Below the pieces are notes generated by a model. That model was not told the DNA's origin, made no database searches, and was given only the letters and a program-made list of their open reading frames with translations. From Bolinopsis microptera (taxonomy: Eukaryota > Ctenophora > Tentaculata > Lobata > Bolinopsidae), in assembly GCF_026151205.1 (NCBI RefSeq), contig NC_087074.1:9093726-9157725 (forward strand): a stretch of DNA of 64,000 bases. The letters run 5' to 3'. Shown here in pieces: positions 1-64,000 of this stretch; the stretch's first letter is position 1, and each line of letters begins with the position of its first letter. The position numbers were made by a program, and so were the translations under genes.

Positions 1-107
1 CGGAAAGATCGTGTTTTCTATTTCCGTGACTTTGTTTTACAGTGGAATCACCAATCAGTTGCCCTGTCAAAGAGGAATAATTATTTTCCTTCTTTTCTTT
101 CCTGTAG

Positions 108-621
108 CGTTAGCTTGAATGTCATTGTGACGATGATAAAGACCATCAATATCGCGAGTATAGCCCGAAGAGGGATTTCAGTTCAGATTAGTAATACTGC
201 AGTTTTCGTTGTATCCTTTGCTACTTTTCTTATTTTGTTAACTCTTAACACTTCTGATTTGATTTGTTTCTGGACTAATCTTGTCCCTAAACACAGGGAG
301 AACGATTATGCTTTAAGTTTAGAAAGCATTCTAATTTATTCATCTCTAGTGGGCGAGCATATAATATTTGAAATAATTGTTCATATCGCGTGGAGATATG
401 ATTATTCCAATTTCGATAAACCTACCATCAGGACAATATTGTTTGATGTCTCTGTTTTGGAGGGCATTATTCACTTTGCAATACCTTCTCTAATTTCATT
501 CATAAGTATGGTTATACAAGCACACTCCATCAAAACATCTCTCCGGTATGATTCCAATTCAAACCAACCTTCAGCATCTCACATCAACATGACCATCTTC
601 TTGCAATTAAACACTGATTAA
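108..621 (+). CDS. 7TM (GPCR-like) receptor, last exon, partial
   Basis: The exon opens after a pyrimidine-rich acceptor ending at 107 and stays open to TAA at 619-621. It enters in the middle of a codon, so the first TTG at 115 is not a start. The protein is very hydrophobic. It has a membrane segment followed by a basic turn (IASIARRG), then segments around residues 25-50, 72-95 and 112-135, and an ISFISMVIQ-type helix followed by a basic stretch and HINMTIF, which resembles the entry to TM6 of rhodopsin-like receptors of invertebrates. The rest of TM6 and TM7 is absent, so the copy may be truncated or continue by a splice I did not find. The family assignment rests on hydropathy and overall feel, not on a DRY or NPxxY motif. 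It lies on the opposite strand to the LPCAT3-like gene. Confidence 0.45.
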
Positions 622-644
622 ACATTACTTCTCCGGTTACTCAC

Positions 645-3600
645 GTGAAAAGTAGGACTAACGACAACTTCTCTGCTGAACAAACTCCCCCCAAAGAGAT
701 ATGCTGCCAGAAATATGCTACCCGCAAACATCCTACTGAAGGCAGCATCTACACTGAAATATTGGAATAAAGGTATTATTAATCTTGTATTTTGATCAAA
801 TTTAAATTACATGTCAACTGGTTTGCTATCGGTCGAGAAACTTTGCCGTCGAAATGTTGTCGAAAGTGAATTCGCATTTTCAATTGCACACACAATATAT
901 AGGGCCGGGAGGAAATGGAAATGCTCATTGATTTGGTTACAACTTACAATTATTACTTATTAAATTAATAAATGATTGCAGAACTCTGCACCACTAACTA
1001 ACTAACTAACCTACTAGGTCTACCATTCTCATCCGTTTCAAACTTCATCCTCCCTTCACAGAAAGCCCTAAACCTCGTAAATGACATTTGTGGCCCTGTC
1101 AGACCTCCAGTATAAGTAAAACAAAACGATAGCATTTCCAGCAGTCCGAAATCTTTTATGGCGTGCTTTTTCTGATCCTCCGTCAATTCCTCCTGAGCGA
1201 TAATTTGCATCACTAATTTACATTACAATGCTTATTATCAACTTTATGTGCGAGTGAAAGTTTATATATATATTTATTAGGCACAAAACTCTTGGTAAAA
1301 ATTAAGCCGATCAGAGGACAGCGCACGGTTGTGGGCTGTCACTGTCCTGTAACTGTTGGTAACCCACATTTGCAATAATGAATAGCTCAACAGCGATGTA
1401 ATCCAACTTAATCATTAACAATTTCCGTATTACAGTTCAAACGTATTTACTTTTTTTTTTCGCAAATATGAAATATTTTCAGTTTCTTCAGGAAATATTA
1501 AAACAGAAGACTACACAATACAAACATCCAAACATGATTGTTAAATGATGTAGCAGCAAGTTAAAGTTATGTTCACTGCATTGTACGTACTTGAGTTATA
1601 ATAAACAAGTGAATTTGAAGCGAGCTTCTTCTTATGGATAGGGAATCCTCAATCCTGGCCGGTAGTGAACGGATTTGAGCCGCGCAAAACATTAACGTGG
1701 ATATGTTAGATGTCTGTTGTGACATCAAATTATAATTCGCGCGTTCCGTATTTCATACTCAGAAGACCCTTCAGTGGAACCTTTGAGCTGTGAACCTTAA
1801 TCGATCCGAATAAATTAAAAAGTAAACCCATATAAGTATATATAATAGGATATGACAAACAAGGATTGGTCTTACATTACTGATACAAATAAGGGTCGAC
1901 CGATAAGCGGATACAGGGATAAGTAGCGAGTGAGTGATATTTCATTTGTACATGTTTGTAAAGGCTATTCTTACAGTTAAATGTTATATGTTAGGTAACA
2001 CACGTATCATAGATAGTCAGAGTTCCTGTTACTGTATAACATACATATTATGTAGTTTTCATTAAATGGGAAACTTGTCCGCGTTATAAAAGTCCCTTGG
2101 CAAGGTTATCTTATCCAACAAGGTTTGAAATTTTAACACGTGTTTCTATCTTGTATAGACACGTGACTGCAATCAACCAACGAGTTTAAAGTAAACTCAA
2201 TTGAAAGCAATGGAGTCACTGAAGGTGGTCACTGGTCGTTATGCGATTCTTCCGCTATAATCTTTCTCTTTTTTTTTCAAGCAGAATACTATTATTTATA
2301 ATTTTGTCGGAAATGTTTTTGACAGGGACTAAATAGACCAAGTTCCCAGATAACAGATAAGTTGGATGAATCTGCTTGACTTAATTCACGACATGTGACA
2401 GGACAAAAGTTGTATGTAACATAGTGCAAACATGACAGCCAAATGTGTACATTCAAATATCTGTTAACATGACACTTATCACATGAAGAGTTTGGCACGA
2501 GCAGCTGTTTGAACACAACTGAACAACCCATACAATGAGCTCGACTATTACATGCTCTTAAGGTACGCTAACAATATGAAACATTCAGTAAAGCCAGCGG
2601 GGCAACTTACTGGATCAGTGTTTCCGTCTTTGTAGTCGAATATTAGACCTGAAATTATAATTATCGTTAAATACTTGACTTTGAGATGAGCCAAGCGAAT
2701 TGATGTGATATTGAGTGGGATTAATTGGATGATCAGGTGATTATTCATCAGCCACATGGACAAGTTGCTTTCAAGCTTTACATTTTTTCTAAGCTTGATT
2801 CCTGATTGAATGGAACAGGTTATTACAATGAAATGAAAATATCTGATATTAATTTCATTATAAACAGTTTCGTTCGTTCAGAAATCAAGCCACGAAGAAT
2901 GCTAAAACTTGAAATTACATATTGATCAAACTTAATACACTTGTGAAACAATCCAGTGAGTATTTCCTGTTAGCAGAGCGACCGATTTCAATTTATACAA
3001 GCTCTGTAACACATACCAGGAGTGCTAATGGATTTCTGATGACAAGTTTGAGATTATTGACGTGATTTGTCTGAGATAATCGGCATGTTCACCAATCCAT
3101 ATTATGGATTTATGTCGACAACAATGTGTACAAAATATGCTGAGCATGTCTTATTATCTGCAATATTGAACTCATTTTAGACCAAATCATTTGTCTTGGT
3201 CAAACGGCTAGAAGAAGGTAAACATACCGATAAGTTTCATGGTATGAATGCTGTGAGGCATAGTCCACATTACGTCGTATACCTCAGCTGATGTGGTTGT
3301 TATGTACCCTATTACCAGGTAAATCTGAAAAGGTATGTTTTAAAAGAAATTAAACTATAAGTTAACTATCTAGTTCATATCTCTTTAATACTTTCAACAC
3401 TACTATATAACAAATAATTTGAGTGCTATGTAACCAGGCGGCAAATTTGAAATGGGTTATGATGGGGTCCGTAGTCCCCACACATAGTATCATGTCCTTG
3501 TTTTACTGACTACTTCAATGAAGAACGTACATACATGAGCTAATACTGCATTGGTATCTTGATGAAAATGCCACGTTTCCTAACAAGATGTTTCCTTCCA

Positions 3601-4430
3601 AACAATATTGGCACTTATCTTATCAAATGTATTGAAGCTCATTAAATATAATCGTATCTAGATATACATCTAACTTTATAATCTACATACCATAGTAAGA
3701 GCAGCAGTAAGGATAACTGAAGTTTTGGACGGACCAAATACTAACTTGATGACCCATACTATCAGTACATTAATAAAACAATGTACAATTCCCATCCCTG
3801 GAAATGTACTATATTAGTGAATTATAAGCTCCAAACTGTCTATATATGATAATACCTGTAAAAACACCGTGGGATCTGAAGCCAATTTTAAATTCTAGCT
3901 TCAATAAAAATCAAATTACGAACTCATTTTCATCTCATTTTTATATAGATAATATGAACATAAATTCGAAGAGGGCTAAACATACCAAGAACATAATAGA
4001 TGACAGCCACGCCACTGACGAGAAAGTAAAGCAGCTGAAATTTAAAGTAAGTAAAAAATAAATTATTTAACGTTTGGAACTTTGACACAAATTTGTTATA
4101 AAATGCAAACTTCTTTGACTAAAAACCTGGTAAATCTTAGCTTTCCCGTGTACCAGTTCGCGGTGAATGTAGGAGAGTGGATACACTGAAATTAAGGTTG
4201 ATATAAACCATAAAATATTCAATTATATTCATCTCGTCACTTAAAATTTCACTAAATAAATAATTTCATATAACCCCGTAATAGCAGAAGTGACTGAGAG
4301 AGCACCTACCGATAAAAAGAGAGATAACAAGTCTGCAGATGCCCGGTGTTACAGCTGGGAAGTACACTGGAACTATGAGGGCAGGATCGTAGGTGTTCAT
4401 ACTGGTGATAGTCCCAGCCACACTCCACAT
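645..4430 (-). CDS. LPCAT3: Lysophospholipid acyltransferase 5-like (LPCAT3/MBOAT5), 5' part
   Basis: Membrane-bound O-acyltransferase expected to reacylate lysophosphatidylcholine in the ER (Lands cycle). Exons, in coding order: 4430-4310, 4185-4127, 4034-3986, 3797-3691, 3324-3228, 2648-2611, 1192-1011, 753-645. All have AG acceptors and GT donors with matching phase, and together give 254 open codons. Diagnostic stretches are VMWTMPHSIHTMKLIG, LIFDYKDGNTDP, ELTEDQKKHAI and TGPQMSFTRF, which align in order with vertebrate LPCAT3. The start is set at the ATG at 4430-4428 (MWSVAG), but the exon has an AG at 4436-4435, so an upstream coding exon is possible. The family is usually about 480-490 residues; the C-terminal half with the catalytic Asn and His lies left of the window. 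The product is many-pass membrane protein. Confidence 0.87.
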
Positions 4431-7398
4431 AGTGCTAAAGAGGGGGAAACGGTGTGAAATAATAGGGCCAAAATTATTTGGATAATCTTAAATCCTATTT
4501 GTTTAACTGTCAACCTAAGATATGAAAACTTTCCTTTGATACTGACATTTTCGCTTTGAACAAATTGGTCACAAGAACCGAATAATTTAATAGAAGTTAT
4601 AAATTATTCGGTGCTTTACATCTTACACAGGATCGTGAAATTAAAGCAACATGCAAAATATCGCGTGAATGTGATTCGCGTACAGTTCGTGTTAGCCTTG
4701 TATAATTTAGTCAATAATCATTGCAGTGCGAATAATATATATATTTATACAGACTACGAAGCTGTGCTTTGGTGCAAAATAATTAACAGTAATATCTGAT
4801 TCCGCAAAACTATTCATAACAGAAGCCTAACTCAAGAACTTAATGCAAATTAAGATTTAAGTTTCCAGAAATTTAAGAAACTTATAATAATAATAATTGA
4901 CAAATGAAAGACGTGAGTCGCCAAATTAACTTCATGGAAACTGAAAAAAGGGAATTCAAAGCACACGTCATACAACAAACTAACAAACTAAACGTACAAA
5001 CAAACTAAACGTACAAAACGCCTTTTATGGAAGAGTGTATACAATATTTCCTAGACACGTGTAAATAGGGCTTAATACAACATATATATTATAGAACTGT
5101 TACTACCTAATATACGATAGTCTCCAGCATGACTCAAGTATTGCAAATACCAAGTTGCACTTATAATGCACCCATTTAAAAAAACATTAAACACGGCGCT
5201 TATTTGTGCTTATACTTTGCCCATCCCATATTCCAGATTGCATTAGGAGTGTAAGCGTTATACGAGTGCACTGACTGCTGTAGAATGCAGATACTAGTAA
5301 CAGCATTGAGAACCATAATGGACTCCAGTTAGGCAAAATCTGGGAGCAATTTTTTGATCAAAAAGTGGACCTCCAGTGAAGTGTAGGAACTGTGGTGTTC
5401 ACTCCCTGGGAAATGATACCGTACCATTAGAAATGAAAGCACATGTTTTACATTCAGAGCTTACCTCAGTGATCTATCAAGAATCAAGATAGAATTAGAG
5501 TTGATGCGTAATCTTTATCAATAAACTGTCCATTCTTTATTTGTTCCACTTACTTGTACTTATTTGTTCCAAGGATTATAGAGAAAAGACAATTTTTGAG
5601 AAAAGACAATTTTATTATTTATCACCAATTTATTACACAATCAATTAATAAATATACATCCGAATAAATAATATCCAACTAAATATTGGCGCTAGATGGT
5701 AACATCATACATACTACAGAGGAGGGGGGGCAAAAGTCAGTACCCATACGTTGGCCTTAATAGCTCAGTCAGTCAGTCACTGAGTGCCCAATTGAAATTT
5801 TTCTTTCTGGTATGACTTACTACCACCACTGGTTCGAGGAATTCGTGTTCATGTTTTTTCAAATGAAGGTTCATTTTCGCATTTATTTGATAGTTTGGAT
5901 AGTCAGATCGAGCCAACTTTTATTGAATTTTGTTCGGCCATTCGAATTACGTTTGTTTTGAAAAATGAGAGTTGTAGCTTTTCAGATGACCGAGATACGA
6001 AGCATAACGAATTTATTCATTACGTGTGATCAGGTGATTGGCTAACCTAATCAAGTGATAAGGTGACCCCGTTAAACACCCCGTTAAACATTATGGGAAT
6101 CGTTAAGGCTGTCCGATTAAGGTGTTGCATCACGGTGTCACATAATCACCCAGTCAATTTTGTTAACGAGATACACAAAATGCTTGATGACTTCATTTCT
6201 AATCCGTTTTGCCACATTTTTTCAGACCAGATGCAACATTTAATAATCTACTGTCTCTGAAAAAATTAGGCGCTCAGCATGTTCAAAGAAAAAAATCCAA
6301 TAGTAATACTAAATAGGCAATCTTGAGGCTCCTGGCTCTAGTCTATAACTGCCAAATTACTTAATTATATACCAGCTGTAATTTGGGGAGCTGTAAATGG
6401 GGAGAGAGAAAGAGAGAGTGTGTGGGAGAGGGAAAAAAGGTGAGATACTTTAGTACCACATTTGGGGTACAAAATCATCAATTAAACCACTTACCACCGG
6501 CTGATTTAAAAAAACTTTGCTTCTTCAGAGTTTTGTCGAAACTATACCAAAAAAACTAGTCCCATAACTCTAACTGTTTTCTTAATTAAGCCACTCGGAT
6601 ATTACACACGGTGAAATCAGAGTGACTGGTGGAGGATGGTGTAAAGAATGACATGAGTCAAAATGATACGTTTAAGTGCCAGCTGGGTTTGGAAAAGCAA
6701 AAAGAGACGAGACAGCAAAAGAGCTAGCACTCTAAGTCACCCCGGTCTGATCCAGCTCTTCCGGCACAATTAAAGCGTTTGGTGCGGTTTGCGAAATTGG
6801 GGCTATTAAAGATATGGGCTATTAAACTCATTCAATGACAGAAATCTCTGTGCAGAAAAGTGTACATGCAACACAACATGACACTTGTCTGTTACTAGAG
6901 TAGTGGTCGTTGAAGAGCTAAAATATCTGAACAAAACAGGAATCTGTATACTCTCTTAAAGTAATAAGCATGATCTAGAATCTCACTAATATATATATAA
7001 TATATATAATATAATGAGCTTACTCATTGTATTGCGTAGCCTAGAAAACTTAAACATTGAATGTGTTGTGAATTCATTTGACTCCATTTGTGGTAGGAGG
7101 AAAATTAGATTGTGATCATCATCACTGGAAAGTATCTGATGAGGCCGTGATAAGTAAAATTGAAGGAGATAATTATTTAGAGAATAAAATAATACATGTT
7201 ATACATGGTTTCAGGTTTCAATCCTATTTATGATTTATCAAACAACATGTTCATACGTTTATTGGTTTCGGGACCTAAAATTTTGATTATAATAAAATTA
7301 GCTGTACAAAATTATAATTTAAATTATCAAAATATTTTTATGGATATTTTTAAGTTTAATGATTTAAGTCTATTTGTAGTGCAATGCACTTTCACATA

Positions 7399-7610
7399 GC
7401 CATGTGTCTACGCGTACTGCGTGACGCGCTACTGCAAGCGAGATCAGGGCTTTGGTTAGAGCAATATCAATGCACTACTGGGCTGCGCCGCGCATCAAAT
7501 AATGTTCTCGCAACCGTGGTTAACCACCTCGGTAGATTTGCAAAATGCACCACTCATAGGCCTTGCCGAGCTGCGAAGGATTGATATCGTGAATGAAGTA
7601 TTTTTAATAA
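7399..7610. repeat. Dispersed GC-richer repeat, copy 1
   Basis: This block shares motifs in the same order with 7876-8015: a TACTGGG(C/T)(C/T)GCGCCGCGCATC core, a GTAGAT..GCAAA block and GCCGAGCTGCGAA followed by a TTGA..TCAATGA-like end. It is GC-richer than the surrounding DNA, and related fragments recur in inverted orientation near 29740 and near 31585. It is probably a transposon-derived repeat of unknown family; no coding capacity is visible. Confidence 0.5.
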
Positions 7611-7875
7611 TAGTATTTCTTGCTAGCAAAAATACATGCGCTGGATCAATGATGTCATCGACAATTTTCATAAAAATATTTTACATTTTCATTTTAACTG
7701 TTAATTGACGATGTCAATTCTTTGCAGCTTGGCAAGGCCCATACCAGCTAGTAGCGCATTTCGCTACAAATTTTCAAAAATTGTTTAATCAATTAATTTT
7801 CTTATACTTGATCGAATACAAAATCAACAATTTAGATTTTAGAAGTAATAACAATCAAAATATTAATTGATGAGT

Positions 7876-8015
7876 TGTTGTATCGCGATGCGTTACTGGG
7901 TCGCGCCGCGCATCCAATATAATTGCTTTTCGCAACTAATCTTCGTTAGATCGGCAAATTGCGCCTATACTCGGGCTGGCCGAGCTGCGAAAAATTGACA
8001 CCGTCAATTAAATGA
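7876..8015. repeat. Dispersed GC-richer repeat, copy 2
   Basis: Partner of the 7399-7610 copy in the same orientation, about 480 bp away. The shared blocks are GCGCCGCGCATC and GCCGAGCTGCGAA. A fragment similar to the neighbouring DNA at 8170-8215 (AGAAGCTC..AAAGAACGC) recurs near 29085. Confidence 0.5.
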
Positions 8016-11000
8016 GTTGTTTCGATAACTGTCAGTACCAAACATCGTTTAAAAAATTACAGCAGTTGCCTTTTCACTTTTGATTAGAAGTGTAGCTAGC
8101 TGTATAAGTGCTTACCCACATACCTAGCTTGTCAGTTTATCGCTTTGTTCCCTTTGTTCCCCCCACTGTGCAAGAAGCTCGAAAAGAACGCCGTGCATAG
8201 GGAATCGAGCGCCTGGTAATATAATTCGAAACGTGTGTCAATTGAATCACAGTTTTTATACTATATCTATTTTATGAATTTCGTGTTCTTCCTAGCAGCC
8301 AACGTTTCAATTACATTTTGTTTTACATACTCAGTTAGACTCGACCGAAGGATAGACTTGACAGAATGATTTCGCAATTTTGTGACTGGAAATTAATTTT
8401 GGAGTTGCAAAAGATGTGTCAAAAGATGTGTTATCTTGCAAGTTCACTCCTCAATGCACATTACAATGTATTTTAAGATCGGGACACCTGTTGTAAGCCC
8501 CTCAAGGCGACCACAGAACCAAACCAAATATTGGACTGTTGATTTCAGGGCCCTCCTCACACATACCCAATCATGGGTTTCCACAGAGTCGACTGCAGTA
8601 GCTTGTTTAAACCTAAGTGAGTCTTCAGCCGGGATTGATAGTAGATCCTATTGATAGCTCACGATTGCAAAGTATCGAAATCACCTCACCAGACCCAAGT
8701 TTTCATACTGAAAGCGCTTGGTTGTCTCAGAGGATGCACTAAAGAGTTTAACTCAATCGACTCAATCGAATGATATGGATTGAGCATTAAATAAGTAGGG
8801 GCCTGCGAAAAGATAGATTGAGAATCTTTTCGGACACCATTTAGTGGCTCACTGTTCACCCTAATACTCGTGATGTACAAGCCCTTCCAAGATATACGAC
8901 TGAGATTTACGATTCACGGTTAACTTACTTTAATATCATTGGACAGACATAAGCAATTTCATTTGTCTGATCATAGAAAACGAGATTTATTATAGCATTA
9001 TATCGGGCACAAAGAAGCATTACTAGCAATTGTGCCCTTTACCCTCCTACATAATTTGAACATTTTTGTGGCTAAGTCATTGAACAACATCTGAATTAAT
9101 ATGTATTTAGTATTAAAAGATTCAGTAAATTATCTTTTCATGTACGCTGTACACTGTAGTTAGTAAATGCAAACCAAACTTTTTCGACCAGCGGCGCGCC
9201 GAACCAGTGTTGCACTAGGTAAAAATTGTGTATATTTTGTACATTTTTGAGTGCAAATTAATTTATTAATTTATCACAAAGTATTTTATTATAGTAAAAT
9301 CACTTATGTGAAATGGTTATTTTGACTGTAAATATTTGAACTAAATATGAATTGATTGTGGGGGGTATAAAATAAAATTTGTTTTACTACTTTGTTTTAC
9401 TTAAATATTTTGCTAATTATGCTACTTAAAGTACAAGTATGAACGAACAAACACATTGAGGTGTAGTAACGTGATATTGAACTATGTTTACTTGACAAGA
9501 AACATCTTTGATTCAGATATTGTCGTAATAGCAGGGGAATAGTTTTTCGATATGATCTCTTTAGTTCACAGAAAAGCATTTATGAAGTGTTTAGAACTTA
9601 CATTTTGAAGTAGTTTCTTTCAGTAATCATTGAGAACCAGTGTCCTGTTGTAATTGCATTTCCACCTTAGTTTCATTTTGTAAAGCCAAGAAACTGGTGT
9701 AGTCAAATATTTTTGTATGCTTTAGCATCACTTGACTATTTAAAAAAAATTGTTTGTTCAGGCCATGACCTTATAGTCAGCCAATTGGCCATTGCTATAT
9801 TATGTGTATATTGTTTGAATATTCTTTTCTTATTTCCGTTACCTCTGTATTGTGCTCTGCCAATTGCAACACTTGAATTACTTTATTGTAATATTTTTGT
9901 ATGAACATTTTTAATAGTATTTTGAAGTGTAGTATTGTTTAGATCTTAAATTTTATACGAAACTATTAATGTTTTTAATAGAAATTAAAGTTTTTGATCT
10001 CTACTATTTATTGTTAATGAAATACTTAGTGTAGCCAGTTATTTTAATAATCATCATGTGTCTGATCATTGGAATCTTGAATCGTTTCTGATCACATCTT
10101 CTACGCAGCATACTTTGTTGAGATTCTAAGTGCCTCAAATCAAATTGATTTGATTTGATTTGAAAGCTTAAGATTTGACAGTGAGAATTTGTTGTGATCT
10201 CTTGAGTAGAGATGAAAACTTTGGCATTTGAGTAAAAGTGTTATGTCACCAGGGATAATAGTGTACGCACTACGCATGCTCATGTCCAGAACTTGCCATT
10301 CCTTTGCCACCCCTAGCCTAGCAGAAAAGCTCTAATTTTGCCACACCACTCCCGATGTTTCCGACATAAGATGCTATTGGCTGTGGTTTATGCCAATAGT
10401 ATTCAATATTCTGTTATAACTTTTAACATATGCTTACAGTTCTTAATAAGGATCCTGTGCAACAAATATGACTATTAATCCATACTTTGTGAAATTCATC
10501 GTGAAACTAACATATTTCAAAACAGTTAAACTACACACAGATGACAATTCCGATTAACCATGAATGGACTTGATGCGTATTACAGAACCAATGTTACGTT
10601 CAAGATGTAAAAGTAAAGTAAAGTAAAGTAAAAATTATGACATAACATCATCACTAATGTCTACAAAGTATCATCGCACTACACTAAAATAACTATTTCT
10701 CCATCAAATTTCAAAGTAATAATTTATCAAATATTAATCATGAATAAAAACAACATTACAAAATTTAATTTATTCATACTTCCCAGTGGAGTAAAGATTT
10801 ATAAAACGTTTCTTTGCTACATAAGGATGAAACCACAGATAATCATTGTGTTTTTCCTGTTATTGTAACTTAATCAATGATTGTGATGTTGTTGTATCTT
10901 AATTACTGACAATTTCAGTGTCAACTTAAATGTAAAATATATTGATGCTAATTGTTAAATTTGGTGTTAGTACGATTAAACTTATGTTAATTTGATGTTA

Positions 11001-11294
11001 TTAACTATGTTTCCAAATAAAAAAGATGTTAAAGTTTCGGTTTATGATATTGAGGTTTAGTTTTTGGAACTTATTATCATCTTTGAAGAAAGGTAAATAG
11101 GAGGCACATGTGATCAGAATTTAGAATAGATTGTATCGCCATTTCCACAATTAAATGTAAGAATTAATCAGTGAAACATTTCCACTGTTTGCCTTATACA
11201 TCTCATTACAAGTTTGCTGCCAAAATTGCATCACTCTAACTGAACTGTATGTAAAATCCGGATTGGAGTATTATTTATGAGTCGCATTGTTGTA

Positions 11295-11611
11295 ATGTAT
11301 TCTGTGTAAAATTATCTTTATCCCGGTTGTTGCGACAAGTAAAAATGCTCTTATTAGGGAAAGGAGATTACTCGACGTTTCAATGTAACTACATCGTATT
11401 CATGATCTCAATAAATGTATTTAATTGTAGTTGTGAAAATAGTTCAAAAACTTTTTTAAAAAACTATTTTCACAACTACAATTAAATACATTTATTGAGA
11501 TCATGAATACGATGTAGTTACATTGAAACGTCGAGTAATCTCCTTTCCCTAATAAGAGCATTTTTACTTGTCGCAACAACCGGGATAAAGATAATTTTAC
11601 ACAGAATACAT
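11295..11611. repeat. Perfect palindrome, 150-bp arms with 17-bp spacer
   Basis: Left arm 11295-11444 and right arm 11462-11611 are exact reverse complements over all 150 positions I compared. The spacer 11445-11461 is A/T only apart from two Cs. A 13-bp direct repeat (TCTAACTGAACTG) occurs at 11235-11247 and again at 11611-11623, immediately after the right arm. No reading frame crosses it. It ends 181 bp before the RPS18 start codon. Confidence 0.95.
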
Positions 11612-11792
11612 CTAACTGAACTGACGAACATAAATTTTAGGACTCAAGACCGATCTTGTGTTGGGCCAGCAGCACACACAATCTAACAAATTACGAAGGG
11701 AAAATTATTTCTGGATCTCATTATTTTGACAGGCAATGTCTTTCGAACTTACGCATTTCCGATCTAATAAAAATTATTACAGGTGTAGTAAA

Positions 11793-12251
11793 ATGTCTAT
11801 TTTAATAGCTCCAGATTTCCAGCACATTCTTCGTGTTCTGAACACCAACATCGATGGAAAGGAAAAGATAATGTATGCCCTGACTTCCATCAAGGGAGTA
11901 GGACGACGATACAGTAACATTGTGTTGAAGAAGGCAGATATCGACCAGACCAAACGTGCTGGTGAAATCACAGAGCCCGAACTGGAGAGGATAATGGAGA
12001 TCATGCAGAATCCCCGTGACTACAAAATCCCAGATTATTTCCTTAACAGAAAGAAGGACATCAAGGACGGTAAATTCTCACAGGTCCTCAGTAACCAGCT
12101 CGACAACAAACTTCGAGAGGATTTAGAGAGACTGAAGAAAATCCGATCCCACAGAGGTCTGCGACATTATTGGGGACTCCGAGTCAGAGGGCAACATACC
12201 AAGACTACTGGACGAAAGGGAAGAACTGTTGGTGTAGCCAAGAAGAAGTAA
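11793..12251 (+). CDS. RPS18: Small ribosomal subunit protein uS13 (RPS18)
   Basis: Encodes 152 residues, the same length as animal RPS18, and near identical to it through [49 protein letters not shown] and the [17 protein letters not shown] tail. The protein sits in the head of the 40S subunit and contacts the P-site region. The frame is open upstream to 11736, but the ATG at 11793 ([13 protein letters not shown]) matches the family start; a pyrimidine-poor AG at 11781-11782 just before it could be the acceptor of a 5' UTR intron or trans-splice site. The coding region has no intron, whereas RPS18 in many animals has several, so this could be a retrocopy that stayed intact. No AATAAA is visible in the first 250 bases downstream. 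Confidence 0.95.
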
Positions 12252-15200
12252 ATCTTTTTAGTGTATTTTTATTTATCTGAAAACCTGTGTTTTATTCTAA
12301 GTAGGTAACATTTCGCTCTTTATTTAAACACTATAGCTAATACTATAACATCAAACTTAAATTTAAAACTGGAATTTACTGTAGAGTAGTGCTCACAGAG
12401 GATTCTCCAAAATAAGCAATAGAACTGCTTGACTTGCAATTTGCAAATTATCACACTTTATTTGGCATTCTAACTAGCGTCAGTTTCATTGGTATTGCAC
12501 ATAATATTCACGTGAATATTCGCTACCCGCATAATTAGTCTGGTGAAATCACTCCTCCAGATCGGTAATCACTTTAGTTACACCAGAAATCACAGCCGAT
12601 CTGAGTGACACGGAGTGTTACATTATCATTCTCCCACTGAGGAGAAACCTTTCTCGATTACAGTACGTTATCTAACAGTATTACTCACGGTTAGAGGTCT
12701 TATACACGTTAGATAGGTTTACTTGTTGGTATGTGTCGCTAACACGATTTGTCACGTATTAAAGTAGATTTGTCACGTATTAAAGTAGATTTCTGTAGAT
12801 TAAAGTAGATTACTGCCACTGTTAACTCCACATTTTCTGCTGCCTTCCCAGCAAGTGTGATTTTGTTTGTATGGCCACTTGGGACACATTCTATCGACTA
12901 GGAGTTACTTAGCTGGCTAAATAACTCTAGGTATCTAATCTAATAGACCTGCTCGACCTGCAGTTCCAAACCGTATCACTGGGACTAGTTGCTGTTAGTT
13001 AATGGGGGAATATTGCCAGTTTTACCTTCAGTTCGGAGTGTAGAATTTCAATTGGTCATGGTGGAGGAAATCGTTAAGGTAATACACCCTGTCCCGGCGT
13101 TGACGTGGCAACTAATCACCTCTAAAATACGTGAGCTTCTCTTCTCCCCGCCTTTTGTTTCCTCTCCCATGTGTAACTGTTTTTATTGTTTAACTTCGTG
13201 ACTCTTACAAGTTACATGCAAATAATTTATCGCGCTGTTCGACTATTTCAAGCCTTCGCACTATGTCTTGTTTATTTCGGGTTATACATTCCATGATACG
13301 TTGGTCGATACGTTTAATCTAATTCTGTTTCCTTTCAATTTCGCAATCATTCTCATTCTCACCCGATCATGGGTGGTTCTAATCAGCTAATAGGCGCTTG
13401 TTTTAATCACCCAATTGGCTGCTCAGTGATCACTTACATTCTAGAATAAGCTGATTATCTGGTCGTAACTAGCTCAACGTGTTATTAATTAAACATCGCT
13501 GCTGCTCATGTGCTGTGTATTTATTTATATACCAGTCGTGGCGCTACATGACGCTTGTGGCATGTTTACTAATTAGCAATCAGCAGTTAGGCTAATTAGA
13601 CAAATCGCCTGGCTCTGCTCACTTTTCCTCGAAATAGCACCGTTGCAGCTGATTTTTTCCATGTTTTTTCCATGTTTCTGCGCAGTCGTTCTGGGCCACA
13701 ATCGTTCTGGCTCGAGTTTAATGGTGATTTTGCTAGATGTCGCTAACACTAGAAACTTCTAAAACCGTTATCGAATGCTTCGAATCTTTTTATCCATCTT
13801 TCAACAAGTGTCATGCGCTTTAAGATATCTGATTTATTAACATGTGATAATTTCTGTCCTATTATTTCTACTTTAAATAATTGTATGTTGCTGTTTCGTT
13901 CCTTATTTTACATATTATTTACCGTATCGTGAACCGTACCGGGGCAAATCAATTTAACGTGCCCATAATTAATAAATTCCGGCATAACCACGGCCCGGCT
14001 GACGTAACACAAACATCACAGATGATCATACGCACGGATACAGATAACAGATTAGCATCTGCACGATACCTGTGATTACTGTTAGTTAACTAAAATGCTA
14101 GTACTTTATCTCCAATTAAGGTATTGAGCTCTTTTAACCCATAGTCGTCGTAGGACTTGATTCGTTTACATATTGGAATGTCGTGAAGACTGAAGCCTCA
14201 TAATAAGGAGAGATTATATGTAGATTTACGGACTACTTAAAAGGATAATAACATATATATTACATATATAGGTGGTCTGTGTGCAGTGTAGGAGTGAGTT
14301 ATATCGTTCCCCGTCAAATTGCCCCGGCTTTGTGTTTGTGAAGCCTATAATTTGGTGGTCTCTGATAAATGTCGTTGTGCTCTGACCTTAGTGTGTATCG
14401 TGTTGCAATAACGGCCTGCGCAGTTATACACGTTGCGATGATGTTATTTCTCTTGTTGTATGTTTAAACTGTTGTTCTGCTCGTTCTTTGATCAGACTCT
14501 TGTTTTAATTTCGAATTTAGATAATATGTACATGCTTTATTTATTTATTTTGGTCGATTAGACTGTAAAGAGACAATAGCATTTGATCACTATGATGTAA
14601 TGCACATAAAACTCCACTATAATTTGTACCACTAACCTACGCGAGTTCTAGAAAAACATAAAATGTAATAATAGTGAAGTATGAGGAGCTAAGTGGTAAT
14701 AAATATAACCCCGAAGTAAGTCCGCCACAGATAACGGCTTTATATAATAAAGTCTAGTAAAACATGTGAAGTTGATTAACAATTCCCACGTGACGTCCCT
14801 AGATAGCGAATTTCTCGTCTCTCTCTCTCTCTCCTTGAAGAGAGCTCCGTCCGTGTGATATAATGTGCATGTCAGAAGTGAGGACTTCACGGCTGAGGGA
14901 GACGTTAATATAGCACGTATATTACAACACGTTGTACAGTAGTCGTAGTGAGCGACACAAGCTTTTAGACTCTGTCAGTTGTATGTTGGACCGTGGTGAA
15001 GTTATGTGTTTGTTACGTTGTATTTCAAGTGTGTAGATCTACTTCCTGCGATATCTTAACTCAACAAGTCAACCTCTCTCTCTCTTCTTCCGCCTAAAGG
15101 TATGTACATAGTTTTGTCTCTACTTACGACCTGTCGTAAGTTCATTAGCGACCAGCTATAAGTTGTTTAGTTATTAGTAGCAACCTGCTATCTCTTTCTC

Positions 15201-16722
15201 TGATCACCCTGATATCGTATCTAAAATATGCCGCTCAACAAAGTAAACCGTACAATCACCAGACGCAATAGAAACAGATTAATTGCAAACTTGCCCGGGT
15301 CCGTTGAGATGCCGCGCACCGAAACTAAGTAATTAGCCTCGCTAATAATACACATGAGTGTAGGTTACAGCAATTTGGTTAATGAAATATGTCGCATGTG
15401 ATATCTCCACATTTTAGCCCTGTTTGGTTATGACAATTTTAAATGGTGAGCCTGTGAGAGGTTATAAATATAAGCGTGAATCATGGAATAACGATAGTAA
15501 GGCGGGGTATTGTACAAGGCAGTACTTTATGTAAGCTTCATGTTCACTTCCTGACGACTGCTCCCTGCTCAGCAGCCGTTTTTACGAACGTAACAGATCG
15601 GAAATGATTTTAACATTCATGTGACATCATGTCGTGTAGTTTTATTTTAGTCGCAGAACTAACCTGTAAATCAATTATACCATTTCTCATAACACTTATC
15701 AAATCGATGATTAGATTATTGTTTTTACATTGATAGGCGTTTATTACGTCTGAAAATAAAATGTGTGCCGATGTTAGTTGAGCGTCTTGGTACTGTAATA
15801 GTTATGCGTATCTATAATATGCATTCCTTAGTTCTTAACACGATATGGACGTTCACACTTTATTTTAGAACCTTGTCAGCTTTTAGGTCTGATAAACTTT
15901 GACCGTGTATTTATACATTGTTTTGTGGGTGCTATGTTGTTGTGGGGTCAGAATACGTTTTGGTAAATCTGTGAATTTCGACCGTGATGATCGATTTAAA
16001 GTACGTGATTTTCACTCAAGAGTTCATTTTTCACACGTAATAATTGTGACAGAATCTGGTTAATTAGCGCCGTGTGGTACGGTATGTATAGTATGTCTTC
16101 ACTGCATTCCTTCTACAGTTGTGCTTTTAACAAGTGTGCTTCTTCAACTAGAGTGCTGTCTGTTCTCTCTTGTACTGTTCTTGCTTGATAATTAAACTTG
16201 TTTTATATTGTACGACAAATCGTTTTGTAACCAAACTTCGTTGTTTCTCGTAAGTCGGCGAATCTTTTATAAGATAAAGAAGCCATTGTCGGCATCACAG
16301 ATTAAAGTGAACACGGCTCTATGAAGAAAACAAGGCTTGAAAGAAGGAGCTAGAATGTCCTATGTTCTTTGTAGTGGCTTTGTTAGTGATTTTGTTTTGG
16401 ATTGTGACGAACCGTTTTATCACTCAACTCTTTCGGTGCTTACTTTGGGGCTAAGCTTCTAGATTGGGTGTAAACTCTAGACGCTATTTTAGATAACTTG
16501 GATTTATGTGAACACTACTCTAATAAAAACCAGGCTTTTTAGACATAAAATCAACAAATTAAACCAGCAAAAGTAACCATACTGCATGATCAATATCCTA
16601 ATTTAAATTAGAATCCGGAAGAATATCCAAATGAATTAAATGACAGTGTATTGAAACTAAAAAATGAACTGCAATCATTGTAGCTTCACCTCAAACTTCA
16701 CACCAGAAATAGATGTAGCAAA
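12252..16722. other. Intergenic region and CLIP1 upstream/5' UTR region
   Basis: No protein gene is recognised. It contains a direct tandem of about 22 bp (12747-12790, unit containing TTTGTCACGTATTAAAGTAG) and a CT-rich run at 14818-14832. A strong donor-like sequence (CTAAAG|GTATGTAC) lies at 15099-15100 after a CT-rich stretch, and an acceptor-like CACACCAG ends at 16707, sixteen bases before the CLIP1 ATG. A non-coding first exon ending at 15099 and spliced to 16708 is therefore possible, but there is no transcript evidence. Confidence 0.4.
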
Positions 16723-19700
16723 ATGTCTACAGGGCTGAAAGCCCCGTCCGCCAGGGGTCTGGCCAGACCTGCTCCCGTCAAGAAAAGTGGACTCGCCAGG
16801 CCGACCACTGGCCTAACCAAGACTCCGTCTGCTAACAAGGTGTCAGGTAAATTGGCAGGGAGTCGGGAGTCTATAACTAGCGGTCCAATCAGATCAGCTT
16901 CACGAAGTGCTCTCAAATCTTCTGCTTCCAGTCAGTCTATTAATTCTGGTAAGTTTCTGTAAGTGAGAACGTGTCAAATTAGACTTCTGAAAAGAAATAT
17001 TCTAAACTAGCAAAGAAGTGCCAGTTTGTGGTTGAAAGGACATGGTGTCAAAGGGTCTACATAAGATAATAATGGAACGCGCGAATGAAATCCATACACT
17101 ATTAACCCGCTCCTGTAGGCATCGTATCGCTATCGTTCGCGCGCACATACCGTCTTAATGCAGCTCCGTAGAATTCACTGACCTGATTTTCAGGATTATC
17201 GAGGTCCGGCAGCAGTGCATCAGTTAATGATATGAATCCTCTGAAAGTAGGAACCAGGGTAAAAACGAAGGACACTAAATTAGAGGGTACTGTGAGGTTC
17301 TGCGGAGAGCCACAGTTTGCGAGTGGAATCTGGGTGGGGGTAGAGTTAGATACGGAGAATGGGAAGAACGATGGTGAGGTCAAGGGAGTACGATACTTCC
17401 AATGCGAACCGCAGCATGGTCTATTCTGTAAACCTGATAAACTCAACAGGGTTAGTTTATTGATTTTACACTGTTACATATAATACACGTACGCCAAATT
17501 TGGTAGACTTCTCACTTCATCCAAATTCTATCCGCTTACTGATCATTCACAGAAATATCGCCAGATTAAGGAGCCAGCCATGAGGCCTATCCGGACCCCA
17601 TCTAACGTTAATGTCTCAAAAGTTAACTACGAAGCCAAGTTCGGTCTCAGAATTGGAGGGAGATGCATTGTGAACGAAACTAAGGAGGGCACGCTGTTAT
17701 TTGTGGGTCTCACTCAATTTGCTAAAGGAGTGTGGGCCGGTGTGGCGTTGGACACAGACGATGGAAAGAATGACGGGTCTGTCAAAGGCGAAAGGTTGGT
17801 AAACCCTAAAAAAGGTTCTCACTAAAATTTTGTCTCTGTAGAAATAAAACAATATCCAAAAGTCATCGCATCGTACATAATAGATTACCTCAAAGAATTC
17901 CTTTTACAGCATACAATATCACATACTAAACTTCAGGTACTTTACATGCGATCCAGGCTTTGGCTTGTTTTCCCAAGCTGCCAAGATTAAAATGATAGAT
18001 AGTCCCCTTTCTTCCACTACTTCTCTCTCATCATTCGATACTCCTCGTAAAGCCTCCGTTAACAATAACGGCGAGGAAGTCATGAAACCTGACTTCATCA
18101 ACCGTACTCCAGCTTCCACTCCTGGTATCAAATCCTCCCTGTCGGGTCTCTTGAGCAAGGTATGTTGCACTGGAATTTTCCTATCTTCAATTTGCTGCCA
18201 TATTTTTGCTGATTCCTGGTGATTGCATCTCTTTGTTTTATCTCGGGATTGAGATTTCTATAGCATTATGTGTCTGTGTTTTTTGGGTTTAGTTTATTTC
18301 TAATCACAGAGCCGAGATGAGAATAATAAGAACCGAGATATCGAATCGATGCAGAAAAACATCGGCGACCTTCAACAAAGATTGAGTGAAGTTACAAGCC
18401 CGACCACGAAAAATGGTCCAGCCATTCCCTCAGTAAGTTTAAAGTTGATGACGGTGAAGAGTGAAATGTCTGAGATATAATAGGTTCGAGCTGAATAGTG
18501 GACAGAGAAAGTGAGTGGTGAGGTGTGTGATGTGAGAAAAAAAAAGAAGAGAAGAGAAGCTTGTAATGACTTTTAGAAAAATTCCCTGTTAACGCCTGTG
18601 TAGCTATTACGTAGGGAGAGCTCTAATGAAGCGACAGAGGACCAGAGATGTCCCTCCTCCTCCAGCTCAGACCTGGATCAAACTCTGACGGACGACTTGA
18701 CCAGATCTGACGACTCCCAAGGTAGCAGAGTCCTCCTCAACATGGATACTCCAGACTTGTTCGAGGACCCACTATCTTTATCTGAGTACTGCAGATCACC
18801 GTCTCCTGCTCCCAGCACAACTTCCTCCGTCAGAAGCTACCGAAGGAAGTTATCCCAGAATACCCCTAGCATGATACCGGACTTTAATAATCGCAGAGAA
18901 GATCAGACGATCTCCGAGGTGATATCAAGTAAATTCAAAAAGAAGACTCCGAAAATAAAGGTGACGAAATCAAAAGCATCACCGGATACCCGGTTTATCA
19001 GACAGAACATCCAGAAGTGGAACATAGATATCAGAACACGGAGGGACTCAGAAGGATCCTCCCCCTCCTCCAACAACCCCTGTCCTCAACACTCTCCCTC
19101 TCCACAAACCAGGACTCGCAACATTCCTGTTCGAGTAAGAAGCTACTCCTCGAGTAGACAGGAGCCTGAAGATCCAGTTTTCAGGGATACCAAGACTGGT
19201 AGTTTGAACAGGGGCCTTTCCGTGGGAGATCTCCAGAAACTAGACCAGATCTCTCATCTATTCGATGCTTTCAAATGCCCTATAGATGTTGCAGCTGGAC
19301 GAAGATCTGATGTTTTAAAACGCATCAAGGACAAAAGTTTAGAATCTGTGCCGTTGTGTCGGCTTATGGACGGGGTAGATCAAGAAGAGGTTTAGGATTC
19401 GTGTAAATGTTTCCTAATTCTGTAGTCTTATCCAGTGATGCACCTTGTGCCCTCTTGTACTTACAGTCACGACGTACACCTTCAATGTAACTTTCGAACT
19501 TCCTTCTTTGTATTACGTGAAATTTTCTTGAAAATCAGATAGCTTATTGAAACGTGTACTTTATGTTGTCCCTTTATCAACTTTAACAAAAATGTGAGCC
19601 CGTATTGTGCGAAATCTATGTTGGTTTCATGTTGTAGAATTTATATGCTGATTAGTGTTGATTGTAGCACTTCTTTAACTTTATCTATCAAGTTCTTAGA

Positions 19701-22700
19701 TTTGTTGGATTTTTTTCTTCAAAATCTCAATTTACGTCCACTACTCCACTGATTAATAAAGTACAATTGCCGGTACGAGCTAACCTACCACTAATTTTCA
19801 GACTCCCTCAACCAGACTTAACAGCACTAGCAGCAACCATAGTCCCGACCAATACGAACAGCTCAAGCAACTCCATGAAGAGGTTTACCCTCAATTCTCC
19901 TGAGTTTAGATTTATTTACAATCAACTACGATGAGTACAGATTTATTAATGAATTTTTAAAAACTCAAGTTTTTGGATATATTGCATTATCGAAACAGTT
20001 TTCAACGCTTTTTAAATTTGTACATATCAGAGCGAGAAAGCTAGAAACGATCTGGCCGAGAAAGTTAAAGCCTCAGAAAACGAAAAGTTGACATTCGAAG
20101 CTAGACTTGCTGAAGTGGCTGAGGTATGTATTTTGTGTCGGCTGACATATCTTATATGAAAGGGACTGATAATCTGCTTTAATTTCTATATAGCAATAAG
20201 TATTATTCATAGTATTATGAATTTTCAATTATTTGCATTTATACGACCCTTGTGAATGTGGATTTAACTTTATCTCTTCAGGCCGCAGATAAGGAGAAGT
20301 CCGGTCTCAACTTCAAACTAGAACAGCAGAACAAGGAGATAGTCGTATTAAAGTCAAACAACTCTTCTCAAATATCCAAACTACAGGACGAAATTAACAA
20401 CCTGGAGACGGAACTCGCCATTTCACTCGATAAGATCGGGGACTACGAGAGCTCTGCCTTACAAAACGATAACTCTGGTGAAATTGCCATGAACCAGGAA
20501 CAAATAGCCGAACTTCAGGCTGAACTCAAAAAGATAAATCACGCTATAGATCAGGATCAAAGCAAGATTGCTCATCTAGAGTCAGAACTTTCAGATGCAC
20601 TTTTGTTATCAGAAACTCTACAAAGCGATATAAATCAGATGACAGCATCTCAAGACGGTGCTGCAGGACAATTTTCAACTGCTCAAAGCAGAATCAAAGA
20701 GTTGGAGGCTCAGCTTGCTGATGCTACTAGTTCACTCTCAGACTATAAATCGAATAGTGATAGTTGTACCGCAGATTTCGTAGCTGAACGTGAAATTAAC
20801 AAGGAACTCAGCGAAGAGTTAGAATCGTTCAAACAGCAATCATCGGACCTTGATAACGAGATTTTTTCAATGCGAAGTGCGCACGAGTCTTACGTTCAGT
20901 CCAGCGACAATAAACTTTCAAAATTGGAGGATCAGCTTCAAGAAGAAGGGCAGACACTTGCAAAGCTGCGGTCTGAGTTGTCAGAACTATCCAGCTCCTC
21001 CTCCTCAGACAAGATCCATCTCGAGCAGAAACTCCAAGACTCCCTGAACAGTATCTCCAGACTTCAGGAGCAAGCTGCACGTGATGCTGCGCGCATCTCC
21101 GACCTCGACAACATGTTGTCCTCCGCAGAGAGCGACGGTAGCTCCGAGCTGATCGTCGCGCACAAAAAGATATCGGAACTGGAGAATGTTTTGAAGGAGC
21201 GCAAGACTGCCAGTGACGTGGAGCTGAGGGAGGTTAATGATACCGTCACGGAGCTGAGAGTAGAGCTGAGCAGAGAGAAGCAGTTGGCTAGCGAGCAGTT
21301 AGAGATTGGCAACAAGAAATGTAAAGATCTCCAAGTCTCTTACGATCAGGTTAGAGTGCCTTATTAGCTCGCCGGATTCATCGTGGTACGTCCTATTACA
21401 GCTTATAACTACCTTTTGTGTCTCTATAATGCATGTGATTATCATTGTCTACTAAATAATCCCAACCAGGCATTTATGAGATATGTTTTGAATTTTGAGT
21501 TTTAAATAGAGTTATCATTCTGACCGCGACCGGTATATTTACTGGAGTATTCACATTTATACATTTTCAGATACAAATGGAGAGGTCCATGGAACAGATC
21601 CAGACCGAGAAAGAGATAGGAGAACTACAACTGCAACTAGCTGAAACAGACAAGCTGCGTTCAGACAACTCTAGACTCAACAACAACATCAACACTCTCC
21701 AAACTCAACTATCAACGCTCCAGACAAAATGTGACAACCTCCAAGACTCCAACAAGGGAATATCTCGTCTTCAAGACCAAATGGAGTCGGAGCGAACGGA
21801 ACACGCCAACTTGGTTGCCAGCCTGGAAAACAACATAGACGAACTAGAAACCAGACTAGCAATTGCTAACAACGACAAAGCAGCTCAGAGTGAGATGAGC
21901 GCTAAGAACGAAGCTGTGATGCAGGCCCAGATCACATCGTTAGAGAGGGAGACCGAGCGACTGAGGGAGCAGTTGGTCGAGCAGGAGGTCAAGGCCGAGG
22001 AGAGGATCACCAAGTTAGAGGCTCAGTTAGGAGAGGTTAGGAAATGCATGTTATCACGTGGTGTTATCACGTGGTGTAGCCATGTCACGTGGTCTCACCA
22101 TGTTTTCTGTATGTGTTCCGTGTTACTTTTTTAAAGCTTTCGTTTTTGAGCCCCCTAGCCGCATAGAATCCCAGCATACTCGTCAGTTCTCACAGCATAA
22201 AAATGTTATCAAATCTAGGGTTGATTTTGATTTCCGTTTTAGATTGACTCTGTTCTGTGCAAATGGGAACCGAAAATTTTTGATTCGGATGCAGAGTCCT
22301 AGAATAATGACTGCATCTAATCAAGAAGTTTTCTTGTGTTTGGAAAGGTAGAACATGTCTTGGCGTCCGGATAAATTTGCATGTGATGACGGTAATATGG
22401 AACTATTCAACAAAATGATTCGATCCAGCCGTAATTTCCGTGGGCTGAATGCATGTTGTAATAGTGGTGATTTCAAGCATTTTGTTTGGAGTTTGTGTCA
22501 TGTTGTGGTATTCTATGATCAGATCCACATTCTAGAGATTTTATCACTTTGCGATTAGAACGGGCCGCCTTAGCTTAGGCCTCAAAAACAAGAAATACGT
22601 GTTACTGAGTGAACCGGAAAATATCAAATGAAAAGCTAAGTTTACAAATACCATAAGTTCGAGAAAGACAATTCATTATTAGGTAAAGAGTACTGCATTA

Positions 22701-25700
22701 CATTACCACAACATTTCGCTGTTCTTCATTTAACGAAGTTTAAAAGATAAACCGTCAGATCGCCACGATTTCAACCGAGAAAACGGCAGAGATTGCAGAA
22801 TTACGGGAAGAATTAGATGGTTGCAAAGATCAACTCAACGACTCTGAACTCCAGCTCAGAGACCTAGCTGAGGAATACGATTCCAAGGTTCGGCAGTTGA
22901 GCAATTTTCTGAAAATACCGTCTGTAAACAAGAATATCTTCCTCCAAAGTGTGTTTTTGTGAATTTGTCTGCCTGTCCGACGGTAATTGATTAAAAAACA
23001 CCATAAAACGTGCGAAATGTGAGCCTCTTTAGTTTTATCCACATGTAATGTTCTCATTGAACCAGAATCTTTCACGCTAGACAATTATTTATAATTTGTT
23101 TACTAGGAATTTACCTTGGATCATCCATTCATTCAACCCCTTATTATCATAATATTTAGTTGTGTAAATATCACACATTGTGTTACCCATACTCACAGTC
23201 ACAGCGTATCACACACTGTTATCATACAACATTGTATATCACGTTCAGAGAGTTGAGCTAGAAGGAAGCCAAGCTACTGTGACCGAACTAGAGAGTCACA
23301 TGAAACATTTGACCGACGAAAAGAGAGTGTTGTCAAGTGAGCTGCTGACAATTACTAAAGAACTGGGCGAACTGAAAATAAAAACCAATAGGGTGGGTTT
23401 TGCTACTCTGCTATTTTTCCTATGCTGTGAGTCGTTTTGTGGGCTGTCTGTTTCACAATTCGTATCATTTCCTGCATCATTTCACTCAAATCTTGCACCC
23501 ATTTTTCCCAGTGCTAATGCTATGTGTTCTCTTTAAGTGTGCTGCTACAGCTTTATTTTATGTGCAGATTTCTTCTTTTCTTTATCACATTTAATCTCTT
23601 ACTAAAACACATGAATGTTTCTTGTTGATTTGTCTTTCGCCTTTCACGAGATTTGTGGTTTTTCTAAATGTTAGGGCGCGTCATAGCCAATCGCCTAATT
23701 TTTCGCATTTTCTGATATTCAAAATACATTGTGCACACAGAATCTCCGAAATGTCAACGGCGAAAGATGATTACACCCTTATATTTCCTTTGTGTTTTAC
23801 TTAAATCACACGATGTTCTCCAAGACTGTAAAAGTTATGATCTTCCTACAGCACTTTTATTTTGGTATTCTTCCCAGCTGCTATTCGTCTTATATCTCGA
23901 TTACTTCTCTTCTTTTTTTCTTCAAAGAAAAACTGTCAATTCCTAACTAGCCTTAATTATAATAAATTTTAATTAGAGTAATTGTAATTGCAATATTTTC
24001 AGCAATCAGACGAGGAAATAGAAAACTTGCACAAACAAATCAACAATCTGACGGAAGAAAATGATATGCTGAAACTTGATTTTCAAGAAAAGGTACTTAA
24101 CTATTATGTTGGATTATTTAGATTTTTAAATCTTGAATTTATAATTATGTAGATATTAGATATACCAGTTTTCACACTTCTAAAAATCACACAGACTAGT
24201 CAGAGAGACTCATTTTACGTAAGCAAAATTATAAATTTTCAACGGAAATCGATTTTACTGAATATTTTCATGATCAAATTTGGAAAGAATAACACGATTG
24301 GAATCATTTTTTATAAAATTTGAACTTTATCAATTCCTTGTTCCTTTATTTCCGTCTGAAAGCGCCCTGAAATATAGCGTGTTACTGATGATATTAATAA
24401 TTAATTAATTAATCAGATAATGACAGATGATAACCATATTATAGACATTGACAGACAAACACGACTGGTAATTTACTCAGTGTGAACTGTGAAACTGAAG
24501 CATATTTAGTTATAGCTGAATATTATCTTAGACAACCAGATGAACAAATACCTCACACCTTCAATTACACGTTCACTTAGTCTTTACACTGTTTGACTGT
24601 TATACACTATAGATAGGAAAAGCCTCCTTGTATCAGCAAAATTCGATGTAAGTTGACAAAGTTTTCTGCAGAACGCCGAGTTTGACGACTTGACGATGGA
24701 AGTGACCAATTTAAGGGAAATCAGCGAAACTGCCTTCACTGAGATCAAGAAGAACGAATTACAGTTCACTACGTCCGTCAAGAAACTCAAGACCACCGAA
24801 ATACAGCTGTAAGTAATTTCTAATTCCGTATTTTAAATTGAAAACAAATTCTAGATGCAGATGGTTGAATCTGTCTTAAAGCACAAAAGGCGAAAATATT
24901 TTTTTCATTTTAAACTTTAAGTTTGAACCCCTCACTCCTCCACATCTCTGAACCCTCCTTCTCTTACAGTGACGAAGCACTGGGTAGAATGAGAGATCTA
25001 CAATGCAAGATAAACGACCTAGAAGAGGAGGTGGTGCGAGAACGTTCCAGAACCCACGAGTTAGAACAGCGCCTCAACTCTCCCCCCGTTATGAGCTTCG
25101 AGAACATAGACAATCTGAGTAACATCTCCAGTTCTCCTCCTATCACAGCACCTGGCTTTATTCCTAATAGGGTGTTCTGTGATAACTGTGATGTGTTTGA
25201 TGAGCATGACACTGAGAACTGCCCTGTTGGTGAGTTAGTCTGTTTGTTTTTTGTTTGTGGGTTTGTTCATTGGTTTCAGGTTATTTATTGTAAATTGGCC
25301 AAAAATTCAGTGTTTTTAACTTAGAAAACTTGGTCACATGATCTGGTGAGTTTAAAGAAGTGAATTTACAAAACTTTAGAGTTTGATGATTACTCGTTGG
25401 AGGTTGAAGATGAGGTTGATAGTAAGTTGAGCATGTGTTAGTGACACGTGACAGTGGTCACGCGACAGATTTCAGTAGATTCATTTAAACCTCCTAACTT
25501 GTAGTTTTGATTTCTTATGATAACCGCTGATCTGTTCTTTAACTTATGTTGCTGTATTAAAACTGCTACTGTATTACACACTTTTACACTTAAAAGTAAG
25601 TAACAATGTGAAAGTTGCTTTCATCTGGACCTGGAAGTTTAGTTTTGTTAATCTCAGTAACGGTCGCACGCTCTTTGTGGCAGTGCTACTCCTTGTTTGA

Positions 25701-27835
25701 CTTTTAGTTGCTATCGCTAAACTTGAACTACCATTTATTGTATAATGTATACATTATACAATAAATATACATATATTTTATAATGTATGTATTGTATATA
25801 ATATATATATTAAAAATATATGTAGGTATGTTGCCTCTTTTTCAAGGCTCCGCTCGTGAGACCCCGAATTCTAAGTAGTGAGTACGTCACGCTGAAATAA
25901 CAACCAACGTTTTATTATTCTTATTATTAAGTTCAAGGTAGATCATTAAGTTCAAGGTAGATTTCCGTTAATCCATCCCGGAGTCACTCTTTACCTCTCT
26001 GCAAGTTCAAGTATCAAAAATACAACAGCTGTGAGCTGTTGCACTCTAACACTCTGCAGTCATTGTTCTTTTTGTTGGATGTCAATCCCAGTAGTCGTCT
26101 GTACATTGTAATCTATAAATAGCCCACTCCAGAAACTACTCCTTGTGGTCGTAGTGGTAAGAACCTGGACACACAAAGTATTTATTCAACCGAGAATGTT
26201 GGCCTACCCAAGCGCATTCCCTCGCTCTACTTAATTTATCTTTTGCACACGATTCACAAGATTTTGAACTATTGCACCATTCTATCTATTAACCCCGCAT
26301 CTTATCTTAGTGATCTAGTAATTAACCATCTATCTATATATATATATTATCTGTATATAACTCTGACCTCTCTCAGGAGGAGTAAGTCCGGGTGGTATCA
26401 GACACGGCGGTCTCAGAGGACTGTCAGGACGACCTTACTGTACTGTCTGTGAAAGTAAGTGTTTACATTAGTTTATTAACTGGTTGTAACTTACGTTTAG
26501 TTCTCTGCTTTTATTAGTTATTAGCGACTGAGTTGGGACATGGGCCCATGAAATAGTGCCACTTATTGATCCGAAAATACAGATATGAAGTGATCAAACG
26601 GAAGTTATTTATTTCTTGAGTTAGAGTTTTGAACGGCTGCGAAGCTTCCATCAGTTGATCAGCTGAAGGTGTATTTAAGGGGTTATAACACTTAGATAAG
26701 ATAACTCACCCGCTACCGGATATCCGGAAATTGTAAGCCCGGACTTAAGCTTATTACGCAGTTTTGTTCGTTATTAGTACTGTTTGGAAACGAAAATTAT
26801 CTAACCTCAATAAATATCCAATTTATATAATATTGTGATAAAGTATTGTAAATTTACATTGTGAATTATCTCACTATTAGAAGTTCTCGACAATACCCAT
26901 CTTGTAGGTATGAATGGAATGTATACAATTATAATTCGCACCTCTTGTCCAAACATGTTTATCTTTCCAAATATCGTTTTAAAAAAATTACTATGGAATT
27001 TATTCCATATTGTTCATAAATTTGTAAGCGACTGGGAGTTGAAACAGCTATTAAGGTCTTATCTTTTTCTGTGATCGACCGAATCCTCGGCCTCTATTTG
27101 GCCGAGGAAGGACTTTAAAAAAGTTTTGGGTAGTTCGCGATTTTGCTTAAATGATGTTAATTGAAACTATTCTTACAAAGAATTTGTTAGGTTCTACGCC
27201 TATTGTATATCATTTATTATCGAAGGTTCCTCTGGAAAAAATGCACTCCTCGGCTAGTTGTTTTCAATCACTGAACTTTTTACTATACAGGGTTTACACT
27301 TAATGAGTTCCGCCTCAAATTGGAGGGGCAAAGTCCATCCATTTATTGAAATTAGTTAATGGACTGGGGAAATTAAGGCTAAAATGTAGCGTATAAAAAG
27401 GAACTAAACAGTATCCATCTAGCGGAGGCAGATGATGATTGCGATCATCCACAATGTGATGTCTGTTTAAGTGAGTAGAGTGACTCGGTATCTCAGTTTT
27501 ATTTTTATCTTGTGTGGCACTATTATTATTCACTTCTGGTCATATCAAAACGACACAATAGACTTGAGATTTTGAGATTTTGGTGGTGTGGAGTTTACAA
27601 CGGAGCCAGTTTCGATGAGTGGAGTTTACAGCACATCTAGAGTGAAGCATTATCGTGAATCATGTTCATTATATCGACCAGTTATCAGCACTTACAGTGC
27701 ACACTTAATTAACCCACATTAATTGCACCCTTACAATCGGACACAGCCCTTCTCAGCCCTCATGATCTCTAATTTAATACTGTTTCAGTGTTCGGACACA
27801 CAGCTGCAGAGTGTGAAGATGACATGACCTTCTGA
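16723..27835 (+). CDS. CLIP1: CLIP-170-like microtubule plus-end tracking protein, complete
   Basis: CAP-Gly linker protein that follows growing microtubule ends and links them to organelles and dynein/dynactin. Exons: 16723-16948, 17194-17450, 17553-17794, 17937-18159, 18310-18432, [18604-19395 alternative], 19802-19882, 20031-20123, 20282-21349, 21571-22035, 22759-22887, 23249-23392, 24003-24092, 24672-24808, 24970-25229, 25380-25421, 26377-26454, 27789-27835. Without the alternative exon they join to 1,234 codons plus stop; human CLIP-170 is about 1,400. Order of parts: basic Ser-rich N-terminus, CAP-Gly 1, linker, CAP-Gly 2, Ser-rich linker, long heptad coiled coil, two CCHC-type knuckles, tail EDDMTF. 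The start ATG at 16723 opens a basic Ser/Arg/Pro-rich head typical of the family. Exons from 18310 to 24092 are all phase 0, so skipping any of them keeps frame. Confidence 0.93.
17194..17450 (+). CDS. CLIP1: CLIP1 exon 2: first CAP-Gly domain
   Basis: Spliced after TTTTCAG, donor AGG|GTTAGT, 257 nt, entry phase 1, exit phase 0. It contains the whole first CAP-Gly domain: VGTRVKTKDTKLEGTVRFCG, GIWVGVELD, then GKNDGEVKGVRYFQCEPQHG and LFCKPDKL. The GKNDG loop, which grips the C-terminal EEY/F of tubulin and EB proteins, is intact. Confidence 0.93.
17553..18159 (+). CDS. CLIP1: CLIP1 exons 3-4: second CAP-Gly domain
   Basis: Exon 17553-17794 carries the first two thirds of CAP-Gly 2 (LRIGGRCIVN, FAKGVWAGVALDTDDGKNDG) and exon 17937-18159 the end (YFTCDPGFGLFSQAAKIK) plus a Ser/Thr-rich linker. 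The Arg of GERYF is split by the intron (AG|G). A second GT at 17799 would break the frame, so the donor at 17795 is the one used for this product. The GKNDG motif is intact here too. Confidence 0.92.
18604..19395 (+). CDS. CLIP1: CLIP1 large Ser-rich exon, alternative 3' terminal or cassette exon
   Basis: Opens after TGTGTAG in phase 0, matching the phase 0 exit of 18432, and reads 263 codons to TAG at 19393-19395. As a last exon it gives a 620-residue protein with both CAP-Gly domains but no coiled coil; an AATAAA lies at 19755-19760. A donor-like GAAGAG|GTTTAG at 19389/19390 copies the sequence at the end of the next exon (GAAGAG|GTTTAC), so it could also be a phase 0 cassette of 262 codons. 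The product is basic, Ser/Pro-rich and disordered-looking, with SMIP inside a basic context (codons 18868-18879), which fits the SxIP motif that binds EB1. The final 80 residues (GLSVGDLQKLDQISHLFDAF onward) look more ordered; I do not recognise them. Confidence 0.7.
   Translation, partial: LLRRESSNEATEDQRCPSSSSSDLDQTLTDDLTRSDDSQGSRVLLNMDTPDLFEDPLSLSEYCRSPSPAPSTTSSVRSYRRKLSQNTPSMIPDFNNRREDQTISEVISSKFKKKTPKIKVTKSKASPDTRFIRQNIQKWNIDIRTRRDSEGSSPSSNNPCPQHSPSPQTRTRNIPVRVRSYSSSRQEPEDPVFRDTKTGSLNRGLSVGDLQKLDQISHLFDAFKCPIDVAAGRRSDVLKRIKDKSLESVPLCRLMDGVDQEEV
19755..19760 (+). terminator. AATAAA poly(A) signal after the alternative CLIP1 exon
   Basis: Canonical hexamer 360 bases after the stop at 19395 and only about 40 bases before the acceptor of the next CLIP1 exon (19802). 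Its position would serve a short CLIP1 message. Confidence 0.45.
19802..24808 (+). CDS. CLIP1: CLIP1 coiled-coil exons
   Basis: Eight exons (19802-19882, 20031-20123, 20282-21349, 21571-22035, 22759-22887, 23249-23392, 24003-24092, 24672-24808) encode roughly 750 residues rich in Glu, Lys, Gln, Leu and Ser with continuous heptads and almost no Pro or Gly. This region should form the parallel dimer rod. The 356-codon exon at 20282 is by far the largest. Only the last exon exits in phase 2; the others are symmetric. Confidence 0.9.
24970..27835 (+). CDS. CLIP1: CLIP1 C-terminal exons: two zinc knuckles and aromatic tail
   Basis: Exon 24970-25229 ends the coiled coil and holds CDNCDVFDEHDTENC (C-x2-C-x5-H-x4-C). 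Exon 25380-25421 (42 nt, acidic FDDYSLEVEDEVD) is symmetric in phase 1 and can be skipped without frameshift. Exon 26377-26454 is Gly/Arg-rich and begins the second knuckle; 27789-27835 completes it (CTVCEMFGHTAAEC, C-x2-C-x4-H-x4-C) and ends in EDDMTF, then TGA. In CLIP-170 the knuckles bind dynactin p150 and LIS1, and the terminal ETF-like residues fold back on the CAP-Gly domains. Confidence 0.9.
25737..25826. repeat. AT-rich palindromic microsatellite
   Basis: TATAATGTATACATTATA forms a palindrome and is followed by degenerate TA/TATATA tracts. It lies in the CLIP1 intron between 25421 and 26377. Confidence 0.7.
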
Positions 27836-27982
27836 AGAAACCCCCACCAACGTGTATATAATAAGTTGAGGGTCAGACTGCGGGTTATAATAACGGTTGA
27901 AATGATTTTACGTTTCGATTTATTGTGAATATTAACGGGTTTAACGATCGGTATTATAAACGCCACTCAACCTAATAAGGGT

Positions 27983-27988
27983 AATAAA
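27983..27988 (+). terminator. AATAAA poly(A) signal of CLIP1
   Basis: Canonical hexamer about 150 bases after the CLIP1 stop codon. Other A-rich hexamers occur near 28465. Confidence 0.6.
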
Positions 27989-28517
27989 GACTGGGGCTCG
28001 TTGTTGTAAGATACTGTGTTTGTTTTAAACGCATGCCTATTTACCCCACTAACTGGACAGTGGACACTGTCGTTGGAGATAAACTTGGCAAGTTTTGGGA
28101 GTCACTTTGTGAAAGAGGGCATCACTTTAGTGAAAAAATGTAAACTAGTGAACTTGAAAATTTATAGAATTGAAGAATGATGACAAGCTTCCCCTCAGAT
28201 TTTTATAATGCATTAAAATTATTTTAAACTTTGTTTTGAGTGTTATGAACCTTCACCTGTGGTTGAGATAGGTTACTAGGGCGATTCTGGTTTCAGAATT
28301 TACTTTTTGTATAAAGCGTGTAATCAAATTAATTGATCGTAAAAGTTGGTAAATGTAAAAAGAGAATGGATGTAATATTTGATATGATTTTTGTAAATAT
28401 CCTAGAAATTTTAGGTTAATTTCACCTTTAAGTTTAAATCTAGTATTTAATCGTGTCTTATAAAATAAAAAATATACAAATTTATGGAAAAATATTTTGT
28501 ATTTGGGCCGGGTATAA

Positions 28518-28995
28518 GAGGTCGTTCACACTACATAATCATGCACTTTTTAGCCCATTTTTTGACACCCCCCCCCCCCCCCCCCTATCCGTAATCAGTT
28601 TTACATGGCTATTGTGTTGAAATTACACTAGCGTAATCATTCAGAAACCCCTCCCTCCCCCCAGTGATTACGTAAGGGGCCATTACTTAGGACGTCCGCC
28701 AAAATCGCAGATTTTCAGACCCCCCTCCCCCTGTCTGGGTGTGTCCGAATTTTCAAAACCACCCCCTCCCCCGGACGTCCGAATTTCCAGCTACTTTTAA
28801 GAGAACAAATAAAACCAACTCAAATTCATTGTTAATAAAATTCAAAGAGTAGAAATAAAATTCAAAAAGTTGAAATAAATGGGACTTTTTCGTTAATTCT
28901 CCCCCTGTCCGGATTTGTCCGAAATTCCAAAACCGGCCCCTCCCTATTTGCCGGACGTCATAAGTAGATGGCCCCTAATATGTGAACAACCCCTG
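28518..28995. mobile_element. MITE with TTCACA..TACGTAAT ends, interrupted by a second MITE
   Basis: The left end (GGTCGTTCACACTACATAATCA) and the right end (reverse complement GGGGTTGTTCACATATTACG TAATCAC in two parts) are imperfect inverted repeats. The right end is split by the inner element at 28676-28975. An 18-bp C run at 28569-28586 lies inside. The same terminal motif recurs at 32474-32504 and 37725-37760. Confidence 0.6.
28676..28975. mobile_element. 300-bp MITE of PIF/Harbinger type, nested
   Basis: The ends GGGGCCATTACTTAGGACGT and (reversed) GGGGCCATCTACTTATGACG are terminal inverted repeats. TAA flanks both sides (28673-28675 and 28976-28978), the 3-bp TWA target duplication typical of PIF/Harbinger elements. 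Removing the element and one TAA restores the outer MITE end ATTACGTAATATGTGAAC. There is no coding capacity; it is non-autonomous. Confidence 0.75.
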
Positions 28996-29347
28996 ATTGT
29001 ATATGGGGAGCATCTGCGTAAGCTGGCTGGGTAACAGTTACCCACTTGCTAGTCTGTAGTCTATTGCTCGCTATTCTCACGAGAAGCTCTGAAAGAACGC
29101 GCCGCGCATTGTGATTGGCGTGCTAAGTAAGGCCAGAGGTAACGGTAACACTACCCCAGGCCCAAGTAGGCAGCATTACTTGAAGTTGACGCAGTCCTGA
29201 TCCTGACAGCCTTAGTCACAGGTCTTCTGACACATCTATGATCTATAAAATGTTCTCTAGATGGCCAGCTGAAAGACAATTCAAATTTCAACACCCTACT
29301 CTTTGCTCTTACTTGCTACGCCTAAATACTAAAAAGTACACGTTGCT

Positions 29348-29419
29348 TACCTGGGGACCTCAGGCTATCATGTTCATAAACATAATAGAACAGATATTAG
29401 GCGGAATGACAGGCTGAGT
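29348..29419. repeat. Inverted repeat, left copy
   Basis: Contains ACCTGGGGACCTCAGGCTAT, ATGTTCATAAACATAA and GGAATGACAGGCTGAG. The same three blocks occur in reverse complement at 31592-31664, about 2.2 kb away, with the Penelope-like fragment between them. Confidence 0.75.
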
Positions 29420-29451
29420 TGTATCACGTGGTGACCCCCACTGTCGCTTCA

Positions 29452-29533
29452 CCCCTGTCGAGTTTCGACGATACAGGGGGAGCCGCGCACTCAGCACTCG
29501 TGCGCGGCGGGTCATAGTCATACAACGTATGAC
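29452..29533. other. Cluster of three strong stem-loops
   Basis: Stem 1: CCCCTGT (29452-29458) with ACAGGGG (29473-29479), with a further inner TCGA pairing. Stem 2: GCCGCGCAC (29482-29490) with GTGCGCGGC (29500-29508). Stem 3: GTCATAC (29517-29523) with GTATGAC (29527-29533). The outer stems are exact. They follow one another without gaps in a GC-rich island. Confidence 0.8.
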
Positions 29534-29820
29534 AAAGGCTGATCGGCGCAGCCCACAGCCCAGTAAACTAAACCGGCAAGTGTGCGCCAAAATGAAAATG
29601 ACGTACCGACACGGACATCTGATTCGATCTTATAACCCAATCCTTACACCTTGTTAACCGAAGCTTATGCTAGGACCCTATAAACTACTATACTTATATT
29701 ACTAATACCTGGCATGCTTGATTCACGATATCAATCCTTCGCAACTCGACGTGGCCCAGCGGTACTGGTGCATCTCGCCGAACTACCGCCCAGTGGCAGA
29801 CGGCAGTATGCAGTAGTGGG

Positions 29821-29976
29821 ATGATGATTAATCTCTCTACTGTCTACACTCGACTGTCACGTGACTTTTTCAACCCGTTCTCTAGCTGGCCCTAAGGCTA
29901 AACGTCAAACGACTATTTAATTCGAATCCCTAACCCTCTTATCTGATCATATATATGATATAACCCTAACCCTAAC
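29821..29976. repeat. Dispersed repeat with telomere-like hexamers, copy 1
   Basis: Runs from GATGATTAATC through TCACGTGACTTTTT and GGCCCT to ATAACCCTAACCCTAACTT. It matches the reverse complement of 34345-34509 block by block. Confidence 0.7.
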
Positions 29977-30002
29977 TTGACGGATGTTACTCGTCTAAAT
30001 TT

Positions 30003-30075
30003 CTTCGAAGTAGCGCGCGCCGCTTTCTTCTCGAAAGGTGCAAGTGCTTCCAGCTTCGAAGTAGCGCGCGTCGGG
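30003..30075. repeat. Short direct repeat CTTCGAAGTAGCGCGCG
   Basis: CTTCGAAGTAGCGCGCG occurs twice about 50 bases apart, each followed by (C/T)CG. It is CpG-rich against an AT-rich background. Confidence 0.6.
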
Positions 30076-30721
30076 CTAGACTAGTCCATTAACAATGGAC
30101 AAACCCTAACTCAATCATGATTTTACATACGTTGCATGCCACTTTTCACTGATGTTTGTGATACGTAACATGCATTGATGATTGAATCATGATCAAGTCG
30201 TCATCTCCTCAGTATGTTTGGTAAAGCCTAATGGACCTCATTAATACACGCTAACGCCTTACTCTTGATCATATTGAGTGACGAGATCACTGATTGAGTC
30301 GAGAGATCACTCACACTGACTGAGTGCTCGGATCACGTATCCAATGGATTTTGAAATGGTCATAACTCAGCCAAATTTTGAACAATGAACTTGAAACTAT
30401 GGGAAGGGTTTTAAATTATCAAGCCAAATGTGTGCAAAAAAATGTTGATTTCTTAGCTTAAAGTTAAAGTTAAAGCGTTCTCATTTTATGAAGACAATAG
30501 TGAAAAAGAAAGAGTGTCACGCCACGCCCACTGTAATTTAATTGAGCGTGGCTTACGAAACTTTCAGGAAATCTAAGTTTGACCCATATCTATAATCTCT
30601 GCTTTGAAATTTTGGTGCAATTTGGAGACGAATTACGTGAGTTATTAAAAGGTTGCATGTGCAATGTGGGTAGTCACTTTTGGGCCACCCTGTACTACTA
30701 GTACTACTATTATAGTAATAG

Positions 30722-31036
30722 AATAGAACGGTGCAGCCCCTCAGGGCACGAGTAAACGAACATCGCGCCCATTACTACAAACTCATTTCGGACAATACGT
30801 TTGTCCCTGAAGAAAATGACGACGGATTCAACTTGGGTAAACACCTTGTAAAAGTTCATAATATGAAACAACGTGACAATTTCAACCAGGCTTATAAAGT
30901 GTCAATTCTCAGTAATAGTAGCCCAAGAACTCTAGAAGTGGATGAACACCGTTATATTCAGAAACTAAGAACTATACGTCCATTGGGGCTCAATGCCATG
31001 GACCCGTTTGGGATTCCATTATTGGATTTATCTTAA
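30722..31036 (+). pseudogene. Penelope-type retroelement fragment: C-terminal part of GIY-YIG domain
   Basis: The frame opens right after a TAG and reads PLRARVNEHR, then GLNAMDPFGIPLL before TAA. A PLRxRxNEHR block, a middle histidine region (GKHLVKVHN), an E..YIxKLxTxxPxGLN block and the PFGIPLL end are typical of GIY-YIG endonuclease tails of Penelope-like elements and related cnidarian/mollusc repeats. The GIY and YIG strands and the reverse transcriptase are missing, and there is no start codon, so it is a broken remnant about 100 codons long. Confidence 0.6.
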
Positions 31037-31591
31037 AAGTTTTTCTATTGCATTTGCATTGGGGCACAAGAGTTATGTTTTTTATATTCATATCGTTTTT
31101 AGTTGTGTCATTTCATTTCCAATGTTACACTTTGTAGGAACTGATATTAACCGAGTTTCTGATTCAGGATGTTACTGAAGATAGTAATAAAAATGTTTTA
31201 ACACCTCAGTACTGTGTATTACTACAGCTCAACCTGCTCAGTCTGATTAATTGGGAATTTAAACTCTTGGTTAGTAATAGTATAGGGTTCCAGCACACAA
31301 ATCCCCGTACGCGGCGCTCTTTTCAAGCTTCATCATCATGAACAGGAAACAATTGAGATACTCGATCGAGTTCGCAGCTTGAATTCAGAATTGCTAGTAC
31401 GTCTATTGCTCGCTTCTAGCTTCTCTCACTATGCACTACACCCTTTGATTTTGAACAATGAACATCCTCGATTTACTATTATTGAATTTGAATCTCAAAA
31501 ATGGTGAGCTGGAGGCCAGTTTTACAAGTTCTAATCCGACGTATCAGAGCTACTTCAACTGAGTTGCTAGTGCATACTCATAGTGCGTTAC

Positions 31592-31664
31592 TGGGCCGCG
31601 CTCAGCCTGTCATTCCACCAAATCTTTATGTTTATGAACATAATAGCCTGGGGTCCCCAGGTAA
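31592..31664. repeat. Inverted repeat, right copy
   Basis: Reverse complement of the 29348-29419 blocks, e.g. GGAATGACAGGCTGAG and TTACCTGGGGAC read on the minus strand. It is preceded by GCGTTACTGGGCCGCGC, shared with the dispersed repeat at 7876-8015. Confidence 0.75.
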
Positions 31665-31810
31665 ATAGTGCGTTGTGACCAATTTAAGGTTAAGACTGGA
31701 TCGCTGGAGGAGTCTTTTTAAGGCCTACGAAATATTTTCCGCCGTAAGACGCCGTAAAAGTTTAAGACATTTCCTAAAAGTGAAGATATCTGAACTCCTT
31801 TCCTTAATAA

Positions 31811-32056
31811 GGCTGTCCATGCAAGGAAGCCGAAATCTCCATCAAAGACCTGTGGCCCTTCAACGGCAGAGACCATATCCATTATCCAAGACAAAGACCC
31901 AATCCAAGGCAAGATCCTCCAGAAGTACAAAGTGGTGATGATATCCTAACTCCGTCTGCAGAACTACAAGGATCGCACTTATATTACACGAGGTTGAGAT
32001 ACAACAAAACTTCCCAGATATTGTGGATACGCCTGTTTAATGAGACAGTTTCTTAG
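31811..32056 (+). CDS. Unrecognised open frame, possible last exon or element fragment
   Basis: An 81-codon frame opens after a double TAA and closes with TAG at 32054-32056. There is no start codon; an AG at 31824-31825 could be an acceptor. The product (ISIKDLWPFNG, then a Pro/Arg/Gln-rich stretch, then SHLYYTRLRYNKTSQILWIR) has uneven composition unlike random AT-rich translation, but I recognise no domain. It sits beside the repeat island, so an element fragment is as likely as a gene. Confidence 0.3.
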   Translation, partial: GCPCKEAEISIKDLWPFNGRDHIHYPRQRPNPRQDPPEVQSGDDILTPSAELQGSHLYYTRLRYNKTSQILWIRLFNETVS

Positions 32057-32473
32057 TATTTTATACATGAAAATGAAACTGCATTACTGATTACATAAAT
32101 TATGTATCATAGTATTAGTGTTCCATTAATTGTACTGTTTTTTCAATGTGGTCTTTGATTTTTGAATCTTTACGGTGTCTCTATCTTATGATTTACAATT
32201 GTGTTTTAACTTTTTTAAATTGAAAATGTTTCAGTATTACCAACATTTCATTTTTTCATAATTGTTCTTATATTAAGTTTTTGATAACTAATTGTTTTGT
32301 ATCGATAAATGTGAATGTGTTTGCTTTTATCCTAGAATGGTGATTAGATCAAGTTAAATTAATCTTGTGCGATAATGTTGACGAAAAATTTGATTTACTT
32401 TCAGTTTCATTGAAAATTAATTTGAAATCTTTCTAAAGTGAAAAAATGTGCCTTTTATTTTTTAAATTGGTCA

Positions 32474-32504
32474 AAAAGTGATTACGTAATATGTGAACGA
32501 CCTT
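32474..32504. repeat. Relic of MITE end (GTGATTACGTAATATGTGAAC)
   Basis: Matches the right terminus of the outer MITE at 28518-28995 (ATTACGTAATATGTGAACGA). No partner end was found nearby. Confidence 0.55.
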
Positions 32505-33032
32505 TTATGTGGTCGCTACAGCTGGGCGGCGGGCGCGAGATACACACTCTCGTTCATTTCTGTGGTATGTTTCGTGAATTTTATAGTCTTTTTGTATTGT
32601 TGTTAATGTTAATGTCTACAAAAAACTCTTCAATTAGTATATTTATATAAACTCTATGTATCAGAAATGTTCATAATCATCAGAAACATCACAACAATGC
32701 GACTCATAAATAATGTTTCTATCGGAGATAGGCTCCAGCCAGTAAGGATTCCTGAGAATGCTACTTTACATGGGACCGTCATTTGAGACCAGGATTTTGA
32801 CTTTTGATTTTTTTACTTCATAGTCATACTTGCAATTATAAATTACATGATCATAAAATCCCATAACACCTTTGGCATAATTAAATGATTTATGAATGAT
32901 CCAATTTATGATGCTCATCGAATTATCTTAAACATAAAATGGACGACATGACTTGGTACACATTTTTTCTAGGAAAAGAATAATTCATTTTCCTGCATTT
33001 ACTGTTTAATTTGTCTTTATTCGTTATCGAAA

Positions 33033-34001
33033 ATGACGGGGCTAATACTGCAAATTGTGCTCGTAGGTTTGTTCTCGAATGTTCTCTGTGCCCAGTCTGA
33101 CTCGGCTCCAGAACCAGCAAGTAGTCTGAACAGTGAGGTGTCGGACCTGAAAGAGCAAATGAGAGAAGATTCCCTCAACATAAAAGAAGAGATGTACTCC
33201 CATTTCGCGGATATCCAATCAAGTCTTCTCTTGCTACATCTGATCGACCTTATCAAGGAGGTAAAAGAAATGCAGGGGCTTGCTCGGGTGCAAGGTGAGG
33301 AAATAAAAGAAATGGAGTCGACCATGGCGGAGAAATTTGATGGTATGGAGTCGAAGCTGTTTGAAGAATTAAAAAAATTGGAAACGAAGCAAGAATTGAG
33401 AAGTGAAAAGACTGAGTCAAAGCTGGTTAATGCTATTGAGGAAATGAAGTCAATGATAGTTGAAGATATTAAAGATGCGGAGTCAAATCTAATTGGAAGC
33501 ATGGAAGAAGTGGGGTCAAAGGTTTCAAAGGTTGATAACAAGATAGAAGTTACGAGATCTGAAGTAAGGTTAATTTCCCAACAAAAACTGACCTGGCAAA
33601 ACAGCACCTATGGCGAAAAACTCTTCTCAGAGTATGCTGTGGACGGTGTTTATACCGCTAGTGGAGATATTTGGGGTCTAAATCCAATCCAACACATGGG
33701 GGGAAATGCGAGGAACTTCATGCTCATCGTCGATCTTGGTGGTTTCTTCAAAATTCATACAGTCAAAGTTTGGAACCGAGTTGATTGCTGCCAGAGCCAA
33801 AGTTTGGGCGTTTTAGTTTACGCGGATGATGAGCTTCTTGGAGGGATCAACGAAGAAAAGCTTATTTTCAACTTCAAAGCAAACGACGGGGTTTACGCTC
33901 GGAAGATATACCTGAAACAGTCCATACCCAACTGGATGAATCTCAGAGAAGTTCAAGTCTTTGGGACAGGTCCGTACGACGAAGATGAAATAGAAAACTA
34001 A
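33033..34001 (+). CDS. Secreted coiled-coil protein with F-type-lectin/discoidin-like domain, paralogue 1
   Basis: Encodes 322 residues without an intron. Residues 1-20 are a signal peptide ending in a likely cleavage site LCA|QSD. Residues 30-180 form a Glu/Lys/Met-rich coiled coil. Residues 185-315 look like an F5/8-type C (galactose-binding-like) fold: LTWQNSTYGEKLFSEYAVDG, FMLIVDLGG, IHTVKVWNRVDCC, ending LREVQVFG. The adjacent cysteines after R-x-D and the VDLGG strand point to the F-type lectin branch. In that family fucose is held by His and R-x-D-x4-R/K; here R249 and D251 are present, but the basic residue after D is missing, so sugar binding is uncertain. It probably forms secreted oligomers. 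It has a paralogue 3.2 kb downstream in the same direction with a similar leader region. Confidence 0.8.
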   Translation: MTGLILQIVLVGLFSNVLCAQSDSAPEPASSLNSEVSDLKEQMREDSLNIKEEMYSHFADIQSSLLLLHLIDLIKEVKEMQGLARVQGEEIKEMESTMAEKFDGMESKLFEELKKLETKQELRSEKTESKLVNAIEEMKSMIVEDIKDAESNLIGSMEEVGSKVSKVDNKIEVTRSEVRLISQQKLTWQNSTYGEKLFSEYAVDGVYTASGDIWGLNPIQHMGGNARNFMLIVDLGGFFKIHTVKVWNRVDCCQSQSLGVLVYADDELLGGINEEKLIFNFKANDGVYARKIYLKQSIPNWMNLREVQVFGTGPYDEDEIEN

Positions 34002-34344
34002 CGTGTCGTGAGGAACTGCCGATTTGATTTTGAGCTTAATATAACTATTCGTACGAATTTTTCGGTTAAAGTTAAACATTTGATTTAATATATTAGTTGA
34101 CAAAATTGTATATTATTCGAGTTAACACAAAAGAGCGAGCGTGCTAAATCACTCTACAGTCGATCTTCGAGATTATTCTAAAAGGGCCCCCGACAGTTGA
34201 AACCAGCTTGAATCGATGTATTTTCGGCCGCTGATTCCGAATCACCCCCCATGACATAGGGTTAAAATGCTCCCCTGCCGAGATATTTGCGAAAAACTGT
34301 CTTGATCACGTGATATGACCGTATAAGGAAGTTGGTCGAATTTC

Positions 34345-34509
34345 TCGTTAGGGTTAGGGTTTCAGCATATGCTTTTGTTAGGGATTGGGTTAGGGTTAAG
34401 GTTGGCATCAGATTAGAGGGCTATGATTTCGAATAGTCATTCAGGGCCACCAAGAGAACGTGTTTAAAAAGTCACGTGGCAGTCGAGTGTAGAGTGATTA
34501 ATCATCATC
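34345..34509. repeat. Dispersed repeat with telomere-like hexamers, copy 2 (inverted)
   Basis: Contains GTTAGGGTTAGGGTTT, GGGTTAGGGTTAAGG, AAAAAGTCACGTG and GATTAATCATCATC, the reverse complement of copy 1 at 29821-29976. The two copies flank the region holding the Penelope-like fragment and lectin paralogue 1. Confidence 0.7.
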
Positions 34510-34969
34510 CATAAAAGAGTTGTATATTGTTAGTGCCGTTTTTTACTTTAAGCTCGATAAAAATCGATTGATGTAAAATTGACAAATGTCGCAAAGTTTT
34601 CAGGTTTGCCTAAACCAGTTAAATTAATCTACTACATAATACTAAGTCAAAGCGGCGCTAACCATTTCAGTCTTCAGGAAAATAGAAAAAAAAGCATTGC
34701 GACTTCATCAATTCTTATTATGACGTATAACTATAAGTTCAGACTGGAAGTGAATTGTCAATTGTGAAGACTAAAATATTAAGTAATATCAGCTCATGTA
34801 GAATAATAATGATAACGTTGTTCGCAGTGAGGAAATTCGAACTTAACAGTCTGTCTGTCTTTGTAGCGCTTTTAATCATTAATCTCGGGTGGACTGGTCA
34901 AATATTAAAGTTATTTGAGTTAGTAGCATAATGTACATAATTTTATATAATATATTGGGGAGCAGGACT

Positions 34970-35290
34970 ATTGAGCGGTGGACTGTAGGTCGGTGAAGGT
35001 CGGAAGTAGGACTGTAGAGCGGTGTCAAATCGCCAGGCTAGGACTCTAGAGCGGCCGCCCTTATAGATCTCACAACATGAGGACTTTAGAGCGGTACGAT
35101 CCTAAAATGAGGACTGTAGAGCGGTGGACTGTTGAGCGGTTGACTGTAGGCCGGTGAAGGTCGGAAGTGGGACTGTAGAGCGGCCCTCCCTTATAGATCC
35201 CATAACATGAGGACTCTAGAGCGGTACCCTCCTATAACATGAGGACTCTAGAGCGGTACCCTCCTATAACATGAGGACTCTATAGCGGTT
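34970..35290. repeat. Tandem array of GGACTNTAGAGCGG motif
   Basis: About twelve copies of a 14-16-bp core (AGGACTCTAGAGCGGT and variants) in 320 bases. The first two thirds repeat a longer unit (GTAGGTCGGTGAAGGTCGGA to CATGAGG), and the end at 35205-35285 is a clean 32-bp tandem containing CGGTACCCTCCTATAACATG. It lies between the two lectin-like genes; no coding frame. Confidence 0.85.
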
Positions 35291-36185
35291 GAAAATTTGA
35301 AGATTGAACACTCAACGAAGCTAAGTTATACATTGTAACTCGTGATTGATTATGGTCATGACATTCTAGGATGATAACTTTATTAAAGAGCCATGGAGTT
35401 AATGAAAATTTTCATTATAAATATTTCATTACTAATATTATAGTGTATCTTTATTTAAGATTATTGGTCGGTCTCAACGTCTTCCAAAAAATTTGAATAT
35501 TGAATAAAATTATGTTTTTAAAACTCGTAATCAATAACACATGTGATATTAGGATGATAAAATCGATAAAACTTATTAATATTACAAACAATTACGAAAA
35601 ATCAATACTATAGTTAACAAATATCAAAATAACATTTCACTCCTCAGCTAATAATTTTCACAAGCAGTCAACCAAATACTGATCAAGCTACAACCTTTGT
35701 CCTGTCAATAACAATAAAAATAACAAGATTAGGAACGAATCTTTGTAGTGTCTCACGAGATAGACGGTACTACCCAACTACCACCGTCAGATATGTCACG
35801 TCTTTATTTAAAATAACACATTACGGATTATAAAAAGAAGAAGATGAACAGAATGTAAATTTATGAGGTAAGGTCAAGGAGCAGCACGAACACAATTAAT
35901 GAAAAAATGTCACTGTCAGTAGTTACAGTTTTTCATTATTCAATAAGTTCACAATGAATTGTTCCATATCTATTAGCCAAGTCAGGTATAATTACTTTAG
36001 GTTAGCCAACTCAGGAATCAGATTCGTGACTGAATAATGATTCATTCGTGACTGAATAATGAGTAGAGCTGTGCAGGAAAAATCCAATTAAGATAAGAAA
36101 ACAACGATTTAGCCTCCGGATGAAGAAATTTAAAACTCGATTTTCCTGCATTTAATGTTTAATCTGTTTTTATTCGTTATCGATA
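35291..36185. other. Intergenic, upstream region of lectin paralogue 2
   Basis: AT-rich. The last 50 bases (TTTTCCTGCATTTAATGTTT, then TTTATTCGTTATCGA before the ATG) closely match the bases before paralogue 1 (32987-33032), so the duplication included the promoter-proximal DNA. A short direct repeat ATTCGTGACTGAATAATGA occurs twice at 36023-36061. Confidence 0.5.
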
Positions 36186-37001
36186 ATGATGGGGCTAATA
36201 CTCCAGATTGTGCTGCTAGGTTTGCTCTCGAATGTTCTATGTGCCCACTCTGACTCCGCTCCAGAACCAGCAAGTAGTGTGAGAAGTGAGTTGGTGGCCC
36301 TGAAAGAAAGAATGAGAGAAGATTCCCTTAACATAAGAAAAGAGATGTACTCCCTCTTTGGGGACAGCCATTCTAGTGTTCTACTGCTACAGGTGATCGA
36401 GCTTATCAAGGAGGTAAAAGGGATGCAGGGGCTCTTGCAGGCACAAGGTGAGAAAATTGAGGATATGGAGTCAAAGTTGGCGGAGAAAATGGCAGAGATG
36501 GGGAAAGGAATGGAATCGATGGTTACGAAGGTTGACAGAAAAATCGAAGTTATGAGATCAGAGGTAAGACTTATTTCACAACAAAAACTGACCTGGCAAA
36601 ACAGCACCTATGATGACAAACTCTTCTCAGAGTACACTGTTGACGGCGTTTACTCACTAAGTGGAGATTTGTGGGGTCTAAATCCAATCCAACATTCTGG
36701 AAGAGGACACAATCAAAGAAACTTTATGCTGATTATTGATCTGGGTGGGCTCTTCAAAATTCATACAGTCAAACTTTGGAACAGAATTGACTGCTGCCAG
36801 GAAAACGGTCTTGGTGTTTTCATTTACGCGGACGAGGAGCTTCTCGGAGGCATCGCTGAATCAAAGCCTCTCTACAACTTCCAAGCAAACGACCACGTCT
36901 ACGCACGAAAGATCTACGTGAAGCAGTCCCTTGCCATAAACATGAACTTCAGAGAAGTCCAGGTATTTGGCAGCGGTCCGTTTGACGAAAGCGAGTTTTA
37001 A
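36186..37001 (+). CDS. Secreted coiled-coil protein with F-type-lectin/discoidin-like domain, paralogue 2
   Basis: Encodes 271 residues without an intron, start ATG at 36186 aligned with paralogue 1 (MMGLILQIVL against MTGLILQIVL). Signal peptide 1-20, coiled coil 30-130, lectin-like domain 134-265 with LTWQNSTYDDKLFSEYTVDG, IHTVKLWNRIDCC and FREVQVFGSG. It lacks about 51 residues of coiled coil present in paralogue 1 between residues 100 and 165, so the two would form stalks of different length. R200 and D202 of the R-x-D motif are kept, and the following basic residue is again absent. AATAAA follows at 37214. Confidence 0.8.
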   Translation: MMGLILQIVLLGLLSNVLCAHSDSAPEPASSVRSELVALKERMREDSLNIRKEMYSLFGDSHSSVLLLQVIELIKEVKGMQGLLQAQGEKIEDMESKLAEKMAEMGKGMESMVTKVDRKIEVMRSEVRLISQQKLTWQNSTYDDKLFSEYTVDGVYSLSGDLWGLNPIQHSGRGHNQRNFMLIIDLGGLFKIHTVKLWNRIDCCQENGLGVFIYADEELLGGIAESKPLYNFQANDHVYARKIYVKQSLAINMNFREVQVFGSGPFDESEF

Positions 37002-37213
37002 AAACTTACAATTAACGATATGGAGTGCCACATTTCAAAAACGACTTTGAATATATGAACTGATTTTTAATGCTTTTTCATGACATATCCAGTCCAGTAT
37101 GTAACGGTGCCTGATGGAAAAAAATATTTTTCCAATCATCCAAAATATCCAGTTAAATGTGATCAATTTTTATATACGTATACTATTTTCGGGTCAAGGT
37201 GAAGACTTAAAGA

Positions 37214-37219
37214 AATAAA
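37214..37219 (+). terminator. AATAAA poly(A) signal of lectin paralogue 2
   Basis: Canonical hexamer about 210 bases after the stop codon, on the coding strand. Confidence 0.5.
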
Positions 37220-37293
37220 CAGTGATTACTTATTTATATTTTATCCCGTTTTTAATTTTTAACATTATGCTCGCCATGGATCATCCATGATGG

Positions 37294-37390
37294 TTGTAGG
37301 TTTACAACCTACCAGGACGCGCGCCGAGTTGGACTCGTCGACGGTCCTAATAATTGGAACAAATATTTTTTCGAGTATCACCCGTTAACC
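37294..37390. repeat. Conserved dispersed element with hairpins, copy 1
   Basis: GTAGGTTTACAACCTAC is a palindromic stem and CGAGTTGGACTCG a 5-bp stem with 3-base loop; between them lies GGACGCGCGC. The copy at 43432-43533 keeps the order and nearly all bases through CGAGTTGGACTCGTCGACGG, then diverges and matches again at ACAAATATTTT and ATCACCCGTTAA. Confidence 0.7.
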
Positions 37391-37724
37391 ATGATGGATG
37401 AGGAAATGAGTGAGTGGGTTCAAAGCAATCTGTTCTGAAATCTGAAATACTTTGAGTTTGTAGTGGCATATTTTTAATATCACTCATTCGCAACCATTCC
37501 TGTCTTTAAATAAACAACCTGAAAAGTTCCTAGTATTCGCCCTAGCCCCTAGTATAACTATAACTATATACTTATAGTCTCGTTGCAAAACTTCTTAATG
37601 GTCCAATTTTTCCTACAATAAATTATCAATCGAAATTGCGCAATCCTTTTCCAAATGGTCGGAACACTGGGTGAAGTAACGTCAACAAACACATTGAGGA
37701 ACGTTTAATATACTCCTCAAACTC

Positions 37725-37760
37725 GGGCCGTTCACATATTACGTGATATGTGAACGGCCC
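37725..37760. mobile_element. Minimal MITE: two facing inverted ends
   Basis: GGGCCGTTCACATAT (37725-37739) and ATATGTGAACGGCCC (37746-37760) are exact inverted repeats around a 6-base centre (TACGTG). The sequence is the terminal motif of the MITE at 28518-28995, so this is two ends with no interior. Confidence 0.65.
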
Positions 37761-39691
37761 CTTGTTAAGTTTTAGTTACTTGTTATTTAAAATTAAGGTG
37801 ACGGTAACTCTCACTTGTTGCTACCCACGCAGCTTCGTTTGATAAACTTTTCTTTCTGTGGCACTTGCAGCAACTCGCAACTTTAAAGTTCTTCCACACT
37901 TGTATAGTTGCTTATATGCTAGTTAACTGTGGTATCCAATAACTTCTAACTATTTGACGTTGAATTAATATTAATAAGTGAAAGTACCCAACCCATCTAT
38001 AAAATACCATATTAGGCAAGTGAACCCTATTTACTTTCAACGTAAGTTGCAGTACATCCGGTACATCCCACCGTTGGAATTTTCTGTCCTTTGGAGAGAC
38101 TAACCCCGGCTCCGAAAATTTATTCAAATGCACTGATTTAAAAAGTTTAAAATTTATCCGAACGATTCACTTCGATACTTTTAGTTTTCTGTCTCTGTTC
38201 GTTTGAGGTACATGATTAATACTTTACTGTTTTATTACTATTATTATTATTTTTATCCGTCGTATCACTATCATCGCACAATTTTAGGAATTCAAATACG
38301 AACCAAGTTCTAGAAATAAAATAAACGTCCTATAGCTGAAGCTCTATCTTTGCAATAATAATGGTAATTTTTGGTCTCCAATAGTTCTACAGACATAGCT
38401 GTACAGACAAGTGCGAAATAGAAAACTTGATAGTGCGGCTACTCGACAATTGTGCAAGGTATAAAACATTGCTGTAACTTTTTAATTAGTCTCTAAATTA
38501 TGTTTCCTTTTGCACTGCAGCTGATCCTTGCCATTTTAATTAGCCACGAGAAGCACACCAACAACCACTCCATTCCACCTACCTTCATAATTTTCTCTTT
38601 CCACTCTCGGTTACGTTAGTTACTCCACGCTGGTTAAACCTTAACAACTTAATCAACTCCTGTTCAATCAAATCCTACGTTTAGACCCGGAATCGCCCGA
38701 CAGGTCCGTTTTCACATGTTATGACCGGGGCTACTACTACTAGAGCGACACTAATTACTCATTCTAGTGGAAGTGCTGCTGCAGTATTGTGCATTCCTCG
38801 GGCATAATTTCTAGATTGGAAATTCGATATTCTAATTTCTATCTAATTCTGTTTACTTCTTTATTTTCACATTCTATTTTGTCTCTTTCATGTTTGGAGC
38901 GTTCCTGTTCTGTGTTCTAATTTTGTTTAGTTCAACTAAATCTAAACGAATCAATGATAAACTTTGTATTTTATCATTTATGTTATAGTTGCTGAGAAAA
39001 TATGCTGTGAGGGAAAAGATTTAAAATTAACCAGTGATTTCCGGCTAAACATTAGATCATTCTGCATTTTTGATGGTGCCATTAAATCTTGTTTTACCTA
39101 GAATTACTTATATTCGCTCTGAATAACGACATCTCTAAGATACAATTTGCAGGGTTTATCCTTAACATTTACCATATTTGTCATCATTTATTCTTCAGTT
39201 ATTAGTTACATATCGACTATCGTTAAAGGCCAAGCCCAATATGTGCCTAAACGTCAACGGTCAAGCTCTTAGGCTTAGCAGATATCTCTCTTGTTTCTCT
39301 TATATTTATTTATTTTTATTTGTCAGTACTCGTGATGTTAAATTTTTTAATATCGGTCACCTCTTTTTCTGAAAAGTTTAAACGAATTTCACACCTCGCG
39401 TGGCGCCTTATTAAATTTTTTTGTTTTCAAATTTGGATGGTTTAATTCTATTATCTTTCATGCTGTTAGTGTTAACTTTATTCTTTCGTGCATTCTATTT
39501 AATTTATATTTCGCACTACTTCTTCTAACTTTATGAGTGAGCGCCATGATGATGATGATAAATTAATATAAACGCGAACGGATTAAACGATTAAACGGAT
39601 TAAACGATTAAATTCAAAAGTCAAATTACAATGGTATTGGTAATGCAGACTGACCCAATATAAAAAGTAAGTTTACCCAAAAGTCAAAAAG
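37761..39691. other. Intergenic, nothing recognised
   Basis: AT-rich DNA without a supported gene. Short motifs only: ATGATGATGATGATAAATT near 39547 and a direct repeat GGATTAAACGATTAAA at 39580-39611. Confidence 0.4.
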
Positions 39692-39880
39692 TATATGGAC
39701 ACGTTCATTTGAGTTTGAGGATATTGGTAAATATAAGTGACCCTATTAAAAGGCACAGTGTAGTTGACTTTATCACACTATGAAATTACACAAACCCTTG
39801 ATGGTTAGGATAATCGTCTCATCCTCTAGGCTAACTTTGTCACATAACGATATCTTAATCAGGTGATAAGATATCGCTTA

Positions 39881-40659
39881 CCTTATCGGACCTTATTTGG
39901 ACGGACATTACTTGAACGCTGGAGGCCCTAGCGTTCATCTTAATGTCCGTTCAAATAAAGTCCGTTCAATTAATGTCCGTCCAAGTTAAAGTCCGTTGAA
40001 ATTTTTTCAAAAATTGTTCCATTTCGAACTTTTTGTCCAGAATATGACTATGAGAACTTTATTGTGTGCCGTAAGTTAACGACGGAAAGGTTCTCAACAA
40101 CATAGTTCATGAGCTAGTCCCCGCCAACATGACAAACTTGTTCCAGCCTCTGGATATTACGGTAAATCGTGTTGCCAAGGACATTGTCCGACGTTGTTAT
40201 AGTTCATATTACTGAGGGGAGGTAATGAAACAGTGCGAGGAAAGCTCCACGTGATGTTAAGGTTAACCTAAAGTTGTCTAAGATAAAACCACTTCACGCC
40301 GAATGGCTTGTAAAAGTTAACACTGAAATGCAGGACCGGGATAGTTTAATAAAAAAGGTTTCCATAAAGCTAGAAATCACTGATGCTTGTTTAAGCATGG
40401 ACTATTTCATGCACGAAAACCCATTTGATGAAGATGATATGTGATATTAGACACTGATCATGTACACATATTTTAACATTTTTACTGCTTAATGACTGCT
40501 TTTCTTACTTCCTGTATAAAAATGGATTTAAAAATCATTTGCTGAAATTAAAAAAATTCGGATTTTTGATGGTTTTGAATGCCTTCGAGCGTTCATATTA
40601 ATGTCCGTTCATAATTATGTCCGTTCATGTAATGTCCGTCCAAATAAGGTCCGATAAGG
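39881..40659. mobile_element. Pogo/Tigger-like DNA transposon relic
   Basis: Ends CCTTATCGGACCTTATTTGG and its reverse complement (ATAAGGTCCGATAAGG), with TA on each side (GCTTA|CCTT and AAGG|TATA). Each end carries subterminal copies of AATGTCCGTTCA in tandem. The interior holds a broken DDE transposase. Confidence 0.75.
40108..40443 (+). pseudogene. Broken DDE (Tigger/CENP-B-like) transposase, C-terminal part
   Basis: Two frames cover the C-terminal part. 40108-40212 reads HELVPANMTNLFQPLDITVN, close to the VPxNxTxLLQPLDxxVN block that follows the catalytic domain in Tigger-type transposases, and stops at TGA. A second frame from about 40250 reads LKLSKIKPLHAEWLVK and ends DEDDM at 40443. 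At least one frameshift and one stop separate them, and the catalytic aspartates upstream are gone. Confidence 0.65.
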
Positions 40660-41315
40660 TATATACGGCCGGCACGGAAATGGTTACATTGTCACACTAT
40701 AAACATGTGACAGAGTAAATATGGACCCCTTGCTGCCGTTTTTGACCAAAATTTTGAGTGTCCAGTTGATTGGATGGGCACATATGACCATTACCTACAT
40801 ATTTGACGACTTTTTTCGTTAGATGGTGCACTCAGATTTACTGTGTCACACATTTAAGAAAATATGTGAAGAATGTTTAGGGAACCCTGATAAGCAATGC
40901 TGAGTAGTGTAGGTTTATTTGATGGCCTGAAAGTGCTGAGAATTGTTATTATATCATATAGTCGTAAGGAATTAAAACACAGAAGGCACAAACAAGTTTA
41001 CTTTGTCACATAATCTTGATGATATCTGAACATGTGTGAAATTGAACAAATAATGATATACCAGCTTAAACCCTTTGTATTACGTACTATGGATCAAACA
41101 ACACTGCTAATACCATGCACCAGTCACATAAATCATTATCGGGTGGTAATATGTTAACAGTGTCACAATTAAACTACCGCAACATGGTCAAAAATAGGGT
41201 AATTTCGTCACAAAAAAATTATTATAACTCTGTCAGCTCCTTGCTGGCAAAATAACTAGTTTATCGAAATTTTTTTGATGATAAAGTTACATAGTATTCT
41301 AATAGAGGTATAGTT

Positions 41316-41970
41316 CTTCAAAATAGGGGCAAGACATGTTTACTTTGTCACATCAGTTATTATAAGAGTTAGGTAATCGTCATCAGATTAACCGGTCTTT
41401 TTCGTAGTATGGATCGATTAATATAGGCAATAAAGCATCCTAATTCCTATGCCAATTTTTACACACTATCTTGATATTGTTGGGGCAGGAAAAGTTAATT
41501 TTGTCACATTTTTAGTGACTTAGACAAATTTAACCTAAAATTGCTAAACTTGAGCTCTGATGTTCTGGACAATATTCTACCAATCGTGTCTGAAAGAGTA
41601 TTGAATTCTTATAGAGTTATAGATCTTCAAAATAGGGGCAAGACATGTTCACTTTGTCACATCAGTTATTATTACAGTTAGGTAATCGTCATCACATTAA
41701 CATATATTTTTTTTAGTTCGGATTGATTTAGGTAATAAGGCAGCATATGCTAATTTTTACACACTATCTTGAAATTTTTGGGCAGGAAAAGTTAATTTTG
41801 TCACATTTTTAGTGACTTTGACAAATTTAACCTAAAATTGTTAAACTTGAGCTCTGATGTTCTGGACTATATTCTACCAATTTTTTCTGAAAGAATGTTG
41901 AATTCTAATAAAGTTATAGAATATATAGATCTTCAAAATAGGGGCAAGACATGTTTACTTTGTCACATAA
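41316..41970. repeat. Three higher-order repeats of about 307 bp
   Basis: CTTCAAAATAGGGGCAAGAC begins at about 41316, 41624 and 41931. Each is followed by TTTGTCACAT and, 150 bases later, by GGCAGGAAAAGTTAATTTTG (two of the three). The 307-bp unit is therefore two ~153-bp units. Confidence 0.8.
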
Positions 41971-42668
41971 GTTATTATAATCTAGTTATTATAAGAGACT
42001 ATTTCATTCTATAATCATTGTTTTTAATGTGACAATGTAAACATCAACTGATCTTAACTTGCATCAACTACATTGTCATCATAAAAAGTTTTCCCGCCAT
42101 TCAAACCAAAATCAGATATAAATAGTTCGCCCAAAATTTAAAATTCCATATATTGTGACAGAATTAACCTCATTTCCCAAGAACCAAGTGCCTGTATTAG
42201 CTAACTATTCAAAACAAAATATTTTAGGGCTATGATTGGTAGATCAACCATCAAATAATGAGTTAAAAGGGTTTTGAGGACACATCACAGTAGAATAGAG
42301 GTATGGTATTCTGAGTGTGACAAAGTTACCTAAATATTGCCTTGTAACCGTTCAATCCGTGCCCTTTAACCAATGTTGTATCATAATTGTTAGATTGACC
42401 TAATCTACTATGTTTCAGGCCAAGGAATGGTAATTAGACAACTGCAGTTAATTAAGTCACACAAAATGTGACATTTGATACATTTTAGTGCCTAACAACA
42501 ATAGATTTTCTTTCTGAGCAGTGCATATGGGAGTATGGGTTATGTGGCTAATGTTCAGAACTTCTGAACGTGCTAGGTTAATAGATGTCAAAATTAAGCC
42601 ACTATCGTCAAAAACGCTATTATTTTTATTTACCAATATCCTCAAACTCAAATGAACGTGTCCATATA

Positions 42669-45420
42669 TACAAGAGAATGAGAATAAAATTGCAACCACT
42701 ATAATAAACAACGAAATAATCCCCGCAAATCTCCAGAATGAGATTTAATTTTCTAATAATTTGAATGAACTCTTATAATTATAAAAGTGTTCCGATTCTT
42801 ACATTAGGCAATATTGTTTTTGTTAGGAATTTGTTTAGAGGATGCTTATTTAGGGAATCTTCGTTCATGAGCTTTGGTAAGACTAAGGAACCTTCCTAGG
42901 TCTCCGATGGTTGTATATAATTATATATATATATTATATAATTTTTAGTAAATGAACCCAGTGACGTTGTTATTCTCATCACTATGGGGAAGAGTGTATT
43001 ACCAATAATTTAATTATCATGTTATTTATTTCCCTACAATCTGTGAAGAATTGGTATTTGTCGCAACTGACAGTGGGGGAAGTGTTATCTTTATGATACC
43101 CATTAATACTGACGGAGATCTGTGTTTTGCTATCACCGGTGGAATATATGCTGGTGACAGTGTTACTTGATGACCTACAATTTTGGTGACCACACTCTCA
43201 TCTCACATTACCTCCATGACATTGTGCCGTGAAAATAATATTTTAACAGGAAACCTTTTTTAACGAAATATACCGAAAAATAGCACTGGATCACTAAAGA
43301 GACGGAACTGTAAGAATTCAATTTCAATTTAACTTTGAATCTAAATAGTTGCCGACTCCGCTGGTCTGAAGATCTTCATGTTATGAAAATAAAGTCAAAA
43401 ACTCGCAACCATTGGTATGGGTGACAATAACTTGTAGGTTTATAACCTACCAAGACGCGCGCCGAGTTGGACTCGTCGACGGTCTTTGAAATTGAATAGT
43501 CGAAACAAATATTTTACGAGCATCACCCGTTAAACAATAACTCAATGTTAAATGTAATGGACGACCATTGAATTTTGTATCCAATGAACAATGTTACCGG
43601 TGTTCATTGGGTTCAAATGAACAAAAGCTGTTCATTCAATTCTCACATTGGAATATTTAATAGTTCTTGTTCATCGGATATGGCTGTCCATTGGTAACCG
43701 AAGACCTCAGGTTTCCCTGTTACAAACTATTGCAGAACAATAGAAGATAAGGCGGAGAGAAAGTCTGACGTCACTAGGTAATATAGTGGACGTATTGCAA
43801 TGTTTGCTTGGACATTGAATTTTCATTGGGAACGGCCTACCGACAGTTGCGCCCGTTTCCCACACCTTAACAGGCCATTAACAGGTTCCCAATCAGTTTT
43901 TTCTGATCAAACAGTTTTTAATTGGTTTTGATTCGTCATCTTCCCATGGTAGCTTAATCTAGATTGGGTGCAACCGTCCAGCAGCCTTGAAAACAAATAA
44001 CAATGAACACTATCGCTAAATTAAAATGATAATTAATAGTAACAAATTCATTACTGGTACCCTAAATGCATACTCCTCAATCTAATAATGTCCATATTTG
44101 GTATTAACGCCAGTAATAAATTGTCGAAGTTTTAATGCAACAACTTATTTGACGTCAATAAGTGTTGCGTAGAAAGAGAACGTTGTACAAACCTCCTCTA
44201 TGTCCTCTCACCTACTCTCTGAACAGGCATGTACTAAATTTAAAATTTACTCAACGTTTTCACCAGATTCTTGGGACAGCCCGGAAGCTAAAAAAGCAAC
44301 CACGTGTAACTGTATATTTATTAGAGTGTCAATACCATTACTCATTAAAACACCTTGTTACAGTTGCATGGTAGTGGTTGGGTCGCTTTGTCCATTGTTA
44401 ACACAAGTGTAGACCAACATATTGAATATATTCTTTTTCATCTGTTGCTGATGTCAGACACCTAGAGTGTTTCGCGAACATCATGGCTCATATTACAAGG
44501 CGTTAGCAATTCGTTCTAATAATACTTATACATGAGCTGCCTGACAAGAGAGCACTTATACAGCCTCCCTGCTGCTACCAATATCTACCAGTAAAACCCA
44601 TGTGTCAAGTCACGTGGGCAGGTCACGCGCTAAATTGTCACATGCTGAGGTGAAACAGTTGCCCGGATCAGGACTCTATAAGCAGTTCAGCACAGGACAA
44701 ATTACCAAGGTGAAAAGCAAGGAAAAAGGGGTGAGCAGATGGAGCTAGGACTGGAACCGGAGACCAGCCGGAAGAGGAGGAGAAGTAACATGTGACGGCC
44801 TGGCATTTAATATAGCGGCCTCAACTACAAGCTGTCAACCCTTTCTCAGTGTGTCCACTAGATTTTACGCTGGGCAAACCGGCAGTTCTCATACGTTTTG
44901 TATCGTTTCAACTACCAATTGTTTTCAACCGGTACCCAGTAGTGTACGGCTAGTTAGCGATGGCATCTAATTCAATGTTCCGGGCTTGTTCAGAAGAGAA
45001 ATAAATGCATATTTCCGTTAATGAGCAGGATAAGCTATAACACAAAAATCCGAGTGTAGTCGTCCGAGCTTTTAACTCCTCAACTCTTTCCCTTGTGCAG
45101 CTGTTCGGCATTGCATATACGTCCTGCATTTCTAACGAGTTTGTGCTTGGGTTTCTGGGGGCTTCACCAACTCTTTACCCTTCCATAATTCGATATTTTA
45201 TTATATGCATCCCGAACCCTCGATGCTATAGAGTTACGGTTGCTACGAAATTTGTGCATCACTAACAGTAACACATATCAAGCTCTCATTTTTCTCAACT
45301 TTCTGAATAGTACGTCACGTTTTAGTTGCATTGTTTAAAATAAAATTTTAGTACGTAGTTTTAAATATTTCTGTTGAAAACAGTGTTGCATTGGAGCTGT
45401 GATATCACCCTGAGGAGAAG
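42669..45420. other. Intergenic and 5' region of the myosin gene
   Basis: No protein gene recognised. 43550-43700 holds several direct and inverted repeats of TTCATTGG/CCAATGAAC. A TATA-like CTCTATAAGCAG lies at 44684-44695, and an acceptor-like TTGAAAACAG ends near 45382, about 40 bases before the myosin ATG, so a non-coding first exon is possible. Confidence 0.35.
43432..43533. repeat. Conserved dispersed element with hairpins, copy 2
   Basis: See copy 1 at 37294-37390. The palindromic stem is one base different (TTATAACC for TTACAACC), while CGCGCGCCGAGTTGGACTCG is identical. Confidence 0.7.
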
Positions 45421-48400
45421 ATGCCGAGAGACGCTCTAAACCGTGATATGGAGGAGGGAGGTAAGTTAACTCCCATTCTTTTACCATAACAATATATTAC
45501 AATATATTCAATCTAGTAAGACAATTTACCATGGGTTCTCTTTCTCTATGGTGTCTAGGCTGTAAATTCTTTCCTTAAACTTCCATCAATACTTTAGCAT
45601 ATCCGGGAAACTTTCGTGGATTAAAATTCATTTCATGGGAAGAAGTATGTAGTTGTTGACTCCAATCAGCAGAAGTGACAACAGCTTTAGCTGACTTTAA
45701 GTACTAAACAAAGGGTGATTACACACTGTATCCAAACTCTAGCAATCACTTCAAGTGCAGAGCTTTCTAGCTTACCATTTTTTTTCTCCAGCTCTAAGCC
45801 TTCTCGCTTGACAATGATAATTACAAGAAGCCTAGTTTAGCGAACATGCTCTGTCTAGATTATATTCAAGAACATGAGAAAAAAAAGAGGATACACTTTT
45901 GGTAAACTTCCCATACACCCCATTCTTAGTGAGTAATAAATCTAACTAGCATTAGTTACAATCACTAACTCTGTATAACTCACTAAATTGGATCATATGG
46001 TTGCTGTAACTTTTTAAGTTATTTCTGAAAATTTCTCTGACGATTGCCACCAACATGCAGTACAAAGCCTACAGCTTGCTGGTTTCATGACGCATAATTA
46101 AATCCGCTCAGACCGAACAGAACGGGACGTGATGATTGGCAGAATTATCGCTCACCCTCGAATTTTACCTGTAATTATGTGTCACAAGACTGCTGTCCTG
46201 CTGCTCTTTCTTGCCGAGTTTTTCCTTTTGTACTTGAGCTCTCGGATGTCAGTAGCGGAGAGTCTTTGTCCAATCTGGGATGGTTGTTAGCGGAACTTAG
46301 GTAGCGGTCGCCGGTCACGTGTCGTGTTTCAGTGGTATAGCAGCTACAGTCACTGTAGCTGCACTAGTGGTTAAACTTTATTTACCCTTCATTTATGAAG
46401 TTAATTGTTGGTGACTGATGGTGTTTTTATATGACTGATGGCGGTGTTATACCATACTCAGGAGTCAAGAGTTAAGTTTAGTTAAGAGTTAAGAGTTAGT
46501 TTAGAACATTATGATATTTACATAATAATACTTAACCTTTATCAGCTCTGACTTTATCCTCCTCACCATAACCCGTTATGTTATAAACTTAGCCCATTAT
46601 GTAGTCTTCATATTGTTATATTTGTCATTCACACCTTCGCCCAAGATACAGATTTAAAATGTCAGTTCTATAATTATCAGCGTAAAGGCGTTGTCAATAA
46701 TTCTAAACAAACACTCAGAAAAACAGAAAACCACTTTTGTCATGTTGCACGTGTTGTTACTTACTACACGTTAGTCAACCGTTTCTTGTTCATAATGCAC
46801 GTGTGGGGAGGATGAAGGTTGTCAGGCTTTTGTAATTAGTTATAGAGCTGTAGTAGTCACCACCTTTCTATACTATTTATCACTTATATGCTCAAGTTTT
46901 CAAGTTCAGCTTTAATCCCGGTGGAAGTCTGTCTAAACCGTTGTCGTTACATCCAGAGCCGAAATAGGGTTGGTGTTGTAAAATTTTAAAGCCACAAATT
47001 TGGATCCTTAGGGCGGAAATCTGAAACCACAAGGTATTAGCAAAATGAAACAAAGTTGACAGACATTTGGTGGTATTTAAACATTACGTTGGTATTTATT
47101 ACCAACAAAAGTTTAATATTCGTTGTAAATTTATAGGCGTCGTGCGAGCATGTAATAATTATATTGTTAACTAGCCTGAAATCTGAATATGCTGAGTGGT
47201 AAAAATATTCTTCAGTATAGTTAACAGTGTCTGCTCAATATTCAGTTACTCAAAAATTGGCGCAATTATTATTACAGCCCCCAAATAATGTGAATATCAC
47301 TAATAATTCATACTATGTAGAGGACGTGGTTTTGTTTTAACAACTCTGAAATTTGACACCCCTTTTAACGACCACCTGAAAACTACTGAAAACAACAATT
47401 GACAGTGCTGCTGCCCACATCTAGCTCTAGCCGCCGTTATGTCCAGTCTATCATAACGTGTTTTTATTATTAAAGGACACTTTTCCATGTGCTAGCTACT
47501 GAACATTACTCAGCTGTTGAACGGGTGTTTTGTAAAGTTTACTTGAGTATTATTTCGGGTCGAGTAATATTGTAAGAAGCTGCTTATAGTTGGTAGTGTT
47601 TCTAATCACGGATGAAATCGTGAATTTAGACTTTTGGAAGTTTTCGTCAGTCAGAACTTAAAATATTTATAGAATTGTGGCAAATTGAAATCGTCGTTTA
47701 CTTAAAACCTACCATTTCATCACTGTCATAAATCCCAGCAAATTTGTTGCCAAAATTGGAGTTGGAATTCAGTTTTTCGAAACTTGTCAACGCTGCACAG
47801 TCTACCTGTCGGACAACATTGCTGTTTAACGTTGGTTAACTTGGGTCTGTGCTCAAGTAGTATTAATACAGTTAATTATACACACTGATACATACTGTTC
47901 CGTGGAGCTGACTTCTTAGCTAAATTCTAGCTTCACCCCACTCCAACCTCCCTCTTGTAATATTAACACACACAAATTGACCCACAAATTTTATTTGACC
48001 CACAATTTCTCAAACGTCCTCAGTAATGTGGTGTAATGAAGTTTGGTATTTAGGCCAGAGCAGCTGGCTCCTTCATTAAACATCTCATCAGTTTTAGTAG
48101 CACTCACTTCACTGCACCATGTGGTATACTGAAGAATGTTTTATGCGCTTTTACTCTTGGAACGTTTACAGTATCTTGTTACCGGCTAATTTTACTCTCC
48201 CTGGACTTTAAGAAATTACCGGGTTTTATGTGATTATGTGAATGCATGACTCACATATATTGAGATCCAAACTCTCCAATTTCTACCTGGGGAATAAGGT
48301 GGTGAGCTGCCGGTAACTTCACAAAATGCAAAGTCTTACAACCTGCCTTCTTGTCTAACACTTGTTGACAATGCCACGGCCAATGAAAAGTAGTTAAGCA

Positions 48401-51400
48401 TGCACACGGGTATAACTCCATCAAGGTGTTATTTGGTGTTATTTGGTCACCAAATAGAGAGTGAGACTCTGTAGAGTGTTGGGTCCACCCTGTTATGTCC
48501 TGAGTGATGATTTGACTAGAGGAAACTTACTGCCTGCATCAACAGGATGTGTTCCTCGATTGGGTTGTTAATTTTCACCATGAAACTTGTTTTTTGTGCT
48601 CAAAGGTGATGATATTTACCTAAAACGGTTCACACTCACAGAAGTCTATATGCTTGATTGGTTGCACCAATGAACCTCGATCGGATCAAGGCTGTCACGT
48701 GTCAAAACATATCGCTTCCTCCAAAACAGTTACTATAAATACTTTTAATAACGATCTGCAACATTTTGTCGGAAAACATTCTTGGATTGTAGCAGATCAT
48801 TGCTAGACATTTCGTATAAATTTGCATGTTTTGCAGCAAACGACAAATGATTAGTTGTAACCAAATAGAATGCAGTGCAATAATTTTGAACGTTCTCGGC
48901 CGATCAGTTTACCCACACCACGAGTGTAACCAATCATGATCGACTAAATCAGTAACGCACCAATGAGGAGCAAGTTGAAGTAACGCGCTGCTGGCGCGTG
49001 TACCTCTACACTTACTTCCACATAAACATACCCATAAAACATGATCTACTCTCCCCGGCACTCCACATTCATTTCCCTTTATCAATGAAACAATGTTTAC
49101 TCTGTGTGTGTGTGTAACTCCTTCATTAGTTTATATTATTACAGTCCGTTGATCGGTTGATCTCTGTTGTCTTTATTTCATTTACCTTGTTACGCTGACT
49201 TCCGTACTGTCCTGTACGCGTTGGTTGTTTATTACACTGACTTCCGTGTTACACTCATTTCCGTGTCCTAGCGTCGATCGTTTGTTCATTACTTCCGTCC
49301 TGGTATCATCATTGAACTTCATTAAATGTTGTTGCACCTACAAAGGGCATGTATTCTGTTAGTACGCACTGAATAGTAAATAGCACAATAAAACACTATC
49401 TATGAAGAACCATACTACATTAAATTTACTTATTGTACATTGAATTTACTTAACAATACCTTTACGGCCGACCAATAATCACACAATATCGTGAATATTG
49501 AATGTGCTATTACCCACACTCTGACACTCTGTTCATTCCTCTGTGAGATACAATAATTATCTCTGCTGCTTTAAGTCCAACAATCGAATAACGATGTAAT
49601 GTGTCTCATCAGATAGAAGCATTCTCTTTGTATCATTTTTGTGATGTTTCCTAATTCCTTTTATCTGGAACTCTCTCCCGATACACTCGATCCGTTCCGT
49701 TGTCATTCCTTTACACTGAGAAGCCAAGTTTCTATTGAAATTGTTTTGAAGGCTTTTCAGTTCTCAACACAAATTGTTTCAGCGTAGCCAGGTTTCTGTA
49801 AAACTTATCTTCGCGGCTTTTCATTCTTTTGCACAATTGTAACAGTTCGTAGCCAAGCTTCTGTGCAAATTATCAACAAGACTTTTCTATGGAATCTTTT
49901 GTAGAGCTTACAGTTCATTGATAAAGTGCGACTGTTGTCTAAACCCCTCTGATATATTAATGTAGGCGGTGATAAACTATAAACAAAGACTTGAAGGAGT
50001 ACTTTTTGTCGTTACAAATTACACTGTCTCGAGTTTTCGGAGAGTCTCTCTCTCTCTCTCTCTTGTCAGAGAGGCTCACTTACTCTGAAACATTTCTCTC
50101 GGGGTTTTAGGGCTGGTTAGTTTGTTACGTTTCAAAAGTAACTTTTTCTGCATTGTAACTTTCCCGGCTTGTAACTGGCGCAGTTGGCACCATGTTGCGT
50201 GAAATAGTTGCTGCTGCAGTCAATGTTACTTGATATGCTGCGTAATTTCATTAAATCACTACAATCTCCCCCTGTCAACCAGAGCGATCCCTCTCCTCCC
50301 ATTGGTGGAGGTAGATCATGTGACAGGAGTGTAGCCCTCTGATTGGCCGATCCAAACAAGATAACAGTTGGGATTCACTACCATGTATCCACAAAGAGTA
50401 ATGTAAGGTGGTGTACGTGGCTTTATAGCCTATAATAGCCTGTACATTTTATCTAAAAGATGGACCTCTTATCATATGTTAGATAGTAAGTTTATCAGGT
50501 GGCATCTCACAAGTACTGTTACATACTGTTACCATTTTATAACGACATTTTACCCTAATATAATTACATCATTTGTGTAAATCATTGCTCAATTTCAGAT
50601 TAAATCTGTCCTTCCTTTCCGGGAGGAATCCTTTTGCTTCCTATTCCTAGATAGTCACAAATTCTTCTTTAATTGCCAAGAATGCCACAATATTTCCCTC
50701 TCAGGACACAATATATATCACTCCCTCGTATATCAGTAATCAGATATATATCTCTACCTCTAATTTTATTATGTGCTACCCGATGTTGACATAGCGTGAA
50801 AATTATTGATACCCGGTTGTTTTGGTGAGTGCTCTCTTCCAATATCGTTCACACACTCACGTCTGTCGTCAATTCATTGGGGCTTGTCATTGTGCAACTT
50901 TGTGTAATAGTTTCCTAAGTTTGTGTAATAGTTTCCTAGCACTATGTGTCGTTCGCCGGGTAGCCGGAGCCTCTATAGTCTATAGAGTACAGTCTATAGT
51001 CTGTAGTCTCGTATATATATTGGTTGTTAGAAGCAACGCTGCCTCGTGGCTCGTATCTCCCTTTTCTCATGGTAACGGCTGTATGTGACTTATTCCTTGC
51101 TAATATTACGCACTATCAGGGATCTTTATGTAGGAGTAGTCAGTTGATCTGTGTTTGAGCAGGGAATATTCTCACTTCCTTCACATTACATCTAAACAAC
51201 CTCAATATTGCCTTTATAATATTGCCATTTGTACTCCTATATATTGTAGTTTTGACTCACCAACACATAACATGATCTGAACAACTAATTAGGTTAACTA
51301 AGGACATGAACCTGTGCAACAGTAAACATTGTATTAAATTCACTAATATTATTAGTCAAACAGTTCAAAGCACACAATAACACAGCGTATAACACCATGT

Positions 51401-54400
51401 CTCATGATGACCATGTTACTACTCTACAGTTTATATTGGAGGTGTAACAGTTGCCCGCCAAGTAAGGTATGCTAGCTTCCATGTGCTGCAACTTTAGTCC
51501 ACGTAGCCAGCCATCACCCGACACTACATCTACAAATTAACCGTATTTACTTTGGTTATCCGTTCTAACAATGGGACAATGAACGCTGCTGCACTGGCAA
51601 ATTATCCCTTCTCCCCCTCTCCTCCTCTCTCCCTCTCTCTCCTCCTCTCTCCCCCTCTGCTTTATGATTAACTCTTGTTCGTTTGGTCGGTGGTATAACT
51701 ACAATTAGGTCCCATACAAATACCCCTTCTCAAATATCCTTGTTAACTAATATGAGGGTATATGTTTTATATTGGTAGGAGTGTATACATATTGTATTAC
51801 CCCCCCCCAATGTACAATAGGTCTGTAGTGGTGACTAGTCAGTGCTGTGCTGTGGGGGCTCCTTTTGTACCGTTTAGAGTTTTATAGTGCACTATCACCA
51901 TCTCTACTAAATGTTTTAATTCTTTCATGGTTTCCGTGTTACTTTCCTGATTATTCAACATTTTTAACAATTGTACTAGTTTTACCTCTGTCATGGTTTC
52001 CGTGCTATTGCCCTGATTATTTATTAATATTTCACTTTGCAGTCATTACATTGGTTAGTTTCCGTGTTCCCTCATTATTCATTATTCAACACATTATCTA
52101 AGTATCCGCCCTACTTTTATCATCATTTCGAGTACACTGATCTCATCACGTACAAACATTTAAAATACTTGATGAACATTACATATTTAGGTTTCTCCGG
52201 ATAATTAAATCACCATATTCTATAACCTGTAACCTGTAAATATGCCGTATTTGATAAAGGGTTTACCACTTGAAAGGTTCTGGAAACCTGATAGCCGTGA
52301 GTTTCCAGAGTAACGCGTTAAGGGCAGGCGGTGGGATGATGTCAGATGATGTCAGCACACATAGCGGAAATAATATTCAGCCGTTCGGACTGGGAAAGCA
52401 ACTCGATTTGCTGCCTTCATTCGATCTAGATCTACACATTACTCCTGCTGTCTCTCTGTGTTGTGGCAGTGTAAAGTTTAGCAGTGTTGTTATCTTGTTT
52501 CACGCGTGTTAGCGCCTTGTTACCCTAACTTTACACCCTGTGTTACAGGCTTGTTGTTTCAGGTTGTAACTGCAAGTTTTAACATTGTAACCTAATTTCG
52601 TAATGAAGTGAGACCCATACTTGTAGCCTAACAGCTGTTATGGTTTTACACGGCTGTTTTAACATAGTATTATCTGGGTGACTGATGGTGATGATGTTAA
52701 AGTTGTAACCTAATTTGTTAATATGGTTTCCCATAAATCCGGGACACAGACAGTTCATAACACGCAATTCGAGGGGGGGGGGGGGGTCGAGGAATGCTTG
52801 TGTTAAAACTGCCACCTTGCTTGTTACACTGACCTGATAAGTCTCCTAATCGATGTGGTCCATTGTTTTAACCTTCTTTGTGATAACAAGAAAAAAAACC
52901 TTGCAAAGCCGCATTCGGTCTGTTGTGCACTAGGCATGTCAGGTACTTAACAGCAACTACTCGGTTCTTTTTAAATTTACATAATTGTAGCCGAATAGAA
53001 TGCAGTTCAATATTGTTACCATGGCTTCTTCCTGTCTGGAACCATTTCAATTTTCAAGGTAACTAACAGAATTCCTCCATGTTAACTTGCTGGGCAAGTA
53101 TTTAAGTAGTTTTGATAAGCATTAAATACACTTCGCTCTCCCAAAGTAATGTGTGTATTGAGTGGTCTCTATCTAATTAGTGCAAGTACACAAATGTATA
53201 TCCAGCTGTACACATTAATGCTTTTAACAGAGCTAATTTCAACTAAAATGACTAAGGAAACACCCCAGCTGTGTTCTAGAACATACTTCCAGGCTTTCTG
53301 CCACACTCCCTTGTAGGTTACAATTCCGTGATAATCTGGCAAATACCGAAATATTTGAGATGTTTATAAGAAACATTAGATGAGCACCGTGAATTGCAAC
53401 CAGGCGCACGTTTATAACACATTTTCAAGACATTATTATGCTAAGTTACCGCAGGAACCTACCCACTGCTAGCTTAGCTTCTAATTTTCTGCTAATTTCC
53501 TCCAATTAGCCGAACTGAATTTGCTACGTGTTAACTTAGCAATCTTCCTCGTAAAAATACCGTACAGGGCAGCTTCTCTCTTGGTTAAACGTAACATAAC
53601 GATACATTCAGATCCTCTTAGACTCAGTTCATGACACCCTGGTCAACCAATAGTACTGCAACCAGCGCCGCGCAACTCTTTTGCTGCATCTCTGCAAGAT
53701 AGGGGGTCGGGTACGAGCTTAATTAAGCTGTTAGCAGTATTCAGTCCGGAGTGTATCAAGTAATCTCAGGGTAACTTACACAGAGCGCCCAGCTTCATTT
53801 GCTTCATCGTCTCAAATGTGATCATATTTTAATCTCACCTACGCAATAAAATGTTACATAACCGGCCACTATGGTTCCTCAAAGTATGCATATTGATTCC
53901 TTCATGATTCTTAAAATAATGTGAATTCCATTAGTTGATATTCGTCATTACGTCAATAAGACGTGATAATTCCATCCTAAATATCCGAACTTCGTTACAA
54001 TCCCCTACCAGTCTCTAACGGCCGACATAAAGCAAATTACTCGGGACTCCTAATTTCTGTCGTGTTGGATCGTGGATAGCTACTTCCTTAATTCGAGGTC
54101 ACATTTCTATTTCCTCTCTCTCTCTTTCCTCTGTGTTTGTCATGGATCTAATTTGAGCGTGTCCCCTGTTGAGTGTAGAATGTTGCGTGTTGCCCGTAAT
54201 TACATCCAGTAATATACGTGAGTGTGTCCGGGCAGAGCTGCACCGTGTTGGTTGGAATTCGAGTTATTTATTTATTGAGGTATTTGTATGGCTCTCTCCG
54301 CTCTAAATGCTCGGATTGTCTCCCATTGACACTGATTCTTCCAGAGCATCCCTCACTCCTACACCCACACTCGGCCTCGTACGTTAGTTCGTCTGTGTGT

Positions 54401-57400
54401 CAGCTACTGTGTCAGTTACTTCGTAGCACTACTGTAGCACATTGCACTCACTTAGTATCACGACTGTAGCACATTGCACTCAACACAAATTATCACCAGC
54501 TCCCCCACGTACATAGAGACTGAGTTTCCTCCAAGTTTCCTCCTACGCCGAGAAGCAGAGAGTTTCCTCTCCTATTCCTTTCCTCCTTTTCACCTATTCC
54601 GGGTTCCCCTCTAGCTCTACTATCCAGCAGGCTATGTGGCTACTGTGTGGTTACTATGTAGCTACTATTAGGTTACTATGAGGTTACTATGTGGTTACTA
54701 TGTAGCTACTATTAGGTTACTATGTGGCTACTATGTGACTACTATTAGGTTACTATGTGGATACTATGTGGCTACTATGTGGCTACTATGTGGATACTAT
54801 GTGGTTACTTTGTGGCTACTATGTGGCTACTATGTGGATACTATGTGGCTACTATGTGGCTACTATGTGGATACTATGTGGCTACTATGTGGCTACTATG
54901 TGGCTACTATGTGGCTACTATTAGGTTACTATTAGGTTACTATTAGGTTACTATTAGGTTACTATTAGGTTACTATTAGGTTACTATTAGGTTACTATGT
55001 GGCTACTATGTGACTACTATTAGGTTACTACGTGGCTACTATGTGGATACTATGTGGCTACTATGTGGCTACTATGTGGTTACTTTGTGGCTACTATGTG
55101 GCTACTATGTAGCTACTATGTGGCTACTATGTGGCTACTATGTGGCTACTATGAGGTTACTATGACGTTACTTAGACGTTACTATGAGGTTACTTTGACG
55201 TTACTATGAGGTTACTATGAGGTTACTATGAGGCTACTATGTGGTTACTTTGTGGCTACTTTGTGGCTACTATGTGGTTACTTTGTGGCTACTATGTGGA
55301 TACTTTGTGGCTACTATGTGGCTACTATGTGGCTCCTGTCCGATGTGTCAATAATGTACTAGTCATTGTTGTCCGGCTTGCTACATTAATGAATATCACT
55401 TTACAAGGCAACAATTCTATTATACGTTTAGCTAATTGTAGAGACTAATAAATGAGATGTAGTTATCATGGGGCCTGGTTACAGAAAAAATAAAGCGAAC
55501 CTGTTGGTCCACATCGCGGTTTCACATTAGTTAGGATAGAATAAAACGGCCGGAATAGAAAAAGTTTCTAAGTAGTTCACTATTCTGTCCCCCGTGTGTT
55601 TGTAACTTGTTATAACTGTAACTGTGACTTCTTTTATTTAGGAATTACAGTCTGACCCAGCTGTCTGTAGCTTTGTTAACAATTAACTTAACGAAAACAT
55701 ATATTACACTGCTTACTGCTTCTTTACTCCTCTTTTTATATTTTTGCGCTTATCCTACTACACCAGTTATTTTTTAAAAGTCTTATTTTCTTGACCCAAA
55801 TTTAATCAGACGCCCAAGATAATATTAAAAAGATTTACAGTAAATTCCAGTTTGTTTTGCTCAGCTCTATTTTACAGAGCTGCGGACCCAGCTGCACACT
55901 TGCTACTCACAACATGTTAAAACCACACGATAAATTCGGTCGCAAACAACCGTGTTTAACATTCCAACACAATTTTGCACCTTTTACGAACCTTCTGACT
56001 TCTCGCTAGGGAAAAGAAACGCCGCCAGTGTTAAAAACTACCTGCATTTTCCCCGGTACTTAGTAGAATAAAACGTACGTTGCTTGGTGACCGTGGTATT
56101 TATCTTCACTGTTAGTTACCCTGACTTCACCGTTTGAAAGTAATTCCTATGCTGAGTAGCGCTGTGAGTAGAAGAGAGAGAGAGAAACAGTGACCACATG
56201 TTTTTGTATGTTTTTGATATTTGATCTCCGCACTTGCGCACCTCTCGTATTTCTTGTTGTTTGTACTGAGCTCTCTCCACAGCCTTTATTACAGCCGGGG
56301 GGCAGCTGGGGCAGCGGTTAACATCGCTGTGTGAACTTAATATTATGTTTAGCTCTCAATATTATATGTTCTTTTTTAAGTTTTATCTATACATTACTTC
56401 TTTCTGTTTAAACTTACCGACACCACGTAGATTAGTGTTTATAATTTACGATGATGGCTCGTTTTTAAATTCAAATTTTTGGTTTTTATGTCTCACGTTG
56501 GGTAATTACTACAGAGTCTTGTGGGAAGGATCTTCTGCCCTTCTTTACATATTTGTTTACATTCTTTTGTGTGGTTAACTTTGTTTATAACGGGTTATTG
56601 TAACCCGTTACCCTGGTTATAATCAAATTGCGATGTAGCCATCAACATGCTACAATGTGGTCTTACATTCGTCTCTAATCTAAAAATGACTTAATCCAGT
56701 CGGTTTATTATTATAACTATTAAAGCCCCTTGCTGGGATCATGGACTGAATGACATATTCTCCACTAGATCATTTCTATTGTTCCTCGTGTTTATTTCAT
56801 GATCAAAATAATCAAATAAAACTTCTCCCAGTGGAAAGGATGGAGTTCCTCCGCGCGGAACAACAGCAGGCAGCGGAGCAGTTCAGCGACAAGAAACAAG
56901 TCTGGATCAATGACAAGGATCATGGCTTCGCCAAGGCTTCCATCATTAAGGACGATGGGGAAAATGTTCTCGTTCAAAATACCGTAACAATGCAGGTGAG
57001 ATCAATTTTTGATTCGGGTTTTCTCAGTATGAATTTATAAGAAAGAAAGATACAAAGTCTCCTGCCGTTATTGAGACGTCTTTAAATTCCGGTACTGATT
57101 CAACACTTCACACGAGTGCTCGATGCAATATTGCAATAAAATCTAAATTCCCATTAATCGCCAACAATCTGCACTAAGTTATTATATAAAACAAACACCG
57201 TCAATAGAAGACGTAGAAGCAACACAACATTAATAATTATCAATTAGCTAGTTGAGTGACCTGCATCTGGTCGTTAGCAGTATCCAGCGTTGCTGGTGAG
57301 GGGTGTGGTGTACGTCAGACGCCTTTACCAATTGTTACGAACATATCCTCAATCCTTTATCTAATTATCACACTAATTTATCTGGCTTGCTTTCCGCGAC

Positions 57401-60400
57401 TCCGCATATTTTAGAGCTCTGATATAGGCACTGAGTGTTGAGATACATAATGTTTTTTAGAAGCGTTGTGTTGGACAAATCAAGCGATAAATAACTGGAT
57501 ATGATCTGAGCTTAATAGGCTGTTTATTGTTTCAACATGAAAATAAAACTGTCTAGACCTTCAATTAGAATTTCCGTATTCCTTTCCGAACTAATCAATT
57601 CTGGATACTTCTACGGAACTTTCGAGATTCGATTGCTCCGGAGTCCTGGACTTTACACAAAACTGAATTCCATACCTTCAAAACATTAGCTTCGTCTCCA
57701 CACGAGGAACAGCCAATAAATGTGTGTTTGTTTCAGGAAATAACAGTAAAGAAGGAGGATATCCAGCAGATAAACCCCCCTAAGTTCGAGAAACTGGAGG
57801 ATATGGCTAACCTGACATACCTGAACGAGGCTAGTGTCCTTCACAACCTCCGACAGAGATACTTCTCATCCATGATCTACGTAAGTGAACTTGGAACAGG
57901 TCATCATAATAACCTGATATTTAACTATTCCATTAGTTGTATATATAATATTACATTAAGAATAAATTGTTTTAAGTCTGTTGATGACTATAAACTTTGA
58001 CATTGATACCGATCATGCTTAAGCATTTTGATCTCACTCGTGATATAATTGCAGCTGTAATAATATATATTGTAATGTCTAGTGTGACCAATGTCAAACA
58101 CCTACTACAGTGTTGAGTGTTTGTATCAAGTGCTTTAACTGTGATTAAGGAGTCTGAACATTTGTTAGTTAACAGCTTTTAGACAAGCCTGCTCTAAATT
58201 CTAAATCATTGTTGTAAATACAGTACATTTTTTTCCATCTCTAACTCCCAGTATTTCAACCCACGGATTACGGGAAAGTGTAAAATTTTGCCGACATATC
58301 TTGCAGAGAAAAATGCTGCATCAGGGATGTGATATATAATATACCGTGTTAAGTTAGATTTTAATATTTACGGAGGTGGGCGTGTCCTCTACAGTAAAAT
58401 ACCGGTGAGCCCGTACGACAGGGAAAAGCGCGCAGGGCTCGCCGCTCAAGATACCGAAGTGCACTAATGACTCAGAATAGTCTAACTGACCCCAGAATAG
58501 CACACCTTCCCCGAAAGTATAACCTCTTATGAAATCGAAACCTACAATTTGTAAAACATGGCGCACGTCAAAAGTTCCCTATTTTGTGGGCTACACCCGT
58601 TTAATGTAATGTCGAGTGTGTTCGGTTTAACGTAATTAGATCCGCAAACTCTCTCTGAGTTTTACACCCGCACACTTGTACAATGACGTATTGTTGGAGA
58701 AAACTTGTGTGTTCAGTGTCAGAATATAAGGGTGTGGAGTCTTGTTTCCGTTTAAACTTGTCATCGTGGAGTCACATATAAGGATTACGTTATTATGGCT
58801 GACGGAAGCTCAAAAATTACAAAGTTGTTGCCACCGAACGTCGAACTTTGAACCAATAATTGGACCCTGTTTTATCCTTCCCATAGACTCCAGGTCTCTG
58901 TGTAGAATGAATCCTGGACTCAGAGACTGACCGCCGTATTTGATTATACCGACCATATGGTGTCTGGTATGATGTGGTGGCGAGAAGTTTTAAGATGCTT
59001 AATTCCGGTGAAAGATGACACTGTACTTTGTAGAATTATCTGGGAATGAATGGATTGTGCCTTGTGCTGATTTAGCACATTCCATTGTGTGATTTCATGT
59101 TTTCCACTTACATATAACTAACAGGCCCATAAAAGGTAAACTAAGATTTAACGCTAATTATATAATGACCAGTCTTCACCCCCCCCCCCCCCAAATATAT
59201 ATCTTCAAAATGTTTGAAACCTACAAAACCCCCGAAGTGGTAACTTTGAAAGGGTGTCTGACGTAGATTGGATCAACTCTGTATGTAAACAGGATCTCAG
59301 GGGATGTTCCAGTCGTTAAAATGTCTGTGCTACACTCTACTCCACCCGTAGAATTGTTAAATATCAACGCATAACTTAATAGGAGGCTTCCGTTGTTATA
59401 TCGTGATAGGATCTCTATTGTCCTGAGTGTTGCCACTCGTCAAGGATAAATAGCCGATGATGTTTAACGGCATCTCTGGGATTTTATTAACCCCTCTTAT
59501 TTCTTCAGACCTACTCTGGCATCTTCTGTGTGGCTGTCAACCCTTACGCTAGACTGCCCATATACACTAAAGAAGTGATCAACTCTTACCGTGGAAAGAG
59601 GTACCGCCACACTTTCATCTTAACTTCTAATGCTTCGACCCTCCTCGGGAACTGCTGACCTGCTTAATTTTAAAATCAGTTAAACATTAAGTAATATGTC
59701 TGGAATGTGATTTAACTTCATGACACAGCCTACTTGTTATTTTGAGACTCCTACTAAAATGCAGTCACTGAAAAGTAAGGCTGACAAAATTTGACGTTGT
59801 AATTGAAGAATACAGAAGCGTCTCATAATATAATTTTCTCTGCACCTGACAGGAAGTAGCATTGTTGCGCAACTGCAGCCAAAATAATTTTGTGCACAAT
59901 TCCATAATTACTAAACCAACATCCTAAATCAGGCGTACGGAGATGCCCCCTCATATCTACACCGTTGCTGACGAATCTTACCAAACCATGATCCAACAGA
60001 GGGAGAATCAGTCTATCCTTATTACCGGAGAATCCGGTGCTGGAAAAACAGAAAATACCAAAAAAGGTATCATTCAATATTTTCTGTTTGACACGAAGTA
60101 TAGTTAATGAGAAAGTTTGTTCATGCATTATCCCAGATAAACTCTTGATAATGTAATGTTATGTTTTTTGATAAAATGATATTTTTAAGGTAACAATTTC
60201 ATTTTTTAATATAAAAAACGCATGAAATGTAAAAAAGGAGTAAAATAATGGCTGTGTAAACATCACTTGACCCTCTGCCTTGCCCAGTTATCCAATACTT
60301 TGCCTCAATTTGCGGGGTTGAGAGTAAAAGTACCGATGGTAGCAATCTGGATGAACAGCTTGTCCGATGTAATCCTGTCCTTGAGGCTTTCGGAAACGCC

Positions 60401-63400
60401 AAGACTATCAAGAACGACAACTCTTCCAGATTCGGAAAATTCATCCGTATTCATTTCGGAACCCAGGGCAAAATCCATAGGTAAATTAATGATTTATTAT
60501 GCATGCAGTTTAGTTTTGTACTTAACACTACATCTTCAGTTGTATCCTACTTCGCATCAGTCTGTGGAGTGGGTGATCAGGTTGGCCAAAGCAACAGTGA
60601 CCCTGAGTCCCCGGAAGGAAAAACCACACTTGACCAGGCCCTTGTCCGATGTAATCCTGTCCTTGAGGCGTTCGGAAACGCCAAAACCCTGAAAAACGAC
60701 AACTCCTCGCGATTTGGAAAGTTTATAAGGATACATTTTGGTGGTACCGGGAAGATTCATAGGTAACACGAGTTGCTGATCGCTGAAGTGCGATAGTGTG
60801 TCATCCCGTTTTGTGAAGCTGTCTTTCCTAATGAACTCTATAGCTAAAGTTTGATTTTACTGCTGTTTGAATTCTTCAATCAATGACTGAGTGAAGAACG
60901 CGGTATTTTGACAGAGTGATTTTGTTTCGCGAGAGGGAAAAAGGTCAATTCAAAGGAACCGGCTTACTTTGAAATGAATACATTTTTTGCTTTTTGTGTG
61001 CGAGGTTTGCAGTGTGAAGTTGTGTGAAGTTCAGAAGTTGTGTGAATTGTGTGAAGCCGAACCAGCTACATATACCGCTATTCTTAAATTCTTGCTAAAG
61101 ATAATCGCTAACAGGAATCGCTAAAGGGAATCGCTAAAGGGAATCGCTAAAGGGAATCGCTGATTATTGCGTTGCTGTTACTCGATTCTAATACTTATCA
61201 TTAAACCAACTCTCTTATCATTAAATCAATCATTAAATTCCTTTAAATGTGGTTCAAACTAGTGATGTGATGAACTATTTTCAATTATGAACTGGACTTG
61301 TTTCCATTTAAAAAGACTCTTAAAAACTATCTTACCCAATAATTTCCACCCAGTGCTGACATAGAGAGGTATCTTCTGGAGAAGGCAAGAGTAACTTATC
61401 AGAACCCTGATGAGAGATCTTTCCATATCTTCTATCAGATGCTCAAGGGAATGAACGCTGACGAGCGTGAGTATTCGGAGAATCTTGGTGTTTCTTTATA
61501 AATCATAAACCGCCCGACTTGTTTTTCCTGTCTAATATAGGAATTTGATGGTGATATAAGCGGGATATAGATGGGAATGTAATCAATGTTTTTTAATTAT
61601 TTTAAAACCTACCAATCTTCCTAACCCATGGATCATATCTTAGTTAACATGGATAATATCTTAGTCAACACTATTCAACACACTTGTCTAATAAGACATG
61701 AACAGATCTTGTTTTACAGTAAAGGACTGCCTGTTGACCAACAGTCCCAACAATTACGCGGTGCTCAGTAACGGAGATGTCATCGTTGACAGTCTGGCAG
61801 ATCCAGATCTCTTCCTGGAGACCCAACAGTGCATGGGTGTCCTCAACTTCTCCAGTTAGTACTTCTTCACCCCAAATTCTTTCTTTAAATTTTTTCCATT
61901 TCACCCTTTTGTAAAAAGGCAATAGTGAAAGGTTACGAATGGAGGTTTTTGCAGAAAAACGTGGATTTTGGAGATTGCGGTAGGTGGGTCAAATATATGT
62001 CGTGTTCCTTGCTTACTTCCGTTCGTTACCAAGCAACGAAAAAGTTGCGCGCGTGCGAGAATTGCTTGCGGAGATGTGATGTATAGATAGCCTGTGATCT
62101 ATGAATGCGCGGCGCGACTGTGTTTTAATGTATATGATGCATGTAATTTGTATAATATTACTATTAGGTAATACACCCAATTTGTACGTGGCACGTGTAG
62201 TGTATTGATGTGTATACTCGAGTATAGTTTACCTTTGCTGATAATTTCTTGAATTACAGATACAAGTTAAGTTCTACGGCAATTGAACTGAATTTCAAGT
62301 GTTTCCCGTATTTGATGCATAATTTATCAATATTATTATCATGAAGATTGAAGTGAGCTGATCGGAGCTTATACTTAAATTTATAGTAAATGTGGAATGG
62401 AAATCTAGCGTCCGCCAAAACGAAACAACGGGCGCAATTCTTGTTAAATTCTTAAATTCAACTTTAACTGTGAACGTTGTACAATGTACGTTTTAGACGG
62501 TTTTTCACTTAGGTATTCGTAGCAACTACCAAATTTCCGACCTGGCTTCGTCCAATTACACCAATTATCTTTGCCCGAAGTTGACTATTAGTACTATAAG
62601 TACTAATTGTAAATAGTCAATCAATACTAGCCTTTGACACGAACCTGATTACCATTGTTCTTGTTAGTTATCCTAACGGAATGCTATATAATATTGCTAT
62701 ACGTTAGTCGGCATTCGTCACAATGAAAATGTCATATTCGTATCATAACTTTTGATACGTTAACTCTGACCAATTCTTATATTTGACACATTATAAAGTA
62801 TACAGTTAAAACGTGGTACGAAACTGAGTTTTTTATGAACGGAATAACAGATACCTCATTACCAAATTATGTTATAATTATTTCACGATCTATCACACTA
62901 TATGCTAACTGTTACCCATCACTAACGGTTACCCCTCACTTATCGTTACCCCTCACTAATCGTTACCCCTCACTAATCGTTGCCCCTCACTAATCGTTAC
63001 CCCTCACTAACCGCTACCAAACTTTCAGAGGAACTACAGAGGAAGATATTCAGGTTCGCTGCTGGAGTACTACATCTTGGTAACACCCAGCTGAAGTCCA
63101 ACAAGAGAGATGAGGGTTGTACCATTGATGACGCTCAGGTACGATTTGGGAGAGAGTTGATTTTTAGGTGTTTTTAGGGTTTAAAATTTATTCGGTATTA
63201 TCATTAACTTAATGACTGATGATTTGGTTCTTTATAAAGATTAAAATAGATGGTCGATGTGACTTTTAGTGTGTTCGGTATTATTGTAAAGTTAATGGCT
63301 GATGACTTTGATTTGATATCATGTCCTAAGTCTTCAATTGGTGTGCATTCCATACACCGCAAAAGGTTTTCTGCCCGCTAATATAGTAATATAGTAATAT

Positions 63401-63898
63401 ATTAGCAGTATTGAATATTTACTAAATACTTCACAGTGGATCGACAAAGCTTGCCACATGTTTGGTGTAAACGCTGTCGAGATGACCAAAGCTCTGATCA
63501 AACCTAGGATCAAAGTAGGAAACGAGTACGTCCACAAGGGTCAGAACGCAGAACAGGTTAGTCGGTCGTGGTCACCAGCTTCAATACCGTCTCTTAATAG
63601 TAAGCTTAGTCAGTCGTGGTCACCAGCTTCAATACCGTCTCTTAATAGTAAGCTTTAAGTCCCAACTTCTACAATGCCAAATAGTGGACAAAATAGGTTG
63701 GTATGAGATGGCTCTAATTTCTAGATTACGACAGTTACCCTACTTCAGGTAAAATACAGTATCAATGCCCTTTGTAAGAGTGTGTTCGAGAAGCTGTTTA
63801 AACTTGTTCTGGACATGTGTAACGAGACACTCGAGACCAAACTCAGGAAGAACTTCTTCATTGGTGTTCTTGATATTGCTGGATTCGAAATCTTCGAG
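45421..63898 (+). CDS. Muscle-type myosin II heavy chain, N-terminal motor part (gene continues right)
   Basis: Actin-based motor heavy chain. Exons: 45421-45460, 56832-56995, 57737-57880, 59509-59600, 59933-60066, then either 60288-60480 or 60540-60762, 61354-61466, 61720-61854, 63029-63138, 63437-63556, 63749-63898. They join to 465 (or 475) codons without a stop; a full heavy chain is about 1,900-1,950. Landmarks: N-terminal SH3-like strand [36 protein letters not shown]-loop [11 protein letters not shown], switch [21 protein letters not shown], switch [11 protein letters not shown]. The short head ([13 protein letters not shown]) is encoded before an 11.4-kb intron. The motor is closest in feel to striated-type animal muscle myosin rather than the non-muscle type, but the rod, which would settle it, is outside the window. 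Confidence 0.92.
45461..56831 (+). other. Myosin first intron, 11.4 kb
   Basis: Large intron between the 13-codon first exon and the motor domain; such first introns in muscle genes often hold enhancers. I see no nested gene. It contains simple sequence: CT runs at 50047-50071 and 51605-51660, a GT run near 49107, a G run at 52770-52786, an 11-bp minisatellite at 54632-55334, and a short palindrome TAACGGGTTA/TAACCCGTTA at 56588-56610. The hexapyrimidine stretches and E-box-like CACGTG sites (e.g. 46317, 46799) are not specific enough to call enhancers. Confidence 0.6.
54632..55334. repeat. Minisatellite, 11-bp unit TGTGGCTACTA
   Basis: About 60 units of TGTGGCTACTA and variants (TTAGGTTACTA, TGTGGATACTA, TGAGGTTACTA). 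The variants are grouped: seven TTAGG units in a row at 54918-54996, and TGAGG/TGACG units at 55150-55235. Because 33 bases equal 11 codons, long repeated open frames arise by chance. Confidence 0.95.
60288..60480 (+). CDS. Myosin exon 6a (short loop 1), mutually exclusive with 6b
   Basis: 193 nt, entry after one codon base and exit after two. It encodes [18 protein letters not shown].. [19 protein letters not shown], switch I ([16 protein letters not shown]) and TQGKIH. It lies 221 bases after exon 5 and 59 bases before exon 6b. Loop 1, between the P-loop helix and LDEQL, is ten residues shorter than in 6b. Confidence 0.9.
60540..60762 (+). CDS. Myosin exon 6b (long loop 1), mutually exclusive with 6a
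   Basis: 223 nt with the same entry and exit phase as 6a. It encodes the same stretch with loop 1 [19 protein letters not shown] before TTLDQALV, and the same switch I. Over 45 bases around CTTGTCCGATGTAATCCTGT the two exons are almost identical, while both flanks differ at many third positions. Using both exons would shift the frame. Confidence 0.9.
61114..61161. repeat. 13-bp tandem GGAATCGCTAAAG
   Basis: Four units in the intron between exon 6b and exon 7 of the myosin gene, followed by the near-copy GGAATCGCTGATT. Confidence 0.8.
61855..63028 (+). other. Myosin intron before exon 9, no gene seen
   Basis: AT-rich intron without a supported exon. A missing small exon was considered, but exon 8 (ends NFS) joins exon 9 (KELQRK) in phase and in family order, so none is needed. 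Confidence 0.6.
62906..63018. repeat. 18-bp minisatellite next to the exon 9 acceptor
   Basis: About six units of CTCACTAATCGTTACCCC and variants, ending ten bases before the CAG of exon 9 (acceptor 63026-63028). The pyrimidine-rich units could act as, or lengthen, the polypyrimidine tract. Confidence 0.85.
63558..63653. repeat. 48-bp direct duplication in a myosin intron
   Basis: 63558-63605 is repeated at 63606-63653 with one difference (GTCGGTCG against GTCAGTCG). It starts one base after the G of the exon 10 donor, and the second copy has C in place of that G, so the donor itself was not duplicated. Confidence 0.9.
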
Positions 63899-64000
63899 GT
63901 AAGTTGGTTTCTCTAACCTGTATGAATAAATAAACAGTGATATCCCCAGTTTCCTGTTCTCCTCGTTGTATCGTTTTCATGATTTTGTTTCTAATGTGAT

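Follow-up and report, generated by a model that had tools for sequence, protein, structure and literature searches.

The closest described relative of the locus analysed here is 'cluster-0', a pair of mutually exclusive exons predicted in the Mhc2 gene of the ctenophore Mnemiopsis leidyi (Kollmar & Hatje 2014, PMC3912159, cited throughout from the available portions of its text). That pair was likewise identified by prediction, according to the methods of the paper. Its 3' exon is nine residues longer in loop 1, the loop that follows the beta strand differs as well, and an argument linking loop 1 to ADP release has already been put forward for it; the paper also states that it matches no other Mhc cluster. 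A further parallel is offered by scallops (Argopecten, Placopecten), where alternative exons of one Mhc gene, cluster-2 and cluster-3, alter loop 1 and have been linked to ADP release and speed (PMC3912159). As for how paired exons may be kept apart, exons 4a and 4b of vertebrate OGDH are separated by a spacing between 5' splice site and branch site that falls below a proposed threshold of ~50 nt (PMC7969005, in its available part), while competing RNA structure has been termed the major mechanism (PMC6071210). The available part of PMC5583752, consulted on Mnemiopsis, myosin and mutually exclusive exons, contains nothing on this pair.

Here we describe a comparable pair, exons 6a and 6b, in a myosin gene within a window of 64,000 nucleotides, by which we mean the whole stretch of DNA that was analysed. 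We read the locus as a ctenophore Mhc2 (MHCIIb2) with a two-exon mutually exclusive cluster, in which a short intron would exclude joint use of the exons and a swap of loop 1 would yield two kinetic forms, and we assign this reading a probability of roughly 85%.

The exon pair and its products

The initial annotation had placed two adjacent exons for the same piece of the motor at 60288-60762. When exons 6a and 6b and the intron between them were rechecked, these coordinates proved exact to the base (Table 1). Acceptor and donor are ..CCCAG/TT and ATAG/GTAAAT in 6a, and ..CTTCAG/TT and TAG/GTAACA in 6b. Each exon measures 1 mod 3 in length, with entry and exit phases that agree between the two, which confirms the identical phases that had been claimed.

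Table 1. Exons and introns around the 6a/6b pair, in positions of the window.
Feature	Positions	Strand	Details
Exon 5 (numbering of the initial annotation), P-loop exon	59933..60066	+	ends TENTKK/G, phase 1; P-loop GESGAGKT at 60027-60050
Intron 5 to 6a	60067..60287	+	221 nt; donor GTATCATT, branch-like TCACTTGAC
Exon 6a, short loop 1	60288..60480	+	193 nt; YFAS-to-CNP 60308-60367; switch I 60413-60436
Intron 6a/6b	60481..60539	+	59 nt; best branch-like motif CTTAAC at intron positions 41-46, A at 45
Exon 6b, long loop 1 (ten extra residues)	60540..60762	+	223 nt; YFAS-to-CNP 60560-60649; switch I 60695-60718
Intron 6b to 7	60763..61353	+	591 nt; a 6a-to-7 join would take out 873 nt
Exon 7, common acceptor	61354..61466	+	

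That the exons encode the same motor piece is supported by their matches to Pfam Myosin_head, which fall at the same place (6a: E 9.6e-24, profile 106-166; 6b: E 3.7e-21, profile 107-166); the two proteins share 66% identity across 73 alignment columns. A single exon, whether 6a or 6b, contains loop 1 together with switch 1. Between YFAS and CNP, 6a has 20 residues and 6b has 30, and switch I (NDNSSRFG) is present in both alike, as expected from the earlier claim of a longer 6b loop beside an unaltered switch. Describing that loop as Ser/Pro/Glu-rich was fair, if loosely worded, when judged by eye; disorder is to be expected in loop 1. A second small difference, from GTQGK to GGTGK, lies in the turn after the next beta strand. 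Among the 40 codons that the exons have in common after loop 1, 19 are identical, 18 differ synonymously and three are replaced, and on the strength of this excess of synonymous over replacement differences both exons look to be under selection.

Joining both exons shifts the frame, as had been stated: a 5-6a-6b product would meet a stop after 12 codons, counting from the junction codon. A direct 5-7 join, skipping both exons, would do so after three codons, and retention of the 59-nt intron at the first whole codon of that intron.

As described in the available text of PMC3912159, Mnemiopsis cluster-0 resembles 6a/6b in the following respects. It is the sole cluster in a ctenophore muscle-clade Mhc, it runs from the helix that follows the P-loop across loop 1 and switch 1 to the loop after the next strand, and its 3' exon has both the longer loop 1 and a second difference in the last loop. 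The likeness is one of published description, across species, and the extra loop-1 residues number ten here against nine there; the present analysis differs in setting the 59-nt intron against the introns of its own genome. A search for the same pair in related species had been suggested, and Mnemiopsis Mhc2 supplies, by description, a predicted twin. The precedents named at that stage (scallop, Drosophila) had missed this closest one, a ctenophore. In the scallop genes, as far as the available text describes them, the region is instead split over two clusters that meet where loop 1 ends, whereas here loop 1 and switch 1 share one exon; 6a and 6b thus lack the protostome cluster-2/cluster-3 boundary, which sets P-loop and loop 1 apart from switch 1.

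Length of the 6a/6b intron

The intron between the exons had been considered too short to splice. In a survey of 138 introns, drawn only from kinesins, dyneins and myosins and made with an aligner that permitted introns down to 25 nt, none is as short as 59 nt (minimum 85 nt). Loci L015 and L017, which are near-identical, contribute four introns each to this sample. Removal of 45 introns whose alignment scored below 8 across the eight residues of one flank or the other left 93 that are well supported, among them one each from L015 and L017. The 85-nt intron passed this filter and is itself doubtful, because it lies next to a 5-nt exon and comes from an alignment (locus L020) with an in-frame stop. 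Eleven further introns came from aligning the muscle query to L007, L010 and L011, loci of other myosin classes, and were kept out of the 138 because the query fits these loci poorly; they too are all longer (shortest 77 nt, then 93 nt). With every modelled intron exceeding 59 nt, the claim is supported for this genome. The best motif found within the intron puts a predicted branch A at position 45, a placement guessed from the sequence. Distant branch points were mapped in OGDH, according to the available part of PMC7969005, whereas here the whole intron measures 59 nt and the branch is predicted.

Identity of the gene

Class-II heavy chains with tail matches number three in this genome. The gene at C3:4.91 Mb clearly scores highest with muscle myosins (174 vs 137 bits) and the C6 gene matches non-muscle myosin best (113 vs 103 bits). 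In the window gene, muscle myosins are the top matches of 6a, of 6b and of one later exon. The later exon prefers vertebrate and mollusc muscle myosins by a small margin, reaching 96.4 bits with skeletal/cardiac myosins against 90.7 with smooth muscle and 88-89 with arthropod muscle myosins. These match scores would group the gene with class-II myosins of the striated-muscle (MHCIIb) clade. Two muscle-type and one non-muscle class-II myosin have been reported in Mnemiopsis (PMC3912159, available text), the same count as in this genome. Taken with the exon pair, the match scores and the number of genes make the MHCIIb2/Mhc2 paralogue the most likely identity.

Against window positions 56000-64000 plus locus L005, 15 exon queries, covering exons other than the first coding one and those of the tail, yielded 6a/6b as the only convincing duplicates; the next best match had an E of 0.007 over 31 aa. 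A search for near-copies of the region recovered the locus itself and six weaker matches, all in other myosin loci, and so no second haplotype to compare. Two iGluRs of the genome were tried against known structures. One scored 132 bits with ML032222a, 96 with 4zdm and 76 with the next best, and the other showed no preference for ctenophore structures; we take ML032222a and 4zdm to be Mnemiopsis and Pleurobrachia proteins, respectively. The best match in the genome to the ML032222a fragment stands at 81%, so that M. leidyi itself is probably not the source. From the one receptor, this match and a karyotype-like pattern of contigs, we take the genome to be that of a ctenophore, probably Bolinopsis.

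Discussion

Mutually exclusive use of 6a and 6b, swapping loop 1 and keeping switch I, is a well supported prediction from genome sequence, upheld by anatomy, frame logic, the intron survey, signs of selection and the Mnemiopsis twin (PMC3912159, available text). The most likely mechanism is, in our view, a steric block by the short intron, with frameshift and decay as backup. Exon 5 would be spliced to one member of the pair, 6a or 6b, and that member in turn to exon 7. From the length survey and the ~50 nt threshold proposed in the available part of PMC7969005, we infer that 6a is not joined to 6b because the 59-nt intron is too tight, leaving too little room between 5' splice site and branch site. 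Products with both exons or neither are out of frame and would presumably be removed by nonsense-mediated decay. Exon choice would thus exchange loop 1 and leave P-loop and switch I unchanged. Judging from other myosins, the longer loop 1 of 6b should release ADP faster, and it is reasonable to suppose that the two motors differ in ADP release or speed. The outcome would be a striated-clade myosin II with two kinetic forms, at work mainly in non-muscle cells if Pleurobrachia is a guide.

Incompatibility between U2 and U12 splicing is a possible but weaker mechanism of exclusion. If intron 5 were U12-type, 6a and 6b would combine U12-type acceptors with U2-type donors, so that a 6a-6b join would mix two spliceosome systems. 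Such a mechanism, which might operate alongside the short intron, we think unlikely. The genome has matches to U12 (89 bits) and two to U6atac (83 and 79 bits), all above cut-off; U11 was not found in the genome search, which does not show its absence. The exon 5 donor, GTATCATT, agrees at seven of eight positions with the U12 consensus (RTATCCTT), a score reached by two of the 93 introns, intron 5 included. It lacks, however, the C found at +6 in nearly all U12 introns, and with the AAGGA box of U6atac unchanged no compensating change is seen. The acceptors of 6a and 6b each carry an ACTTRAC branch-like motif matching the branch consensus at 7/9; branch scores of at least 7 occur in 11 of the 93 introns, that of 6a among them. 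CTTAAC and CTTGAC fit a U2 branch site too. Intron 5 alone among the 93 combines a donor score of at least 6 with a branch score of at least 7, though its U12 likeness was spotted post hoc. Human JNK exons 6a and 6b are a two-exon case with possible U2/U12 incompatibility; compared with these, the U12-like donor here is off consensus. Ctenophores were not found in the main text of a minor-intron survey (PMC10639083), nor did we find literature joining the minor spliceosome, U12-type introns and Mnemiopsis. A loop-1 switch with two locks, a 59-nt intron below the splicing floor of the genome and a U12-type upstream intron that would make the 6a-6b join impossible for either spliceosome, in a striated-clade myosin II serving non-muscle cells of comb jellies, seems quite improbable.

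It is also quite improbable that RNA-binding proteins or exon-looping RNA pairing separate 6a from 6b, with the short intron incidental. A 16-nt pair, 88% complementary, has one arm where the 59-nt intron begins (60483-60498) and the other in the intron that precedes exon 7 (61224-61239); its formation would place 6b in a loop. The arms, though, are A+T-rich and form one of 14 inverted pairs in a stretch of 1287 nt, and chance is a likely origin. The extreme length of the 59-nt intron as an outlier also speaks against an incidental role, and some regulator of exon choice is needed under any mechanism. That one of the two is a duplicate in decay or out of use, with a single isoform made, is very hard to credit when both are open with splice sites and correct phases, differ by 18 synonymous against three replacement codons, and have a reported counterpart in Mnemiopsis (PMC3912159, available text).

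Returning to short-intron exclusion in a probable MHCIIb2/Mhc2 gene, the suggestion that the two forms might serve different muscles is unsupported, since the Pleurobrachia MHCIIb2 orthologue is described as strictly non-muscular (PMC3502136, in its available part). Prediction had already turned up the same two exons in a related comb jelly, and the present locus is a well-preserved second example, not a new kind. The loop-1 exon switch of ctenophores is thus apparently not peculiar to Mnemiopsis; both exons show signs of selection, and for its genome the 59-nt intron is a genuine outlier. With the Pleurobrachia orthologue reported outside muscle, one may ask why a non-muscle job would call for two motor forms, a question posed for animals in which muscle may have had an independent origin.

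Exon anatomy and reading frame

At its right end the window (G000:C3:9093726-9157725) carries the motor-encoding portion of a gene for a class-II myosin heavy chain. Here two adjacent exons, 6a and 6b, are alternative versions of a single motor exon flanked by the common exons 5 and 7. The pair is real as described in the initial annotation: its coordinates are exact, both members match the same part of Myosin_head, and their entry and exit phases are the same. The two encoded proteins share 66% identity over a 73-column alignment.

Exons of the window myosin gene around the alternative pair (window positions)
Feature	Position	Description
Exon 5	59933-60066	P-loop exon; 3' end inside TENTKK|V
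Exon 6a	60288-60480	First two bases belong to the V codon; last two bases open the codon that exon 7 finishes
Intron between 6a and 6b	60481-60539	59 nt
Exon 6b	60540-60762	First two bases belong to the V codon; last two bases open the codon that exon 7 finishes
Exon 7	61354-61466	Completes the codon left open by 6a or 6b

When splice products were computed, 5-6a-7 and 5-6b-7 kept the reading frame open through exon 7. Joining both exons breaks the frame, as had been proposed, with 5-6a-6b reaching a stop in 6b; a 5-7 join that skips the pair meets a stop in exon 7, and retention of the 59-nt intron gives one at the intron's first whole codon. Mutually exclusive use of 6a and 6b is very likely.

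Within the intron that separates 6b from exon 7, positions 61094-61161 hold a series of 13-nt repeats (GCTAAAGGGAATC-like). Another intron of this myosin gene contains two open frames on the minus strand (L005, 2869-5104) that, judged by eye, resemble a non-LTR element's reverse transcriptase and endonuclease.

Probable selection on both exons

After loop 1 the exons have 40 codons in common: 19 identical, 18 synonymous and 3 residue-changing. In an unselected copy most differences would be replacements, and this balance suggests that both exons are maintained. Thirteen of the first 14 codons are identical, within a 44-nt stretch holding one mismatch (60359-60402 in 6a, 60641-60684 in 6b), after which many synonymous differences abruptly appear; the longest run of identical codons had a permutation p of 0.014. 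The near-identity of these first codons hints either at gene conversion over a short tract or at constraint acting on the RNA.

Intron length and the basis of exclusion

Introns were surveyed across the genome (G000; 264.65 Mb, 232 contigs) with a purpose-written spliced protein-to-DNA aligner that allowed lengths down to 25 nt. The sample drew on three gene families, with kinesins at 13 loci, dyneins at 12 and myosins in 4 stretches; one of the loci is duplicated. The median was 208 nt in all 138 introns and 199 nt in the 93 with good alignment on both sides. The shortest, at 85 nt, passes this filter yet is doubtful; next come 101, 103, 107 and 110 nt in the 93, with 90, 99 and 100 nt additionally in the 138. 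Eleven introns, including ones of 77 and 93 nt, were left out of the 138, being from three further myosin loci that aligned poorly to the query. No intron as short as 59 nt occurred among the 138 or the 11 set aside, which supports the view that this one is too short to splice in this genome. Its best branch-like motif places the predicted branch A at position 45; a threshold near 50 nt between 5' splice site and branch is cited as proposed in PMC7969005.

Two near-identical kinesin copies, L015 and L017 (G000:C13:4981100 and 5067900), lie ~87 kb apart, their third intron measuring 1062 nt in one and 122 nt in the other; they may reflect either a recent duplication or an assembly artefact.

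Exclusion between two exons can be enforced by short introns, U2/U12 incompatibility or nonsense-mediated decay, and competing RNA structure is called the major mechanism (PMC6071210). That U2/U12 incompatibility keeps 6a and 6b apart is improbable, although it is compatible with a steric block acting too. U12 and U6atac are both present in the genome, the exon 5 donor and both 6a/6b acceptors are partly U12-like, and intron 5 alone among the 93 introns is U12-like at both ends. However, the exon 5 donor lacks a C at +6, the AAGGA box of U6atac, which should pair with the donor, is intact, and a search of the genome for U11 found none. Convincing RNA pairing across the introns around 6a and 6b was looked for and not found.

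Loop 1 and the myosin complement

The YFAS-to-CNP stretch has 20 residues in 6a and 30 in 6b, and switch I (NDNSSRFG) is identical in both, in keeping with the proposal that loop 1 is ten residues longer in 6b with switch I kept. Aligned with solved structures, the YFAS-to-CNP stretch corresponds to IGDRSKK...GTL of cardiac myosins, which is loop 1, the name also used in PMC3912159. A second difference lies in the turn after the next strand, where GTQGK in 6a becomes GGTGK in 6b. By our own count, the stretch has 26 residues in an aligned Myosin-6 chain and 21 in Mhc1, the other muscle-clade gene of this genome; 6a thus has roughly the short length seen in Mhc1, which makes 6b the long form.

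Tail-domain matches indicate three heavy chain genes: one at C3 4.91 Mb (Mhc1), the window gene and one on C6. The first matches muscle myosins best (174 vs 137 bits for smooth muscle), and at its locus (L001, G000:C3:4908755-4912600) a single long exon encodes P-loop, loop 1 and switch I, the introns found on either side of exon 6 in the window gene being absent. In the window gene 6a, 6b and one later exon all match muscle myosins best, the lead of the later exon being small (96 vs 91 bits for smooth muscle), with arthropod muscle myosins below smooth muscle. The C6 gene matches non-muscle myosin best (113 vs 103 bits). This non-muscle heavy chain (L008, G000:C6:14630500-14635500) has a very long loop 1 into which an intron falls; the model gives this intron 1205 nt, and its right side is weakly supported.

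Outside the myosins, an ionotropic glutamate receptor (L013) matched PDB ML032222a at 132 bits, 4zdm at 96 and the next protein at 76; the first is a Mnemiopsis protein and the second a Pleurobrachia protein. A second such receptor (L012) showed no preference for either. The best match in the genome to the ML032222a fragment had 81% identity, a value too low for one and the same species unless the genuine copy is absent from the assembly. That the genome is a ctenophore's is well supported.

Precedent and expression

According to Kollmar & Hatje 2014 (PMC3912159), Mnemiopsis leidyi has three Mhc genes, two of them in the muscle clade, and one, Mhc2, contains a mutually exclusive exon pair. Its span begins at the helix behind the P-loop and reaches the loop that comes after the strand next to follow switch 1. 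Loop 1 is nine residues longer in the pair's 3' exon, differing ADP release is predicted, and the pair, named cluster-0, is said to be without counterpart elsewhere. Compared by description rather than alignment, the window pair fits every described point, with ten extra residues in 6b against nine there. A search on mutually exclusive exons or alternative splicing in ctenophore or Mnemiopsis myosin, judged mostly by titles and abstract openings, showed no other paper reporting the pair, nor does the inspected part of PMC5583752 report it.

Mhc2, the paralogue proposed for the window gene, is equated with PpiMHCIIb2 of Pleurobrachia pileus (PMC3912159), whose expression is described in PMC3502136 as strictly non-muscular, the sites including comb cells, a nerve plexus, and oocytes and nurse cells. 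The PpiMHCIIb2 sequence there is tail only, and is therefore silent on 6a and 6b separately. Given this non-muscular expression, the initial suggestion that the exons serve different muscles is unsupported; a better guess is that they may serve different non-muscle cells or stages. It is plausible that the 6a and 6b motors would differ kinetically, as already published as a prediction for a relative.
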